Assembly (NCBI RefSeq): GCF_000016185.1
Contig: NC_011420.2
Location: 1,198,501-1,262,500 of the forward strand
DNA from: Rhodospirillum centenum SW
GTDB taxonomy: Bacteria; Pseudomonadota; Alphaproteobacteria; Azospirillales; Azospirillaceae
Direction: 5' to 3'
DNA: 64,000 nt
Positions 1 to 64,000 of this stretch are shown here, one piece after another. Both the position numbers and the translations under genes were made by a program. Under the pieces are notes generated by a model that was not told the DNA's origin, did not search any database, and was given only the letters and a program-made list of their open reading frames with translations. Within the stretch, counting starts at the first letter, position 1. Every line of letters starts with the position of its first letter.

Positions 1-302
1 AGACGGGACTCGTGGCAGAGAATCTCCTGGAAATCGGGCGCATCGACCTGTCCAACAGCGTCACCGACGAAGTCGGGTTCGCCTATGCCGCCTGGGGACT
101 GCGTGCCGGCGATCCGATGCCGGAAGAGACCGAACGCCTGGAGGTCCGCCGTCTGCCCCTGGGCGAGGCGCTGGCGATGGTTCTGGACGGACGGATCACC
201 GATTCCTTGAGCCAGATCGCCCTGATGAGGCTGCGCCTCCTGGCGGATGCCGGAACCTTGCCGCCCGGTCTGGCGGCGGCGGTCGCCAAGGGATTGGCCT
301 GA
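1..302 (+). CDS. NUDIX family hydrolase, C-terminal part (5' truncated)
   Basis: This is the last ~99 residues of a protein whose start lies outside the window; the frame is open from base 3. The segment reads ...GRIDLSNSVTDE..., then an acidic patch with PEETERLEV and a PLGEALAMVLDGRITDS stretch. This matches the C-terminal half of ADP-ribose pyrophosphatase-like NUDIX enzymes, which hydrolyse nucleoside diphosphates linked to another moiety. The NUDIX box itself (GX5EX7REUXEEXGU) would be upstream and is not visible, so the family call rests on the C-terminal pattern. The TGA is followed by about 110 bases before the tRNA-Cys gene, which is on the other strand. Confidence 0.6.
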   Translation, partial: TGLVAENLLEIGRIDLSNSVTDEVGFAYAAWGLRAGDPMPEETERLEVRRLPLGEALAMVLDGRITDSLSQIALMRLRLLADAGTLPPGLAAAVAKGLA

Positions 303-414
303 CCCCGTCGGCTGCCAGGGCAGGAAGCAAGGAGATCGGGGAGGCCCTGTCAGGGGCAGCGCCGCAGGGCAACGGTCTTCAGCGACCAGTTCCTTAGCGA
401 CTGATGGGGCTCTC

Positions 415-488
415 TGGAGGCACGGCCGGGAATCGAACCCGGGTTCACGGATTTGCAGTCCGTTGCATCACCACTCTGCCACCGCGCC
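415..488 (-). tRNA. tRNA-Cys (GCA anticodon)
   Basis: Read on the minus strand this is a complete 74-nt tRNA. The acceptor stem GGCGCGG pairs with CCGTGCC. The anticodon arm is GGACTGCAAATCC with anticodon GCA, and the T arm is GGGTTCGATTCCC. The discriminator is U73, the identity base of tRNA-Cys, and the 3' CCA is encoded (TGG at 415-417 on the plus strand). It decodes UGC/UGU. It is a lone tRNA between the NUDIX gene and pcm. Confidence 0.95.
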
Positions 489-701
489 GGTGAGAGCCGG
501 CCGGGTCATGCCCGGCTGAGGCGTGGACATATAGGATGGCGTGCCGCGCGCGGTCAAGCATCCGTGCTATATCCGTCCGCTAGGGCGTCAACATGTGCCG
601 CGCCAGATTGTGTTCGGTGGCCTGCGCGGATATATAGCCTGCTGAGAAGCGCGAGTGCTCCCGCCTCCGTCCGCCCTCCCGAAGACCCTGATAGACCCCC
701 G

Positions 702-1367
702 ATGGCTGCAACGACGGACTACTCCGATGCCCGCGTCAACATGGTCGAAGGGCAGATCCGTCCCAACAAGGTGACGGACCTCCGGCTGGTCGACGCCTTC
801 CTGGATGTTCCGCGCGAACTCTTCGTGCCCCGCACGCTGCGCGGCATCGCCTATGTGGACGAGGGTATTCCGCTGGGCGACGGACGCTATCTCATGGAAC
901 CGATGGTGCTGGCCCGTCTTCTCCAGGAAGCCGGCATCGGCGCCCATGACATCGTTCTCGATGTCGGCTGCGGCACCGGCTACGCAGCGGCCGTGATCGG
1001 CCGGCTGGCCGCGACGGTCGTCGCCGTGGAGGGCGACGCTGCCCTGGCAGCCACCGCCGCTCGGGCCCTGCGCGAGGCCGGAGCGGACAACGTGCTGCTG
1101 ATGCAGGGGCCGCCGGAGCAGGGCTGGCCGGCGCAGCAGCCCTACGATGTCATCCTGATCGACGGGGCCGTGGCCGAGGTGCCGGAGGCGCTTCTCGATC
1201 AGCTTGCCGAGGGTGGGCGTCTCGTCACCGTGGTGGCGGCGTCGGAGCGCCTTGGCGAGGCCCGTATCTACCAGAAGATTGCCGGCATCGTTTCCAGCCG
1301 GCCCCTGTTCGATGCCACCGTGCATCCGTTGCCCGGCTTCGGGACGAAGCCGGCATTCCAGTTCTGA
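702..1367 (+). CDS. pcm: Protein-L-isoaspartate O-methyltransferase family protein
   Basis: The 221-residue protein starts at the ATG at 702 and begins MAATTDYSDARVNMVEGQIR. It carries the SAM-binding motif I LDVGCGTGYAAAVI at residues 86-99 and a later DVILIDGAV motif. PIMT methylates L-isoaspartyl residues in aged proteins so that they can be repaired. The N-terminal block with RxxMVEGQIRPN is typical of the alphaproteobacterial branch. That branch often sits upstream of tolC, as here. No strong Shine-Dalgarno precedes the ATG; longer in-frame starts run back into the tRNA gene and are unlikely. The rhodanese gene follows after 32 bp, so the two may share a transcript. Confidence 0.88.
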   Translation: MAATTDYSDARVNMVEGQIRPNKVTDLRLVDAFLDVPRELFVPRTLRGIAYVDEGIPLGDGRYLMEPMVLARLLQEAGIGAHDIVLDVGCGTGYAAAVIGRLAATVVAVEGDAALAATAARALREAGADNVLLMQGPPEQGWPAQQPYDVILIDGAVAEVPEALLDQLAEGGRLVTVVAASERLGEARIYQKIAGIVSSRPLFDATVHPLPGFGTKPAFQF

Positions 1368-1399
1368 AACCAGCCAGTTCTGAACCCAGGAGGTGGCCG

Positions 1400-1732
1400 A
1401 TGGCCGGACCCGGACGCGCCGAGATCGAGGTCGAAGCCCTCGATGCGATGCTGAAGGGCGGTCAGCCGGTCGCCATCCTGGATGTGCGTGAACCCTGGGA
1501 AGTGGACCTTTGCTCCATCGACGGGAGCATTACCATTCCGTTGGGGCAGCTTCCGCGGCATGCGGCCGGGCTGCCGACGGACAGGCCGCTGGTGGGTGTC
1601 TGCCATCACGGCTTCCGCAGTGCCCAGGCAGTATCCTGGCTCCGCTTCCAAGGGTTCGACCGGGCCGTCAATCTTGCCGGAGGAATCGACGCTTGGGCCC
1701 GGCGGATCGACCCGACCATGAAGGTGTATTGA
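1400..1732 (+). CDS. Single-domain rhodanese-like sulfurtransferase
   Basis: This is a 110-residue single rhodanese domain. It has the N-terminal ILDVREPWE block, the catalytic loop CHHGFRS (CxxGxR form, active Cys at ~88) and the C-terminal LAGGIDAWA motif. The fold transfers sulfane sulfur to nucleophilic acceptors; the acceptor cannot be told from sequence. A good ribosome site (GGAGG) lies 7 bases before the ATG. tolC starts 2 bases after the stop, so translation is probably coupled. Rhodanese-tolC neighbourhoods recur in alphaproteobacteria, but I know of no proven functional link. Confidence 0.9.
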   Translation: MAGPGRAEIEVEALDAMLKGGQPVAILDVREPWEVDLCSIDGSITIPLGQLPRHAAGLPTDRPLVGVCHHGFRSAQAVSWLRFQGFDRAVNLAGGIDAWARRIDPTMKVY

Positions 1733-1734
1733 AG

Positions 1735-3111
1735 ATGGACGCCAAGAGTCTGAGAAACCGTCTCCGCCGCGCCCTGTGCGGCACTCTGCCGGCACTGGCG
1801 CTGGCCGCCGGCCTTGGCGCAACGCCTGCCGCGGCACAGTCGCTCCAGGAGGCCCTGGCGCAGGCCTACCAGTCCAACCCGACCCTGGACGCCGAGCGGG
1901 CCGCTCTCCGCGCCACGGACGAGCAGGTTCCCTATGCCCGGTCGGGGTTTCTGCCCAACGTGACCGCCACCGGCGAAGCCGGCCGCGTGCGCAACGAGCA
2001 GGGGCCGGATGTGGTGGCGATCTCGCCGCGCTCCGTCGATGTGACGGTGACCCAGCCGCTCTACCGCGGCGGTCGCACGGTCGCCGCGGTCAACCGCGCC
2101 GAAAACCTGGTCCAGGCGCAGCGCGCTTCCCTGGTCGCCACCGAGCAGTCGGTGCTGCTGGACGCCGCGACGGCCTACCTGGACGTCGTGCGCGATCAGG
2201 CGGTCCTCGACCTGACCGTCAACAACGAGCAGGTGCTCCGCCGCCAGCTGGAGGCTGCACAGGACCGCTTCCGCGTCGGCGAGATCACCCGCACCGACGT
2301 CAGCCAGTCCGAATCGCGTCTGGCGCGCTCCACCTCGGACCGCATCCAGGCCGAGGGGCTGCTGAACGCCAGCCGGGCGCAGTTCGCCCGCCTGATCGGT
2401 GCCCCTCCGGCCAAGCTGGTGCAGCCCGTCGTGACGATCGCACTGCCGAAGACCCTCGAAGAGACGGTCGCGCTCGGCGAGCAGAACAACCCCAACGTCA
2501 TTGCCTCCCGCTTCAACCAGCAGGCATCGCAGGACAACATCGATCTGGTCCGCGGCGAGCTGCTGCCCTCCGTCAGCGTCGCCGGCACGCTGTCGAAGAA
2601 CTGGGACCAGTCCCAGCTCGTCGATGAGAGCGAGCAGGCCTCCATCGTCGCCCGCGTGACGGTGCCCATCTATGAAGGTGGCGCCACGACCGCCCGCGTG
2701 CGCGAGGCGAAGCAGATCGCCAGCCAGCGCCGCATCCAGATCGAGGAGACGTCGCGCGCCGCCCGCGAGACGGCGATCCGCGCCTGGGAGGCCCTGGTCA
2801 CGGCCCGCGCCTCCATCCTGTCCCGGAAGGAACAGGTCCGCGCAGCCGACATCGCGCTGGAAGGCGTCCGCCAGGAAGCGACCGTCGGCTCCCGCACCGT
2901 GCTGGACGTGCTGGACGCCGAGCAGGAACTCCTGAACGCCCGGGTCGAGCTGGTCCGCTCCCAGCGTGACGAGCTGGTCGCCGTCTTCCAGGTCCTGGCG
3001 GCCACCGGCCAGCTCACCGCGGGCCGCCTCGGCCTGCCGGTCGCCACCTACGACTTCCAGGCGCACTACGACAAGGTCCGTGGCAAGCTCTGGGGTACGT
3101 CCATCGACTGA
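1735..3111 (+). CDS. tolC: TolC family outer-membrane efflux/type I secretion protein
   Basis: The protein has 458 residues. The ATG at 1735 gives a clean signal peptide (basic start, Leu/Ala core, cleavage after PAAAQ near residue 35). The mature part has two repeats of the outer-membrane efflux fold. Helical, Gln/Glu/Ala-rich stretches alternate with strand motifs such as VTVTQPLYRGGRT and VARVTVPIYEGGATT, which are equivalent positions in the two halves. TolC trimers form the outer-membrane channel for type I secretion and RND/ABC efflux. No inner-membrane or adaptor partner is encoded nearby, so it is likely shared by several pumps. A strong hairpin follows the stop. Confidence 0.93.
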   Translation: MDAKSLRNRLRRALCGTLPALALAAGLGATPAAAQSLQEALAQAYQSNPTLDAERAALRATDEQVPYARSGFLPNVTATGEAGRVRNEQGPDVVAISPRSVDVTVTQPLYRGGRTVAAVNRAENLVQAQRASLVATEQSVLLDAATAYLDVVRDQAVLDLTVNNEQVLRRQLEAAQDRFRVGEITRTDVSQSESRLARSTSDRIQAEGLLNASRAQFARLIGAPPAKLVQPVVTIALPKTLEETVALGEQNNPNVIASRFNQQASQDNIDLVRGELLPSVSVAGTLSKNWDQSQLVDESEQASIVARVTVPIYEGGATTARVREAKQIASQRRIQIEETSRAARETAIRAWEALVTARASILSRKEQVRAADIALEGVRQEATVGSRTVLDVLDAEQELLNARVELVRSQRDELVAVFQVLAATGQLTAGRLGLPVATYDFQAHYDKVRGKLWGTSID

Positions 3112-3120
3112 GCAGCATGT

Positions 3121-3160
3121 CGTCCGGCGGTCCCTTGTCACGACGGGGACCGCCCGGACG
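3121..3160 (+). terminator. Hairpin after tolC
   Basis: CGTCCGGCGGTCCC at 3121-3134 pairs with GGGGACCGCCCGGACG at 3145-3160, with one bulged C and a ~10-nt loop. It starts 9 bases after the tolC stop. There is no long T run, so it is an intrinsic-terminator candidate or an RNA-stabilising hairpin. Confidence 0.6.
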
Positions 3161-3235
3161 GCGATAAGTCCGTGGAGTTTTCGAAAGTTCTGCCCTAGTC
3201 TGCCGCCTGCGGATCAGGCAGTCGGGTTCTCTGAA

Positions 3236-3844
3236 ATGGCCGATAACAAGACCCAACAAGAACCGTCGATGGAGGAGATCCTCGCCTCGATCCGGCGGAT
3301 CATTTCCGAGGACAGTGACGCGCCGCCTGCGGCCACCGCCGCAGAACCCGAGCCTCCTCCGCCGCCGCCACCACCGGCGCCTCTTCCTCCACCACCGCCG
3401 CCGCCTCCACCGCCGCCGATGCCGGAACCGCCTCCGCCGGTGATGCTGGACGAGCCGGCCGAGGATGACGTTCTTGAACTGACCCAGATGGTGCCGGAGG
3501 AACCTGCCCCGGCACCTCTTCCCGATCCGTTCGAGATGGATGAGCCGGAACCGCCTCCGCCCCCCCGGCGGCGTCCGCCGCCCGACGACGATGACGACAC
3601 CCTGATGTCGGATCTGACGGCTGCCGCAGCCAGCCGCGCCTTCTCCGGCCTTGCCGGATTCCGCCGCGGCCCGAGCCTGACCGGCGAGGGACCCGTGGGA
3701 CGGGGTGACCTCACGCTTGAGCAGATCGTCTACGATCTTGTCCGGCCGCTGATCCGCGAATGGATGGACGACAACCTGCCCCAGCTCGTCGAGCGGCTGG
3801 TGAAGCGGGAGATCGAAAAGGTCGTACGGCGCGGCCTGGACTGA
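3236..3844 (+). CDS. popZ: PopZ / DUF2497 polar organizing protein
   Basis: The protein has 202 residues and a typical PopZ layout. An N-terminal helix SMEEILASIRRIISED (~residues 11-26) binds client proteins. A long Pro/Glu/Asp-rich disordered linker follows (~30-125), here with very long proline runs. The conserved C-terminal helical block TLEQIVYDLVRPLIREWMDD onward (~162-202) drives oligomerisation. PopZ forms a polar microdomain that anchors the chromosome centromere through ParB and recruits cell-cycle proteins. The ATG at 3236 puts the conserved helix right at the N-terminus, where it belongs. The gene sits between tolC and valS, a common alphaproteobacterial arrangement. Confidence 0.9.
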   Translation: MADNKTQQEPSMEEILASIRRIISEDSDAPPAATAAEPEPPPPPPPPAPLPPPPPPPPPPPMPEPPPPVMLDEPAEDDVLELTQMVPEEPAPAPLPDPFEMDEPEPPPPPRRRPPPDDDDDTLMSDLTAAAASRAFSGLAGFRRGPSLTGEGPVGRGDLTLEQIVYDLVRPLIREWMDDNLPQLVERLVKREIEKVVRRGLD

Positions 3845-3873
3845 CGCGCCCCCCATTCGCATGAGCAGATCGC

Positions 3874-3900
3874 GGGGCGGCGCCTTGATGGTGCCGCCCC
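3874..3900 (+). terminator. Hairpin after popZ
   Basis: GGGGCGGCGCC pairs with GGTGCCGCCCC (11 bp with one G-T wobble, 5-nt loop), 30 bases past the popZ stop. It is followed by GTCTCGTTAT, a weak T-containing tail. It fits a terminator between popZ and valS. Confidence 0.65.
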
Positions 3901-3959
3901 GTCTCGTTATCACCCCATTTCCTTGACAGCCATTCCCCTGGAAGACCAAAGGCCCGGCC

Positions 3960-6656
3960 ATGCTGGAGAAGACTTTTACCCCCGCCGAGGTTGAAGCGAA
4001 GCACTACCGGCGTTGGGAAGACGCCGGTGCCTTCGCTGCCGACGTCGAGTCCAACCAGCGGCCCTACACGATCATGATGCCGCCGCCCAACGTGACGGGC
4101 AGCCTGCACATGGGGCACGCGCTGACCTTCACCCTTCAGGACGTGCTGGTCCGCTTCCACCGGATGCGCGGCCAGGATGCCCTGTGGCAGCCCGGCCAGG
4201 ACCATGCCGGCATCGCCACCCAGATGGTGGTCGAGCGCAATCTGGCGAAGGAGGGCGTGAGCCGCCTCGACCTCGGCCGCGAGAAGTTCGTGGAGAAGGT
4301 CTGGGAATGGAAGGCCGAGTCCGGCGGCACGATCACCCACCAGCTCCGCCATCTCGGCGCCAGTGCCGACTGGGCACGCGAGCGGTTCACCCTGGACGAG
4401 GGGCTGAACCGCGCCGTGCGCAAGGTGTTCGTGGACCTCTACCGGCAGGGCCTGATCTACCGCGACAAGCGGCTGGTCAACTGGGACCCGAAGCTGCACA
4501 CCGCCATCTCCGACCTGGAGGTGGAGCCCAAGCCCGTGAAGGGCAACCTCTGGCACTTCCGCTATCCGATCGACGGGGAGGAGGGCCGCTTCATCACTGT
4601 CGCCACCACCCGGCCGGAGACGATGCTGGCGGACACGGCCGTGGCCGTGCATCCGGAGGACGGGCGCTACAAGGACCTGATCGGCCGGATGGTGCGGTTG
4701 CCGCTGGTGGGACGCCTCATCCCCATCGTGGCGGACGAGTATGCCGATCCGGAGACGGGCAGCGGCGCCGTCAAGATCACCCCGGCGCACGACTTCAACG
4801 ACTTCGAGGTGGGGCGCCGGCACGGGCTGCCCCTGATCAACCTGCTGGACCGCGACGCGAAGCTGCTGCACCGCTTCGAAGGCTTCCGGCCGCGGGCTGG
4901 CGGCGGCATGGACCCGTTCTTCGAGGAGATGCCGGAGGCGTACCGCGGCCTCGACCGCTTCGAGGCGCGTAAGCGCATCGTCGCCGATCTGGAAGCGCTG
5001 GGTCTGCTGGAGAAGATCGAGCCGCACGCCCATACCGTGCCGCACGGCGATCGCTCCGACGTGGTGATCGAGCCCTGGCTGACCGACCAGTGGTACTGCG
5101 ATGCCAAGACCCTGGCGAAGCCGGCCATCGAGGCGGTGGAGCAGGGCCGCACCGTCTTCGTCCCGCGCCAGTGGGAGAACACCTATTTCGAGTGGATGCG
5201 CAACATCCAGCCCTGGTGCATCTCGCGCCAGCTCTGGTGGGGCCACCAGATCCCCGCCTGGTACGGGCCGGAGGGCAGCATCTTCGTCGCCGAGACGGAG
5301 GAGGATGCCCGCGCCCAGGCCGTGGCCCGGTTCGGGGAGGGGGTGGAGATCACCCGCGACGCCGACGTGCTGGACACCTGGTTCAGCTCGGCGCTGTGGC
5401 CGTTCAGCACCCTCGGCTGGCCCGAGAAGACGCCGGAGCTGGACCGCTACTATCCCGGCGACGTGCTGGTGACGGGCTTCGACATCATCTTCTTCTGGGT
5501 CGCCCGGATGATGATGATGGGCCTGCACTTCATGGGCGATGTGCCCTTCCGCACCGTCTACATCCATGCCCTGGTGCGGGATGAGAAGGGGCAGAAGATG
5601 TCCAAGTCCAAGGGCAACATCATCGACCCGCTGACCGTGGTGGACAAGTACGGGGCCGACGCGCTGCGCTTCACCCTGGCCGCCATGGCGGCCCAGGGCC
5701 GCGACATCAAGCTGGCCGTCAGCCGGGTGGAGGGCTACCGCAACTTCGCCACCAAGCTCTGGAACGCTGCCCGCTACGCCCAGATGAACGAGGTGGCACC
5801 GGCGCCGGGCTTCGATCCGGCCGCGGTCACGCTGACGGTGAACAAGTGGGTGATCGGGGCGGCGCAGCAGGCAGCGGCCCGCGTCACCGATGCGCTGGAG
5901 GGCTACAAGTTCAACGAGGCGGCCGGGGCCATCTACCAGTTCGCCTGGAACACCTTCTGCGACTGGTATCTGGAGTTCACCAAGCCGATCCTGAACGGCG
6001 AGGACGAGGCCGCGAAGGCCGAGACCCGCGCCACCACGGCCTGGGTGCTGGATCACATCCTGCACCTGCTGCACCCGATCATGCCCTTCCTGACGGAGGA
6101 GCTGAACGAGAAGCTGGGCGGCAAGGACGAACTGCTGATCTCCGCCGCCTGGCCGGAGCCGCAGCCCGGTCTGGTCCATGCCGAGGCCGGGGCGGAGATG
6201 GAGTGGGTGGTCCGCCTGATCTCCACCGTCCGCACGGTGCGGGCGGAGATGAACGTGCCGCCCTCGGCCCAGATCCCGCTGCTGCTGAAGGATGCCGGCC
6301 CGCGGGCGCGCGAGCTGTCGGACCGGCACCGCGAGCTGATCCTGCGGCTGGCCCGCGTCTCCGGTATCGAGTTCGTCGCTGCGGATCTGCCGAAGGGCGC
6401 GGCGCAGGCGGTGATCGACGACGCCACCCTGGTGCTGCCGCTGGCCGACTTCATCGACGTGGAGAAGGAGAAGGCCCGGCTCCAGAAGGAGATCGGCAAG
6501 CTGGAGCAGGAGATCGGCAAGATCGACGCCAAGCTGTCGAACCCGCAGTTCGTGGAGAAGGCGGCCGAGGAGGTCATCGACGAGCAGCGCGAGCGCCGCG
6601 CCACCGCCGAGGAAGCGGCGACGAAGCTGCGCGAGGCCTTGCAGCGTCTGGGCTGA
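3960..6656 (+). CDS. valS: Valyl-tRNA synthetase
   Basis: The class I aminoacyl-tRNA synthetase has 898 residues. The HIGH-type motif is [15 protein letters not shown] near residues 41-55 and the second signature KMSKSKGN is at 546-553. The editing (CP1) domain lies between them, with the [17 protein letters not shown] threonine-rich block and [15 protein letters not shown]. The C-terminal ~70 residues form the charged coiled coil typical of ValRS ([20 protein letters not shown]). It charges tRNA-Val and hydrolyses mischarged Thr-tRNA. Length is close to the usual bacterial size. It is probably a single-gene unit, since hairpins flank it on both sides. Confidence 0.97.
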
Positions 6657-6665
6657 GCCGTCCTG

Positions 6666-6695
6666 GCGGGGACCGGAGCGCCTCCCGGTCCCCGC
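6666..6695 (+). terminator. Hairpin after valS
   Basis: GCGGGGACCGG (6666-6676) pairs with CCGGTCCCCGC (6685-6695), an 11-bp perfect stem with an 8-nt loop, starting 9 bases after the valS stop. It has no T run but is strong enough to be the transcription end of valS. Confidence 0.65.
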
Positions 6696-6756
6696 ATGGC
6701 TCCCCCGCGTGCGGGACGATGGGGCGCGGCATCCGGGGCTAGGCAGGGCGGTGACG

Positions 6757-6772
6757 GCTGAGTATTCTCAGC
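6757..6772. promoter_or_regulatory. Short palindrome upstream of ilvD
   Basis: GCTGAG-TATT-CTCAGC is a perfect 6-bp inverted repeat with a 4-base spacer, 54 bases before the chosen ilvD start. It could be an operator or a leader hairpin. No regulator can be named from it. Confidence 0.3.
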
Positions 6773-6826
6773 TTCGTTTCCGAACCGCGCCTTGTGGCGC
6801 AACGATATTGCGCGAGGATGCCTGAA

Positions 6827-8560
<1,734 letters not shown>

Positions 8561-8592
8561 CCGGGACCGACGGTCGGAACCGGGGGCGGCCT

Positions 8593-9408
8593 TTGAGCTT
8601 CATCCTGTCCAAGCTGTTCTGGACCCTGGCCGCCCCGGGGAACGCGCTGCTGCTGATCCTGCTGGCCGGCATGGGGTTCCTGCTGGCCGGCTGGCAGCGG
8701 ACGGGCCTCTGGCTGGCGGGTGGCGCCACGGTGGCGTTGGCCGCCGTGGCCACCCTGCCGGTCGGCGCCTGGATGCTCTGGTCGCTTGAAAGCCGCTTTC
8801 CGAGTCCCGCCACGCTCCCCGGGCGGGTGGACGGCATCATCGTGCTGGGCGGGGCGGTCCGCCCGATCCTGACGGCGGACCGCGGTCAGCCGGCGCTGAA
8901 CGAGCATGCCGAGCGGTTGACGGAAATTCCCGCGCTGGCGCGGCGTTATCCCGATGCCCGCATCGTCTTCACAGGGGGTTCGGGGCTGGTCTTCGAGCAG
9001 GATCTGAAGGAGGCCCCCGTCGCCCGGGCTGCCTGGGAGCGGATGGGCTTCGACACGGCCCGCGTCCTGTTCGAGCAGGAAAGCCGGAATACCTGGGAAA
9101 ACGCGCTTTTGAGCCGCGATCTTGCGCATCCGGTTGAGGGTGAGGCCTGGCTCCTGGTCACCTCGGCGATGCACATGCCCCGATCGGTCGGCATCTTCCG
9201 CAGAATTGGCTGGAACGTCGTCCCGTATCCTGTTGATTTCCATGTGCCGGACCGTTCTCTGTACCGGATCGGGTTCGACCTGACGGATGGGTTGAGGAGT
9301 CTCTCCTATGCCCTTCATGAATATATCGGTCTTGTCGTATATCGCGGGCTGGACCGCACCGATGCGCTGCTGCCGGGTCCTGCCGGCACTCCGGCCGATG
9401 GCGGATGA
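8593..9408 (+). CDS. YdcF/ElyC family (DUF218) membrane protein
   Basis: The protein has 271 residues. Two hydrophobic segments (~8-30 and ~36-58) anchor it to the inner membrane. A DUF218 domain follows, with IIVLGGAVRP, the conserved IVFTGGSG, the acidic ESRNTWENA and the LVTSAMHMPRSVGIFRR block. Relatives (ElyC, SanA, YdcF) affect cell envelope integrity and undecaprenyl carrier metabolism, but the reaction is not settled. No ATG lies before residue ~28, so the TTG at 8593, preceded by a G-rich GGGGGCGG, is the likely start. It is followed by cell-wall genes, which fits an envelope role. Confidence 0.8.
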   Translation: MSFILSKLFWTLAAPGNALLLILLAGMGFLLAGWQRTGLWLAGGATVALAAVATLPVGAWMLWSLESRFPSPATLPGRVDGIIVLGGAVRPILTADRGQPALNEHAERLTEIPALARRYPDARIVFTGGSGLVFEQDLKEAPVARAAWERMGFDTARVLFEQESRNTWENALLSRDLAHPVEGEAWLLVTSAMHMPRSVGIFRRIGWNVVPYPVDFHVPDRSLYRIGFDLTDGLRSLSYALHEYIGLVVYRGLDRTDALLPGPAGTPADGG

Positions 9409-9542
9409 GGCGGGGCGCGTGACATCCGCAGGGGCGGCGGCAGCCGTCGTCGTCGCGGGATTGAGGTGGTCGCTCCCCTGTGGCAGAAACCGGCGGCGCG
9501 GCGAAGGCCGGACCTGACGATCCTCTGGGAGTCGGAACAAGC

Positions 9543-10529
9543 ATGCTGATCTGGTTGCGCACGACGGCCCTGGCAGCCGCCCTGGCTGTGGCGCCGGTCA
9601 TGCAGGCAGCCCCCGCCCAGGCCGCAACGGATTTCGCGGCCTGGCTGGAGGCGCTGAGACAGGACGCCGGAGCACAGGGCATTTCCGAGGCCACGCTGCG
9701 CGAGGCACTGACCGGGGTGCAGCCGATCCCGCGGGTGCTGGAACTCGACCGCCGCCAGCCGGAAGGCACCATCACCTTCGCGCGCTACATCGAACGTGTG
9801 GTCACGGCCCAGCGGGTCAGGCGCGGCCGGGGTCTCTACCGCCAGCACCGGGCGGTGCTGGAGGAGGTCGGACGGAAATACGGCGTGCAGCCGCGCTTCA
9901 TCGTGGCCCTGTGGGGCATCGAGACCAGCTTCGGTTCCAACCAGGGCGGCTTCAAGGTCATCGATGCCCTGGCGACGCTCGCCTACGACGGACGGCGCAG
10001 TGCCTATTTCCGCAAGGAACTGATCAACGCCCTTCGCATCCTGGACGAAGATCATATCGGGGCCGACCGGATGCTGGGCTCCTGGGCCGGGGCCATGGGG
10101 CAGAGCCAGTTCATGCCGTCCAGCTTCCTGCGCTATGCCGTGGATTTCGACCGGGACGGCAAGCGCGACATCTGGGGCACCCTGCCGGACGTCTTCGCGT
10201 CGGCGGCGAACTACCTGTCCACCGTCGGCTGGAACCCCGACAGGACCTGGGGGCGGGAAGTCAGAATTCCAAAGCATTTCAAGGAATCCCATGCCGGCCT
10301 TCAGACCCGGAAGACGCTCCGGGACTGGCAGGCCATGGGCGTCCGGCAGGTTGATGGCGGTCCGCTGCCGGTCGTCGCCCTGGAGGCGTCGCTGGTGCTG
10401 CCCGACGGCCCGAAGGGACGCGCCTTCCTTGTCTATGACAACTACCGGACCATCATGGACTGGAACCGTTCGACCTACTTCGCTACCGCGGTCGGCCTGC
10501 TCTCCGACCGTATTGGCGGGGCGGACTGA
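9543..10529 (+). CDS. Lytic murein transglycosylase, MltB/SLT_2 type
   Basis: From the ATG at 9543 the protein has 328 residues with a signal peptide cut near AQA (residue 26). The transglycosylase domain shows the MltB-type catalytic context FIVALWGIETSFG (Glu127), then WAGAMGQSQFMPSSFLRYAVDFDRDGKRDIW, a family hallmark (given here only in outline). It cleaves the MurNAc-GlcNAc bond of peptidoglycan with formation of 1,6-anhydroMurNAc, in the periplasm. A lipobox is not seen, so it is soluble periplasmic rather than lipid-anchored. The C-terminal peptidoglycan-binding domain found in some relatives is absent. rlpA, another septal-wall protein, follows directly. Confidence 0.9.
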   Translation: MLIWLRTTALAAALAVAPVMQAAPAQAATDFAAWLEALRQDAGAQGISEATLREALTGVQPIPRVLELDRRQPEGTITFARYIERVVTAQRVRRGRGLYRQHRAVLEEVGRKYGVQPRFIVALWGIETSFGSNQGGFKVIDALATLAYDGRRSAYFRKELINALRILDEDHIGADRMLGSWAGAMGQSQFMPSSFLRYAVDFDRDGKRDIWGTLPDVFASAANYLSTVGWNPDRTWGREVRIPKHFKESHAGLQTRKTLRDWQAMGVRQVDGGPLPVVALEASLVLPDGPKGRAFLVYDNYRTIMDWNRSTYFATAVGLLSDRIGGAD

Positions 10530-10572
10530 CTTGATGTAGGGTCCGTCCCACAATCCATAGAGGCAGGTTGTG

Positions 10573-11559
10573 ATGCTCCGGACAGATGTTGTGCGGTCGA
10601 CCCTGGTGGGGATGCGGCTGCCGGCCCGGTCGATGATGGCGCTGGCGGGTATCCTGCTGTTGTCGGCCTGCGCGACCCGGGCGCCGGCCCCGCCACCGGC
10701 CCAGAGCGGCCCCGCCGCCGTTCCGGGCGGCACCTACAAGGTGGGTGACCCGTACCAGATCAACGGAGTCTGGTATTATCCGGCGGTTGATTACACCTAC
10801 AATCAGACCGGCGTCGCCTCCTGGTACGGCCCAGGATTCCACACCCGGGCGACCGCCAACGGCGAGAACTACAACGAGAACGAACTGACCGCCGCGCACC
10901 AGACCCTGCCGATGCCCAGTCTGGTGCGCGTGACGAACCTGGAGAACGGCCGCTCCATCGTCGTCCGCATCAACGATCGTGGCCCCTTCGTTCCGGGCCG
11001 CATCATCGACATGTCCCGCCGCGGCGCGCAGCTCCTGGGTTTCGAGCAGCAGGGCACGGCGAAGGTGCGGGTGCAGATCCTGGCCGATGAGAGCCGCGCC
11101 ATCGCGGCGGCGGCCCAGTCGGGCCGCGTGCAGGTCGCCAGCGATGGCGGTCCCGTGCCCAAGGCGTCGCCCCGTCCCTCTGTCCAGGTGGAGGGGGAAG
11201 CCCTGCCGCCGCAGCAGGAGCGCCCGGCGGGCCGTCCGGCGCCGGTGCCGACCGGCGTTCCCGGCCGCACGGCGGAGGATGGCCGCTTCCTGCCGGCGCC
11301 GGTGGTCGAGCAGCGGCCGGTCTCCGGACCGCAGCGCCTCTGGGTCCAGGCCGGTGCCTTCACCATCTATGACAACGCGAACCGGCTGCGGGCGAAGCTG
11401 TCCCGCATCGGGCCGACCTTGATCTCTACCGCCATGGTCGGGAATACGGAGTTCTTCCGGGTCCGTGTCGGTCCGCTGCCGACCGTGGAGCGCGCCGACG
11501 CGGTGCTTGCCCAGGTTATCGCGGATGGCAGCAATGCGGCCCGCGTCATCGTGGAGTAG
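10573..11559 (+). CDS. rlpA: RlpA septal ring lytic transglycosylase, lipoprotein with SPOR domain
   Basis: The protein has 328 residues. The start is the ATG at 10573, with AGGCAGG 5 bases upstream; the GTG at 10570 is too close to that site. The lipobox LLSAC gives a lipid-anchored Cys33. A double-psi beta-barrel (~80-170) carries GVASWYGPGFHTRATANGE and VRINDRGPF. A Pro-rich linker follows, then a C-terminal SPOR domain (~255-328) that binds denuded septal glycan. RlpA degrades glycan strands lacking stem peptides at the division site. Its place between a transglycosylase and a D,D-carboxypeptidase gene is a common wall-remodelling cluster. Confidence 0.92.
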   Translation: MLRTDVVRSTLVGMRLPARSMMALAGILLLSACATRAPAPPPAQSGPAAVPGGTYKVGDPYQINGVWYYPAVDYTYNQTGVASWYGPGFHTRATANGENYNENELTAAHQTLPMPSLVRVTNLENGRSIVVRINDRGPFVPGRIIDMSRRGAQLLGFEQQGTAKVRVQILADESRAIAAAAQSGRVQVASDGGPVPKASPRPSVQVEGEALPPQQERPAGRPAPVPTGVPGRTAEDGRFLPAPVVEQRPVSGPQRLWVQAGAFTIYDNANRLRAKLSRIGPTLISTAMVGNTEFFRVRVGPLPTVERADAVLAQVIADGSNAARVIVE

Positions 11560-11651
11560 GGCAGGACGGCGCCACATTTCCGTCCCACCCTCCGATCTAG
11601 GGTGTCCCGCCGCATCGCGGCGGACCGTTTTCCGCTTTCCGGGCTGAAGAG

Positions 11652-12863
11652 ATGGATTTCTCCCCTTCGACTCCCACCGATCAGGCCTTTTCCGGTCAGG
11701 CTCGCCATTTCCTCGGCAGCGCGGTCGATGCCGCGCGCCGTCTGGCCGCCATCGCGGTCCTGACCCTGGTCGGCACGATCCTGCCGGCCCAGGCTGCGAC
11801 CATCGACACGATCGCCCGGGAGGCGATCCTGATCGACACCAGCACCGGCACGGTCCTGTTCGAGAAGAACGCCGACGAGCGGACGCCGACCTCGTCGATG
11901 AGCAAGGTCATGACCATGTACATGGTCTTCGACCGCATCCGCTCCGGCCGCCTGTCGCTGGACGACACCCTGCCCGTCAGCGAGAACGCCTGGCGGATGC
12001 AGGGCTCCAAGATGTGGGTCGAGCTGGGCAACAGTATCCGGGTCGAAGATCTGATCCGAGGCGTCATCATCCAGTCGGGCAACGACGCCTGCATCGTTCT
12101 CGCCGAAGGCCTCTCCGGCAGCGAACCCGCCTTCGCCGCCGACATGACCCGGAAGGCCCATGAGATGGGCATGACGGCCAGCAACTTCATGAACGCCTCG
12201 GGCTGGCCCGATCCCGACCATTATTCGACGGCGCGCGATCTTGCGACCCTGGCGCAGCGCCTGATCAAGGATTTCCCCGAGTTCCTGCACTACTACTCGG
12301 AAAAGGAATTCACCTATCACGGTATCAAGCAGGGCAACCGCAACCCGCTGCTCTACCGCAACATGGGCGTGGACGGGCTGAAGACCGGCCATACGGAGAG
12401 TGCCGGTTACGGCCTGATCGCCACGGGCGAGCGCGACGGCCGCCGTCTGGTGCTGGTGGTCAACGGTCTTCCCAACATGCAGGCCCGCGCCGACGAATCC
12501 GCCCGCCTGCTTGAATGGGGCTGGCGCGAGTTCACCAGCGTCGCCCTGTTCAAGGCCGGTGAGATGATCGACACCCTGCCCGTCTGGCTCGGGGCGGCGG
12601 AGACGGTGCCGGCCGTCCTGGACCAGGAACTGAAGATCACCCTGACCCGTGCGCAGCAGCGCAATCTCAAGGTCACGCTTCTGAGCGACGGGCCGGTCGC
12701 GGCTCCGGTGCCGAAGGGCACGCGCATCGGCACTCTGCGCATCGAGGCACCCGATTTCACGACCCAGGAAATCCCTGTTCTTGCCGGCGCGGATGTCGAA
12801 CGCATGGGCTTCTTCGGCCGGCTGCTGGCGGCCGCCCGTCAGGTCGTCGGCGGCGGTTCCTGA
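11652..12863 (+). CDS. dacC: D-alanyl-D-alanine carboxypeptidase (PBP5/6 type, S11)
   Basis: This is a 403-residue penicillin-binding protein with an N-terminal signal segment ending near LPAQAAT (~50). All three active-site motifs are visible: SxxK at S82-K85 (SMSK), SGN at 142-144 and KTG at 244-246. It removes the terminal D-Ala from peptidoglycan stem pentapeptides in the periplasm. After the catalytic domain (~50-290) comes a beta-rich domain of the PBP5 C-terminal type (~300-380). The last residues MGFFGRLLAAARQVVGG form an amphipathic membrane-anchoring helix. The gene symbol is by family resemblance (dacA/dacC/dacF cannot be told apart). Confidence 0.92.
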   Translation: MDFSPSTPTDQAFSGQARHFLGSAVDAARRLAAIAVLTLVGTILPAQAATIDTIAREAILIDTSTGTVLFEKNADERTPTSSMSKVMTMYMVFDRIRSGRLSLDDTLPVSENAWRMQGSKMWVELGNSIRVEDLIRGVIIQSGNDACIVLAEGLSGSEPAFAADMTRKAHEMGMTASNFMNASGWPDPDHYSTARDLATLAQRLIKDFPEFLHYYSEKEFTYHGIKQGNRNPLLYRNMGVDGLKTGHTESAGYGLIATGERDGRRLVLVVNGLPNMQARADESARLLEWGWREFTSVALFKAGEMIDTLPVWLGAAETVPAVLDQELKITLTRAQQRNLKVTLLSDGPVAAPVPKGTRIGTLRIEAPDFTTQEIPVLAGADVERMGFFGRLLAAARQVVGGGS

Positions 12864-12926
12864 GGCTGACGTCATGGCAGGCAGCAGCCCCGGCGCTCCC
12901 CCCGATCCGCCCTGCGGAGACCTGCC

Positions 12927-14045
12927 GTGAGCCGTCCGGAGGATGGCGGGGACGATCCCTTCGCGCCCCGCCGTAATCCCCATCTGGTGGGACATGAGCA
13001 GGCGGAACGGCTGCTGCTGGAAAGCTGGACCTCCGGCCGCATGCATCATGCCTGGCTGATCGGTGGTCCCCCCGGCATCGGCAAGGCCACGCTGGCCTTC
13101 CGCATGGCCCGGTTCGTGCTGAAGCAGGGGACGGGCGGAAACGACGCCGCCCTGTTCGGCGCACCGCCGCCGCCGGTGACCCTCGCCGTGGACACGGAGC
13201 ATCCGGTCGCCCGACGGATCGCCGCCGGCGGTCATGCCGACCTGCTGACCGTGCAGCGGACCTGGGACGAGAAGCGCAAGCGGTTCAAGCGCGACCTGCC
13301 GGTGGACGAGGTCCGCCGCATCGCCCCCTTCCTGCGCCTGACGTCGGCGGAAGGGGGCTGGCGCGTCGTCGTCGTGGACGGGGCCGACCAGATGAACCTC
13401 AGCGGCCAGAACGCGCTGCTGAAGATCCTGGAGGAACCGCCGGCCCGGTCGCTGATCCTGATGGCGGCGGACAATGTCGGCAGCCTGCTGCCGACCATCC
13501 GTTCACGCTCACGCAAGCTGATGCTGGAGCCGCTGCCCGAGGCGACGGTCGTCGGCCTGCTGGGCCGCTATGCGCCGGAGCTGGACCGGGAGGCGCAGAC
13601 GGCCCTTGCCCGTCTGGCCGAGGGCAGCATCGGCCGCGCGCTCGACCTGCACCATGCGGGCGGTCTGGATCTCTACCGCCAGATGCTGGGCCTGCTGGAG
13701 ACGCTGCCCCGGCTGGATGTGCTGGCCGCCTACGGCTTCATCGACAAGGTGCTGCGCGGCAATGACGACGCTGCCTGGAGCGCGGTGACGGACCTGCTGG
13801 TCTGGTGGCTGGGGCGGCTGGCCCGCACGACGGCGCGGGGCCAGCTTCCGGGCGAGGTGGTGGCGGGCGAGGGGCCGCTGATCGCCCGTCTGGTGGAGCC
13901 CGCCCGTCGGGACGGCGGTCTTGATCGCTGGGTGGAGGTGTGGGAGAACACGACCCGCCTGTTCGCCCGGGCGGATTCCGCCAACCTGGACCGCCGGCAG
14001 GTCCTGCTCAACGCGCTGCTGTCGATCGAGACGGCCGCGGCCTGA
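12927..14045 (+). CDS. holB: DNA polymerase III delta' subunit
   Basis: The AAA+ clamp-loader subunit has 372 residues and starts at GTG 12927. It has the NPHLVGHEQAE entry, a P-loop GGPPGIGKAT (~47-56) and sensor-1-region residues ALLKILEEPPA, followed by IRSRSRKLML. The four-Cys zinc motif common in gammaproteobacterial delta' is missing; a stretch with HPVARRIAAGGHADLL occupies that place, as in other alphaproteobacteria. It loads the sliding clamp. In many alphaproteobacteria tmk lies between the carboxypeptidase and holB genes; here only 63 bp separate them. Confidence 0.88.
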   Translation: MSRPEDGGDDPFAPRRNPHLVGHEQAERLLLESWTSGRMHHAWLIGGPPGIGKATLAFRMARFVLKQGTGGNDAALFGAPPPPVTLAVDTEHPVARRIAAGGHADLLTVQRTWDEKRKRFKRDLPVDEVRRIAPFLRLTSAEGGWRVVVVDGADQMNLSGQNALLKILEEPPARSLILMAADNVGSLLPTIRSRSRKLMLEPLPEATVVGLLGRYAPELDREAQTALARLAEGSIGRALDLHHAGGLDLYRQMLGLLETLPRLDVLAAYGFIDKVLRGNDDAAWSAVTDLLVWWLGRLARTTARGQLPGEVVAGEGPLIARLVEPARRDGGLDRWVEVWENTTRLFARADSANLDRRQVLLNALLSIETAAA

Positions 14046-14110
14046 GCCGCCCGCCGCACAGGGGATCGGCCGCCGGCCCGGGCTCCCGTTCCGTCCGCCG
14101 GAGAAAAGCC

Positions 14111-15672
<1,562 letters not shown>

Positions 15673-15673
<1 letters not shown>

Positions 15674-16467
15674 TGCTGGTGGACAGTCACTGTCACCTGG
15701 ACTTTCCCGACTTCCAGGAGGAGCGGGACCAGGTGGTGCAGCGGGCGCGGGAGGCGGGCGTCGGGCTGATGCTGACGATCTGCACCCATGCCAGCCGGTT
15801 CGAGCAGGTCTGGGCCGTGGCCCAGGCCTACCCGACTGTCTACTGCACCCTGGGCATCCATCCGCACCATGCCCTGGACGAGGCCACCCACAGCGACGTG
15901 GCCCATCTGGTCGCGCTGGCCGGCCGGCCCAAGGTGGCCGGGATCGGCGAGACGGGGTTGGACTACTACTACGACCAGAGCCCGCGCGACGTGCAGCAGG
16001 AGAGCTTCCGGCGGCATATCCGCGTCTGTCTGGAGACGGGCCTGCCGCTGATCGTCCATACCCGGGATGCAGAAGAGGACACGATCCGAATCCTGCGGGA
16101 AGAGGGGGCGGGGAAGGGGCTGAAGGGCCTGCTGCACTGCTTCAGTTCGTCCCGCCGGCTGGCGGAAGAGGCACTGGAGTTCGGCTTCCACATCTCCTTC
16201 AGCGGCATCGTCACCTTCAAGAAGTCGGAGGATCTGCGCGAGATCGCGCGGATGGTGCCGCTGGACCGGATGCTGGTGGAAACCGACGCGCCGTACCTGG
16301 CGCCGGTGCCGCTGCGCGGCAAGCGCAACGAGCCGGCCTTCACCGTCCATACCGCCCGCCTGCTGGCGGAGGTGAAGGGCGTGTCCTACGACGCGCTGGC
16401 GACCGCCACGACGGCCAACTTCCTGAACCTGTTCGACCGCGTGCCGGCCGACGCCCTGGCGGGATGA
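15673..16467 (+). CDS. tatD: TatD family metal-dependent hydrolase
   Basis: The TIM-barrel amidohydrolase has 264 residues. Metal-binding motifs are present: DSHCHLDF at the N-terminus, GIGETGLDYYY (~94-104), LIVHTRDAEED (~125-135), HCFSS and VETDAPYLAP (~205-214). TatD/YcfH/YjjV proteins act as 3'-5' exonucleases on single-stranded DNA or as D-Tyr-tRNA deacylase-like enzymes; the true substrate of this copy is unknown. It sits in the conserved metG-tatD-MBL run (1-base overlap before, 4-base gap after). Confidence 0.92.
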
Positions 16468-16471
16468 CGCC

Positions 16472-17245
16472 ATGCAGGTGACCATCCTCGGCTGCGGGGG
16501 CTCCTCGGGCGTGCCGCTGATCGGCAATGTCTGGGGCCGGTGCGACCCGTCGAACCCGAAGAACCGCCGCCGCCGGCCGTCCATCCTGGTGGAGAGCGGC
16601 GCCACGCGGGTGCTGGTCGATACCACGCCGGACCTGCGGGAACAGTTGATCGATGCCGGCGTGCAGTACCTGGACGGCGTGCTGTTCACGCATGCCCATG
16701 CCGACCACTGCCACGGTATCGACGACCTGCGGGCCATGAACTGGCTGATGCGCCGGACCATCGATGTCTGGGGCGACGCGGACACGCTGGCGCAACTGCA
16801 TGCGCGCTTCGCCTACTGCTTCCAGCCGCATCCGGAATCGGAGTTCTACGCGCGTCCGGCGCTTCGCTCGCACCGGGCGGACGGACCGTTCCGCATCGGC
16901 TCGCTGGAGATCGAGCCCTTCGTTCAGGATCACGGCCTGTCGTCCAGCCTGGGCTTCCGCTTCGGCCGCTTCGCCTATTCGACGGACGTGGTGCGGCTGG
17001 ACGAGGCGGCCTTCCGGGTGCTGGAAGGGGTGGAGACCTGGATCGTGGACTGCGTGCGCATCGAGCCGCCGCATCCGGTCCATGCGCATCTGGCGGTCAC
17101 GCTGTCCTGGATCGAACGGCTGAAGCCCAAGCGCGCGATCCTGACCCACATGAACCACATGATGGATTACGAGACCCTGCGCGCGATCCTGCCGCCGGGC
17201 GTCGAGCCCGGCTACGACGGCATGGTGATCGAGGTCGGACCGTAG
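16472..17245 (+). CDS. MBL fold metallo-hydrolase (PhnP-like)
   Basis: The metallo-beta-lactamase fold protein has 257 residues with THAHADH at residues 73-79 (HxHxDH) and later metal ligands in QDHG and THMNHMMDYE. The N-terminus MQVTILGCGGSSGVPLIG matches the PhnP/ElaC-like subgroup of phosphodiesterases. Members cleave cyclic or di-ester phosphates; no phn genes are near, so a phosphonate role is not supported. It closes the metG-tatD operon and converges on the sensor kinase gene with 27 bp between. Confidence 0.88.
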   Translation: MQVTILGCGGSSGVPLIGNVWGRCDPSNPKNRRRRPSILVESGATRVLVDTTPDLREQLIDAGVQYLDGVLFTHAHADHCHGIDDLRAMNWLMRRTIDVWGDADTLAQLHARFAYCFQPHPESEFYARPALRSHRADGPFRIGSLEIEPFVQDHGLSSSLGFRFGRFAYSTDVVRLDEAAFRVLEGVETWIVDCVRIEPPHPVHAHLAVTLSWIERLKPKRAILTHMNHMMDYETLRAILPPGVEPGYDGMVIEVGP

Positions 17246-17272
17246 GAATACGGGGCTGGTCCTTCCGAGGAC

Positions 17273-18847
17273 CTACTCCCAGCGGTTCGCCAGCGCGCGC
17301 CGCAGATCGGCGGGAGACACGGGCTTGTGCAGTAGCCGCAGGTCGCGGCTGCGGGCATCGCGCAGGATATCCGGCGCGGTGTCTCCCGTCAGCAGCAGGG
17401 CGGGGATCGGATGGCCGGCCGCGCGGCGCACCCCGTCGATCGCCGCGAACCCGGTTTCGCCCCTACGCAGCCGGTAATCGGCGATAATCAGGTCGGGCAG
17501 GGTGGTGCTTCCGCGCAGCTTCTCCACCGCTTCGAGGCCGGAGCTGGCGGATAGGGTGCGCGCGCCCCAGCGTTCCAGCATGGCGACCAGCCCCATCAGG
17601 ACAAGGGCATCGTCGTCGATTACCAGCACAAGGCGCCACGGCTGCGGTGCGTCCGGTTCCGGTAGGGGCGGTGCGGCCATGGCCGGCGCCGCGGCGAGCG
17701 GCACGGCGACGGCAAAGGTCGAGCCGCGTCCCAGTTCGGAGCGGACACTGACCGGGTGGGCCAGCAGCTCGGAGATGCGGCGGACGATGGCGAGGCCGAG
17801 CCCGAGCCCCTGTTCCCGGTCGCGCGCGCTGTTGTCGACCTGGACATACTCTTCGAAGATTTCGCGCTGCTTCTCAGCAGGGATGCCGATGCCCGTGTCG
17901 GTGACCTGGATCAGCAGGTGCCCGCCCCGGCGCCGACAGCCGACGAGCACGCGGCCCCGCCGGGTATAGCGCAGAGCGTTCTCAACATAGTTGCGCAGGA
18001 TGCGCGCCAGCAGCGCAGCGTCCGAGTGCACCACCGCCGAGCACGACACCACCCGGAGGTCCAGTTTCTGCTGTAGGGCCCGGTCCCTGTAGCTGGCGGC
18101 GATGTCGTTCAGGAGATCGCTGACGCGGATGTCCCGTCTGCTGACCGCGACGATGCCCGCGTCGAGCTTCGAAACGTCGAGCATCGCGTCCAGGAGCACC
18201 TTCATCGCCGCCAGTGCCCGCCCGAGATTATCGACCGTCTCCCGCTCCGGCGGGCCGAGGGAGCCGGCGGCTAGTTTGCCGGTAAGCAGAAACAGGCTTT
18301 GCAGCGGCTGCCGCAGGTCGTGGCTGGCCGCCGCTAAGACGTGGGACTTGGAGCGGTTCGCCTGTTCGGCCGCCGCCTGGGCGGCGGCGGCGGCGGCGGT
18401 CGCGGCGCTCAGGGCTTCCAGGCGGGTACGCGCGTCGTATTGTCGTCGCCGGCTCCGCAGGGCCGTCTGCACGACGGCGATCAGAGTGGTCGGGTGGAAG
18501 GGACGCTCCAGGAAGGTAACGTTGCGGAGCAGGTCCATCAGGTCGAGCGCCTGCCGGCTCCGCTCCGGCCCGCCGCCCTGGCGGGTCAGCAGGATGATGG
18601 GGAAATCCGACCACGAGGGCTGCGCCTCCAGCCAAGCGGACAGCGACCGGATATCGCCACCCTTGAACACCTCCTCTGTGATCACGGCGGCACCGGCGCC
18701 ACAGGCCAGTTCCAACAGCAGATCCGACAGGTCCCGGCAGGATTGTCCCAGAATCCCCGCGTCCGCGAGGATGGACTCGGCCACGTGCGCGTCCCGGCCG
18801 GCTGGCGCCAGGATCAACACCCTTTCATCCTGGGGCGCGGAGGGCAT
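17273..18847 (-). CDS. Soluble hybrid histidine kinase (pseudo-REC / HisKA / HATPase / REC)
   Basis: The protein has 524 residues and no transmembrane segment. Residues ~8-125 look like a receiver fold, but the beta-3 phospho-acceptor position reads VITEEVF with no Asp, so it is a pseudo-receiver. An Ala-rich helix (~148-165) leads to the H box AAASHDLRQPLQ (His176). The ATPase domain has an N box (NYVENALRY ~286), DTGIGIP (317-323) and GLGLGLAIV (347-355). A true C-terminal receiver follows (~405-522, DDD at 411-413, phospho-Asp D457 in ADYRL, Lys in HKP). The gene starts 6 bases after the kaiC-like stop, so both are one operon. The kinase is the likely output or partner of the KaiC-like ATPase. 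Confidence 0.9.
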   Translation of the reverse strand: MPSAPQDERVLILAPAGRDAHVAESILADAGILGQSCRDLSDLLLELACGAGAAVITEEVFKGGDIRSLSAWLEAQPSWSDFPIILLTRQGGGPERSRQALDLMDLLRNVTFLERPFHPTTLIAVVQTALRSRRRQYDARTRLEALSAATAAAAAAQAAAEQANRSKSHVLAAASHDLRQPLQSLFLLTGKLAAGSLGPPERETVDNLGRALAAMKVLLDAMLDVSKLDAGIVAVSRRDIRVSDLLNDIAASYRDRALQQKLDLRVVSCSAVVHSDAALLARILRNYVENALRYTRRGRVLVGCRRRGGHLLIQVTDTGIGIPAEKQREIFEEYVQVDNSARDREQGLGLGLAIVRRISELLAHPVSVRSELGRGSTFAVAVPLAAAPAMAAPPLPEPDAPQPWRLVLVIDDDALVLMGLVAMLERWGARTLSASSGLEAVEKLRGSTTLPDLIIADYRLRRGETGFAAIDGVRRAAGHPIPALLLTGDTAPDILRDARSRDLRLLHKPVSPADLRRALANRWE

Positions 18848-18853
18848 CAGCTC

Positions 18854-20323
18854 TCATCCGGCATCAGGCGCACTTCCGGGTCCGGTGTAGGAGGGCTCGC
18901 CCGACAGGATGTCCTGGAAGCCAGGGATCGGCTCGCCGATGCGGAAGCCGGAAGGCGTGATCCGGTACTCGCGGATGGTGTCCTCGTGCGGACCGGCGCG
19001 CTTCTTGACCACCGACAAGGCGCGACAAACACGCCCGTCGCGCTCGAAATACCGCATCAGGATCACGGTATCCGCAAGATAGGTGAGGTCCACTGACGAC
19101 GCGGTTTCGGCCAGCAGGCCATGCTGGGCGACGGTCAGGAAGGTCGAGGCGCCCCGACGGTTGAGGAACGTCACGAGTTCATGCATGTGCAACAGCAGGA
19201 AGGTTTGCTCGGGCATGGCCGCCTGATAGCCGTTAAGGCTGTCCACAACCACTGTCCGGACGTTCCGGTCTTCCACGGCTTGGCGGACCTTGTGGGCGAA
19301 CTCGCCGGGCGAAAGTTCCGCCGCGTCCACCGCCTCCAGCAGCAGGAAACCGTCCCGTTGCAGCCTGTCCAGGTCAATGCCCAAGCCCTGGGCGCGGGTG
19401 ACCAGCAGGCCGGCTTCCTCGTCAAACACGAACATGGCACTGCGTTCACCGCGGGCGGCCGCGGCCCTGATGAACTGCAAGGCCAGCAGGGACTTGCCCG
19501 TGCCGGACGGGCCCAGCAACAGGGTGCTCGTGCCCTGCTCGATGCCGCCGCCCAGCAGCGCGTCGAGAGCCGCCTCACCGCTGCCCTGACGGTCGCGGGC
19601 GAACGCGTGGTGGTGCTCCGCCGCGATCAGGCGCGGGAACACCCGGACACCGCCGCCGACGATGGTGAAGTCATGGAAGCCGCCGCGGAAAGCCCGTCCC
19701 CGGTATTTGACGACCCTCAGGCGCCGCCGCTCCGCCCCGTACAGCGGCGTGACCCCCTCCAGGCGGATCACCCCATGGGCGACGCTGTGGACGGTCTTGT
19801 CCTGGACCTCGGCGGTCAGGTCGTCGAGCAGCAGGACGGTGCTGCCAGAAACCGTGAAATGATGCTTCAAGGCCAGGATCTGCCGGCGATAGCGAAGGGA
19901 ACTCTGCGCCAGAAGTCGGATCTCCGACAGGCTGTCGAGGACGATGCGGGCAGGCCGGATACGGGCGATGGCCTCAAGGATCAACCGGGTTGTTTCGACC
20001 AGTTCCAGATCGGCAGCGTAGACCAGGCTCTGATGCGCAGCGTCCTCCAGGGCCTCGGGCGGGATCAGTTCGAAGATCGTGATCGCTTCCGGAAGGGTCC
20101 AGCCGTGCGACGCGGCGCAGTCGCGGAGTTCCTCTTCGGTCTCTGAAAGCGTGATGTAGAGGCACCTCTCGCCCCGGGCCGCCCCTTCCAACAGGAATTG
20201 CAGCGCGACAGTCGTCTTGCCCGTCCCAGGATGCCCCTCCAGCAGATAGAGGCGCTGGCGGACAAGGCCGCCGGCCAGAACGTCGTCCAGGCCGCGGATA
20301 CCGAACCGGGCAATTTCTCCCAT
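18854..20323 (-). CDS. KaiC-like double-domain RecA-type ATPase
   Basis: From the ATG at 20323 the protein has 489 residues with two KaiC domains. CI carries the P-loop GHPGTGKT (30-37) and acidic pair SETEEE (60-65). CII carries GPSGTGKS (271-278) and FDEE (300-303). The end matches the KaiC tail (DTVILMRYFE, SVVKKR, IREYRITPSG). KaiC-family proteins are hexameric ATPases; in cyanobacteria they run the clock with KaiA and KaiB. The CII phospho-dyad Ser-Thr is replaced by Thr-Tyr (LTYLADT, 413-419). No kaiA or kaiB is nearby. An alternative ATG at 20365 adds 14 residues and has a better ribosome site. The hybrid kinase follows in the same operon. Confidence 0.9.
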   Translation of the reverse strand: MGEIARFGIRGLDDVLAGGLVRQRLYLLEGHPGTGKTTVALQFLLEGAARGERCLYITLSETEEELRDCAASHGWTLPEAITIFELIPPEALEDAAHQSLVYAADLELVETTRLILEAIARIRPARIVLDSLSEIRLLAQSSLRYRRQILALKHHFTVSGSTVLLLDDLTAEVQDKTVHSVAHGVIRLEGVTPLYGAERRRLRVVKYRGRAFRGGFHDFTIVGGGVRVFPRLIAAEHHHAFARDRQGSGEAALDALLGGGIEQGTSTLLLGPSGTGKSLLALQFIRAAAARGERSAMFVFDEEAGLLVTRAQGLGIDLDRLQRDGFLLLEAVDAAELSPGEFAHKVRQAVEDRNVRTVVVDSLNGYQAAMPEQTFLLLHMHELVTFLNRRGASTFLTVAQHGLLAETASSVDLTYLADTVILMRYFERDGRVCRALSVVKKRAGPHEDTIREYRITPSGFRIGEPIPGFQDILSGEPSYTGPGSAPDAG

Positions 20324-20697
20324 TGAAACAACCGATCTTCTGTTTCGTTGGAAGGGGCACCACATTGTAGCCTGCACCCTGTGCAGAACTCTACCAAACC
20401 CTGGGGGCTGCGCCAACGTAGCGTCGGAATCGATCGCCTCTGAATCGCGGGCGCCCTCGCGTTAAGAAGGTCTCGCCAGTACGGCCTGATTACTCGAAAG
20501 GGCTTCCACCGGACGCGTATCGTCGCAAAGACCGACCTGACTGTCCTGCGGGTGCCAGAGCCGGGTCAGAAATCATTGAGACAGGGTTGGTCCTGACTTG
20601 ATTTTCCATAAGATAGATTATCAGGCTAACATCTGCAGATGCGGAGACGGCCTGCCGGGCCGTCTCCGGTGGGAACCTGTCCGCTGAAGCGGATCGG
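20324..20697. other. Intergenic region upstream of the kaiC-like gene
   Basis: These 374 bases separate the kaiC-like start from the 3' end of the copper receptor gene, both on the minus strand. It holds the receptor's terminator hairpin (20643-20667) and presumably the kaiC promoter. An AT-richer patch around 20590-20632, with the palindrome ATCTGCAGAT at 20631-20640, is the only other structure. I see no convincing gene in it. Confidence 0.6.
20643..20667 (-). terminator. Hairpin after the copper receptor gene
   Basis: GGAGACGGCC pairs with GGCCGTCTCC (10 bp, 5-nt loop). It lies 30 bases past the receptor's stop in the direction of transcription and runs into AT-richer sequence. It is a good terminator candidate. 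Confidence 0.65.
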
Positions 20698-22668
20698 TCA
20701 GAAGGTGAAGCTGCCCTTCAGCCAGAAGCTCCGGCCGGGTTCGTTGACCCGGGTGGTCTGGACATAGCCGTCTCCGGCCAGGCTCGGCGTGCCGGCCCGG
20801 CTCAGGAATTCGGCGTAGGTCCGGTCGAACAGGTTGTCGATGCCGGCGGTCAGGGTCACCCCGTCGGTCGGCCGCCAGCCGGCGGACACGGAGACGACGG
20901 CAAAGCCCCCGGAGGGTCCGACATCAATCCCGGCGATGTTGCCCCAGCCGATGTCCACCCGGTCCTGCGATGCGACCAGCCGGGTCAGCAGACTGCCCAG
21001 GAAGGTCCCGTCGTCATAGTCCAGGGCCAGCGTCGCCTCCAGCGGCGGCATCTGGGCCAGGGCCGTGTCCTCCGTGCGGTTCTCCCCGCGCACATAGGCC
21101 AGCGTCGCTGCGGCGCGCCAGTCCCCGGTGATGGCGTAGCCCAGTTCCGCCTCCCCTCCCCAGGTCCGGGCGTCGATGTTCTTGCCGGTGCTGGCGGACA
21201 GCAGGATGTAGTCGTCGATCCGGTTGGCGAACAGCGAGACGGAACCCTCCCAGCGGCCGGCGCGGTAGAGGGCGCCGGTGTCGATCTGCGTCGTCTTCTC
21301 CGGGGCCAGCGAGAACAGCCGGGTCCGCTCCCAGTAGTCGGGCGCCCGCTCGGTATGGCCGAGACCGGCATAGAGCGTCCAGGCCGCCCCGGCCGCCTGC
21401 TCGACCCGGGCGAAGCCGGTGTGCAGCCAGTCGGTGTCCGCGGCCGCAGCGGCGCGTCCGCGCTGCTCCGCCCGGGTCCGGTTGAGGCGGTAGCCCGCCG
21501 CCAGCCGGCGGTCGGCGTCGATCTGGTAGCCGGCCTCCACGAAGCCGCCCCAGGTCTCGAAGACCAGATCGGCCAGCCGCGGCTTGTCGCGGTAATCGAC
21601 GCCCGCGGCGTACTCGGCGGCACTCAGGCTGCGGACGGTGTGCCGGTCATGGTTGCCGTCCACACCCACCGAGACGGTCAGCCCCTCCGCCGGTTTCAGG
21701 TCCACCGCGGCGCGCCCGCCATAGCCCTCCCGGTCCGGATTGCTGAGCGCGGCCATCATGCCGCCCGTCCAGCGGCGCAGGCTGAACCTGTCCATGACAT
21801 GGTCGATGTAGTCGTAGAAGGCGCTGGCCTCGACCCTGTCCACCAGGGGCGTCAGGCCGTCGCGGACGAAACGCAGGCGATGGGAGGTGCGGTCGAACTC
21901 GGCACCGTCCATCATCCGGTCGGCATAGGCGGCTTCGGCCCGGCTGATCTCGCTGGAGGCCTCCAGCAGGGTGTCGGCGTCCGGCGTCCAGCCGGCGACC
22001 AGCGTGCCGCTGTAGCGGTTGTAGCGGGAATGGACGTCGTTGCCCTCCCCGTCCTCGTAATCGTCGCTGTGGGCGCGGGTTCCGATGGCCCGGAGATAGC
22101 CCTCCGGCGCCCCGGCGGTGACGTCCAGCATCTGGTCGTTGCGCCCGAAGCTGCCCCCCAGCAGGCTGGCGTCGCCCCGCACGCCGGGTTCCGTGAAACG
22201 GTCCGTCGTGCGCTCGATCAGGACGGCGGCGCCGGACAGACCGCCGCCGTAGCGCACGGACTGCGGCCCCTTCAGCACCGTGATGCTGTCGAAGGACTCG
22301 GGAAAGACATAGGCGGTGGGCGGGTCCATCCGCATGTTGCAGCCGCCCAGCAGCGGCGCCCCGTCGATCAGCAGGCCCAGGCGCGAGCCGGACTGGCCGC
22401 GGAAGACCGGATCGCCCCCGGTGCCGCCCTTACGGATCATGGAGAAGCCGGGGATGGACTTCAGATAGCCGGCGCCGTCGTTCGGGGGAACCGGCAGGCG
22501 GGGCTGCTTCGGGTCGGTCTCCACCCGCAGCGGGCTGGAGGTTCCGGGCGCGGTGACGACCACCGGGCGCAGCACCAGGGTCGTCGCCTCTCCGGCCAGG
22601 GCGGGGGGAGCGGATGAGCACAGCAGAAGGCACGCGGCGACGCGCGCCGACAGGATATGGCGGGACAT
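20698..22668 (-). CDS. TonB-dependent copper receptor, OprC/NosA type
   Basis: From the ATG at 22668 this is a 656-residue outer-membrane receptor with a signal peptide (cut near LAG, ~26). It has a plug domain (~45-160, with PVFRGQSGSRLGLLIDG and the VLKGPQSVRYGGG motif) and a 22-strand barrel ending in the aromatic WLKGSFTF. Two motifs known to bind copper in Pseudomonas OprC are seen: CxxxM at C110-M114 (GGCNMRMD) and HxM at H290-M292 (DHVMD). This supports copper as the ligand. A DUF2946-like small protein is encoded just upstream on the same strand, an arrangement typical of such receptors. Longer starts exist (to 22992) but lack a signal peptide. Confidence 0.88.
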   Translation of the reverse strand: MSRHILSARVAACLLLCSSAPPALAGEATTLVLRPVVVTAPGTSSPLRVETDPKQPRLPVPPNDGAGYLKSIPGFSMIRKGGTGGDPVFRGQSGSRLGLLIDGAPLLGGCNMRMDPPTAYVFPESFDSITVLKGPQSVRYGGGLSGAAVLIERTTDRFTEPGVRGDASLLGGSFGRNDQMLDVTAGAPEGYLRAIGTRAHSDDYEDGEGNDVHSRYNRYSGTLVAGWTPDADTLLEASSEISRAEAAYADRMMDGAEFDRTSHRLRFVRDGLTPLVDRVEASAFYDYIDHVMDRFSLRRWTGGMMAALSNPDREGYGGRAAVDLKPAEGLTVSVGVDGNHDRHTVRSLSAAEYAAGVDYRDKPRLADLVFETWGGFVEAGYQIDADRRLAAGYRLNRTRAEQRGRAAAAADTDWLHTGFARVEQAAGAAWTLYAGLGHTERAPDYWERTRLFSLAPEKTTQIDTGALYRAGRWEGSVSLFANRIDDYILLSASTGKNIDARTWGGEAELGYAITGDWRAAATLAYVRGENRTEDTALAQMPPLEATLALDYDDGTFLGSLLTRLVASQDRVDIGWGNIAGIDVGPSGGFAVVSVSAGWRPTDGVTLTAGIDNLFDRTYAEFLSRAGTPSLAGDGYVQTTRVNEPGRSFWLKGSFTF

Positions 22669-22762
22669 GATCGGGTCCGTTGTACGGGGGCATGACCCCG
22701 GGACCGCGCCGGACCGTGAAGGCCGGGCGGGACTCGGGGAATGACAAGACCTCGGGGGTCGG

Positions 22763-23179
22763 TCAGCCCGCCGGCGGCGCCCGCGCCTGCCAGGCAAAGG
22801 CCAGCGTGCCACGGGGGGCAAGGCCGGGCCGTTCGTAGCCGCCCTGGATTTCCGGAAGCGACGGCAATCCGGGCGGCAGCGCCACGGGCGGAACGGACAG
22901 CCCGGCGGCCAGAAGGCCCAGCGGGCAGTGGCGCTTGACGGTGCCGCCGCCCTCCGATGCGTCGATGTCCAGCGGCAGGCCCGTGCGGGCATCGACCGCC
23001 ACGAGGGCCGGCCCGTCCACGGTGCAGATGGGCGTCAGGATGCCGACGCTCATGGCGGGGGCGTAGTACGCCCACACGACCATGTTCAGCAGCAGGGCCA
23101 GGGCGGCCAAGAAGGCGCTGCCCAGCGCCAGCCGGTGCAACGCTCCTGACGGTCCCTGTCTGCGTCCGTTTCCTCCCAT
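22763..23179 (-). CDS. Small DUF2946-like protein, probably copper-linked
   Basis: The protein has 138 residues from the ATG at 23179. One transmembrane segment (~20-40, LALGSAFLAALALLLNMVVW) is followed by a periplasmic part. That part has ICTVDG, an Ala/Asp loop and HCPLG, which resemble the Cys and HCPxC features of DUF2946. The second Cys of HCPxC is Gly here, so the domain is degenerate. The tail is Pro-rich. It lies 94 bp upstream of the copper receptor gene on the same strand, the usual place for DUF2946 genes. A role in copper binding or handling is inferred from this linkage only. Confidence 0.6.
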   Translation of the reverse strand: MGGNGRRQGPSGALHRLALGSAFLAALALLLNMVVWAYYAPAMSVGILTPICTVDGPALVAVDARTGLPLDIDASEGGGTVKRHCPLGLLAAGLSVPPVALPPGLPSLPEIQGGYERPGLAPRGTLAFAWQARAPPAG

Positions 23180-23397
23180 GGGCGGGAATCTAGAAAGGAG
23201 ACAGAACGGGAGCAACCGGCATCCGCCGGCCCGGACCGGTCCTATCCCGAAGGAGAGCCCGAGGTTCCGAACGGGCCACGGGAAACCTCCGCGGCCGCCG
23301 CAGGTTTTCCCTTCGCGGTTCGGATCGCGGGGCCTCGCGGTGGGGACCCGGCCACGCTCAAGAGCGCCCGGTCTTCGCCGGGGCGGGAGTAAGCACC

Positions 23398-23667
23398 ATG
23401 TCCATCATCGTCTGGATCATCCTGGGCCTGATCGCCGGCTGGATCGCCAGCAAGATCATGCACGGCAGCGGCTCCGGCTTCGTGGTGAACCTCGTGCTGG
23501 GGATCGTCGGGGCGTTCGTCGGCGGCATCGTGTTCCGGATGATCGGGGGCGCCGGCGTCACCGGCCTGAACATCTGGAGCATCCTGGTCGCCGTCGTGGG
23601 CGCGGTCCTCGTGCTCTGGATCTACAACGCGGTCGCGGGCCGCCGTCGGGCGGCGCCACGCCTCTGA
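23398..23667 (+). CDS. GlsB/YeaQ/YmgE family membrane protein
   Basis: The 89-residue protein has three hydrophobic helices (~3-20, 28-50, 57-78) and Gly-rich turns. It starts MSIIVWIILGLIAGWIASKI, the family hallmark (transglycosylase-associated/GlsB type). Members are small inner-membrane proteins linked to stress response; the molecular role is unknown. The C-terminal AGRRRAAPRL is basic and cytoplasmic. It is transcribed away from the copper locus and converges on the gene at 23707. Confidence 0.85.
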   Translation: MSIIVWIILGLIAGWIASKIMHGSGSGFVVNLVLGIVGAFVGGIVFRMIGGAGVTGLNIWSILVAVVGAVLVLWIYNAVAGRRRAAPRL

Positions 23668-23706
23668 CCCGGCCGCGCCCCCGGGCCGTGGTGGCGCGGG
23701 GAGCCG

Positions 23707-24111
23707 TCAGCGCAGGGCGTTGGCGATCAGGTAGGCGGCGTAGTCGGCCGTTTTCAGCTTGATGTCCGCCCGCTCGTCCTCCCCCGCCAGCGCCCGGGCG
23801 ACGACAATGTGGTTGGTGACGTGCGTGGGCGAGACCTTGAAGACGCCCTGCGTCCCCTTCAGCCGGGGATAGTAGGTCGGATCGACCATCTTGTCCTTGC
23901 GGGAGAGGCGTTCGATCGCCGCCTCCTCCGTCAGGTCGCTGGCATCCTGCTTCCTGACGATGGTCCAGTCCGTCTCTCCCGCCCAGCCGCGGGCGGCGAC
24001 CTCTGCCGGATCCTCGTCCGTGACGCCGACCTTGAAGACATGCTTGCTGAGGCCGACATCCGACGCCCAGTCGCTGAGTTTCGCGCTGCGGGCCACGTAG
24101 ATCACGCCCAT
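23707..24111 (-). CDS. Hypothetical protein with GIY-YIG/T5orf172-like N-terminus
   Basis: The protein has 134 residues. The first ~50 read MGVIYVARSAKLSDWA...HVFKVGVTDEDP..., resembling GIY-YIG-related T5orf172/Mug113 domains (strand-strand-KVGxT). The downstream arginine and the catalytic Glu cannot be placed with certainty. The rest is soluble, with RLSRKDKMVDPTYYPRLKG and a C-terminal Ala/Lys helix. A ribosome site GGGAAGGGAGCCGCC precedes the ATG. It is divergent from the HxlR gene. A nuclease function is only a possibility; I do not recognise a named family with confidence. Confidence 0.5.
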   Translation of the reverse strand: MGVIYVARSAKLSDWASDVGLSKHVFKVGVTDEDPAEVAARGWAGETDWTIVRKQDASDLTEEAAIERLSRKDKMVDPTYYPRLKGTQGVFKVSPTHVTNHIVVARALAGEDERADIKLKTADYAAYLIANALR

Positions 24112-24303
24112 GGCGGCTCCCTTCCCCTCTCTTGAACGGTCTTCCGCAGATACCGCCGGCCGCGGCCGCCCGCAAGGGCGCGGACCCCGGGGCGTTGCCG
24201 CAGGAGGGAGGTGGATGCCGGTTCCGCGGGGCCGGCATGGGCAAAAAGCCGTTGGCAGCAGACGGGCGTATGAATAATAACCTCAAAGACCGTGTGATTT
24301 ACG

Positions 24304-24331
24304 CCGGTGCCGCCAAGGCTTCCGGCACCGG
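24304..24331. promoter_or_regulatory. Inverted repeat ahead of the tandem HxlR gene
   Basis: CCGGTGCCG (24304-24312) and CGGCACCGG (24323-24331) form a perfect 9-bp inverted repeat with a 10-base spacer. It ends 31 bases before the chosen start at 24363. It is a candidate operator for autoregulation or a leader hairpin. Confidence 0.4.
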
Positions 24332-24362
24332 AACAAGGGGTTGTGCGGGCGGTGGTCCGGAT

Positions 24363-25328
24363 ATGAACGACAAGAAGTATGTGCGGGCCTGCTCCATCAC
24401 CCGTGCGCTGGACGTCATCGGCGACCACGCGGCCCTGCTGATCCTTGAGTGCGCCTTTCTGGGTGTCCGCAAGTTCGACGCCTTCCAGCGCCGGACCGGC
24501 CTGCTCCGGCCGCTGCTCAGCAACCGTCTGAAGCAGCTCGTCGAAAGCGGGCTGCTGACGAAGGTGGCCTATTGCGAGCGGCCGCTGCGCTACGAATACC
24601 GGCTGACGGAGAAGGGCCGCGGGCTCTATCCCGCCGCGCTCATGATGGTGCGCTGGGAGCGTCGCTGGGCGCCGCTGCCGCGCCGGACCGAGCTGCGCCT
24701 GGTCCATGCCCTCTGTGGCTGCGAAGCCGATCCGGTTCCCGTCTGCACCGCCTGCGGCGGGGAGATCGACGCCCGCGAGGTCGAATGGCGGGAGGGGCCG
24801 GGCGTTGGGCTGGTGCTGCCGCACTACGACCGTCGACGCCGCCAGACCCGGATGCCGGAAGGCGACGCGGCCCTGCTACTGGACACCGTGCTGCGCGTCG
24901 TCGGCGACCGCTGGTCGTCGCTGATCCTGCGGTCGGGCTTCATGGGCCTGACGCGGTATGACGAGATCCGCGAAGAGACGCAGATCGCCACGAACATCCT
25001 GGCCGACCGGCTGCGTTGGCTCTGCGCCCATGGCTTCCTGGTGAAACGGACCTACCAGGAAAGCCCCAGCCGGCACGAATACCGGCTGACGGAGAAGGCG
25101 CGCGACCTCTATCCGGTTCTCACGATGCTGTTGCAGTGGGGCGATCGCTGGTACGCCTCCCCCGAGGGGCCGCCGATCCTGCTGACGCACCGCCGCTGCG
25201 GTGCGCCGCTGGAGCCGGCGGTCGTCTGCTCCGTCTGCAAGGAGCCGCTGCACATCGACCAGGTGCGGTTCGAGATGCTGAACGAGGCCGGTTCCCTCCC
25301 GGGGATGGCGCAGGCCGCCGCCTTCTGA
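24363..25328 (+). CDS. Tandem HxlR-type regulator with two HxxC-x9-CxxC motifs
   Basis: From the ATG at 24363 the protein has 321 residues made of two copies of one unit. Each unit is an HxlR winged helix followed by a short cysteine motif. HxlR 1 spans ~8-105 (ACSITRALDVIGDHAALLIL, RYEYRLTEKGRGLYP). HxlR 2 spans ~168-268 (LLDTVLRVVGDRWSSLILR, HEYRLTEKARDLYP). The motifs are H115-xx-C118-x9-C128-xx-C131 and H276-xx-C279-x9-C289-xx-C292, with identical spacing, so each likely binds zinc. HxlR proteins usually act as dimers; here both halves are on one chain. An upstream in-frame ATG (24270) would add 31 low-complexity residues. Target genes are unknown; it is divergent from the gene at 23707. 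Confidence 0.85.
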   Translation: MNDKKYVRACSITRALDVIGDHAALLILECAFLGVRKFDAFQRRTGLLRPLLSNRLKQLVESGLLTKVAYCERPLRYEYRLTEKGRGLYPAALMMVRWERRWAPLPRRTELRLVHALCGCEADPVPVCTACGGEIDAREVEWREGPGVGLVLPHYDRRRRQTRMPEGDAALLLDTVLRVVGDRWSSLILRSGFMGLTRYDEIREETQIATNILADRLRWLCAHGFLVKRTYQESPSRHEYRLTEKARDLYPVLTMLLQWGDRWYASPEGPPILLTHRRCGAPLEPAVVCSVCKEPLHIDQVRFEMLNEAGSLPGMAQAAAF

Positions 25329-25361
25329 CGGGACTGCGGCCGGGCCGGTCCTCGCGGCCGG

Positions 25362-27110
25362 TCAGGCGACGCGGGAGCGCAGTTCGGCGACGAACCCCTC
25401 GATCTCCTGTTCCAGCGTGCCGGCGTGGCGGACCAGCAGGTCCGCCGCCTGCTCCACCCGCTCCGCCCCGTCCAGGGTGCGGCCGGCGCGGCTGGCGACC
25501 TCCGACATGCGGTCCTGGACCTCGCCGGTACCCCGGGCCGCCTGCTCGGTGTTCAGGCTGACCTCGCGGATGGCGGCCGTCTGCTGTTCCACCGCCGTTG
25601 CGATGGCCGTGGAATTGCCCTGGACGGCGCCCATGATCCGGCCGATCCGCCCGATGGCGGCGACGGCTGCCGCGACCTCGTCCTGCAACGCTTTGATCTG
25701 GGCCGCGATCTCGCCGGTGGCCCGACCCGACTGGGTGGCGAGGTTCTTCACCTCGCCGGCGACGACGGCGAAGCCCTTGCCCGCCTCCCCTGCCCGCGCC
25801 GCCTCGATCGTGGCATTCAGCGCCAGCAGGTTCGTCTGGGCCGCGATGGCGCCGATCAGGGTGACGACTTCCCCGATCTTCTCGGCGGAGGCGGACAGGG
25901 CGTTGATGGCGCCGACCGTCCGCTCCGCCTCCGAGGCGGCCTCGTTGACGACCGTGCGGGAGCTGGCGATCTGGCGGCCGATCTCGTCTGCCGATGCGCT
26001 CAGCTCGGTCGCGGCGGCGGCCACCGTCTGCACATTGCTGCCCGTCCGGGCCGATACGGTCGCCGCGGCCGCGCTCTCCTCGCTGGTGCCGCGCGCTTCC
26101 TGCTCCATGCCGGCGGCCGTCTGGTGCAGCACGCCGATGGCCTCGACCATGGCGCCCATCACCCGCTTGACCCGCGTCTCGACCTGGGAGGACAGATCCG
26201 TCAGCTCCTGCCGGCGCTCGGCATCGGCCCGCGCCCGCTCCGCCAGCCGCTCCTGCCGCAGCCGTTCCGTCTCGATCAGGTTCCGGCGGAAGATCGCGGC
26301 GGTGCGGGCGATGTCCCCGACCTCGTCGCGCCGGTCCTGGTACGGGATATCGGTGGTCGTATCGTTCCGGGCCAGGGCGTCCAGCGCCTGCTTCAGCCGC
26401 AGCAGCGGCCGGGTCAGGCTGCGTGCGACCAGGGTGGACAGGACCAGCATGACCGCGAGGCTGACCAGGGTCGCCTGGATCACCGAGACCTTCACCGCGC
26501 TCAGGAGCTGGAAGAAGTCGCTCTGCTTCTCCCCCACGAACAGGATCCCGACGACCGTGCCGTCGGCGCCGCGGATCGGATCGTAGGCGACGAAATAGGG
26601 CTCGCCCAGGATGTCGGCGGTGCCGTGGTAGCGCTCCCCCCGGACCAGGACCGCCTCGTACACGGGCCCTTTCGCCAGGGACGTGCCGACCGCCCGGCTG
26701 CCGTCGGCCTTCTTGACGTTCGTGGTGACCCGCAGGTCACCCTGGAAGATCGTGGCGACGCCCCCGACCAGGGACTGGACCTCGTCCACGACATCATGGT
26801 TCCCGTTCAGACGGACGCCCCCGGCATAGAGGGCTCCGTCGTGGACGCTGAATGCGTCGCCGGCATCCCGGAGGGTTTCCCAGGCCACCCTGAGCTTCAT
26901 CTCCTGGTCCCTGACGGCCCGCTGTCTCTGGTTCTCCGTCATCACGTTCAACGCGGTCACGGTGAGCACGATGGCCAGCAGCGTCATCGACGTGACGACC
27001 AGCAGCACGATCCGTCCCGTGATCCTGACCGCCGGCAGCCTGCCAGGCCCTGTGGCGCCCGATGCGGAGGTTGTTGACTTCATAAGTATGTTTCTTCCTG
27101 CGATACGCAT
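25362..27110 (-). CDS. Methyl-accepting chemotaxis protein with single Cache domain
   Basis: The ATG at 27110 has AGGAAG 5 bases upstream and gives 582 residues; an ATG at 27083 gives 573. Layout: TM1 (~30-56), a periplasmic single-Cache domain (~60-205, with [19 protein letters not shown] and [23 protein letters not shown]), and TM2 (~215-238). HAMP follows (~240-295) and then the signalling domain with the hairpin tip [20 protein letters not shown]. It senses a small ligand in the periplasm and controls CheA. No che genes are nearby, so it is an orphan receptor. Ends [14 protein letters not shown] with no CheR-docking pentapeptide. Confidence 0.92.
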
Positions 27111-27407
27111 GCCTGCTTCCTGGAGGAAGACGATAAGCGGATGATCATCCAAAGGATGAATCAAAAAAGCATTAACCTTGTCGAGAGGAAGGGTATCCGG
27201 CTCCACCCGTTCCGACCGGCGCCGTTCCGGGCCGGCCGCTCTACCGCTTCCCGTCGGCCCTGCCCCGCGTCCGGGTCGTGACAGCCGTCGCGGGCGCCGG
27301 ATCGCTTCCGCACAACTTTCATCGGAGGTCGTAACGAAGACCTTCACGAACCGGTCATGCTTTGGTGTTAATGTGGAAAACCGCTCTACCGTGATGGTTA
27401 ATCAGCG
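27111..27407. other. Divergent promoter region between chemoreceptor and EAL-CBS-GGDEF genes
   Basis: This ~300-base stretch carries promoters for both divergent genes. It is AT-richer near 27140-27180 (ATCATCCAAAGGATGAATC is a small near-palindrome at 27143-27161) and near 27340-27390. I see no gene in it. Confidence 0.5.
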
Positions 27408-29171
27408 ATGCCGGCCATGCCCCTTCCGAGCGTCTCCGGTTCCCCCGGGTTGAACTGGGACCAGGCGGTGGAGGGCATCTGGCACGGCTTCCAGCCCATC
27501 GTTCACATGCGCACCGGGCGCTGCCATGGCTATGAGGCCCTGGCGCGGGGCTGGGACGCGCTGGGCTTCGAGAGCCCCCAGGACTTCTTCAACGCCGCCG
27601 ATGCCGACGGCGCCCTGACCGGGGTGGAGTCACGGCTGATGGACAAGGCCGCCGCCACCTTCAAGCGGCTGGTCGGCACCGCGGCGGCGAAGCTCTTCCT
27701 GAACGTCGATCCGCGGCTGGAGGGGGCCGTGCCGCTGGTCACGGCGATCGGGCAGCGCTACGGCGTCCCCATCGTGCATGAGATTTCCGAACTGGACACA
27801 ACGGCCGTGGGGGAGCGGCTGGAGGCGGCGGTCGAGCAGTACCGGCGGCGCGACATCGGCATCGCGCTCGATGATTTCGGGGTCGGCTTCGGCGGCATGA
27901 AGCTGCTGTACGAGGCGCAGCCCGCCTATGTGAAGATCGACCGCTTCTTCATCGCCGGGATCGACCGCGACCTGCGCAAGCGCGCCATCGTGCGGGCGCT
28001 GGTCAGCTACGCCCAGACCCAGGGCGTGAAGACCATTGCGGAAGGGGTGGAGACGGCGGCCGAATTCTATGTCTGCCGCGATGCCGGGTGCGACTTCGCC
28101 CAGGGCTTCCTGCTCGGCCGGCCGCAGACCTATTCGGACACCCTGCCCTTCCTGAACGACGTGGTGCTCCAGCTCAACCAGCAGGACCGGCGCGCGCCCG
28201 CCATGGCGCGCCAGCGCCTGTCGGAGCTGCTGGAGCGCATCCCGCCGATCAACATCAACGCACCCCGTTCCCTGCTGCTGGAGCTGTTCGCCCACCCCTC
28301 CACCCCCTCGACCCTGCCGGTGGTGGGCAAGAGCGGGGCGCCGCGCGGCCTGATCCGCGAGCGCGATCTGAAGCCCTTCATCTATTCCCGTTACGGCACG
28401 GACCTGCTGCGTAACAAGGTGGCCGGCAGCCGTCTGGACGAGTTCGTCGTGCCCTGCGCCGTCTGCGACATCGGCACGCCCATCGACCGCGTGATCGAAG
28501 CCTTCTCCGAGGACAGCGACGCCGACGGCGTCATCATCGTGGAAGGGGGCGAATATGCGGGCTTCCTCTCCAGCCGGTCGCTCCTGAAGCTGGTGAACGA
28601 GCGCCGACTGGCGGCGGCGGCGGACCAGAACCCCCTCACCCGCCTGCCGGGCAACAACGCCATCAGCGAGGTGATCGAAGGGGCGATCGCCGACCTGACC
28701 CGGCCGCACTGCCTTGCCTACATCGACTTCGACAACTTCAAGCCGTTCAACGACCATTTCGGATTCCGCCAGGGCGACCGGGCGATCCTGATGTTCAGCG
28801 ACCGGCTGAAGGTGCTGGCCTCCCGGCACGGCGGTTTCGCCGGCCATATCGGCGGCGACGATTTCGTCCTGGTCCTGACGGGCGCGGAGGAAGCCGCCGC
28901 ACTGGCGGATGTGGAGACCCTGCTGTCGATGTTCCGCCTGGATGCGGAGAGCCTCTATCCCATGGACCTGCGCCACCAGGGCTGGTTCGAGGGCAAGGAC
29001 CGCGACGGCCACATGCGCCGCTTTCCCTTGCTGACCGCCAGCGCCGTCGTTCTGTTCCTGCCGCCCGGCCGGAACGAGGGCATGAGCGTGGACCATGTCG
29101 TCCGTCTGGTGGCCGGCCACAAGTCCGCCGCCAAGGCGCACCCGTCCCGGATCGTCTGCGCCCGGGTCTGA
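27408..29171 (+). CDS. EAL-CBS-GGDEF cyclic-di-GMP protein
   Basis: The 587-residue cytoplasmic protein has an inverted domain order. An EAL domain comes first (~20-245). Its key residues are present: E43 in YEALAR, ELD near 130, DDFG (155-158), K176 in KIDRF and E212 in EGVE, so phosphodiesterase activity is plausible. A CBS pair follows (~265-395, LPVVGKSGAPRGLIRERDL and DGVIIVEGGEYAGFLSS). The GGDEF-like domain is last (~405-580). Its signature is GGDDF (482-486), with Asp in place of the fourth-position Glu, and no RxxD inhibitory site is visible, so cyclase activity is uncertain. It likely degrades c-di-GMP with a regulatory nucleotide-binding middle. Confidence 0.92.
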   Translation: MPAMPLPSVSGSPGLNWDQAVEGIWHGFQPIVHMRTGRCHGYEALARGWDALGFESPQDFFNAADADGALTGVESRLMDKAAATFKRLVGTAAAKLFLNVDPRLEGAVPLVTAIGQRYGVPIVHEISELDTTAVGERLEAAVEQYRRRDIGIALDDFGVGFGGMKLLYEAQPAYVKIDRFFIAGIDRDLRKRAIVRALVSYAQTQGVKTIAEGVETAAEFYVCRDAGCDFAQGFLLGRPQTYSDTLPFLNDVVLQLNQQDRRAPAMARQRLSELLERIPPININAPRSLLLELFAHPSTPSTLPVVGKSGAPRGLIRERDLKPFIYSRYGTDLLRNKVAGSRLDEFVVPCAVCDIGTPIDRVIEAFSEDSDADGVIIVEGGEYAGFLSSRSLLKLVNERRLAAAADQNPLTRLPGNNAISEVIEGAIADLTRPHCLAYIDFDNFKPFNDHFGFRQGDRAILMFSDRLKVLASRHGGFAGHIGGDDFVLVLTGAEEAAALADVETLLSMFRLDAESLYPMDLRHQGWFEGKDRDGHMRRFPLLTASAVVLFLPPGRNEGMSVDHVVRLVAGHKSAAKAHPSRIVCARV

Positions 29172-29279
29172 TCCGGCCGTCCCGATCCGCCTGGACGGCG
29201 GCGACGCGATTGCCGCTTGACCCTGCGCCCGGGTCTGCGACCCTCGCTCCCCGGAATTGCCGGAGAAACGGGGTAGCGC

Positions 29280-31514
29280 ATGCGGCGGAGCAACGGTGTC
29301 ATCGCGGTCGGGGTCCTGGGGGCGGCGCTGCTGGCCGCGGCAGCGCCGTCGGCGCGGGCGGAGACGCTGACGGTGGAACGGCTGGTGGCCAGCCCCTCCC
29401 TCTCCGGTCCGCAGCCGGGGGCGGTGCATTTCTCGCCGGACGGGCGCTGGGTCACCTATCTGAAGCCCAGCGCTGCCGACGCCTCCCGCCGTGACCTCTG
29501 GGGATACGAGCTGGCGACCGGCCGGCAGACCCTGCTGGTCGATGCCGGAGAGTTCGCTGCCGCCACGGAATCGGAGGAGGAACGCGCCCGACGCGAGCGC
29601 CAGCGCATCCGCGAGACGGGCGTCACCGAGTATGTCTGGGACGCGGCCGGCAAGGCAGTCGTGCTGCCGTCGTCGGGCGACATCTACCTGAAGGAGCTGG
29701 CGGGACCGATCCGCCGCCTGACCCGGACACCGGAGGCGGAGACGGACCCGAAGGTCTCCCCCGACGGGCGCCGCATCGCCTATGTCCGGGGCGGGAACCT
29801 CTACGTCCTCGACCTCGCGGGCGGGGCGGAGACGGCGCTGACCACGGACGGCGCCGACGGCATCCTGAACGGCATGGCCGAGTTCGTCGCCCAGGAGGAG
29901 ATGGACCGCGACACCGGCTACTGGTGGTCGCCCGACGGCAGCCGCATCGCCTACGCCAGGGTGGACGAGCGCGCCGTGCCCCTGGTCAACCGCTACGACT
30001 ACGGGGCCGACGGGGTGAAGGTGGTGCCGCAGCGCTATCCCTTCGCCGGCGGCCCGAACGCGGTCGTCCGCCTCTTCGTGCAGGCGGTGGCGGGCGGGCC
30101 GCCGGTGGCGGTCGATCTCGGCCCCTCCGAGGACATCTATCTGGCGCGGGTGGACTGGCGGCCCGACGGCGGGCTGGCCGTACAGCGGCTGAGCCGGGAC
30201 CACAAGCGCCTGGACCTGCTGTTCGCGGACCCGGCGACGGGCGTCTCCAGGGTGGTCCTGTCCGAGACCGGGAAGACCTGGGTGGACGTCCATTCCGACC
30301 TGCGGTTCCTGCCGGACGGGCGCTTCGTCTGGTCCTCGGCCGCGGACGGTTTCCGCCACCTCTTCCTGCACGGGGCCGACGGCCGGCGGCTGAACGCCAT
30401 CACCCGCGGCGACTGGGATGCCGACGCGGTGGTCGGCCTGGACACGGAAGCCGGGAGGGTCCTCTTCACCGGCTTCGCCGACGGTCCGCTGGAGCGGCAT
30501 GTCTATGCCGCCGCACTGGACGGGTCGGACGCGGCGAAGCCGCGCCGGCTCAGCGGGCTTGCCGGCTGGCACGCGGCGGAACTGGCGAAGACCGGCGGGA
30601 TCTGGCTGGACACGGCCTCGGCTCCCGACCAGCCGCCGCAGCTTTCCCTGCGCGACCGTCAGGGCCGGCTGATCGGCTGGCTGGAGGAGAACCGGATCGC
30701 CGAGGGGCATCCCTACCGGCCCTATGCCGATGCCCACATCGCCCCGGACTTCGGGACCCTGACGGCGGCCGACGGTTCGCTTCTCTCCTGGATGATGCTG
30801 AAGCCCCCGGCGGCGACGGCACAGAAGCCGGCGCCGGCGATCGTCGTCACCTATGGCGGGCCGGGCGTGCCCCAGCTCGCGGCCCGGCGCTGGAGCGGCA
30901 CGGCCCTGCTGATGCAGGTCATGGCCCAGCAGGGCTATGTGGTCTTCGTCCTGGACAACCGCGGCACCGCCAACCGCGGCAAGGCGTTCGAGGACCAGAT
31001 CTACAAGGCGTTCGGCACGGTGGAGCCGGCCGACCAGGCGGCCGGCGCCGCCTACCTCAAGTCGCTGCCCTTCGTGCGCGGCGACCGCATCGGCATCTAC
31101 GGCCACAGCTATGGCGGCTACAACACGCTGATGGCCCTGTTGCAGAAGCCGGAGATGTTCGCCGCCGGCGTCGCCGGCGCGCCCGTCACCGACTGGACGC
31201 TCTACGACACCTTCTACACCGAGCGCTTCATGGGCCTGCCCTCGGAGGACGGCGGTGCCGCCTACGCCCGCGCCAGCGTGCTGGAACAGGCGGACAAGCT
31301 GGCGCGGCCGCTCCTCTTGCTGCACGGGATGGCCGACGACAACGTCTTCCTGGACAACACCGTGCGGTTGGCCGCCCGGCTCCAGAAGGCGCGGAAGCCG
31401 TTCGAGATGATGCTCTATCCCGGCGAGCGCCACGGCTTCTTCGACCGCGACATGCGGGCCCATTCGTACAGGACGATGCTCGACTTCTTCGACCGGCACC
31501 TGAAGGGTGGCTGA
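29280..31514 (+). CDS. S9 family dipeptidyl-peptidase IV-like serine peptidase
   Basis: The protein has 744 residues with a signal peptide (cut near ARA, ~29), so it is periplasmic. An N-terminal DPP IV beta-propeller (~35-480) carries the EE-containing loop FVAQEEMDRDTGYWWSPDG, whose Glu pair binds the substrate N-terminus. The C-terminal alpha/beta hydrolase (~500-744) has catalytic Ser610 in GHSYGGY, Asp686/687 in ADDN and His718 in ERHGF. It removes N-terminal dipeptides, typically X-Pro, from peptides. It appears to be a single-gene unit; the IS element inserted 50 bp past its stop. Confidence 0.94.
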   Translation: MRRSNGVIAVGVLGAALLAAAAPSARAETLTVERLVASPSLSGPQPGAVHFSPDGRWVTYLKPSAADASRRDLWGYELATGRQTLLVDAGEFAAATESEEERARRERQRIRETGVTEYVWDAAGKAVVLPSSGDIYLKELAGPIRRLTRTPEAETDPKVSPDGRRIAYVRGGNLYVLDLAGGAETALTTDGADGILNGMAEFVAQEEMDRDTGYWWSPDGSRIAYARVDERAVPLVNRYDYGADGVKVVPQRYPFAGGPNAVVRLFVQAVAGGPPVAVDLGPSEDIYLARVDWRPDGGLAVQRLSRDHKRLDLLFADPATGVSRVVLSETGKTWVDVHSDLRFLPDGRFVWSSAADGFRHLFLHGADGRRLNAITRGDWDADAVVGLDTEAGRVLFTGFADGPLERHVYAAALDGSDAAKPRRLSGLAGWHAAELAKTGGIWLDTASAPDQPPQLSLRDRQGRLIGWLEENRIAEGHPYRPYADAHIAPDFGTLTAADGSLLSWMMLKPPAATAQKPAPAIVVTYGGPGVPQLAARRWSGTALLMQVMAQQGYVVFVLDNRGTANRGKAFEDQIYKAFGTVEPADQAAGAAYLKSLPFVRGDRIGIYGHSYGGYNTLMALLQKPEMFAAGVAGAPVTDWTLYDTFYTERFMGLPSEDGGAAYARASVLEQADKLARPLLLLHGMADDNVFLDNTVRLAARLQKARKPFEMMLYPGERHGFFDRDMRAHSYRTMLDFFDRHLKGG

Positions 31515-31556
31515 GATCGGACCGGGTGGCGGCGGTCCTGTTCCGCCGCCACCGTG

Positions 31557-31564
31557 GCACTGCC
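31557..31564. repeat. Target-site duplication, left copy
   Basis: GCACTGCC directly precedes the IS left end and is repeated exactly at 32779-32786. An 8-bp duplication fits ISAs1-family transposition. Confidence 0.85.
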
Positions 31565-32778
31565 CCACGGGAATCGCATTAGGGAAAGTTTTGTAGCGCG
31601 GTGTTGGGAAATGGATTCTGTATGTCGGCCCTGATTTATGGGAGGGGTCGATGGCTGGAATTTTTCGGATTTCGTTTCAAGGTCTTCCCGATCCGCGGAC
31701 AGGGAATGCGCGGCGTCACGCTCTTCTGGATGTTCTGACGATTGCGTTGACGGCGTCGATCTGCGGGGCGGAAAGCTGCGTGGACTTTGCGACCTTCGCG
31801 CGGGACCGGCGGGCCTTGTTCGAGGAGTTCCTCGAGCTTCCCGGCGGGCTGCCCAGCCACGACACGTTTTCACGGGTATTCCGGCTTCTGGACCCGGTGG
31901 CGTTTTCCCGCTGTTTCCAGCAGTTCCTTGATCATCTGGGGGAGGATGGGGCCGGGGTCCTGGCCATTGACGGCAAGACGCTACGGCGCTCCTTCGACCG
32001 GGCGGCGGGGCGTTCGGCTCTACATGTGGTGAGCGCGTTTGCGTCCGGCGCGCGGATGATCGTGGGGCAGCGGGCGGTGGCCGCGGGCGAGAACGAGATC
32101 GTGGCGGCGCGGGCGTTGCTGGAACTGTTCGATCTCAAGGGTGTGCTGGTAACCGGTGACGCTCTGCACGCGCAGGAGCGGACGGCGCAGACCATCCTGG
32201 AGCGGGGCGGCGACTGGCTTTTTCCGCTGAAAGACAACCGCCCTGCGCTACGGGCCGAGGTTGAGCGCTACTTCGCGGACCCGGCAACGGTTCTGGCCGT
32301 GCCCCATGTCACCACCGATGCCGACCACGGTCGTATCGAGGTGCGCCGCCACTGGGTAAGCCACGACGTGGCCTGGCTCGCCTCCGACCGACGTTTCCCC
32401 GACGAGGCCGTACTGCCGGGCCTGAAGATCCTGGGCCTGGTCGAACGCACGGTCACGAGCCCCGACGGCCGCACTACCGCCACCCGAACCCTCTATCTCT
32501 CCTCCGCCGCGCTGGAGCCCAAGACGCTCGCCCGCGCCGTCCGCGCCCACTGGAGCATCGAGGCCGCCGTCCATTGGGTGCTCGACACCTCCTTCGACGA
32601 AGACCGCGCCCGTAACCGCAAGGACCATGGCCCGGAAAACCTCGCCACACTCCGAAAACTCGCACTCAACGTCGTCCGCTCCGCCAACAACCAGGATTCC
32701 ATCCGCCTCCGCAGAAAACGCGCCGGATGGTCCGACGACTATGCCCGAACCATCCTCGGGCAAATGCGATAGCCGTGG
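31565..32778 (+). mobile_element. ISAs1-family insertion sequence, intact
   Basis: The element is 1214 bp and carries one transposase gene. The left end CCACGGGAATCGCATT (31565-31580) and the inverted right end CCACGGCTATCGCATT (32778 back to 32763) match at 14 of 16 positions. An exact 8-bp direct repeat GCACTGCC flanks it. The transposase stop codon lies inside the right inverted repeat. It is inserted between the S9 peptidase gene and the UbiH-like gene without breaking either. The frame and ends are intact, so it may be mobile. Confidence 0.92.
31651..32772 (+). CDS. ISAs1 family DDE transposase
   Basis: The 373-residue transposase starts MAGIFRISFQGLPDPRTGN, the DUF4277-like N-terminus of the family (PDPR followed by HxxxD/L). 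The catalytic domain shows VLAIDGKTLRRSF (first Asp, ~107), VLVTGDALHAQ (second Asp, ~166) and AHWSIEAAVHWVLDTSFDED with its Glu (~303). It ends RRKRAGWSDDYARTILGQM. It cuts and joins the IS ends. No frameshift or stop interrupts the frame. Confidence 0.95.
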   Translation: MAGIFRISFQGLPDPRTGNARRHALLDVLTIALTASICGAESCVDFATFARDRRALFEEFLELPGGLPSHDTFSRVFRLLDPVAFSRCFQQFLDHLGEDGAGVLAIDGKTLRRSFDRAAGRSALHVVSAFASGARMIVGQRAVAAGENEIVAARALLELFDLKGVLVTGDALHAQERTAQTILERGGDWLFPLKDNRPALRAEVERYFADPATVLAVPHVTTDADHGRIEVRRHWVSHDVAWLASDRRFPDEAVLPGLKILGLVERTVTSPDGRTTATRTLYLSSAALEPKTLARAVRAHWSIEAAVHWVLDTSFDEDRARNRKDHGPENLATLRKLALNVVRSANNQDSIRLRRKRAGWSDDYARTILGQMR

Positions 32779-32786
32779 GCACTGCC
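32779..32786. repeat. Target-site duplication, right copy
   Basis: Exact copy of GCACTGCC next to the right end of the IS; see the left copy at 31557-31564. Confidence 0.85.
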
Positions 32787-32845
32787 CCCGGACGGATTGA
32801 CCCAGGTCATTGCGGGTCGGGGGGCGGATCAGCACGGATCGCACC

Positions 32846-34024
32846 ATGAACCACTGTGATATCGCCGTGATCGGCGCCGGGCCCGCGGGGCTCGCCTTCG
32901 CCCGCGGGTTGGCCGGCAGCGGCCTTTCCGTCACCCTGGTCGAGCGCAGCCCCGAGGCGGCGCTCGCCGAGCCCGCCTTCGACGGGCGCGAGATCGCGCT
33001 GACCCATCGGTCCGTGCGGACCTTGCAGGCGCTGGGTGCCTGGGAGCGCATTCCGGCGGCAGAGACCGCACCGCTGCGCGAAGCGCTGGTGCTGGACGGA
33101 AACGCCCCGGTCGTCCTGACCTTCGCGCCGGAGACGCGCGGCGCGCCGCTGGGCACCCTTGTCCCGAACCACCTGATCCGGCGCGCCCTCTGGGAGAGCG
33201 TGCAGGCGGCCGGCTGTGCGCAGGTGCTGGCGGGTGTGGCGGTCTCCACGGTCACCGCCGGGGAGGACGGGGCAGGCCTGACTCTGGCGGACGGGCGGAC
33301 CGTCACCGCGCGGCTGGTGGTCGCCGCCGACACCCGCTTCTCCGAGGCCCGGCGCCAGCTCGGCATCGCGGCCACGATGCAGGATTTCGGCCGCTCCATG
33401 CTGGTGGCGCGCGTGGCGCACGAGAAGCCCCATGGCGGCATCGCCACCGAGTGGTTCGGGCACGGCCAGACCGTCGCCATGCTGCCGCTGAACGGCGATG
33501 TCTCCTCCCTCGTTCTCACCCTGCCCGCCGCCCGGATCGAGGCGCTGATGAAGGCGGACGAGGCTGCCTTCAACGCCGAGGTCACCCGGCGGACGGAGCA
33601 TCGCTGGGGGGCGCTGCGGCTGGTCGGCTCGCGGCACGCCTACCCGCTCGTCGCCACCTATGCCGACCGCTTCGTGGCCCCGCGCTTCGCCCTGGTGGGC
33701 GACGCGGCGGTGGGAATGCACCCGGTCACGGCGCATGGCTTCAATTTCGGCCTGTCCGGCGCGCAGCGCCTGGGGACGGAGATCCGGGCCGCCCTGGCGC
33801 GCGGGCGGGATGCGGCCGATCCCGGCGCATTGCGCCGCTACGAGGCGGCGCACCGGGCGGCGACCTGGCCGCTCTTCACCGCCACCAACGCCATCGCCTC
33901 CCTCTATACCGACGACAGCGTGCCGGCCCGCCTGCTGCGCGGGGCGGTGATGCGGCTGGGCTCGGCCCTGGCCCCGGCACGGCGGCTGGTGACGGCACAG
34001 CTCATGCAGGCCACGACGCCCTGA
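32846..34024 (+). CDS. UbiH/UbiF-family FAD-dependent monooxygenase (UbiM-like)
   Basis: The protein has 392 residues from the ATG at 32846. An N-terminal dinucleotide motif IAVIGAGPAGLAFA (~6-19) ends with Glu at VTLVER. The FAD site FALVGDAAVGMHPVTAHGFN (~283-302) and the FGLSGAQRL helix follow. This pattern fits the ubiquinone ring hydroxylases UbiH/F/I/L/M; the FNFGLSG variant suggests UbiM, but this cannot be settled by eye. It would hydroxylate the ubiquinone ring at one or more carbons. It stands alone, with no other ubi gene, and the IS ends 67 bases upstream, where it may have altered the promoter. Confidence 0.75.
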   Translation: MNHCDIAVIGAGPAGLAFARGLAGSGLSVTLVERSPEAALAEPAFDGREIALTHRSVRTLQALGAWERIPAAETAPLREALVLDGNAPVVLTFAPETRGAPLGTLVPNHLIRRALWESVQAAGCAQVLAGVAVSTVTAGEDGAGLTLADGRTVTARLVVAADTRFSEARRQLGIAATMQDFGRSMLVARVAHEKPHGGIATEWFGHGQTVAMLPLNGDVSSLVLTLPAARIEALMKADEAAFNAEVTRRTEHRWGALRLVGSRHAYPLVATYADRFVAPRFALVGDAAVGMHPVTAHGFNFGLSGAQRLGTEIRAALARGRDAADPGALRRYEAAHRAATWPLFTATNAIASLYTDDSVPARLLRGAVMRLGSALAPARRLVTAQLMQATTP

Positions 34025-34035
34025 GACAGCCGCCA

Positions 34036-34068
34036 CCGGGGCGCCCGGATCCAGACCGGGCGCCCCGG
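34036..34068 (+). terminator. Strong hairpin after the UbiH-like gene
   Basis: CCGGGGCGCCCGG (34036-34048) pairs perfectly with CCGGGCGCCCCGG (34056-34068) over 13 bp with a 7-nt loop, 11 bases after the stop. It is a strong terminator candidate. Confidence 0.75.
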
Positions 34069-34183
34069 CACATCCGCGGCCCATGTTCTTCCGGCACATC
34101 CTCTGAACCCGTCTGCCCCGGTCCTTGACGCGGGCCGGGACGGCGGGTCGGCTTCCTGGGACCAACGGTCGCGGGCGGGAAGA

Positions 34184-34211
34184 ATTGCGAATTCGCAATG
34201 CAAATGCGAAT
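34184..34211. promoter_or_regulatory. Palindromic operator-like site upstream of the TonB receptor
   Basis: ATTGCGAATTCGCAAT (34184-34199) is a perfect 16-bp palindrome. The heptamer TGCGAAT in it recurs 19 bp on at 34205-34211, before CGGTATTA. This AT-rich block lies ~100 bp ahead of the receptor start in otherwise GC-rich DNA. Alphaproteobacterial Fur-family sites have this TGC-AAT/ATT-GCA look, so metal-dependent control is likely but not proven. Confidence 0.55.
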
Positions 34212-34307
34212 CGGTATTACTTACAACGCGCTCCGGCCGTTCTCCCTGCCATGCGCCGGCGGTGAGAGCTGCGGCCAGCCGTGCCCCCGACCCGAGGAAC
34301 AGGACCC

Positions 34308-36428
34308 ATGCGCCGTCCCCCCGCCCGTTCGATCGGCCTTTCGCCGGTCCCGCTCTCCCTCGTCCTGACCCTCGGCGGCACCTGGCCGTCCCTTGCCCTC
34401 GCCGCGGAGACGGCGATCGACCTCCCGCCGGTCTATGTGACCACGGCGACCCGCACCGAACATGACATCACCACCGCCCCGGCCCCGGTCCAGTTGATCG
34501 ACAGCACGGACATCCAGGCCGCCGGCGCCACCACCCTGCGCAACATCCTGGACCTGACCCCGGGCGTCCATGTCAGCCCCACCGGCACCACCTTGCAGAT
34601 TCGCGGCCTCGGCGGATCGGACACGCTCTATCTGATCGACGGCCGCCGCGTCGAAGGCGAGTTCAGCAACTCCTTCGAGCTGGAGCGCATCGCCGCCTCG
34701 ATGATCGACCGCATCGAGATCGTGCGCGGTCCCGCCAGCATGCTCTATGGCGCCGACGCCCTCGGGGGCGTGGTCAACATCATCACCAAGCAGCCGACGG
34801 CGGGGCTGGAGGGCAGCGTCGACCTTCAGTACGGCGCGAACAACCACGGCGACGGTGAGCGCAGCCTGCTCTCGGCGGACCTGCGCGGCGGCAGCGAGGC
34901 GCTCCTCTTCAGCCTCTACGCCAACCGGGTGAGCCGCGATCCCTATGCGGAGCGCGAGACGGCGCGGGTGACCGTGCCGCAGTCCGGAACCCAGATCGCG
35001 CCGTCCGCCCATCCCAATGCCCGGATCAGGAACGGGCTGAAGGACAGCTACGACGTGGATGTCGAATACCGCGACAAGGCCGACGTGGACACGGTCGGCG
35101 GTGCGGTCGAACTGCTTCCGACCCCGGAGCTGAAGCTCAGGCTCGACCTCAACGCCATGCAGGAGGACCGCGAGAGCACCTACATCAGCAGCCGCTACGC
35201 GACGGCCGTGCTGGCGTCGGGCCGCCCGATCCAGGCCGCGAACATCCCGGCCCGCCAGTATGACGACAATGAGCGGCTGGACACGGCCCTGGGGCTGGAC
35301 TGGTCCCCCTTCAGGACGCTCGACCTGCGCTACCGGCTCCAGTACAGCCGCTATGAGAAGGACCGGGTGGCCTACGCCCTCCCCTATGCCGATCTCGGCT
35401 ATGCGACCCGGGAGGCCTCGGCCAGCGCCGTCAACCGCTCGACGATGGAACAGTGGGTCAACGAGCTGACCGGCGTCTGGCGCCCGGCCGAGGGCCACTC
35501 CCTGGTCGGCGGCCTGGAGCACCGCGAGAACGACGTGGACTCGACCGCCTACGACGCCGACGGCCGCCGTTTCGATTCCGCCTTCCTTCAGCACGAATGG
35601 CAGATCCTGCCGGATCTGAGCGCCGTTTACGGTGTGCGCTATGACGACGATTCGGTCGGCGGCTCGAACGTGTCCGTCCAGGCCGGCGGGGTCTGGACCC
35701 TGTCGCCCCTCCTGCGGCTGCGGGCGAATTTCGCCCAGGGCTACAAGGCGCCGGACGGCCGCGACCTCTACGTCAACCAGGTGAATCCCCAGGGTGTCCC
35801 CATGCTGGGCGCCGAAGTCATTGATCCCGGCCAGGGCAAGACCAGCGCGCACACCGTGGATCCCGAAACCAGCGATACCATCGAACTGGGCCTCGCCGGC
35901 GGGACCAGGGTCTGGGACTACGGCCTCACGGTCTTCCACACCGACGTCACCGACCGTATCGAGATGGTGCGCGAGGGCAGCGGGCTGCTGACCTACAACA
36001 CCTTCCGCAACATCGGCAAAGTCCGCATCCGGGGCATCGAGGCGGAGGGCTCGGTCGGTCTGACGACGGAGCTGCGCGCCCGTGCCTCCGTGACCCTGCT
36101 CGATGCGGAGAACCGCAGCGGCGGGGACGCCCTTCTCACCACCCCGGAGACCCTGGCGACGGCCTCGCTCGACTATGCGCCCGGCCCGGGCTGGCTGCTG
36201 CGGGCCATCGTCCGCCACACCGGGGAGCAGGACTATTCCGGGCGGGCGGGCGTGGAAAAGGCCGACGACTACACCCTGGTGCATCTGAAGGCGAGCTATG
36301 CGCCCCCGGCCCTGGAGGGGATCGAGGTCTACGGCGGCATCGACAACCTGTTCGACGGGAAGGTCGATCCCGGCCTGGGGTCTGACCCCGGACCTTACGC
36401 CTATCTCGGCGTGCGCTATCACTTCTGA
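34308..36428 (+). CDS. TonB-dependent outer-membrane receptor (siderophore/heme class)
   Basis: The receptor has 706 residues from the ATG at 34308, with a good ribosome site (GAGGA). A signal peptide ends near LALAAE (~33). A TonB-box-like DLPPVYVTTATR is followed by the plug (~45-160, LRNILDLTPGVHVSP, QIRGLGGSDTLYLIDGRRV, IEIVRGPASMLYGADALGGVVNI in outline). The barrel ends in YAYLGVRYHF with the C-terminal Phe. The plug resembles receptors for ferric siderophores, heme or cobalamin; the ligand cannot be chosen. The palindromic upstream site suggests metal control. A cytochrome c gene follows 26 bases later, likely in the same transcript. Confidence 0.88.
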   Translation: MRRPPARSIGLSPVPLSLVLTLGGTWPSLALAAETAIDLPPVYVTTATRTEHDITTAPAPVQLIDSTDIQAAGATTLRNILDLTPGVHVSPTGTTLQIRGLGGSDTLYLIDGRRVEGEFSNSFELERIAASMIDRIEIVRGPASMLYGADALGGVVNIITKQPTAGLEGSVDLQYGANNHGDGERSLLSADLRGGSEALLFSLYANRVSRDPYAERETARVTVPQSGTQIAPSAHPNARIRNGLKDSYDVDVEYRDKADVDTVGGAVELLPTPELKLRLDLNAMQEDRESTYISSRYATAVLASGRPIQAANIPARQYDDNERLDTALGLDWSPFRTLDLRYRLQYSRYEKDRVAYALPYADLGYATREASASAVNRSTMEQWVNELTGVWRPAEGHSLVGGLEHRENDVDSTAYDADGRRFDSAFLQHEWQILPDLSAVYGVRYDDDSVGGSNVSVQAGGVWTLSPLLRLRANFAQGYKAPDGRDLYVNQVNPQGVPMLGAEVIDPGQGKTSAHTVDPETSDTIELGLAGGTRVWDYGLTVFHTDVTDRIEMVREGSGLLTYNTFRNIGKVRIRGIEAEGSVGLTTELRARASVTLLDAENRSGGDALLTTPETLATASLDYAPGPGWLLRAIVRHTGEQDYSGRAGVEKADDYTLVHLKASYAPPALEGIEVYGGIDNLFDGKVDPGLGSDPGPYAYLGVRYHF

Positions 36429-36454
36429 CCCGCCAGCCGCACCGGAACCGATCC

Positions 36455-37057
36455 ATGTCCGACATGTCCCGCCCGGGCTTCCTGCTGCCGCTCGCCCGGC
36501 ACGGAAGCCTCCTCGCCCCGGCCCTGGTGCTGCTCGGAATGCTGGTCCTGCCGGCCGGGGCCCGGGGACAGGGAGATACGCGCACGGCGGTGGTGCTGCC
36601 GCCCGACGACCGCGAGCATCTGCTGGAGGAGATGCGCGGCTTCCTCGTCTACACGACGGCAACGCTGGAGGCTGCGCTCGACAGCGACATGGCGCGGGTG
36701 CAGCAGCTCGAGCAACAGATGCGCCCGCCGCTGGCGCGGGCCCGGCAGCTCGCCTCCGACGATCCCCTGCCGACACCGGCCATGGCGGGCCGGGGAGCGG
36801 CGGTGGGCGGCGGTCCGGGGGGCGGCCCGGGCGGGGGGCAGCCCACCCGTTTCGAGCGCATGCGGCGCAACCTGCCGCAGACATTCCGTCTGCTGATGCT
36901 GCAGATGCGGGAGGATATCGCCGAGATCGGCCGTGACGCCGTATCCCGCAACGACCCGGCGCACACGCTGCGCCAGCTCCACAAGGTGCAGACCGTCTGC
37001 ATCGCCTGCCACGAGGCCTACCGCCTGGAAGCGGGTATTCCCGACGCCCAGCGGTGA
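36455..37057 (+). CDS. Class II-like c-type cytochrome (c556-like)
   Basis: The 200-residue protein has an N-terminal hydrophobic signal (~20-38, cut near GARG). The remainder is mostly helical with a Gly-rich loop GGGPGGGPGGG (~118-128). A single heme site CIACH (182-186) sits near the C-terminus, as in class II cytochromes (c', c556), where a four-helix bundle ends in CxxCH. The axial ligand would be in the first helix (EEMRGFLVY). It is periplasmic and would carry electrons. Being directly after the TonB receptor, it may serve reduction of the imported metal complex; that is a guess from position. Confidence 0.75.
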   Translation: MSDMSRPGFLLPLARHGSLLAPALVLLGMLVLPAGARGQGDTRTAVVLPPDDREHLLEEMRGFLVYTTATLEAALDSDMARVQQLEQQMRPPLARARQLASDDPLPTPAMAGRGAAVGGGPGGGPGGGQPTRFERMRRNLPQTFRLLMLQMREDIAEIGRDAVSRNDPAHTLRQLHKVQTVCIACHEAYRLEAGIPDAQR

Positions 37058-37330
37058 ACCGGCTCCAGCGGATGCCGGTGCATTCTTCTCGCTCCGGGCG
37101 GAAGGATCTCCGGGAGCCGCCGGCGCGGACCCGATCCTGTTCTTGGTGTTCCCTCCCTCTTGTGTGCGGTCGGGGGGTATCCGCTGGACTGGTTCTCCCC
37201 CGGCGGACGGGAAAGAACGCGTTGAGCGGTCCTTGATCTGCCCCACAGAGACCGGGCATGGCCCTTCACGGGAAAGAAAGGGCCTTGGGTTGTTCGGGGT
37301 GCGTTGGTCGCAGCCGCCTCCGGATGTCGG
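37058..37330. other. Intergenic region between convergent cytochrome and lysR genes
   Basis: Nothing gene-like is convincing here. An imperfect hairpin GGCCCTTC...GAAAGGGCC near 37260-37283 could end the lysR transcript coming from the right. Confidence 0.4.
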
Positions 37331-38203
37331 TCAGGCGCGCAGCAGCAGCAGCCGGACCAGAGGATTGGGGAAGCGTCGCGCCATGGTGACCGCGTGGAAG
37401 GTCTCCACGATGTCCGGCACCTGGACGGCTTCGACCAGCACGCCCGCCGCAATCTCGTCCTTGACCACGATGGGCGGAAGAACGGCCAGCCCGATGTCCT
37501 CGCGGGCGAGAAGACGCATCATCGCCATGTCCTCGACTTCCGCGACGACCTGCGGCCGGATACCGAGACGATCCGCCAACGCATCGAAGCCCGTGCGGAC
37601 GCTGCTGTCCGACGTCGGCAGGATGATGGGGTGTCTGCGCAGGTGTTCCATGAGGCCCCCGCCATGCCCCACGCGATCCGGCGTCCCCACCAGACTGACC
37701 GGACGCTCCGCAAGACGATGGGTGACGAGAGGGGTCAGTGCGTCTCCGGGCGGGGCCTGATTGAGCAAGACCACGTCAAGCTTGAGCGCCTCCAGCGCCC
37801 GCAACAGTTCGCCCGCGCTGCCCGATCGAAGAATGAGGTCGATGTCCGTCCGGCCAAGGACCGGACGGAGGAATTCCAACTGGAAGTTCCGTGACAGGGT
37901 GGCGAGCGAACCAATACGCAGGGCCTGCCGGGCGGCGCCTGTCTGCCGCAGGGTGGCCAGCATTTCGTCGCCGGTGGCGAAGATCGCGTCGGCATGGTCG
38001 AGCACGATCTGTCCAGCCTCCGTCAGATGCAGCTGCCGCCCCCGGCGTTCGAACAGCGCATGACCGAGGCGTTCCTCGAGTTTGCGGATCTGCACCGACA
38101 GGGCTGACTGCGTGAGATTCAGCCGTTCTGCGGTGCGGGTGAGGTTGCCCTCATGCGCAACCGCCCAGAAGTAGCGCAGATGGTTGTAGTTGAGCGATGT
38201 CAT
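37331..38203 (-). CDS. LysR-family regulator divergent from dabBA
   Basis: The protein has 290 residues from the ATG at 38203. The winged helix (~1-62) reads LNYNHLRYFWAVAHEGNL, with TQSALSVQIRKLEERLG as the recognition helix. A linker and effector domain (~90-290) follow. The NYNHLRYFW start is that of the NhaR/NhaR-like LysR branch. It is transcribed away from dabB with 105 bp between the starts, the normal arrangement for a LysR protein controlling its neighbour. It likely responds to a signal of carbon or ion status. A 17-bp dyad with T-N11-A geometry lies directly at its start (38207-38223). Confidence 0.88.
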   Translation of the reverse strand: MTSLNYNHLRYFWAVAHEGNLTRTAERLNLTQSALSVQIRKLEERLGHALFERRGRQLHLTEAGQIVLDHADAIFATGDEMLATLRQTGAARQALRIGSLATLSRNFQLEFLRPVLGRTDIDLILRSGSAGELLRALEALKLDVVLLNQAPPGDALTPLVTHRLAERPVSLVGTPDRVGHGGGLMEHLRRHPIILPTSDSSVRTGFDALADRLGIRPQVVAEVEDMAMMRLLAREDIGLAVLPPIVVKDEIAAGVLVEAVQVPDIVETFHAVTMARRFPNPLVRLLLLRA

Positions 38204-38206
38204 GAC

Positions 38207-38223
38207 GTTCGATTTTAGCGAAC
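38207..38223. promoter_or_regulatory. Candidate LysR-binding dyad between lysR and dabB
   Basis: GTTCG-N7-CGAAC is a perfect inverted repeat, with T-N11-A in its core (TCG...CGA), the common LysR site form. It sits 4 bases before the lysR start codon and ~85 bases before dabB, in an AT-rich patch. Confidence 0.5.
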
Positions 38224-38308
38224 GATTCGCCGCTAACAATGAATTTTTATCCGGCTCCGTCGATCGATATTCGAGGCATCCCGACCGCCATCGCTCAAGG
38301 GGATTGCC

Positions 38309-39880
38309 TTGTCGCTGTATCTGCTCCCGCTCTCCGCACCGTTCCTGCTGCTCGTCGCCGCCGTCGTGGGATTTCTGCGGAACGGCCGACGCCCTGCCCC
38401 GGCCCCGGTCTTCGCGGAGGCCGCAGCGCTCGGCGCGCTGCTGACCGCGGTGGCATCGCTTGCGCTTCTGGTCCTGCGCGGGGCCGGCGACAGCGGGGTG
38501 ATCGGATGGGGGGACCTCGGCCTCTCTGCGCGGCTCGACGCGGTGAGCGTCACGATGCTCCTTGTCGTAGCGTTCGTCGGCTGGATCGTCGTGCGGTACT
38601 CCCGCACCTATCTCGACGGGGAGGACCGACAGGGCTGCTTCACCGGCTGGCTGTGCGCTGCGCTCGCGTCCGTCTTTCTGTTCGTCCTGGCCGGAAACCT
38701 CGTCCAACTGGTCGGGGCCTGGATCGCAACCAGTTTCGCGTTGCACCACCTGCTCCTGTTCTACCCGGAGCGCTGTGCGGCGCTCCGGGCCGCGCGCAAG
38801 AAGCGGCTCTTCTCGATGATCGGCGCCAATGCCTTGGCTGTTGCAGCCCTCCTCCTCTGGGCGAGCTTCGGCACGGCGGATATCGCCATGATCAATGCGC
38901 TGGCCCGGACCGGCGACGCGTCCTGGCCTGCGATCACGGCCGCCGCCCTGCTCGCGCTTGCCGCAGTCCTGAAATCGGCGCAGTTCCCGACCCATGGCTG
39001 GCTTACCGAAGTGATGGAAGCCCCGACGCCGGTCTCGGCGCTGCTTCACGCCGGGGTGATCAATGGCGGCGGCTTCCTGCTGATCCGTTTCGCCGACGTG
39101 ATGCTGGCTGCCCCCGGCGTGCTCGCCCTGCTGGCGATGCTGGGCGGCTTCACAGCCCTGTTCGGCGCGCTCGTCATGCTGACCCAGCCGGCGGTCAAGA
39201 CCTCGCTCGCCTGGTCAACGGTCGCGCAGATGGGCTTCATGATATTACAGTGCGGCCTTGCACTGTTCCCGCTGGCTCTGCTCCACATCGCCGCGCACTC
39301 GCTGTACAAGGCGCATGCGTTTCTGGCCTCCGGCGGGGCAGTGGAACAGGTGGCGGCCATTCGCCGCCCCGGCCCCGTCGCCGTCCCCGACGGATCCGCC
39401 GTAGGTCGGGCCTTTCTGGCCGCACTTGCGATCTATGCCGGGATCGGGGCGGCATTCGGCTTCGCCTTCGGATTTGAGCACAAGTCTCCCCAGGCGCTCG
39501 CGCTCGGCACCATCCTGATCTTCGGTGTCGCCTATCTGCTGGCCCAGGGGCTTGCCGATGCCGCGCCGCGTGCACTGACCCGCAGGACCGCGATCTACGC
39601 CAGCGCCACCGCCGCCGGATACTTCGCGCTCCAGACGGCAGCCGAATGGCTGACGGCAGGGATCCTGCCGGCGACGCCGGCACCTGGCCGTCTGGAATGG
39701 GTCCTGATGACCATCGCAGTGCTGAGCTTCGGACTGGTGGCCGTGGCGCAGGCCCTGTTCCCGCTCTGGGCATCGCACCCCGCCGCAGCGGGACTGCGCG
39801 TCCACCTCTCCAATGGCCTGTACGCCAACGCCATGATCGACCGCATGCTCGGCGGCTGGTCGCTCCGCAAGGCGTCGTGA
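38309..39880 (+). CDS. dabB: DabB, membrane subunit of DAB inorganic-carbon uptake system
   Basis: This is a 523-residue protein of the proton-conducting antiporter family (NuoL/MrpA relatives), with ~12 hydrophobic segments. The conserved core [20 protein letters not shown], with [19 protein letters not shown], carries the Lys, Glu and His residues of the proton path. No ATG fits; the TTG at 38309 has AAGGGG 5 bases upstream. Because the next gene is dabA, this is DabB rather than a lone NuoL. DabB passes cations that drive DabA to hydrate CO2 to bicarbonate in one direction. dabA starts 4 bases after its stop. Confidence 0.88.
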
Positions 39881-39884
39881 AACG

Positions 39885-42341
39885 ATGACAGCAAGGATAC
39901 CGCAGATGCTGATGACTGCGACCGGATCGCCGTTCCTGACCGCTGAGACGATCATCGTGGCCGCCGACCGTGCGGCGCGCGCCATCCCCCCTCTCTGGCC
40001 GCTCGCATCGAGCGTCGCGGTCAATCCCTTCATTGGCCAGGCCGGCGATACGCTGCCGACTGCGGCAGCACGCCTGCGGCGCGCCGCCGGGATCGCGCTG
40101 ACGATGCCCCGGTCCTGGTATGCCGAGCGACTGCGTTCGGGCGAGATCGCCGAGGGCGACCTGCAGGCCGCCTTCGATGCAGCGCCCGCAGAGCTACGGC
40201 CGAAGACGCTGGCCGCCCTGAAGCAGGCCGCCCACGCCCAAGGGACGAGACCGCCTGCCCTCCCGACGGTCGCTGAACTGGCACGCGATCTCGACTCGAT
40301 CGACTGGCCGGGCATCGTCAATGACCGCATCGGTCACTGGGCGTCCGGGTATTTTGATCAAGGTCAGGCACTCTGGGCCACCGCGCAGGCGCAGCGCGCC
40401 TACGCGGCGTGGCGGACTGTCGCCACGCACGACCTGACGCCGGAGATCGCGGGGCTTGCCGGGTTCGCACAGAACGTGGCGGATGCGCCGGCAGACGCCG
40501 AGGCGGCGCTCGTCAGATGCGTCACCCGACTCGGGCTCTCCGGTGCTGCGCTGGAAAGCTATTTCCACCGGTTGCTGATGACTCTCGGCGGCTGGGGGCA
40601 GATCGCCCGCTATCGGCTCTGGCAAGCGGAACTGACCGGAAACACCGATGCGTCCGTGGTCGACCTGCTTGCCATCCGCTTGACCTGGGAAGCGGCCCTG
40701 CTGCGCCAATACGGGGCCGCGCTCGAACCACAGTGGCAGGCTGCCATCGCTGCCTACGCCCGGCCGGTTGCCGCGACCCTGGAGGATGGCGTTGACGCCA
40801 TTCTCCAGGAGGCTGCCGAACGCGCAGCGCAGCGGCGCCTCCACTCCCTTCTTTCGGAAACACCTTCTGCTCTGGCCGCTCCGGGGCGTCCCGCCCTTCA
40901 GATGGCTTTCTGTATCGACGTGCGCTCGGAGGTCTTCCGCCGGGCGCTCGAAAGCCTTGATCCCGGAATCCGGACCCTGGGATTTGCGGGGTTCTTCGGC
41001 CTGGGAATCGGCCACCGCCGCTTCGGCTCGGATGTTGTCGAGGCTCGCCTCCCGGTGCTGCTGAGGCCGGGCGTGTTCACCTGCTCGGGAGAAGCGACGC
41101 CGGCGATTGACAAGGCCGATCTGACCGCGCGGATCACGGCACGCGCGAAGCGGGCCTGGGGCCGCTTCAAGCTGGCAGCCATTTCCTCGTTCGCCTTCGT
41201 CGAGGCTGCGGGGCCGATCTATGTCGGCAGACTCCTGCGCGACGGGCTGGCCCTGCCCCGGCCTTCCGCGCCGAACGATCCTGCCCCGCGCCCGGCCGAC
41301 GATCTCGGCTTCGACACGAGACTGGGGATGGCCGCGAACGTGCTCAGGGCGATGTCGCTCACCGAGGGATTCGCACGGCTTGTCCTGCTCGCCGGGCACG
41401 GCGCCAGTGTGGTCAACAATCCGCATGCCAGTGCGCTGCACTGCGGCGCGTGCGGTGGGTATTCGGGCGAGGTGAACGCCCGGCTGCTCGCAGCGCTGCT
41501 GAACGACCGGGACGTGCGCGCCGGCCTGGCCTCTCAGGGCATCAGAATACCGGACGATACGGTGTTCCTCGGCGCCTTGCACGACACGACCACGGACGAG
41601 GTCACGGTCTATGCTGCCGACCACCCGTCCGTGGCCCATGCCGGGGATCTGGAGCGGGCACGGCGCTGGCTGACATCGGCCGGTGTGCTGGCCCGGGGGG
41701 AACGGGCGCTGCGCCTGCCGCGTGCCGCGCGCAGCCAGGACATCCCGCATCGCGCCCGTGATTGGGCCGAGCTTCGCCCCGAGTGGGCGCTCGCCGGCTG
41801 CCAGGCCTTTGTCGCGGCGCCGCGGGAGCGGACTGCCGGACGCGACCTGGAGGGACGGGCCTTTCTCCACGACTATGACTGGCGTCGTGACAAGGGCTTC
41901 GGTGTGCTGGAACTGATTCTGACGGCGCCGGTCGTGGTCGCCAGCTGGATCAGCCTTCAGTATTACGGGTCCGTTGTCGCGCCCGATGTCTTCGGCGCGG
42001 GCAACAAGCTGCTCCACAACGTCACCGGCGGGATCGGCGTGGTCGAGGGCAACGGCGGTCTGCTGCGGTCGGGACTGCCGTGGCAATCCGTTCATGACGG
42101 CGAACAGCTGGCACATGAGCCGCTGCGGCTTTCCGTGCTGATCGAAGCGCCCCGGGAGGCGATCGCCGGCATCCTGGAACGGCACCCCGGGGTCCGCACG
42201 CTGTTCGACAATCGCTGGCTGCACCTGTTCGCCCTGGACGATGAGGGTCACATGGCCTGGCGCTATACCGGCGATCTGCGTTGGGAGAACTGCAGCCGCG
42301 ATGCGGCCTCTGGAAGAATACCGCTTCGAGAACTTGCGTGA
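39885..42341 (+). CDS. dabA: DabA (DUF2309), carbonic-anhydrase-like subunit of DAB system
   Basis: This is an 818-residue soluble protein of the DUF2309/UPF0753 family. The zinc ligands known from Halothiobacillus DabA (Cys-Asp-His-Cys) are visible as C343 and D345 in FCIDVRSE, H505 in AGHGAS and C520 in LHCGACGG. The N-terminal block [15 protein letters not shown] and C-terminal [14 protein letters not shown] are also conserved. With DabB it makes a membrane complex that traps CO2 as bicarbonate in the cytoplasm. The ATG at 39885 is used; ATGs at 39906/39912 have AAGGA at a better distance. A hairpin follows at 42415. Confidence 0.92.
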
Positions 42342-42414
42342 GAAATCGTCAGCCCATCTTCCCCGCGTTCCGCCACGCCTGTCGAACGGGTGGCTGAGTC
42401 GGCACAGCGATAAT

Positions 42415-42445
42415 GGTTCCCTGCCGGCTGTTGCGCCAGGGAACC
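42415..42445 (+). terminator. Hairpin after dabA
   Basis: GGTTCCCTG (42415-42423) pairs perfectly with CAGGGAACC (42437-42445), a 9-bp stem with a 13-nt loop, ~75 bases after the dabA stop. There is no T run. It probably ends the dabBA transcript. Confidence 0.55.
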
Positions 42446-42630
42446 TGAGCGAAACGGCTCAAACAGCAGGCAGGGGACAAGTTCGTCCAGCCGCCCCTGC
42501 AGGGCGCCAGCCTCGATCCGCCGGACGACCGGTGCCGACCGCATCGTCCACGGTGAGAGCGGCCAGGGCCGTCACCAGCCGCCGTTTCGCTGCCAGGACA
42601 CGGGTATCGAGCCATGCCGCCGCCTGCTGC

Positions 42631-42697
42631 GCCGCAAACGAGCCGGAGGGTCCGACGACTCGCCAGAGCGATCCTCGGTCAAATGCGATAGCCGTGG
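42631..42697 (+). mobile_element. Relic of an ISAs1-family right end
   Basis: Bases 42642-42697 align with the last 57 bases of the intact IS (32722-32778), including 18 identical terminal bases with the AATGCGATAGCCGTGG end; I count about 50 of 57 matches and one gap. In frame it still reads RRKRAG-SDD like the transposase C-terminus. No other part of the element remains. The 464 bases between dabA and lexA otherwise hold only the hairpin at 42415 and the lexA control region. This is a decayed or partial copy of a related element. Confidence 0.8.
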
Positions 42698-42729
42698 CCG
42701 CGGCGGCAGGGATGCTTGACGCTCGACTG

Positions 42730-42744
42730 GAACCAAACTAGAAC
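42730..42744 (-). promoter_or_regulatory. LexA operator (SOS box), distal
   Basis: GAAC-N7-GAAC on the plus strand is GTTC-N7-GTTC on the minus strand, the alphaproteobacterial LexA site. It lies 62 bases before the lexA start, in opposite orientation to the proximal box. Confidence 0.75.
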
Positions 42745-42755
42745 ATGCGCTTGAC

Positions 42756-42770
42756 GTTCCGGTAATGTTC
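42756..42770 (+). promoter_or_regulatory. LexA operator (SOS box), proximal
   Basis: GTTC-CGGTAAT-GTTC is an exact match to GTTC-N7-GTTC, 35 bases before the lexA start. It supports autorepression of lexA. Confidence 0.88.
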
Positions 42771-42805
42771 CTACATGTTGTGGGCGGACAAGAACAGGGG
42801 GCGAT

Positions 42806-43519
42806 ATGCTGACGCGGAAGCAACAGGAACTGCTCCTCTTCATCCATGAGCGACTGAAGGACGGTGGCGTGTCCCCCTCCTTCGACGAGATGAAGGATGC
42901 GCTGGGCCTGAAGTCCAAGTCCGGCATCCATCGTCTGATCACGGGACTGGAGGAACGGGGCTTCATCCGCCGCCTGCCCCACCGCGCCCGCGCGCTGGAG
43001 GTGCTGCGCCTGCCCGAACAGCCCGCACCGCTGCGGGTCGCCCCGCGGACGGAGGAGCCGGTGCGGTTCCGCCCCAATGTCATCCGCGGCGATTTCCGTG
43101 GCGCCCTGCCCGGCCGGGAAGCCCGCGGCGATGCGGAGGCCGTCAGCCTGCCGCTCTACGGTCGCATCGCCGCCGGCCTGCCGATCGAGGCGCTGCGCGA
43201 CACCACCGCCAGCATCGACGTGCCGACGGGGCTGATCGCCTCGGGCGAGCACTACGCCCTGGAGGTGGCCGGCGACTCCATGGTGGATGCCGGCATCCTG
43301 GACGGGGACACGGTCATCATCCAGCGCTGCGAGACGGCGGAGAACGGCACCGTCATCGTCGCCCTGGTGGACGACAACGAGGTGACGCTGAAGCGCCTGC
43401 GCCGCAAGGGCAACTCCATCGCGCTGGAGCCTGCGAACCCCGCCTATGAGACGCGGGTCTTCGGCGCCGACCGGGTGCGCATCCAGGGCCGTCTGGTCGG
43501 CCTGATCCGCCGCTACTGA
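42806..43519 (+). CDS. lexA: LexA SOS repressor
   Basis: The protein has 237 residues. The N-terminal winged helix ([17 protein letters not shown] to ~65) has the alphaproteobacterial [23 protein letters not shown] recognition region (in outline). The hinge is long. The autocleavage site would be near [12 protein letters not shown] (Ala-Gly, ~114-115 counted within that block). The catalytic Ser is in [11 protein letters not shown] and the Lys in [10 protein letters not shown]. RecA filaments trigger self-cleavage and derepression of DNA-repair genes. Two SOS boxes lie upstream. The gene converges on comEC with 19 bp between. Confidence 0.96.
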
Positions 43520-43538
43520 TCCCGCCCCCGGACCGTCT

Positions 43539-45719
43539 CTAGCTCCACGGCCGTGCCAGGGGGTGCGGCCGTCCCGTCCGGATCACGATACGCCCGTCCG
43601 CCCCGATGAAGACCGCGTGCGCCCCCCGCTCCCGCAGGGCACCGCTGTCGATCACCCGGGGCCCGTCGCAGCCCAGGGCGCGCAGCCGGGTGATGACCAG
43701 ATCCGCGCCGGTACAGGCGGGGTCAAGTCCCTCCGGCTTCATGACGATGGCCGCCGTCACCCCGTTCAGGCGGTAGCGGCAGACCAACGGGTCGCAGGTC
43801 AGCCGCCCGTCCGCCGTGCCCGCCTTCGGCCAGCGTGGCGGTGCGTCCGTGCCGCCGTCGCGGCGCCACCAGACCTCCGCCTCGAAGCGGGCGGCCCGGC
43901 CGGTGGAGACGAGCAGCGATCCGTCGGCCGCCCGAACGCCCACCAGCTTGCCGCTGGAGGTGACCCGGAGGTCGGGCGGCGCTGCCGTTGCGGCCAGCGC
44001 GACCCCGAGCCCCATGGGCAGGAGCCCGAGCAGGCGCCAGGAGCGCCGCCACAGCGCCAGCCACAATCCGCCGATGCCGAACAGCAGCAGGGCTGCCGGC
44101 GGTGCGGCTGGAACATGCAGGACCGCCCCCGGCAGTCCGGCCACCGCGTGCGCCGTCCAGAGGATGGCCTGCACGCCCAGCCCCATGGCATCCACCGCCC
44201 AGCCCTCCAGCCCGAAGGGCATCAGGCCATAGACCACGAGCCCCCAGGGCATGACCCAGAAGGAGGTGACGGGCACCGCCAGCAGGTTGGCCAGCAGCCC
44301 GTAATTGGCTCCCTGCTGGAAATGGTAGAGCCCGAAGGGCGTCGTCGCCGTGCCCGCGACCAGGGAGGTCAGCGCCAGTCCCCCGACATAGAGCAGGCCG
44401 CGCCGGACCGGACCTGCCTGCGCATGCCAGTCGCGCAGCGTCGGCCCGGCGGCCTCATAGGCAGAGACCAGCGCGATCACGGCCCCGAACGACATCTGGA
44501 AGCTGGGACCGAGCAGCGCCTCCGGCTGCCAGAGGAGCACCACCGTGGCCGCGAAGGCCACCACCCGCAGCGAGAAGGGAGAGCGGTCGGCGAGCACGGC
44601 CAGCAGCATCAGCCCCGTCATCAAAGCCGAGCGCACCGTCGGCACCGGGGCGCCGACCAGCACCGTGTAGCCCAGCGCGCCCGCCAGCGCCGCCACGGCC
44701 GCCCATTTCTTGATCGGTCGGCGCAGCGCCAGTGGCTCGACCAGGGCCAGCAGCGCCCGCAGGGTGAAGAAGACCAGCCCGGCCACCAGCCCGATATGCA
44801 GACCGGAGATGGAGAGCAGGTGCTGGAGCCCCGACACCCGCATCGCCTCCAGATCGGACTCGGGGATGGCCGTCGGCTCGCCGTTCAGCAGCGCCGTCGC
44901 CACGGCACCCGTGGCACCGTCCAGGCGCGCCTCGACCCGCTCCGCAATGCCCTGCCGCAGCCGCTCCAGCCACGCCTGCGCGGCCGCCCATCCTTCGGGT
45001 GGCGGGGCCGGCATAGGCTCCGCTGCGGACAGGGCGAAGCCGACCGCGCCCAGGCGCAGGAAATAGGCATGCCGCCGGAAATCATAGGCTCCCGGCTCCG
45101 GCATGTCGGGCGGCGGACGCAGCACGGCCAGCAGGCCGATGCGCGTCCCCGCCGGCGGAGCCACGTCCCCCTTCTTCAGCCGGACGCGGACCCGCGCCGG
45201 AGTCTCCGCCGCCGACAGCCGCCCGACCGTCACGTCGGCGAGCGTGACCCGTAACCCCTCCTCCAGCCGGTCGATACCGACGACGCGCCCTTCCACGCGC
45301 ATCGCCCGCATCTCATAGGCCAGCACCGGGGCGCCGACGCTCCAGGTCCTGAGCTGCGCCGCAGCGAAGCCCGCCACGAGGATCAGGAGCACGGTGGGCA
45401 GCAGGACTGCGCCGCTGCCGGGCCAGCGCCGGCGCGACAGCACAAGCAGAACCGCCAGCGGAAGCAGGAGGGCCGCGCCGAGCCAGAGCGGTGGCTCCGT
45501 CAGCAGGGCGAAATAGAGCAGAATGCCCGCCGACAGCCCGACCGGGAGCCAGAGCACCCAGCGGTCGCGCTCCTCCAGGAACGGCGCCCGGACGGCGGCG
45601 AGCAGGACGCGGACCCGGCCGGGCGGCGCTGCCGGCGGGTCGTACCCGTCCGTTTCCCGTCCGTCCGTGCCGGGGGCAGCCCCGTCCAGCGCATCCGCTG
45701 CATCGGTCCAGCCGGTCAC
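43539..45719 (-). CDS. comEC: ComEC/Rec2 family DNA-uptake membrane protein
   Basis: This is a 726-residue membrane protein that starts at GTG 45719. N-terminal helices and a DUF4131 domain (~50-190) precede the competence domain (~235-505), with [18 protein letters not shown] and [19 protein letters not shown]. The C-terminal part (~570-726) is related to the metallo-beta-lactamase tail but lacks the HxHxDH motif, as is common in alphaproteobacteria. ComEC forms the inner-membrane channel for single-stranded DNA in transformation. No other com genes are in view, so natural competence is not shown. It is divergent from gltX, with ~90 bp between starts. Confidence 0.9.
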
Positions 45720-45808
45720 GCACAGACCCCGTCGGGATGCATCTTCGTTTCCGCTGTGCTACACCACCGCCCAGCATCCTAGCACCATTCCGGAAAATTG
45801 CGTCCGTC

Positions 45809-47215
45809 ATGACCATCGTCACGCGCTTCGCGCCCTCTCCGACCGGCTTTCTCCATATCGGCGGTGCCCGCACGGCCCTGTTCAACTGGCTGTACGCCCG
45901 CGGTCACGGCGGCAAGTTCCTGCTGCGGATCGAGGACACCGACCGCGCCCGCTCCACCCAGGCAGCCGTCGATGCCATCCTGGACGGCCTGGACTGGCTG
46001 GGCCTGGAATGGGACGGCGACCCGATCAGCCAGTTCGAGCGCAAGGACCGTCATGCCGAGGTCGCGCACGAGATGCTGCGCCGGGGCATGGCCTACCGCT
46101 GCTACGCCTCGCCGGAGGAGCTGGAGGCGATGAAGGAGGAGCAGCGGCGCCAGGGGCTGCCGATGCGCTACGACGGGCGCTGGCGCGACCGCGATCCGTC
46201 GGAGGCACCGGCGGGCGTGAACCCGGTGATCCGGCTCAAGGCCCCGCAGGAGGGCGAGACGGTGGTGCGCGACCATGTCCAGGGCGAGGTGCGGGTGCAG
46301 AACGCGCAGCTCGACGACATGATCCTGCTGCGTTCCGACGGCACGCCCACCTACCTGCTGGCCGTCGTGGTGGACGATTACGACATGGGGGTCACCCATG
46401 TGGTCCGTGGCGACGACCACCTGACCAACACCTTCCGTCAGCTCCAGATCTACGCCGCCATGGGCTGGACGCCGCCGGAATACGCGCATGTCCCGCTCAT
46501 CCACGGGCCGGACGGGGCGAAGCTGTCGAAGCGGCACGGTGCCCTGGGCGTCGATGCCTACCGCGACATGGGCTACCTGCCGGAGACCATGCGCAACTAC
46601 CTGCTCCGGCTCGGCTGGAGCCATGGCGACGACGAGATCATCTCGACCGACCAGGCGAAGGCCTGGTTCAATCTCGATGACATCGGCCGGTCCCCCTCGC
46701 GGCTGGACTTCGCCAAGCTGGACAATCTGAACGGCCACTACATCCGGCAGAGCGACGATGCGCGGCTGGTGAGCCTGGTCGTCCCGATGGTGGAGAAGCG
46801 GCTGGGCCGTCCGCTCACCGGGTCCGAACACGCCCGCCTGCTGGCCGCCATGCCGGGCTTCAAACCGCGGGTGAAAACTCTGGTGGAGCTGGCCGACGGC
46901 TGCCTTTTCCTGTTCGCCCTGCGCCCCTTGGCGATGGACGACAAGGCTGCTGCGCTGTTGACTCCCGAAGCGAAGGCCCAGCTCGGCGAGCTGCACGCGC
47001 TCTTCTCCGGTCTGGGCGACTGGACCGGCGGCGCGCTGGAGCAGGCGGTGCGGGACTTCGCGGAGCGTACCGGATTGAAACTCGGCAAGGTGGCCCAGCC
47101 CCTGCGCGCGGCGCTGACCGGCTCGACCGTCTCGCCCCCGATCTTCGAGGTGGCGGAAGTCCTCGGCCGGACGGAAACACTCGAACGTATAGATGACGCC
47201 CGGAAGGCCGGGTGA
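45809..47215 (+). CDS. gltX: Glutamyl-tRNA synthetase
   Basis: The class I synthetase has 468 residues from the ATG at 45809. Its HIGH-type motif is [19 protein letters not shown] (~8-26) and the second signature KLSKRHGA is at 238-245. The zinc-binding insert is absent, as in the non-zinc GluRS group. The C-terminal anticodon-binding domain is all-helical. It charges tRNA-Glu and, where GatCAB is used, also tRNA-Gln; the genome may hold a second copy, since many alphaproteobacteria have two. gltA lies 104 bp downstream. Confidence 0.95.
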
Positions 47216-47252
47216 CATGGTGTCGTCGCGTTGCCATCCATGCTGCGGAGCA

Positions 47253-47271
47253 CTAAACTCGGGTTGTTTAG
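47253..47271. promoter_or_regulatory. Inverted repeat between gltX and gltA
   Basis: CTAAAC (47253-47258) and GTTTAG (47266-47271) form a 6-bp inverted repeat with a 7-base spacer, 48 bases before gltA. It is AT-rich against the local background. It may be an operator for gltA or a weak terminator of gltX. Confidence 0.3.
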
Positions 47272-47319
47272 CCAGATCAACGGGGCCCGGCCCCACACGA
47301 AGATCAAGGACAAGCCGCA

Positions 47320-48648
47320 ATGAGCCAGGCGACTAGGGCGGGAGAGGACACCAAGTCGGATACGGTCACGCTGACCGACAACAGGACCGGCAGATCATTC
47401 ACATTGCCGATCCACCATGGCACGACCGGCCCCGCCGTAATCGACATCCGAAAGCTCTATGCCGAGACCGGGTGTTTCACTTACGACCCGGGTTTCACTT
47501 CGACAGGAAGCTGCGAGTCGAAGATCACCTATATCGATGGCGACAACGGGGTTTTGCTGCACCGCGGCTATCCGATCGAGGAACTGGCCGAACACAGTGA
47601 TTACATGGAGGTCTGCTACCTCCTTCTGCACGGCGAGCTGCCGAACCACGAACAGAGGCAGAAGTTCGACGTCACCATCACCCGGCACACGATGGTGCAT
47701 GAGCAGCTTTCGAACTTCTTCCGCGGTTTCCGCCGCGATGCACACCCGATGGCCATCATGTGCGGTGTCGTCGGTGCCCTCTCGGCCTTCTATCACGACT
47801 CCCTCGACATCGAGGACCCGCAGCAGCGGATGATCGCGTCGCACCGGCTGATCGCCAAGATGCCGACCATCGCCGCCATGGCGTACAAGTATTCCATCGG
47901 CCAGCCCTTCATCTATCCGCGGAACGATCTGGACTACGCCGAGAACTTCCTGCACATGAACTTCGCGGTTCCGTGCGAACCGTACAAGGTCGATCCCGTC
48001 ATCGCCAAGGCGATGGACCGTATCTTCATCCTGCACGCCGACCACGAGCAGAACGCCTCCACCTCCACGGTGCGGCTGGCCGGTTCCTCCGGCGCCAACC
48101 CCTTCGCCTGCATCGCCGCCGGTATCGCCTCCCTCTGGGGCCCGGCCCATGGCGGGGCCAACGAGGCCGTGCTGGAGATGCTGCAGGAGATCGGCCACAA
48201 GGACCGCATCCCCGAGTTCGTCCGCCGGGCGAAGGACAAGAGCGACAGCTTCCGCCTGATGGGCTTCGGCCACCGCGTCTACAAGAACTACGACCCGCGC
48301 GCGAAGGTGATGCAGCGTACCTGCAATGAGGTGTTGCAGACCCTCGGCATCAAGGACGATCCGCTGCTGGAGATCGCCGTCGAGCTGGAGCGGATCGCCT
48401 TGCAGGACGAGTACTTCGTCGAGAAGAAGCTCTATCCGAACGTGGATTTCTATTCGGGCATCATCCTGAAGGCCATCGGCTTCCCGACCAGCATGTTCAC
48501 CGTGCTGTTCGCGCTGGCGCGCACCGTCGGCTGGATCAGCCAGTGGAAAGAGATGATCGAGGACCCGGTCCAGAAGATCGGCCGCCCGCGCCAGCTCTAC
48601 ACCGGCGCCACGATGCGGCATTACGTGCCGCTGGACGAGCGTGGTTGA
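47320..48648 (+). CDS. gltA: Citrate synthase (type II)
   Basis: The protein has 442 residues. Conserved blocks include [18 protein letters not shown], the oxaloacetate-site [16 protein letters not shown] (His ~243/246), [13 protein letters not shown] (His ~273) and the active [14 protein letters not shown] (His ~314). A catalytic Asp follows in YPNVDFYSG (~371). The N-terminal extension and size match the hexameric, NADH-sensitive type II enzymes of Gram-negatives. It condenses acetyl-CoA with oxaloacetate, the entry step of the TCA cycle. A hairpin follows 24 bases after the stop. Confidence 0.97.
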
Positions 48649-48856
48649 GCGGGCGAATTCCCCCCATGGCCCGGGCGGTCCCCCACGGACCGCCCGTCCG
48701 CCGTCTGCGTCCATCCTCTCCCGGCATGAGGTCCGCAGCCGGCGGGTTCTCGCGGCGAACGACAACCCCGTCCCCCTGGCGCGCCGTGTGCGGCGGGCCC
48801 TGATCGTGGCCGCCCTCCTGTCCGCCCTGTCCTGGGCGGTCTACGCGCTGAGTTAG
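48641..48856 (+). CDS. Possible small single-pass membrane protein
   Basis: The open frame allows 71 residues from a GTG that overlaps gltA. Only the C-terminal part looks protein-like: [18 protein letters not shown] followed by a hydrophobic helix [17 protein letters not shown]. The gltA hairpin (48673-48695) lies inside the N-terminal part, so if the gene is real its start is probably further downstream, and no ATG is available in frame. The RVLAANDNP phrase recurs in small alphaproteobacterial proteins. I would keep it as a weak candidate. Confidence 0.35.
48673..48695 (+). terminator. Hairpin after gltA
   Basis: GGGCGGTCC (48673-48681) pairs with GGACCGCCC (48687-48695), 9 bp with a 5-nt loop, 24 bases past the gltA stop. 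No T run follows. Confidence 0.6.
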
Positions 48857-48979
48857 GGTCGGGGTAAAGGTTCCGGGGAGCCTTGCGTGTCTACCCCTGC
48901 TTGCCTGTCGGCCGGATGGTCTCCGGCTGTCAGGCAAGCCGCAGTGGCCCGATGCGCAAAAAGATCCTCAGGCGTCTGG

Positions 48980-49420
48980 TCACGCGGGAGTCTGGTCCGA
49001 ACGCCGCCACCTGCCGTCGGCACCATAGACCCAGCGTATCCCGTTCTCATCCAGCCATGGCCCGAACGGCTCATCCGTGGCGCCGGAGCCGAAGCGGAGC
49101 ACATTCCCGTCCAGATCCTGGACGTGCAGTTCCCGCGCCCCCCAGGGATAATTGCTTGGCCCCTGCCGGATGACGGCTCCCTTGGGAGCGATCTCATCGC
49201 GCAGGGCATCAACGTCATTGACGCCAACATACAGCCACGCTTCCCCACGGCCCTGGTCACCGTGAGCCAGCATGATGTTGGCCTCCCCTCTGGACAGTTC
49301 TGAGAAGCCGCTGTCTCCCCAGTTCTGTCGGAAGCCAAGGACATCGGTGTAGTAGACCACCGCGCGGTTCATGTCGGAAACGCGGAGGATCGGCGTGCTT
49401 TTTCCGAAAGTCACGTGCAT
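48980..49420 (-). CDS. VOC-fold (glyoxalase/bleomycin-resistance) protein
   Basis: The protein has 146 residues from the ATG at 49420. It has two beta-alpha-beta-beta-beta modules: STPILRVSDMNRAVVYYTDVLGF (in outline), then AWLYVGVNDVDALRDEI and ELHVQDLDGNVLRFG, where ELHVQDLDGN carries the family's acidic metal ligand. It could be a lyase, dioxygenase or a drug-binding protein of the BRP type; the family is too broad to choose. It is monocistronic, with noncoding DNA on both sides. Confidence 0.8.
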   Translation of the reverse strand: MHVTFGKSTPILRVSDMNRAVVYYTDVLGFRQNWGDSGFSELSRGEANIMLAHGDQGRGEAWLYVGVNDVDALRDEIAPKGAVIRQGPSNYPWGARELHVQDLDGNVLRFGSGATDEPFGPWLDENGIRWVYGADGRWRRSDQTPA

Positions 49421-49715
49421 GGCGAGGGCTCCCGACGGATGACCGGCCAGCCTCATCTGGACGCTACACTATCACGAACCCTTGCCCTTACCAAGAAAAT
49501 CCAGATGTTGAGACAGAAGGCGCAGGTCTCGGTATTTCACATCAGGGGATACATCCCTTGATACTCTGACCGCCCTGAATGGCTGCCCCACTTTTCCTTG
49601 GCCGGAAGCGATCCAGAACCGGATCGTGTTCCAGAAAGATGAAGCCGACTCAGGAATTTCTGGTTTTTTCTTGTGTTTCAAGCTGGTGGCCGGACGGAAG
49701 GCCGCGCCCCTCCGC
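49421..49715. other. Region with no firm gene between VOC and lpxB genes
   Basis: The stretch is AT-richer than its surroundings. A 69-residue minus-strand frame (49472-49681, MKHKKKPEIPESASSFWNT start) is open but has no recognised domain, and I cannot support it. A T-rich run (TTTTTTCTTG) near 49666-49675 lies on the plus strand. The region may be leftover of a lost gene. Confidence 0.4.
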
Positions 49716-50921
49716 TCAGCTGCGGGACCGTCCTGGTGTCTGTCCTTGCCGGTCCGCGATCACGCGCTTCGTGATGACGTTCAGCACCGCCTCGGCCGCG
49801 CGCCGGCTGGGCGGAACGTCCCCCTGCCCCAGCCAGCGGGCCACCTCCGTCACACCGTCGATCTGTTCCTGGCGGGCCGACGGCTCGTTCAGCAGCCGGT
49901 CCACGGCCAGCGCCAGCCGGTCAGGCGTACAGTCCTGCTGCAACAGTTCCGGCACCAGCGGCCGGTCCAGCATGATGTTGACCAGGTTGACGTAGCGGAC
50001 CCGGATGAAGCGCCGGTAGAGCGCGTGGCTCACGGGGTGGATGCGGTAGGCGATGACGGCGGGCACCCGGGCCAGGGCCAGTTCCAGAGCCACCGTGCCC
50101 GATGCGGCCAGGGCCGCCGTGCTGGCCGCGAAGGCATCGTACTTGTCGGCGTCGCCCAGAAGCGTGATCGCCGGCACCGGCCAGGACTGCACCGCCTCGG
50201 CCACGGTCTCCGCGACTCCGGGCACCGTGGGTACGACGACCTGGAGGTCCGGATAGCGCGACGCCAGGATCTCCAGGGTCGCCCCGAAGTCCGGCAGCAG
50301 CTTCGTCACCTCGCTGCGCCGGCTGCCCGGCAGCACCGTCAGCACGGTGGCGTCCGGCGCGATGCCGTGGCGGCGGCGGAACCGTTCTCCGTCGCCGGCA
50401 TCCGCGCCGGACTCCACCACCGGATGCCCGACGAAGGTGCAGGGCAGCCCGACCGCCTCGAAATAGGGCGGCTCGAAGGGCAGCAGCGCCAGCAGATGGT
50501 CCAGGAATTTCGCCACTTTGCGCGCCCGCCCGGGCCGCCAGGCCCAGACGGTGGGGGCGACGTAGTGGATCAGCGGCATCCGCGCCCCGGCGCGGCGCAG
50601 CCGCTGCTCCACGCGGAAGCAGAAATCGGGCGCGTCGATGGACACCACGGCGTCCGGCGTCCGTTCCAGCACCGCCTTCGTCGTCTGGTCCAGGCGCTTC
50701 AGCAGCGTGGGCAGGCGCGGCAGCAGCTCCGCCAGCCCGAACAGCGCCAGATCCTCCATCGGGAACAGGCTCTGAAGTCCCTGCTCCGCCATCCGCGGTC
50801 CGCCGACACCAGCGAACTCGACATGGCCCTCCATGGCCTCGCGCAGCGCGGCCATCAGGCGCCCGCCCAGCACGTCGCCGGACGGCTCGCCCGCGATGAG
50901 GAAGATCAACAGCGGCTTCAC
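49716..50921 (-). CDS. lpxB: Lipid-A-disaccharide synthase
   Basis: The 401-residue glycosyltransferase (GT19) starts at GTG 50921. It opens IFLIAGEPSGDVLGGRLMAAL, with FAGVGGPRMAEQG next. HYVAPTVWAWRPGRA and FVGHPVVE are followed by VLPGSRRSEV and SGTVALELAL, the family's sugar-nucleotide binding blocks. It joins UDP-2,3-diacylglucosamine to lipid X to form the lipid A disaccharide at the inner membrane. The start overlaps the lpxI stop by 4 bases, so the pair is co-translated. It is the last gene of the supercluster. Confidence 0.95.
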   Translation of the reverse strand: MKPLLIFLIAGEPSGDVLGGRLMAALREAMEGHVEFAGVGGPRMAEQGLQSLFPMEDLALFGLAELLPRLPTLLKRLDQTTKAVLERTPDAVVSIDAPDFCFRVEQRLRRAGARMPLIHYVAPTVWAWRPGRARKVAKFLDHLLALLPFEPPYFEAVGLPCTFVGHPVVESGADAGDGERFRRRHGIAPDATVLTVLPGSRRSEVTKLLPDFGATLEILASRYPDLQVVVPTVPGVAETVAEAVQSWPVPAITLLGDADKYDAFAASTAALAASGTVALELALARVPAVIAYRIHPVSHALYRRFIRVRYVNLVNIMLDRPLVPELLQQDCTPDRLALAVDRLLNEPSARQEQIDGVTEVARWLGQGDVPPSRRAAEAVLNVITKRVIADRQGQTPGRSRS

Positions 50922-51754
50922 GGGTGCTCCTCTGCGCCGGCGGGGGTGCCGACGACGAACAGCCCGGCCGCATCGGCCGCGCGGGCGACCTGATCGCGTC
51001 CCAGAAGGATCGCGCTCCCGGCCTCCGCGGCGATGCCGGCGAAGCCGGCGCGGGCCGCCCGCGCCACGGTCTCCGTCCCGATCGTCGGCAGATCGAGGCG
51101 CCTATCCTGCTGGGGTTTGCGGACCTTGACCAGAACCGGCCCGCGCCCCTCCCGCTTCAAGTCGCCGCAGCGGTCGATCAGGGCGTCCGTCCCCTCGATC
51201 GCCTCCACCCCCAGCACGATGCCCTGCTGCACCACCACCGCCTGACCGACATCCAGGCGGCCGAGGGCCCGGGCCACGGCAACGCCGCGCCCGATATCAT
51301 CCCGGCATTCTGCCGGGGCATCCAGACCGCCGACCGGCCCCTCCGGCATCAGCAGGTCCGCCATCAGATCCGGCACGCCGACGACGCGGAACCCCTCGGC
51401 CTCCAGCACACAGGCGACGGCGCGCAGCAGCCCGTCGTCGCCGAGCGCGAGGGCACCCACGCGGGCCAGGATCTGTGCCGCCTTCCAGTCGGGACGGAGT
51501 TCGCCGAGCGACGGCCGGCGGACCCGGCCCGCCAGGGCGATGTCGCCCACGCCCGCCGTGCGCAGATGGTCGAGGATGGCGCCGACAGCCCCCATGCGGA
51601 ACCAGGCGGTCGGCAGGCCTGACGGCAGGCGGTCGGGTTCCGCCTGCCCCTCCAGCGCCACCAGCACCACGTCCCGCCCGGCGCTGTGGCAGGTCTCCGC
51701 AAGGCGGCCCGGCAGGTCGCCGCCGCCTGCGAGGATGGCCAGCCGGGGCGCCAT
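50918..51754 (-). CDS. lpxI: UDP-2,3-diacylglucosamine pyrophosphatase LpxI (DUF1009)
   Basis: The protein has 278 residues. The N-terminal domain opens LAILAGGGDLPGRLAE, and the C-terminal DUF1009 domain has AVVVQQGIVLGVEAIEGTDALI and GPVLVKVRKPQQDRRLDLPTIG (outline), with its catalytic acidic residues. LpxI hydrolyses UDP-2,3-diacylglucosamine to lipid X. It replaces the unrelated LpxH of gammaproteobacteria, as expected in an alphaproteobacterium. It lies between lpxA (5-bp gap) and lpxB (4-base overlap). Confidence 0.93.
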   Translation of the reverse strand: MAPRLAILAGGGDLPGRLAETCHSAGRDVVLVALEGQAEPDRLPSGLPTAWFRMGAVGAILDHLRTAGVGDIALAGRVRRPSLGELRPDWKAAQILARVGALALGDDGLLRAVACVLEAEGFRVVGVPDLMADLLMPEGPVGGLDAPAECRDDIGRGVAVARALGRLDVGQAVVVQQGIVLGVEAIEGTDALIDRCGDLKREGRGPVLVKVRKPQQDRRLDLPTIGTETVARAARAGFAGIAAEAGSAILLGRDQVARAADAAGLFVVGTPAGAEEHP

Positions 51755-51759
51755 GCCGG

Positions 51760-52548
51760 TCAGCGCGGCAGCGTCAGCGCGCGATGGGTCCGCTCGTCCA
51801 GGAAGCCCAGCATCTCGGAGACGAGACGGCTGTCCGGGAAGGAGCCGGCGACCTGCTCCCGCCGCTCCGCGAGGGTGCGCTCGCCGCTGAACAGTTGCCG
51901 GAAGGCGGTGCGCAGGGCGGCCACCTCTTCCTTCGGGAAGCCCCGGCGCTCCAGGCCCACGAGATTCAGCCCGGCCAGATGGCCGCGCTCGCCTTTGACA
52001 AGGCCGAAGGGGATCACGTCCGCCTCCACGCCGGTCATGCCGCCGATCATGGCATGCGCGCCGATGCGGACGAACTGGTGGACGGCCGACAGGCCTCCCA
52101 GAACGACGAAGTCGCCGACGACGACATGGCCGCCCAGGGTGGCATTGTTGGCGAAGATCACGCCGTCGCCGACCCGGCAGTCGTGCCCGACATGGACGCC
52201 GACCATGAACAGGCCGCCGTCCCCGACCGAGGTCAGCATACCGCCGCCCTCCGTCCCCGGGTTCATGGTGACATGCTCGCGGATGCGGTTGTTCCGGCCG
52301 ATCACCAGTTCCGACGGTTCGCCCCTGTACTTCAGGTCCTGGGGCGGATGGCCCAGCGACGCGAAGGGGAAGACGACCGTCCCCTCGCCGATCCGGGTCC
52401 GCCCCTCGACCACGACATGGGAGTGCAGCGTCACCCGGTCGCCCAGTTCGACGGCCGGTCCGACGACACAGAAGGGGCCGATGGACACGTCCTCGCCCAG
52501 ACGGGCGGCCGGGTCCACGAGGGCGGTCGGATGGATGGAAGTCGCCAT
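51760..52548 (-). CDS. lpxA: UDP-N-acetylglucosamine acyltransferase
   Basis: The 262-residue left-handed beta-helix protein has many hexapeptide repeats ([LIV]GxxxxI type: IHPTALVDPAARLGEDVSIG, then RVGDGVIFANNATLGGHVVVG in outline). The catalytic His lies in VHQFVRIGAHAMIGG. The C-terminal helical domain is present (GLERRGFPKEEVAALR). It transfers a 3-hydroxyacyl chain from ACP to UDP-GlcNAc, the first step of lipid A synthesis. Length is equal to the E. coli enzyme. Confidence 0.96.
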   Translation of the reverse strand: MATSIHPTALVDPAARLGEDVSIGPFCVVGPAVELGDRVTLHSHVVVEGRTRIGEGTVVFPFASLGHPPQDLKYRGEPSELVIGRNNRIREHVTMNPGTEGGGMLTSVGDGGLFMVGVHVGHDCRVGDGVIFANNATLGGHVVVGDFVVLGGLSAVHQFVRIGAHAMIGGMTGVEADVIPFGLVKGERGHLAGLNLVGLERRGFPKEEVAALRTAFRQLFSGERTLAERREQVAGSFPDSRLVSEMLGFLDERTHRALTLPR

Positions 52549-52555
52549 GGGGTGA

Positions 52556-53041
52556 TCAGTTGTCCATCACGATCATCGCGGCATAGACCGCCTCGGCGCA
52601 GAGGGTGCCGTCGACCCAGGCCTCGCCGCGGAAACGCCAGACATTGCGGCGGTTCTGCTGCTTCTGCACCTTGATCTCGATACGGTCGCCCGGAACGATC
52701 GGGCGCCGGAAACGGGCCTCGTCGATCGTCATGAAATAGACCAGACGGCCCTCGGCGGATTCGCCGAGCGAGTGCATCACCAGCACGGCCGAGGTCTGCG
52801 CCATGGCCTCCACGATCATCACGCCCGGCATCACCGGACGGGCCGGGAAATGGCCGGTGAAGAACGGCTCGTTGATCGTGACGTTCTTGATGCCCGTGCA
52901 GCTTTCGCCCGTGACGATGTCCACGACCTTGTCGATCAGGAGCATGGGATAGCGGTGCGGAATCATCTGCATGATCCGCAGGATATCCAGCTCCGTCACG
53001 GTCTGCTGCGGTGGTGTCTTGTTCTCAGCCGTTGCGTCCAT
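52556..53041 (-). CDS. fabZ: 3-hydroxyacyl-ACP dehydratase FabZ
   Basis: The hot-dog fold enzyme has 161 residues from the ATG at 53041. The active site [20 protein letters not shown] holds the catalytic His and Glu, and the [13 protein letters not shown] entry is typical. It removes water from 3-hydroxyacyl-ACP in fatty-acid elongation. Its location between lpxD and lpxA couples membrane lipid and lipid A supply, since both compete for 3-hydroxyacyl-ACP. The start overlaps the lpxD end by 17 bases. Confidence 0.95.
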
Positions 53042-54068
53042 TGTCCTCGTCACCCCTTCCGCGGACCAGCCGCCCCAGCACTGCCACCTGCCGCAGCCAT
53101 TGGCGCATGGGAACGGCGGGCGATCCACCAACCTGCTCACCGGGCGCCACGTCGCGCATCACCCCGCTCTGGGCGGCGATCCGGGCGCCGGCGCCGATCT
53201 TCAGATGGCCCGTGATGCCCGCCTGGGCCGCCAGGATCACATGGTGGTCGAGCTTCGTGCTGCCCGAGATACCGGCCTGGGCGACGACAACGCAGCCCGG
53301 GCCGAGGTGGACGTTGTGCCCGATCTGGACCAGATTATCAATCATGCACCCCCGGCCGATGACGGTGTCCGGACCGGCGCCGCGGTCGATCGTGACGTTG
53401 GCGCCGATCTCCACGTCATCCTCCACGAGGACGCGGCCAAGCTGCGGCACGCGGACATGGCCGGCCACATCCATGGCGAAACCGAAGCCGTCCTGGCCGA
53501 TGCGGACGCCGGGATAGATCACCACCCGGCTGCCGATCTCGCAGTGGCTGAGGGAGGCGCAGGCCCCGACGGTGGTGCCGTCGCCGATCCGCACATTGCG
53601 GCCGATCACCGCATTCGGGCCGATCCGGCAGCCGTTGCCGATCTCCGCCCCCGCTTCGATCACGGCACCGGGGGCGACCTCGGTCCCCTCGCCCACCCGG
53701 GCGGTCGGGTGCAGATGCGCGCCCGGAGAGACGCCGCCCTCAGCCGCCGGGGCCGGATAGAAGGCCTGGGCGCAGAGCGCGTAGGCCCGGTAGGGTTTCC
53801 GGCTCAGCAGCAGGGCCGTGCCCGCTGGCGCCCGGCCGGCCAGGTCGGGATGCACGATGCAGGCGCCGGCGCCGGTCCGCGCGAAGGCATCGGCGTATTT
53901 CCGGTTGTCCAGAAAGCTGAGCTGCTCCGGCCCCGCCGATTCCAGCGGGGCGACATCGTGCAGCAGCAACGCCGGGTCGGCGCCCGGCGCGATCTCGGCA
54001 CCGGACAGGCTGGCGAGCTGGGCGAGGCTGAACGGCCCCGCCCGACGGAAGAAACGTGGATCGGCCAT
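53025..54068 (-). CDS. lpxD: UDP-3-O-acylglucosamine N-acyltransferase
   Basis: The protein has 347 residues. An N-terminal uridine-binding domain (~1-110, with [12 protein letters not shown] and the IVHPDLA region) is followed by a hexapeptide left-handed helix (~115-310; [35 protein letters not shown]). Catalytic His is in the [14 protein letters not shown] block. It adds the second 3-hydroxyacyl chain, at the amine, in lipid A synthesis. The C-terminal helix follows. skp ends 5 bases upstream. Confidence 0.95.
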
Positions 54069-54073
54069 GATCC

Positions 54074-54688
54074 CTACTTCGGCAGGACGACCGTGACCTG
54101 CGGCAACCGCGCATTCAGTCGCTGCAGGACCACATCGGTCAGGTCAAGGGACGGATCGCCCCGATAAAGCACCGCTTCCCGATGCAGCACAAGGACGATG
54201 CCACGCTCCTTGGCGACATCCCGGACCACCTGGCCCAGCATGTCCAGGAGCTTCTCCTTCGCGTCGTTCAGCGCGGTGTCCAGGATGCGGGCGCGTTCCT
54301 GCGCGTGCTGACGGGACTCCGCCACCTCCTGCTCGAACTGCTTGCGGGCGCGGTCGAACTCCTCGGCGCTCTGGGTCTGACGCTGCTTCGCCAGGTCCTG
54401 TTCCAGACTGCGCAGGCGGGTGATCTGGGCGTTCATCTCCGCCTGGAAATCCTGCTGCAACGCGGTGAGCTGCTGCTGGATGCTGCGCCAGGCGCTGGAC
54501 GCGGAGAGCAGGCCCTGCGCGTCCACGATGGCGATGGTCGGCTGCAGCTGCCCTTCAGCCGCCGGGCCGACCGGATGCGCTGCCGGTGGCGGCGTGACCG
54601 GCGCCTGCTCCTGTGCGCCCGCGGCGCCGGACAGGCCGACGCCGATCCAGAGCGCCGCGGCAAGGACGATCAGGCCGCGACCGTGCAT
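54074..54688 (-). CDS. skp: OmpH/Skp family periplasmic chaperone
   Basis: The 204-residue protein has a signal peptide (cut near GAAGAQ, ~26) and a Pro-rich spacer. A long, charged coiled coil follows (~75-165, [20 protein letters not shown] and on), with the small beta core at the ends ([10 protein letters not shown] and [13 protein letters not shown]). Skp trimers hold unfolded outer-membrane proteins in their arms and hand them to BamA, encoded next door. The C-terminus TVVLPK is typical. Confidence 0.9.
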
Positions 54689-54699
54689 CGGCCTTCCCC

Positions 54700-57036
54700 T
54701 CAGTTGAAGCGGGTGCCGAAGCTGAAGCGGAACTGCTCCGTCCGGTCGTAGTCCTGCTTGGCCAGCGGCATGGCCAGATCGATACGGATCGGACCGAAGG
54801 GCGACTTCCAGGAGAGACCCACGCCGATCGAGGCGCGGAGGGCATCCTCGTCACGGAAGACGTCACTCTTCGTCGGGTCGGTGGGATCGACATAAGGCTT
54901 CAGGCCGGAATCGCCCAGGGTGCCGGCGTCGGCGAAGGCATGGGCCAGCACCCCCATCTCGTCCGACCCGAGCGGAACCGTCATCTCCAGGCTGGTGCGG
55001 GCGAACCGCTTGCCACCCAGGGCATCGTCGTTGCCATTGGTCAGGTCGCGCGGGCCGACGCCGCCCGGCTCGAAACCGCGCAGCGTGTCGCCGCCCAGGA
55101 AGAAGCGGTCGTTGATCCGGATGTCCTTGCCCAGTTCCAGGATGTAGCCGACCTCGCCGGTGAGCGAGAGCACCCAGTCGGAATAGACGTTCCAGTAGTT
55201 GGCAGCGGACAGGCGGTTGCGCAGGTAGCGGACGCTGCCCCCCAGGCCGGCGAACTCGTTGGACAGCGAGATGAAGTAGCCGTCGGTCGGGCGCAGACGG
55301 CTGTTCCGGGCGTCATAGAACAGGAGCTGCTCGATCGACGAGGTCGTCGTCGTACCGGCCTGATCCCGGATGAAGCGGGAGGCGTAGATCGAGACGTTCT
55401 CGATGGAGTTCTGCGACAGGGTGTACTGGAAGCGCTGGCGCAGGCGGTCCGACAGCGGATAGCCGGCGCGCAGCACGATGCCCGTGCTCTCCAGGTCATA
55501 GGTGATGGTGTCGCGGTCGTCGCGGACGACGCGGAACAGGTCCACGCCGACCGCCAGATCGCGCTCCATGAAGTAGGGCTCGGTGAAACTGACGTCGAAT
55601 TCCTGGCTCCGGGTCGACAGCATCGTCGAGAAGCGCAGATCCTGGCCGCGACCCAGCAGGTTGCGCTCGCGGATGGAGAAGTCCACCAGCGCCCCGTCGG
55701 TCGTGGAGTAGCCGGCGCCGAGCTGGATCTCGCCGGTCGGCTGTTCCGACACCTCGACGGTGATGACCGACTGGTCAGGCGTGCTGCCCTCCTTCGGCTC
55801 GACCTTCACCTCTTCAAAGAAGCCCAGGTCCTTGATGCGCTGTTCGGACCGGCGGACGCGGGTGATGCTGAACGGGTCGCCCTCGGCCAGCAGCATCTCG
55901 CGCCGGATCACGCGGTCCAGCGTCCGGACATTGCCGTTGATGTCGATACGCTCGACGAAGACACGCGGGCTCTGGTTGATCTCGAAGAGGAGGTCGATCG
56001 TGCCCTCCTCCTCGTTGCGTTGCAGCAGCGGATCGACCTCGACGAAGGCGTACTGGAGATCGCCCAGCGCGTCGCTCAGCAGGTTGATGCTGCTCTCCAC
56101 GCGGTCGGCATCGTACCAGTCGCCGCTCTGGGCAAGGATGAACGGGCGCAGCAGCTCGCCGTCCAGGTCCTTGATGTCGCTCTGGATCTTGATCTCGCCG
56201 AACTTGTACCGCTTGCCTTCGTCCACGGTCATCGTGATGAAGAAGTCTTCGCGGTCGGGCGTCAGCTCGGCCACCATCGACAGCACGCGGAAGTCGGCAT
56301 AACCGTTGCGCAGGTAATGCCGGCGGATCTGCTCGCGGTCGTAGTTCAGGCGATCGGGATCATAGGTATCGTTGCTGCTCAGGAACCGCCACCAGCGCGA
56401 TTCCTTGGTCAGCATGATGTCGCGCAGGTCGCTGTCGTCGAAGATGTTGTTGTTGATGAAGTTGATCCGCTGCACGCCGGTCAGCGGGCCTTCATCGATC
56501 TCGAAGATCAGATCGACACGGTTCTGTTCAAGCTGGACGATCTTGGGTTCGACACGCGCGGCGAAGCGACCGCTGCGGCGATAGATTTCCAGGATGCGCT
56601 GCACGTCGTTCTGCACGCGGGTCCGGGTATAGACCACGCGGGGACGGAGCTGCACCTCGGCCACCAGGTCGTCGGTCTTCACCCGACGGTTCCCTTCGAA
56701 GGCGACCCGGTTGATGATGGGGTTCTCGACCACATTGACGACCAGGGTCCCGCCCTCACGCCGCAGCGTGACATCGGCGAACAGGCCGGTGGCAAAGAGG
56801 GATTTCAGCGATTCGTCAATGCGCTCGGCATTGAACGGATCGCCGGTCTGCACGGTCAGGTAGGACCGGACAGTCGCCGCCTCGATGCGCTGCGTCCCCT
56901 CGATCCGGATTTCCCGGACGGTGCCGCCGCTGAAGGCTTCCTGGGCGAAAGCCCCTGCCGTGAGCGCAAGGACGGAAGTTGCGGTGGTGCTGCCGATCAG
57001 CAGGCACGCGGCCGCGACCCTCGAAACCAAACCCAA
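54700..57036 (-). CDS. bamA: Outer membrane protein assembly factor BamA
   Basis: The Omp85 protein has 778 residues. The start is a TTG at 57036 with GGGGGAAC upstream; the signal peptide is cut near GAFAQE (~32). Five POTRA domains span ~34-410 (first: FSGGTVREIRIEGTQRIEAA). The 16-strand barrel holds the L6 loop motif DTLRGFEPGGVGPRD in outline and ends in FRFSFGTRFN, with the C-terminal aromatic-rich signature. BamA inserts beta-barrel proteins into the outer membrane. It lies between rseP and skp as in most proteobacteria. Confidence 0.97.
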   Translation of the reverse strand: MGLVSRVAAACLLIGSTTATSVLALTAGAFAQEAFSGGTVREIRIEGTQRIEAATVRSYLTVQTGDPFNAERIDESLKSLFATGLFADVTLRREGGTLVVNVVENPIINRVAFEGNRRVKTDDLVAEVQLRPRVVYTRTRVQNDVQRILEIYRRSGRFAARVEPKIVQLEQNRVDLIFEIDEGPLTGVQRINFINNNIFDDSDLRDIMLTKESRWWRFLSSNDTYDPDRLNYDREQIRRHYLRNGYADFRVLSMVAELTPDREDFFITMTVDEGKRYKFGEIKIQSDIKDLDGELLRPFILAQSGDWYDADRVESSINLLSDALGDLQYAFVEVDPLLQRNEEEGTIDLLFEINQSPRVFVERIDINGNVRTLDRVIRREMLLAEGDPFSITRVRRSEQRIKDLGFFEEVKVEPKEGSTPDQSVITVEVSEQPTGEIQLGAGYSTTDGALVDFSIRERNLLGRGQDLRFSTMLSTRSQEFDVSFTEPYFMERDLAVGVDLFRVVRDDRDTITYDLESTGIVLRAGYPLSDRLRQRFQYTLSQNSIENVSIYASRFIRDQAGTTTTSSIEQLLFYDARNSRLRPTDGYFISLSNEFAGLGGSVRYLRNRLSAANYWNVYSDWVLSLTGEVGYILELGKDIRINDRFFLGGDTLRGFEPGGVGPRDLTNGNDDALGGKRFARTSLEMTVPLGSDEMGVLAHAFADAGTLGDSGLKPYVDPTDPTKSDVFRDEDALRASIGVGLSWKSPFGPIRIDLAMPLAKQDYDRTEQFRFSFGTRFN

Positions 57037-57054
57037 GTGTTCCCCCGGTATCGG

Positions 57055-58188
57055 CTAGGAAAGAACGTCCACGAAGAACTGGACCACGCGTAGGTGGACG
57101 AGATCGTTCCACGTGGCGAACACCATCAGCGTTAGTACCAAAGCCAAGCCGATCCGGAAACCATATTCCTGGGCGCGTTCCCCCAGGGGGCGGCCCCGGA
57201 CGGCTTCAATGCCATAGAACAACAGGTGGCCACCGTCCAGCATCGGAATCGGGAACAGGTTGATCAGTCCAAGGTTGATGGACAGGATCGCCACGAACCA
57301 GACCAGGGCCACGAAGCCGGTCTGGGCCACCTCTCCCGACATCTGGGCGATGCGCAGCGGCCCGCCCAGCTCATCCGTGCCGCGGGTGCCGCTGATCATC
57401 TGACCGACGGCCTTCAGGGTGCCGAGGGTCAGCGACAGCGTCTCCTTCCCCGCGTACCAGACGGCGGACAGCGGGTCGCGCTTCTTGAACTCGTCCGCAC
57501 CGCGCAGCACGCCGATACGGCCGATCGTGTGGGTGTTGCCGAAGCGGTCCTCGACCTCCACGGTGCGCGGCGTCACCGTGACCGGCACCTCCAGGCCGTC
57601 GCGCTGCACGACCAGGGCCAGAGGCCGGCCCGGATACTGCACGACAAGCTGGGTGATGTCCTCGAACCGCTCGATCGTCTGGCCGTCGATGCTCAGCACC
57701 CGGTCGCCCGGCAGGAGCCCCGCCTCGGCGGCCGCGCCATCGGGGCTGACCTCTTCGATCACGGGGGCCGTGAAGGGCTGGCCGTAGACGGTGAAGAGGA
57801 GAGCGAGCGCCACGATGGCGAAGGCGAAGTTGGCAGCCGGCCCGGCGGCCACGATCGCTGCGCGGCTTCCCAGGCTCTGATGATAGAAGGACCGGGCCCT
57901 CTCCTCCGGCGGCAGGTCGTCCAGCCGGAAATCCGGGCGGCTCGCCGCGTCGGCATCGCCGAACATCTTGACGTATCCGCCCAGGGGGACGGCGCTGAAC
58001 TTCCAGCGCGTGCCGGCCCGGTCGTTGAAACCGAACAGCTCCGGTCCGAAGCCGATCGAGAAGACCTCCACCCGGACCCCGTTGCGGCGCGCCACCCAGT
58101 AGTGGCCCAGCTCGTGGACGAAGACCAGCACGGTCAGGACGACCAGGAAGACGACCCCGTAATTCCAGACGTATCCGACCGCATCCAT
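57055..58188 (-). CDS. rseP: RIP metalloprotease RseP
   Basis: The S2P-type site-2 protease has 377 residues. The zinc site HELGH (25-29) lies in the first membrane helix, the NLFPIPMLDGGHLLFY (outline) motif supplies the third ligand, and a single PDZ domain (~120-205, with GLLPGDRVLSIDGQTIERF) lies between. E. coli RseP has two PDZ domains and ~450 residues; one PDZ and this length are normal for alphaproteobacteria. It cuts membrane-embedded anti-sigma factors and signal-peptide remnants. Confidence 0.95.
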   Translation of the reverse strand: MDAVGYVWNYGVVFLVVLTVLVFVHELGHYWVARRNGVRVEVFSIGFGPELFGFNDRAGTRWKFSAVPLGGYVKMFGDADAASRPDFRLDDLPPEERARSFYHQSLGSRAAIVAAGPAANFAFAIVALALLFTVYGQPFTAPVIEEVSPDGAAAEAGLLPGDRVLSIDGQTIERFEDITQLVVQYPGRPLALVVQRDGLEVPVTVTPRTVEVEDRFGNTHTIGRIGVLRGADEFKKRDPLSAVWYAGKETLSLTLGTLKAVGQMISGTRGTDELGGPLRIAQMSGEVAQTGFVALVWFVAILSINLGLINLFPIPMLDGGHLLFYGIEAVRGRPLGERAQEYGFRIGLALVLTLMVFATWNDLVHLRVVQFFVDVLS

Positions 58189-58208
58189 CGATCGTTCTCC
58201 TGCCTCAG

Positions 58209-59417
58209 CTACCGGCTGCCCCGCCCCGCCGCGACCATCTCGGACGCGAAGCGGCGGGCATCGGCATCGGCTGTGCGCACATCATCCAGGTCATTGAGCT
58301 CAGAATGTGGCAGCGATGCGAGCGTCGCCTCGACGACCCGCTCGATGTCCAGGAAGCCGATCCGTTCCTCCAGGAAGGCCTGGACCGCCACCTCGTTCGC
58401 GGCGTTCAGCAGGGTCGGCGCGGCACCGCCGCACTGGAGCGCGTGCCGGGCCAGCCGCAGCGCCGGGAAGCGCAGCGGATCCGGCGCCTCGAACTCCAGC
58501 CGGGAAGATTTGATCAGGTCCAGCCGGGCGCCGGGCGTGGCGATACGGTCCGGCCAGCCCAGCGCCACGGCGATGGGGGTGCGCATGTCGGGCGTGCCGA
58601 GCTGTGCCAGCACGGAGCCGTCCACATATTCGACCATGCTGTGGACGACCGACTGCGGATGCACCAGCACGTCGATCTGCCCGTCCGGCATGCCGAACAG
58701 GTGGCAGGCCTCGATGATCTCCAGGCCCTTGTTCATCATGCTGGCGCTGTCGACGGAGATCTTGGCCCCCATCGTCCAGTTCGGATGGGCGCACGCCTCC
58801 TTCGGCGTGGCAGCCGCCATGCGCTCGCGCGTCCAGGTGCGGAACGGGCCGCCCGACGCGGTGAGGATCAGCCGGCTGACCGCCGGTCGGCGCTCCGGGT
58901 CGAAGACCTGGAAGATGGCGCTGTGCTCGCTGTCCACCGGCAGCAGCGTGGCGCCGTGCCGGCGCACCTCCGCCATCAGCAGTTCACCCGCACAGACGAG
59001 GCATTCCTTGTTGGCGAAGGCGACGATGGCGCCGCGGCGGGCGGCTGCCAGGGTCGGCTCCAGCCCGGCGGCACCGACGATGGCGGCCATCACCCAGTCT
59101 GCCGGGCGCTGCGCCGCCTCGACCACGGCCGCAGGACCGGCCGCCGCGGCGATGCCGGTACCGGCAAGCGCGTCCTTCAGGTCGGCGTAGTGGGCCTCAT
59201 CGGCGACGACGGCGACCTCGGGCCGCAGGCGTCGGGCCTGTCCGGCCAGGGCGGCGACGTTGCGGCGGGCCACCAGAGCCACCGTGCGGTAGCGCTCCGG
59301 ATAGGCCTCGATCAGTTCGACCGTGTTGCTGCCGACCGATCCGGTCGAGCCCAGCACCGTCACGCTGCGGATTCCATCGCCCCCGGTCGAATGCCGCGGG
59401 GTCACGCTCACCACCAT
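58209..59417 (-). CDS. dxr: 1-deoxy-D-xylulose 5-phosphate reductoisomerase
   Basis: The enzyme has 402 residues. The NADPH-binding start is [19 protein letters not shown] (~18-36). Metal and substrate sites include [42 protein letters not shown] (outline) and the NAANEVAV motif. It catalyses the second step of the MEP isoprenoid pathway and so feeds UppS, encoded two genes upstream. The start overlaps the cdsA end by 10 bases. Confidence 0.96.
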
Positions 59418-60304
59418 TGCAGAGACTCCCCGGCCAGCCCGTGGACCAGCGCGAAGACCGGCGCGGCCACGATCAACCCGTCGATACGGTCGAGCAGACC
59501 GCCATGACCGGGGATGAGGTGACCGCTGTCCTTCACGTGGCTGCGCCGCTTCATGAATGATTCGAACAGGTCGCCCGCCTGACCCGCGACGGCCAGACAG
59601 GCGGCGATGAGGGCCGCGACGAGCGGCCGGCCGGCATCGGCGAGGAAGGCGACTCCGGCCCCCACCAGGGCCGCGGCCAGCATGCCGCCGATGAGACCGG
59701 CCCAGGTCTTCTTCGGACTGATCCGGGGGGCCAGTTTCGGCCCGCCGATGCTCCGACCGGCCGCATAGGCGCCGATATCGGTCGCCCAGATGGCCAGCAG
59801 CAGGAAGAAGAAGAGACTGCGCCCGTCCTCGCCGGTGGCGTTACGCAGCCACATCAGGGCGACGCAGGCCAGCGCGATATAGGGGACGGTGAGCGCGACA
59901 AGGGCGCGCGGCCCCACCCCGGCCAGCCTGCAGGCGCCGTAGAGCGCCACCGTGGCGGCGGCGGCGACCGGCAGGGCGATGACCGTTCCCCAGGCGAGGT
60001 CGGCCGCCATCACGGCGCCCACGGCCACGAGCGACAGCAGCAAGGGCAGAGGCAGGGGCGTGGCGGCTCCGGGAACGACCAGCCGCACCCATTCCCGCAC
60101 CGACAGCGCAGCCGCGACCACCACCAGCGCGTCGAACACCGGGCCGCCGAACCAGACGGCGGCCAGCACGGGCGGGGCGAGGATGATCGCGGAAAGGAAA
60201 CGGGTCTTCAGATCGCTCGACCGCGCGCCCGCCGGCGCCGGCTCAGCGGCTGCCGACCGATGCCCCGAACCGGCGATCCCGCCGGTGGTACTCTTGGATG
60301 GCAT
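59408..60304 (-). CDS. cdsA: Phosphatidate cytidylyltransferase
   Basis: This is a 298-residue integral membrane protein with ~8 hydrophobic helices. The C-terminal CDP-alcohol signature is clear: [20 protein letters not shown], then GLLDRIDG. It makes CDP-diacylglycerol from phosphatidate and CTP, the branch point of phospholipid synthesis. The nearest standard start in frame is the ATG at 60304, which overlaps uppS by 62 bases; a non-standard start close to the helical region ([15 protein letters not shown]) cannot be excluded. Confidence 0.92.
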
Positions 60305-60980
60305 CTTCGAGATCGCGTTTGGTGAAGTCTGGCCACAGGGTATCGACGAACACCAACTCCGCATAGGCCAATTGCCACAACAGGAAGTTGCTGATCCGCT
60401 TCTCCCCGCTCGTGCGGATGCACAGATCGGGATCGGGTATGCCGGCCGTCGAGAGATAGTTGGCGAACCGACCCTCATCGATGTCCGACGGCTCAAGGTG
60501 ACCCGCCTTCACCTGCTCGGCGATCTGGCGGGTTGTGCTGGCGATCTCCTGGCGTCCGCCGTAGCTGAGGGCGATCACCAGGGTCAACGTCTCGTTCGAG
60601 GCCGTCAGGGATTCGGCATTGTCGATCAGCGAGATGATGTCCTTGGACAGGCGCGAGCGGTCCCCGATCACCCGGAGCCGCACGCCGTTCTTGTGCAGGG
60701 ACGCGATCTCGCCGCGCAGATAGAACCGCAGGAGCTGCATGAGGTCGGAGACCTCGTCCCGCGGCCGGTTCCAGTTCTCCGAGGAGAAACTGTAGAGCGT
60801 CAGGTAGCGGATGCCCAGTTCCCGGGCCGCCTCCAGGGCACGCCGCACCGCCTCGACGCCTTTTCGGTGGCCGGCGGTGCGGGGCAGTCCGCGTGCGGTT
60901 GCCCAGCGCCCGTTGCCATCCATGATGATGGCGACGTGGACCGGTGGGGCGCCTTGCGGCAGGGGGGAGGAAACGGCCAT
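60243..60980 (-). CDS. uppS: Isoprenyl transferase (undecaprenyl diphosphate synthase)
   Basis: The cis-prenyltransferase has 245 residues from the ATG at 60980. A TTG at 61007, overlapping the frr stop, would add 9 residues (MSEGPGAAA). Motifs are HVAIIMDGNGRWA (catalytic Asp21), LTLYSFSSENWNRP and DLCIRTSGEKRISNFLLWQ. It builds C55 undecaprenyl diphosphate, the lipid carrier for peptidoglycan and O-antigen. It sits between frr and cdsA in the conserved order. Confidence 0.95.
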   Translation of the reverse strand: MAVSSPLPQGAPPVHVAIIMDGNGRWATARGLPRTAGHRKGVEAVRRALEAARELGIRYLTLYSFSSENWNRPRDEVSDLMQLLRFYLRGEIASLHKNGVRLRVIGDRSRLSKDIISLIDNAESLTASNETLTLVIALSYGGRQEIASTTRQIAEQVKAGHLEPSDIDEGRFANYLSTAGIPDPDLCIRTSGEKRISNFLLWQLAYAELVFVDTLWPDFTKRDLEDAIQEYHRRDRRFGASVGSR

Positions 60981-61003
60981 GGCAGCGGCGCCCGGACCCT
61001 CGC

Positions 61004-61561
61004 TCAAACCTGCATGATTTCCTTTTCCTTGGTCGCCAGCGCCTCATCGATCTTCTTGATGTGGGCGTCGGTCAGGGCCTGGACCTTGTCGGCCCAGGTC
61101 TTCTGCTCGTCCTCGGAAATATCCCCGTCCTTCAGGAGCTTCTTCAGCATGTCCATACCATCGCGGCGCACGTTGCGGACGGCCACCCGGGCCTGTTCCG
61201 CATACTTCGCTGCGACTTTGGCCAATTCCTGGCGACGTTCCTGGTTCAGTTCCGGAATCGGCACGCGGAGGGTCTGCCCGTCGGACTGCGGGTTCAGGCC
61301 CAGGCCGGCTTCACGGATCGCCTTCTCCACGGCCTTCACCAGCGAGCGGTCCCAGACCTGCACCGTGATGAGGCGCGGCTCCGGAACGCCGACCGTGGCG
61401 ACCTGGTTCAGCGGGCTGGAACTGCCGTAGGCGTCCACATACACCGGATCGAGCAGCGTGGTGGAGGCGCGGCCCGTGCGGAGGCCGCCGAATTCCTTAC
61501 GCAGCGTTTCGACAGCGCCATCCATGCGGCGCTCGAAGCTCTTGATGTCGGGTTCGGCCAC
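61004..61561 (-). CDS. frr: Ribosome recycling factor
   Basis: The protein has 185 residues and starts at GTG 61561. It has the L-shaped RRF pattern: an N-terminal three-helix part ([20 protein letters not shown]) and domain II with [34 protein letters not shown] and [21 protein letters not shown]. It splits post-termination ribosomes with EF-G. The gene starts 1 base after the pyrH stop. Confidence 0.97.
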
Positions 61562-61562
61562 C

Positions 61563-62285
61563 TTATTCCTCTTCGGTTATTATGGTGAACTTGCCCCGCC
61601 CGGCCATCACCTCGGCAAAGGCGCCGTCGGTGTGGATCGAGAAGACCAGGATGGGAATCCTGTTCTCCCGAGCCAGGGAGATGGCGGAGGCGTCCATCAC
61701 CTGCAAGTCCTGGGACAGAACCTGCAGGTAGCTTAGCCTATCATACCGCGTCGCGTCCTGATGCTTCTTGGGGTCGGCCGAATAGACGCCGTCGACCTTG
61801 GTCCCCTTGAGCAGGGCATCGCAGCCCATTTCCGAGGCGCGCAGCGCCGCGGCGGTATCGGTCGTGAAGAAGGGGTTGCCGGTGCCTGCGGCAAAAATCA
61901 CCACCCGCCCTTTTTCCATATGGCGGACGGCACGGCGGCGGATGTAGGGCTCGCAGACACTGGCCATGGGAATCGCGGACTGCACCCGCGTCTGCACCCC
62001 CACCTTCTCCAGCGCATTCTGGACGGCGAGCGAGTTCATCACCGTCGCAAGCATGCCCATGTAGTCGGCGGTGGCGCGCTCCATGCCGGTGGCGGCTGCC
62101 GATATCCCGCGGAAGATGTTTCCACCGCCGATCACCAGGCAGACCTCAACGCCCATCGCGATGACGGCGCGGACCTCGTCGGCGACGCGATCAACGACCT
62201 GCGGATCGAGACCGTAGTCCCGGTCGCCCATCAGGGCCTCACCCGAGATCTTCAGCAGAACACGTCGGTAGCGGCCGTCGCTCAC
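61563..62285 (-). CDS. pyrH: Uridylate kinase
   Basis: The amino-acid-kinase-fold UMP kinase has 240 residues and starts at GTG 62285. Motifs are [20 protein letters not shown] (outline), [32 protein letters not shown] and [21 protein letters not shown]. It phosphorylates UMP to UDP, in a hexamer usually regulated by GTP and UTP. A strong hairpin separates it from tsf, so transcription of the two may be partly uncoupled. Confidence 0.97.
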
Positions 62286-62316
62286 GGGCAGGTCCTTTCC
62301 CCGGTATCGGTAGAAA

Positions 62317-62348
62317 GGGCCGGAAACTCCCGGGGGAGCCTCCGGCCC
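62317..62348 (-). terminator. Hairpin between tsf and pyrH
   Basis: GGGCCGGA (62317-62324) pairs with TCCGGCCC (62341-62348), with a further CTCCC/GGGAG pair inside the loop. On the minus strand it is followed by TTTCT. It starts 22 bases after the tsf stop and looks like a real terminator. Confidence 0.7.
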
Positions 62349-62370
62349 ACAACAACAGGTTTCCGGGCGG

Positions 62371-63294
62371 TCAGCCGGCCATCGAGGCGACTTCGGCGGC
62401 GAAGTCGCTCGTGGCCTTCTCGATGCCCTCGCCCAGCGCGAAGCGGACGAAGCCGGTCAGCTTCACCGGGGCGCCGACGGTCTTGCCGGCGTTCTCGACG
62501 ACCTTGCGGATCTTGGTCTCACCGTCCACGACGAAGACCTGCTCCAGCAGGACCACTTCCTCGTAGTACTTGCGGACGCGACCCTCGACCATCTTCTGGA
62601 CGATCTCCTCCGGCTTGCCGCTGGCGCGGGCCTGATCGGCCAGAACGTCGCGCTCACGGTTCAGCTTGGACGGATCGACGTCGGCGATGTCCAGCGCCTC
62701 CGGACGGGCGGCGGCGATGTGCATGGCGATCTGCTTGCCCAGCTCCTGGAGCTTCGCCTGATCGCCAGCCGATTCCAGAGCGACGAGCACGCCGATCTTG
62801 CCGAGATTCGGCACCAGCGAGGAGTGCATGTAGGTGGAGACGATACCCTGCGTCACCGACAGCCTGGCGGCACGGCGGATCGTCATGTTCTCGCCGATCG
62901 TGGCGACGAGGTGCGTCAGCTCCTCGGCGACGGTGCGGCCGGTGCCCGGGAAGGGCTGGGACTGCAGCTTCTCGACATCGTCGCCGGTGGTCAGCGCCAG
63001 CTCCGTCACCTTGGCGACGAAGTTCTGGAAGGTCTCGTTGCGGGCGACGAAGTCGGTCTCGGCATTGACCTCGACGCAGGCGCCGGCGGTCGGGGCGGCG
63101 ACGACACCGACCAGGCCCTCGGCGGCGACGCGACCGGACTTCTTCGCGGCGGCGGCCAGACCCTTCTTGCGCAGCCAGTCGACCGCGGCTTCCATGTCAC
63201 CGCTGGTTTCGGTCAGCGCCTTCTTGCAGTCCATCATCCCGGCGCCGGTCTTCTCGCGCAGCTCCTTCACGAGCGCAGCACTGATTTCCGCCAT
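62371..63294 (-). CDS. tsf: Elongation factor Ts
   Basis: The protein has 307 residues from the ATG at 63294. The N-terminal UBA-like domain reads [19 protein letters not shown]. The EF-Tu-contacting core has [15 protein letters not shown] and the Tsf motif IRRAARL. A C-terminal helical part ends it. It exchanges GDP for GTP on EF-Tu. The gene follows rpsB after ~97 bp with a long hairpin between. Confidence 0.97.
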
Positions 63295-63339
63295 CTTCGC
63301 CTCTCTTCCGAAATCTCGGTGAACCTTGAACAAACAGCA

Positions 63340-63381
63340 GGGCGGCCGGCCCGTCCCCCGGAGGGAACGGACCGGCCGCCC
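63340..63381 (-). terminator. Long hairpin between rpsB and tsf
   Basis: GGGCGGCCGG (63340-63349) pairs with CCGGCCGCCC (63372-63381), a perfect 10-bp stem, and the inner CCGT/ACGG and TCCC/GGGA pairs extend it. It lies 10 bases after the rpsB stop. It may be an attenuator that sets the S2 to EF-Ts ratio, or a processing site. Confidence 0.6.
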
Positions 63382-63391
63382 CGGCATGGAC

Positions 63392-64000
63392 TCACGCCTG
63401 GGCCGGCGCCTGCTCGGCACCCTCGGCCGGCAGCACCTCTTCCGGCGCCTCCTCGGCGGCGCCGAGGTCGATGCCGGCCGCGCTCATCTCTGCCTGCAGG
63501 CCGTCCAGCACGGCGCCGGCGATCAGCTCGCAGTAGGTGTCGATGGCACGCAGGGCGTCATCATTGCCCGGGACCGGGAAGGTGACGCCGTCCGGATCGC
63601 TGTTGCTGTCGACCACGGCCACGACCGGGATGCCGAGCTTGTTGGCCTCCTGGATGGCCAGCGACTCCTTGTTGGTGTCGATGATGAACAGCAGGTCGGG
63701 CAGACCGCCCATGTCACGGATGCCGCCGAGCGCGCGCTCCAGCTTCTCGCGCTCGCGCGTCATGTTCAGCAGCTCCTTCTTGGTGCGGCCGGACTGTTCG
63801 CCGACGGCGAGCTGCTCGTCCATCTCCTTCAGACGGCGGATCGACTGGGAGATGGTCTTCCAGTTGGTCAGCATGCCGCCGAGCCAGCGGTGGTTGACGT
63901 AGTACTGACCGCAGCGCTTGGCGGACTCGGCGACCTTCTCCTGAGCGGCGCGCTTGGTGCCGACGAACAGGACACGGCCACCGCCGGCCACCACGTCGCG
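63392..64000 (-). CDS. rpsB: 30S ribosomal protein S2, C-terminal part (5' truncated)
   Basis: The gene starts beyond the right edge; ~202 C-terminal residues are seen. S2 signatures are [38 protein letters not shown] and the later [20 protein letters not shown], with [20 protein letters not shown]. The acidic Ala/Glu-rich tail ([17 protein letters not shown]) is longer than in E. coli and common in alphaproteobacteria. S2 binds the 30S platform near S1. It heads the supercluster. Confidence 0.97.

Follow-up and report, generated by a model that had tools for sequence, protein, structure and literature searches.

Tandem HxlR regulators and a candidate directional site composed of two half-site types

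Among bacterial regulators we describe a family in which an HxlR domain with a C-terminal zinc-type hairpin has been duplicated in tandem, giving a putative single-chain pseudo-dimer within the HxlR/DUF24 family. Regulators of the MarR/HxlR type are usually homodimers that bind palindromes. The explanation that best covers all our data, and which we consider quite probable, is that the tandem protein is a pseudo-dimer combining two classes of recognition helix, that it reads a hybrid and hence directional site, and that it controls a catabolic gene cluster. The duplication, the conservation of the ligand residues, the neighbouring genes, the motif with its asymmetry and the association between helix and arm all come out of sequence comparison. 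A single-chain family with a hybrid site would make the co-evolution of helix and half-site testable by changing one residue class or one helix. For many catabolic clusters of the carotenoid-oxygenase type, of which we found no description, it offers a predicted regulator together with its predicted site. If true, it shows how directional DNA reading arises from protein fusion.

A duplicated HxlR unit with zinc-type hairpins

The gene from which we started lies in the window, by which we mean the whole 64-kb stretch of DNA that was analysed. Its features are as follows.

24363..25328, + strand: tandem HxlR-zinc regulator gene, 321 aa, uninterrupted frame from ATG to TGA
24390..24677, + strand: N-terminal HxlR winged helix, residues 10-105 (Pfam HxlR stretch; helices of the model at 10-102, wing at 65-81)
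24390..24392, + strand: codon of Cys10, which aligns with the N-terminal cysteine of HypR, PA1607 and PA1374 and is Cys in 40/61 tandem proteins
24507..24545, + strand: recognition helix of the N-half, residues 49-61, with R-P opposite T-N of the C-half
24705..24755, + strand: first H-x2-C-x9-C-x2-C, residues 115-131 (ORF translation, alignment of 61)
24795..24872, + strand: linker, residues 145-170 (pLDDT below 50 over 152-170 in the model)
24897..25157, + strand: C-terminal HxlR winged helix, residues 179-265 (Pfam HxlR stretch)
24990..25028, + strand: recognition helix of the C-half, residues 210-222, T-N-I-L, with Asn211 kept in 60/61
25188..25238, + strand: second H-x2-C-x9-C-x2-C, residues 276-292 (ORF translation, alignment of 61)

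PF01638 (HxlR) covers two stretches of the 321-aa protein (E 4.2e-38; 129.5 bits against a curated cut-off of 20.8), which bears out the sequence-only reading that two HxlR domains sit on one chain. The two motifs also have the identical spacing that it had claimed, at the very same positions (H115-x2-C118-x9-C128-x2-C131 and H276-x2-C279-x9-C289-x2-C292). The protein is neither an RrpA nor an RrpB by the NCBIfam models NF047367 and NF047364, for which it scores 52 and 67.4 bits against cut-offs of 185 and 175. Elsewhere in the window's genome (4.36 Mb, one contig) HxlR matches were found at one other place. In an AlphaFold model built with six sequences (pLDDT 79, pTM 0.76), each half contains helices, a wing, a long helix and a three-strand hairpin in the same order, and dimerisation helices together with a winged helix-turn-helix (wHTH) and its wing are predicted in each half. 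A single-chain pseudo-dimer is consistent with this model, in which the dimerisation helices of HxlR are kept in both halves.

The halves align over 132 residues, ungapped, with 36% identity and E 4e-30, so that the repetition is not due to chance. An internal duplication of an HxlR-plus-zinc-motif unit had been suggested earlier, and it is supported by two observations. H-x2-C-x8-10-C-x2-C is present in 27/53 single-domain relatives, which were gathered by similarity to the tandem protein and are hence no census, and the halves form groups in a tree of 125 rows, where 27/36 N-halves (SH-aLRT 97) and 28/36 C-halves (SH-aLRT 99) each stand together. Several subgroups of the N-half group match subgroups of the C-half group. 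Eight N-halves and seven C-halves fall with the C clade into a group of weak resolution, both halves of L047 are placed elsewhere in the tree, and a test with 31 rows did not reject one common origin for all N-halves (p-AU 0.425). The duplication behind the tandem HxlR proteins is old, and the unit of HxlR domain and zinc hairpin probably predates it.

Among 61 aligned tandem proteins the ligand residues are found in 58 (His), 57, 60 and 60 (Cys) for the first motif and in 60 (His), 57, 59 and 59 (Cys) for the second. Homologues in which these positions vary would have spoken against the zinc motif; instead, each is kept in 57-60 of the 61 proteins, close to the fold residues W184 (60/61), R216 (61/61) and W259 (61/61). 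A few proteins deviate: in L047 none of the eight ligand positions holds its usual residue (131 has His for Cys), in L048 four do not, the first motif of L040 is shifted, L071 and L105 carry Asp at 279, and L041 reads H-x2-D slightly out of register.

The tandem proteins share with the single-domain HxlR/DUF24 regulators YodB, HypR, QsrR and HxlR the wHTH fold, the Pfam HxlR domain, dimer-type helices and, in 40/61, an N-half cysteine that aligns with the N-terminal one of HypR, but they differ in having two units per chain, zinc-type hairpins and an asymmetric family site. A homodimer on a palindrome is usual for the HxlR/DUF24 type; the tandem chain and the asymmetric motif of its relatives depart from it, which makes the label of a typical HxlR less fitting and leaves the domain membership as it is. 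YodB prefers the palindrome TACT-7-AGTA (PMC8063818). The closest solved relatives, PA1607 (2f2e) and PA1374 (4gcv), are both single-domain putative transcription factors; PA1607 is 33-39% identical over one half. Structural searches, which matched one domain at a time, returned PA1607 with Z 12.4 (137 residues, rmsd 2.8) and PA1374 with Z 11.1, next to other winged helices of up to 11.0, unrelated winged helices reaching Z 10-11. PA1607 has no zinc ligands, and PA1374 aligns only to residue 288, with no ligands before that. The engineered single chain HxlR-cpYFP-HxlR, named FAsor, still responds to formaldehyde (PMC7835342). Like the tandem protein it has two HxlR subunits in one chain; unlike it, FAsor is artificial, contains the same HxlR twice and has a fluorescent protein in between. 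In the titles and abstract openings found in open-licence PMC, no tandem or duplicated HxlR is described.

For the spread of the family, full-length matches at E 1e-50 or better to a profile of four tandem proteins were counted in draws of genomes that overlap and include the query genomes. Tandem HxlR proteins occur in 10/385 genomes drawn from the class and 13/398 drawn from the phylum. They are commonest in the order of G603 (42/296 genomes; 22/99 in another draw), which we take to be Sphingomonadales. In the order of G097 one of two genomes has the gene, and in the order of G751, outside the class, 1/197. Within the window's family it is rare (2/82 genomes, namely the window's own and G819), and this patchy presence suggests transfer or loss. 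A Sphingomonas MAG carries the tandem protein L034 and a gammaproteobacterial MAG carries L035. At L151 and at L158 two tandem HxlR genes lie about 8 kb or less apart.

A directional site and a catabolic neighbourhood

In the promoter segments of 54 tandem regions, 37.9 kb altogether, a k-mer search found ACTTGCAT enriched, with occurrences in 21/54 regions where 0.8 are expected. A motif fit by EM with one orientation per site gives the asymmetric site TnACTTGCATAAnnATACTnA, with 85 promoter sites in 42/54 regions compared with 0, 0, 0 and 2 in four shuffles. Over the whole regions the resulting PWM finds 142 sites, 21 of them inside listed gene bodies and 49 inside the tandem gene's open frame or at most 300 bp from it. 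Masking lost some promoter sites (as for L150, whose genome G603 has a strict match), and no promoter site was found in the tandem regions L143, L147, L152 and L176. Independently of the PWM, TnACT-N11-ACTnA occurs at 32 sites in 22/54 regions (shuffle mean 0.45, maximum 2); of its palindromic versions, TnACT-N11-AGTnA occurs once and TnAGT-N11-ACTnA twice. Fewer than 1% of the 114 tandem sites with at least 18 bits reach 13 bits on the opposite strand. The asymmetric PWM beats a palindromic one in 42/42 tandem regions, the same regions to which the asymmetric model had been fitted. Exact four- and five-base palindromes give a weak signal in the tandem regions. An asymmetric operator had been guessed at before: promoter sequences argue for it in the family, but no such site was found for the window copy. 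Other spacings are enriched as well in the tandem regions, namely TnACT-N6-ACTnA in the promoter segments (9 sites in 6/54 regions, shuffle maximum 3), the direct arrangement with N15 (6 sites) and TnACT-N12-AGTnA (3 sites).

The strict pattern, which recovers only 54 of the 142 PWM sites, was searched in the 296 genomes of the tandem-rich order and gave 99 matches. The 42 tandem genomes contain 49 of them at most 10 kb from the gene (32 genomes) and 18 elsewhere; ten have no strict site near the gene. The 254 genomes without the tandem gene contain 32 matches, spread over 23 genomes (Fisher p 1e-20 without correction for ancestry). The strict pattern read backward, taken as a control, matches 28 times in 14 tandem genomes and 124 times in 66 others, its positions not being given and nearness hence not comparable. 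Judged by this control, the scattered strict matches are background, and outside the tandem genomes they are at or below it. All ten tandem genomes outside the motif training, which are close relatives of training genomes, have a near site. Beyond the order, counting by eye gave a site within 10 kb in 10/17 other tandem genomes, regions of which had served to train the motif. In the window's family, 34 genomes without the tandem gene have 3 strict matches, and the control has 11.

Around the tandem genes a recurring cluster is seen at L121-L160, L166-L177, L034 and L035, consisting of an RPE65-type oxygenase, a CoA ligase, an NMO/FabK-like flavoprotein, a PRK06289 thiolase, a TonB receptor and the tandem HxlR. 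Counted by blastp at 60 bits or more, the 54 regions contain the RPE65-type oxygenase in 38 cases, the PRK06289-type thiolase in 31, the CoA ligase in 29 (those matching at 24-30% identity could belong to different CoA ligases), the NMO-like protein in 27 and the TonB receptor in 24. The 40 genomes searched have 0-4 RPE65 genes each, and the linkage between RPE65 and the tandem gene is therefore strong. In open-licence PMC we found no description of HxlR together with a carotenoid oxygenase, or of a carotenoid oxygenase together with nitronate monooxygenase and Novosphingobium.

Helix classes, arms and competing explanations

The two halves differ in their recognition helices, a feature that the sequence-only reading had left unmentioned, as it had Cys10. 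In the set used for helix classes, Asn is present in 35/36 C-halves, as Asn211 is in 60/61 tandem proteins, and in only 2/36 N-halves, of which 34/36 have R or K one residue earlier. The two N-halves with Asn are those of L087 and L080, whose source genomes G097 and G674 have no strict site. In the window protein the N-half reads R-P and the C-half T-N, Pro50 being the counterpart of Asn211. By sequence these are two classes that also occur in single-domain HxlR proteins, an Asn class (A-x-N-I/M-L, C-half) and an R/K-x class without Asn (N-half).

For the half-sites we searched 300 bp upstream of 53 single-domain genes, 11 of them PA1374-like, 27 zinc-type and 15 other. ACT[AT]-9-[AT]AGT was found at 6/11 PA1374-like genes (shuffle mean 0.05) and 1/27 zinc-type genes, AGT[AT]-9-[AT]ACT at 6/27 zinc-type genes (shuffle mean 0.15) and 1/11 PA1374-like genes, and the hybrid arrangement at 0/38 of these two groups. 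The other 15 have ACT-AGT twice, AGT-ACT once and the hybrid once. In the tandem regions the same search gives the hybrid in 21/54 (2.1 by shuffles) and the palindromes in 2 and 4 (1.45 and 1.0). An AGTT-N9-AACT palindrome stands upstream of the zinc-type genes L049, L056, L060, L061, L064 and L083 (6/27, about 0.1 by shuffles). With the palindromic PWM, 9/11 PA1374-like genes reach 12 bits, beating the asymmetric PWM in all nine, and 0/20 shuffles reach 12 bits; L022 reaches 12 bits only with the asymmetric PWM and L014 with neither. The asymmetric PWM reaches 12 bits at 16/53 singles (0.1 by shuffles), and nine singles of 12-18 bits score better with it than with the palindromic PWM, although some of these, for example L049 and L061, are AGT-ACT palindromes. 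Arm and helix go together: the nine singles having only the ACT-N11-AGT palindrome all have Asn in the recognition helix (9/9), and seven of the eight having only AGT-N11-ACT are without it, the exception being L019. Across the 53 singles, whose rows are related and not independent, the association of helix class with arm gives a Fisher p of 0.0004; 36/53 have neither palindrome.

In this scheme TnACT arms make up the palindromes of Asn-class singles and TnAGT arms those of the other class, and in either case the cores stand 11 bp apart. The tandem site TnACT-N11-ACTnA contains one arm of each palindrome in inverted order and is in this way directional. One helix class per half, and one arm per class at the same spacing, fit an inverted pseudo-two-fold arrangement with two half-specificities, as far as sequences can tell. 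We infer that the tandem protein binds DNA and that each half probably reads its own arm; in the relatives it most likely binds the hybrid site in its own promoter and in the promoters of the catabolic cluster, which comprises the RPE65-type oxygenase, the CoA ligase, the NMO-like flavoprotein, thiolases and the TonB receptor. Moreover, we lean towards a natural instance of broken operator symmetry with a readable code, Asn or its absence corresponding to TnACT or TnAGT, in which the fusion brought both helix classes together on a directional site. The notion that the hybrid site is one palindrome with a changed arm was dropped, because both arms occur in palindromes of single-domain genes.

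The same sites might be bound head-to-tail as a direct repeat, both halves reading an ACT core 14 bp apart on the same strand with no pseudo-two-fold. In the PWM both cores indeed read ACT on the same strand (C at position 8, 0.95; C at position 22, 0.96), and TnACT-N11-ACTnA dominates. However, the arms differ outside ACT, the singles show each arm in an inverted repeat with the same N11, the helix classes of the halves match the two palindromes, and the HxlR dimer helices are retained in the model; we regard this arrangement as unlikely. It also seems improbable to us that another regulator common to catabolic clusters binds the motif and that the tandem HxlR is a mere neighbour. Many sites do lie in promoters of catabolic genes common to the tandem regions, but the 49 of 142 PWM sites in or next to the tandem gene speak against such a regulator, as does the recurrence of each arm upstream of single HxlR genes. 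In addition, L144, L146, L149, L153, L157, L174 and L177, where no RPE65 or NMO was found, nevertheless have sites of 15.6-29.6 bits, and the site is absent at RPE65 loci apart from a tandem gene (two, plus the window genome's own; L162, L163, L164).

With regard to the signal, the pseudo-dimer on the hybrid site would most likely respond to a compound of the pathway, perhaps an electrophile or aldehyde at Cys10. In the alignment this N-half residue falls on HypR's N-terminal cysteine, and PA1607 and PA1374 have Cys there too; at the corresponding place in the C-half, position 171, the window protein has Leu, and Cys is found in 3/61. HxlR of the B. subtilis type senses formaldehyde through Cys11 and Lys13 as a crosslinking pair (PMC7835342). 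Such a pair was not found, since residue 12 is Ile in the window protein and I, V, A, L or M in the 61 tandem proteins. With no Lys two residues after C10, the window protein does not match the B. subtilis-type formaldehyde sensor in this pair. If instead the zinc hairpins were the sensor, thiol oxidation would free zinc and alter DNA binding. The conservation of six cysteines and two histidines across both halves would suit this idea, which we find rather doubtful: that conservation is no higher than the one of fold residues, Asp stands at 279 in two or three proteins, PA1607 when aligned over the C-half motif is without any ligand, and HxlR and YodB sense through an N-terminal cysteine. A structural zinc accounts at least as well as a signalling role for ligands that are conserved like fold residues, and the putative hairpins would most likely stabilise each half.

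The window copy

Upstream of the window gene a further feature had been proposed as its operator.

24304..24331, no strand: palindrome CCGGTGCCG-N10-CGGCACCGG, 31 bp upstream of the ATG; present once in the window against an expectation of 0.01

Arms of this length arise in 9/300 base shuffles of the 300 bp upstream. The proposal gained no support: the repeat is symmetric and GC-rich, and when the longest repeat from each of 48 stretches preceding the genes of relatives was compared, none resembled it. On this comparison it was rejected as an operator of the family, whose site it does not resemble. The window itself contains no PWM site of 9 bits and no match to the family site within 2 mismatches, and its genome (G000, 4.36 Mb) has neither a strict match nor a match to the backward control.

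The usual neighbours, RPE65-type oxygenase, CoA ligase, thiolase and NMO-like protein, were not found in the 64-kb window when ten families were searched. The window copy thus resembles an orphan that stands apart from the cluster and has no recognisable site with it. It may be a relic, or an orphan that has been retargeted, and perhaps it regulates itself through the 24304-24331 palindrome; we see this as a real possibility, if somewhat short of an even chance. The lack of catabolic neighbours other than TonB receptors, the missing family site, the rarity of the palindrome and the distance of the genome's RPE65 homologue (23% identity) would agree with it. On the other hand, the palindrome is GC-rich, unlike the family site and without a similar one beside the relatives, and the window protein retains both helix classes and the strongly conserved residues of the family save Y199 and A246, which are minority variants elsewhere; hence there is no sign of decay.

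A 134-aa ORF at 23707-24111 on the - strand is divergent from the tandem gene and matches no Pfam family at E 0.001. A TonB receptor is the only usual neighbour family matched in the window (27%), and Pfam identifies another TonB receptor at 20698-22992. Near the window gene lie an MCP, an EAL/GGDEF protein, a KaiC-like protein and a Transgly_assoc protein.
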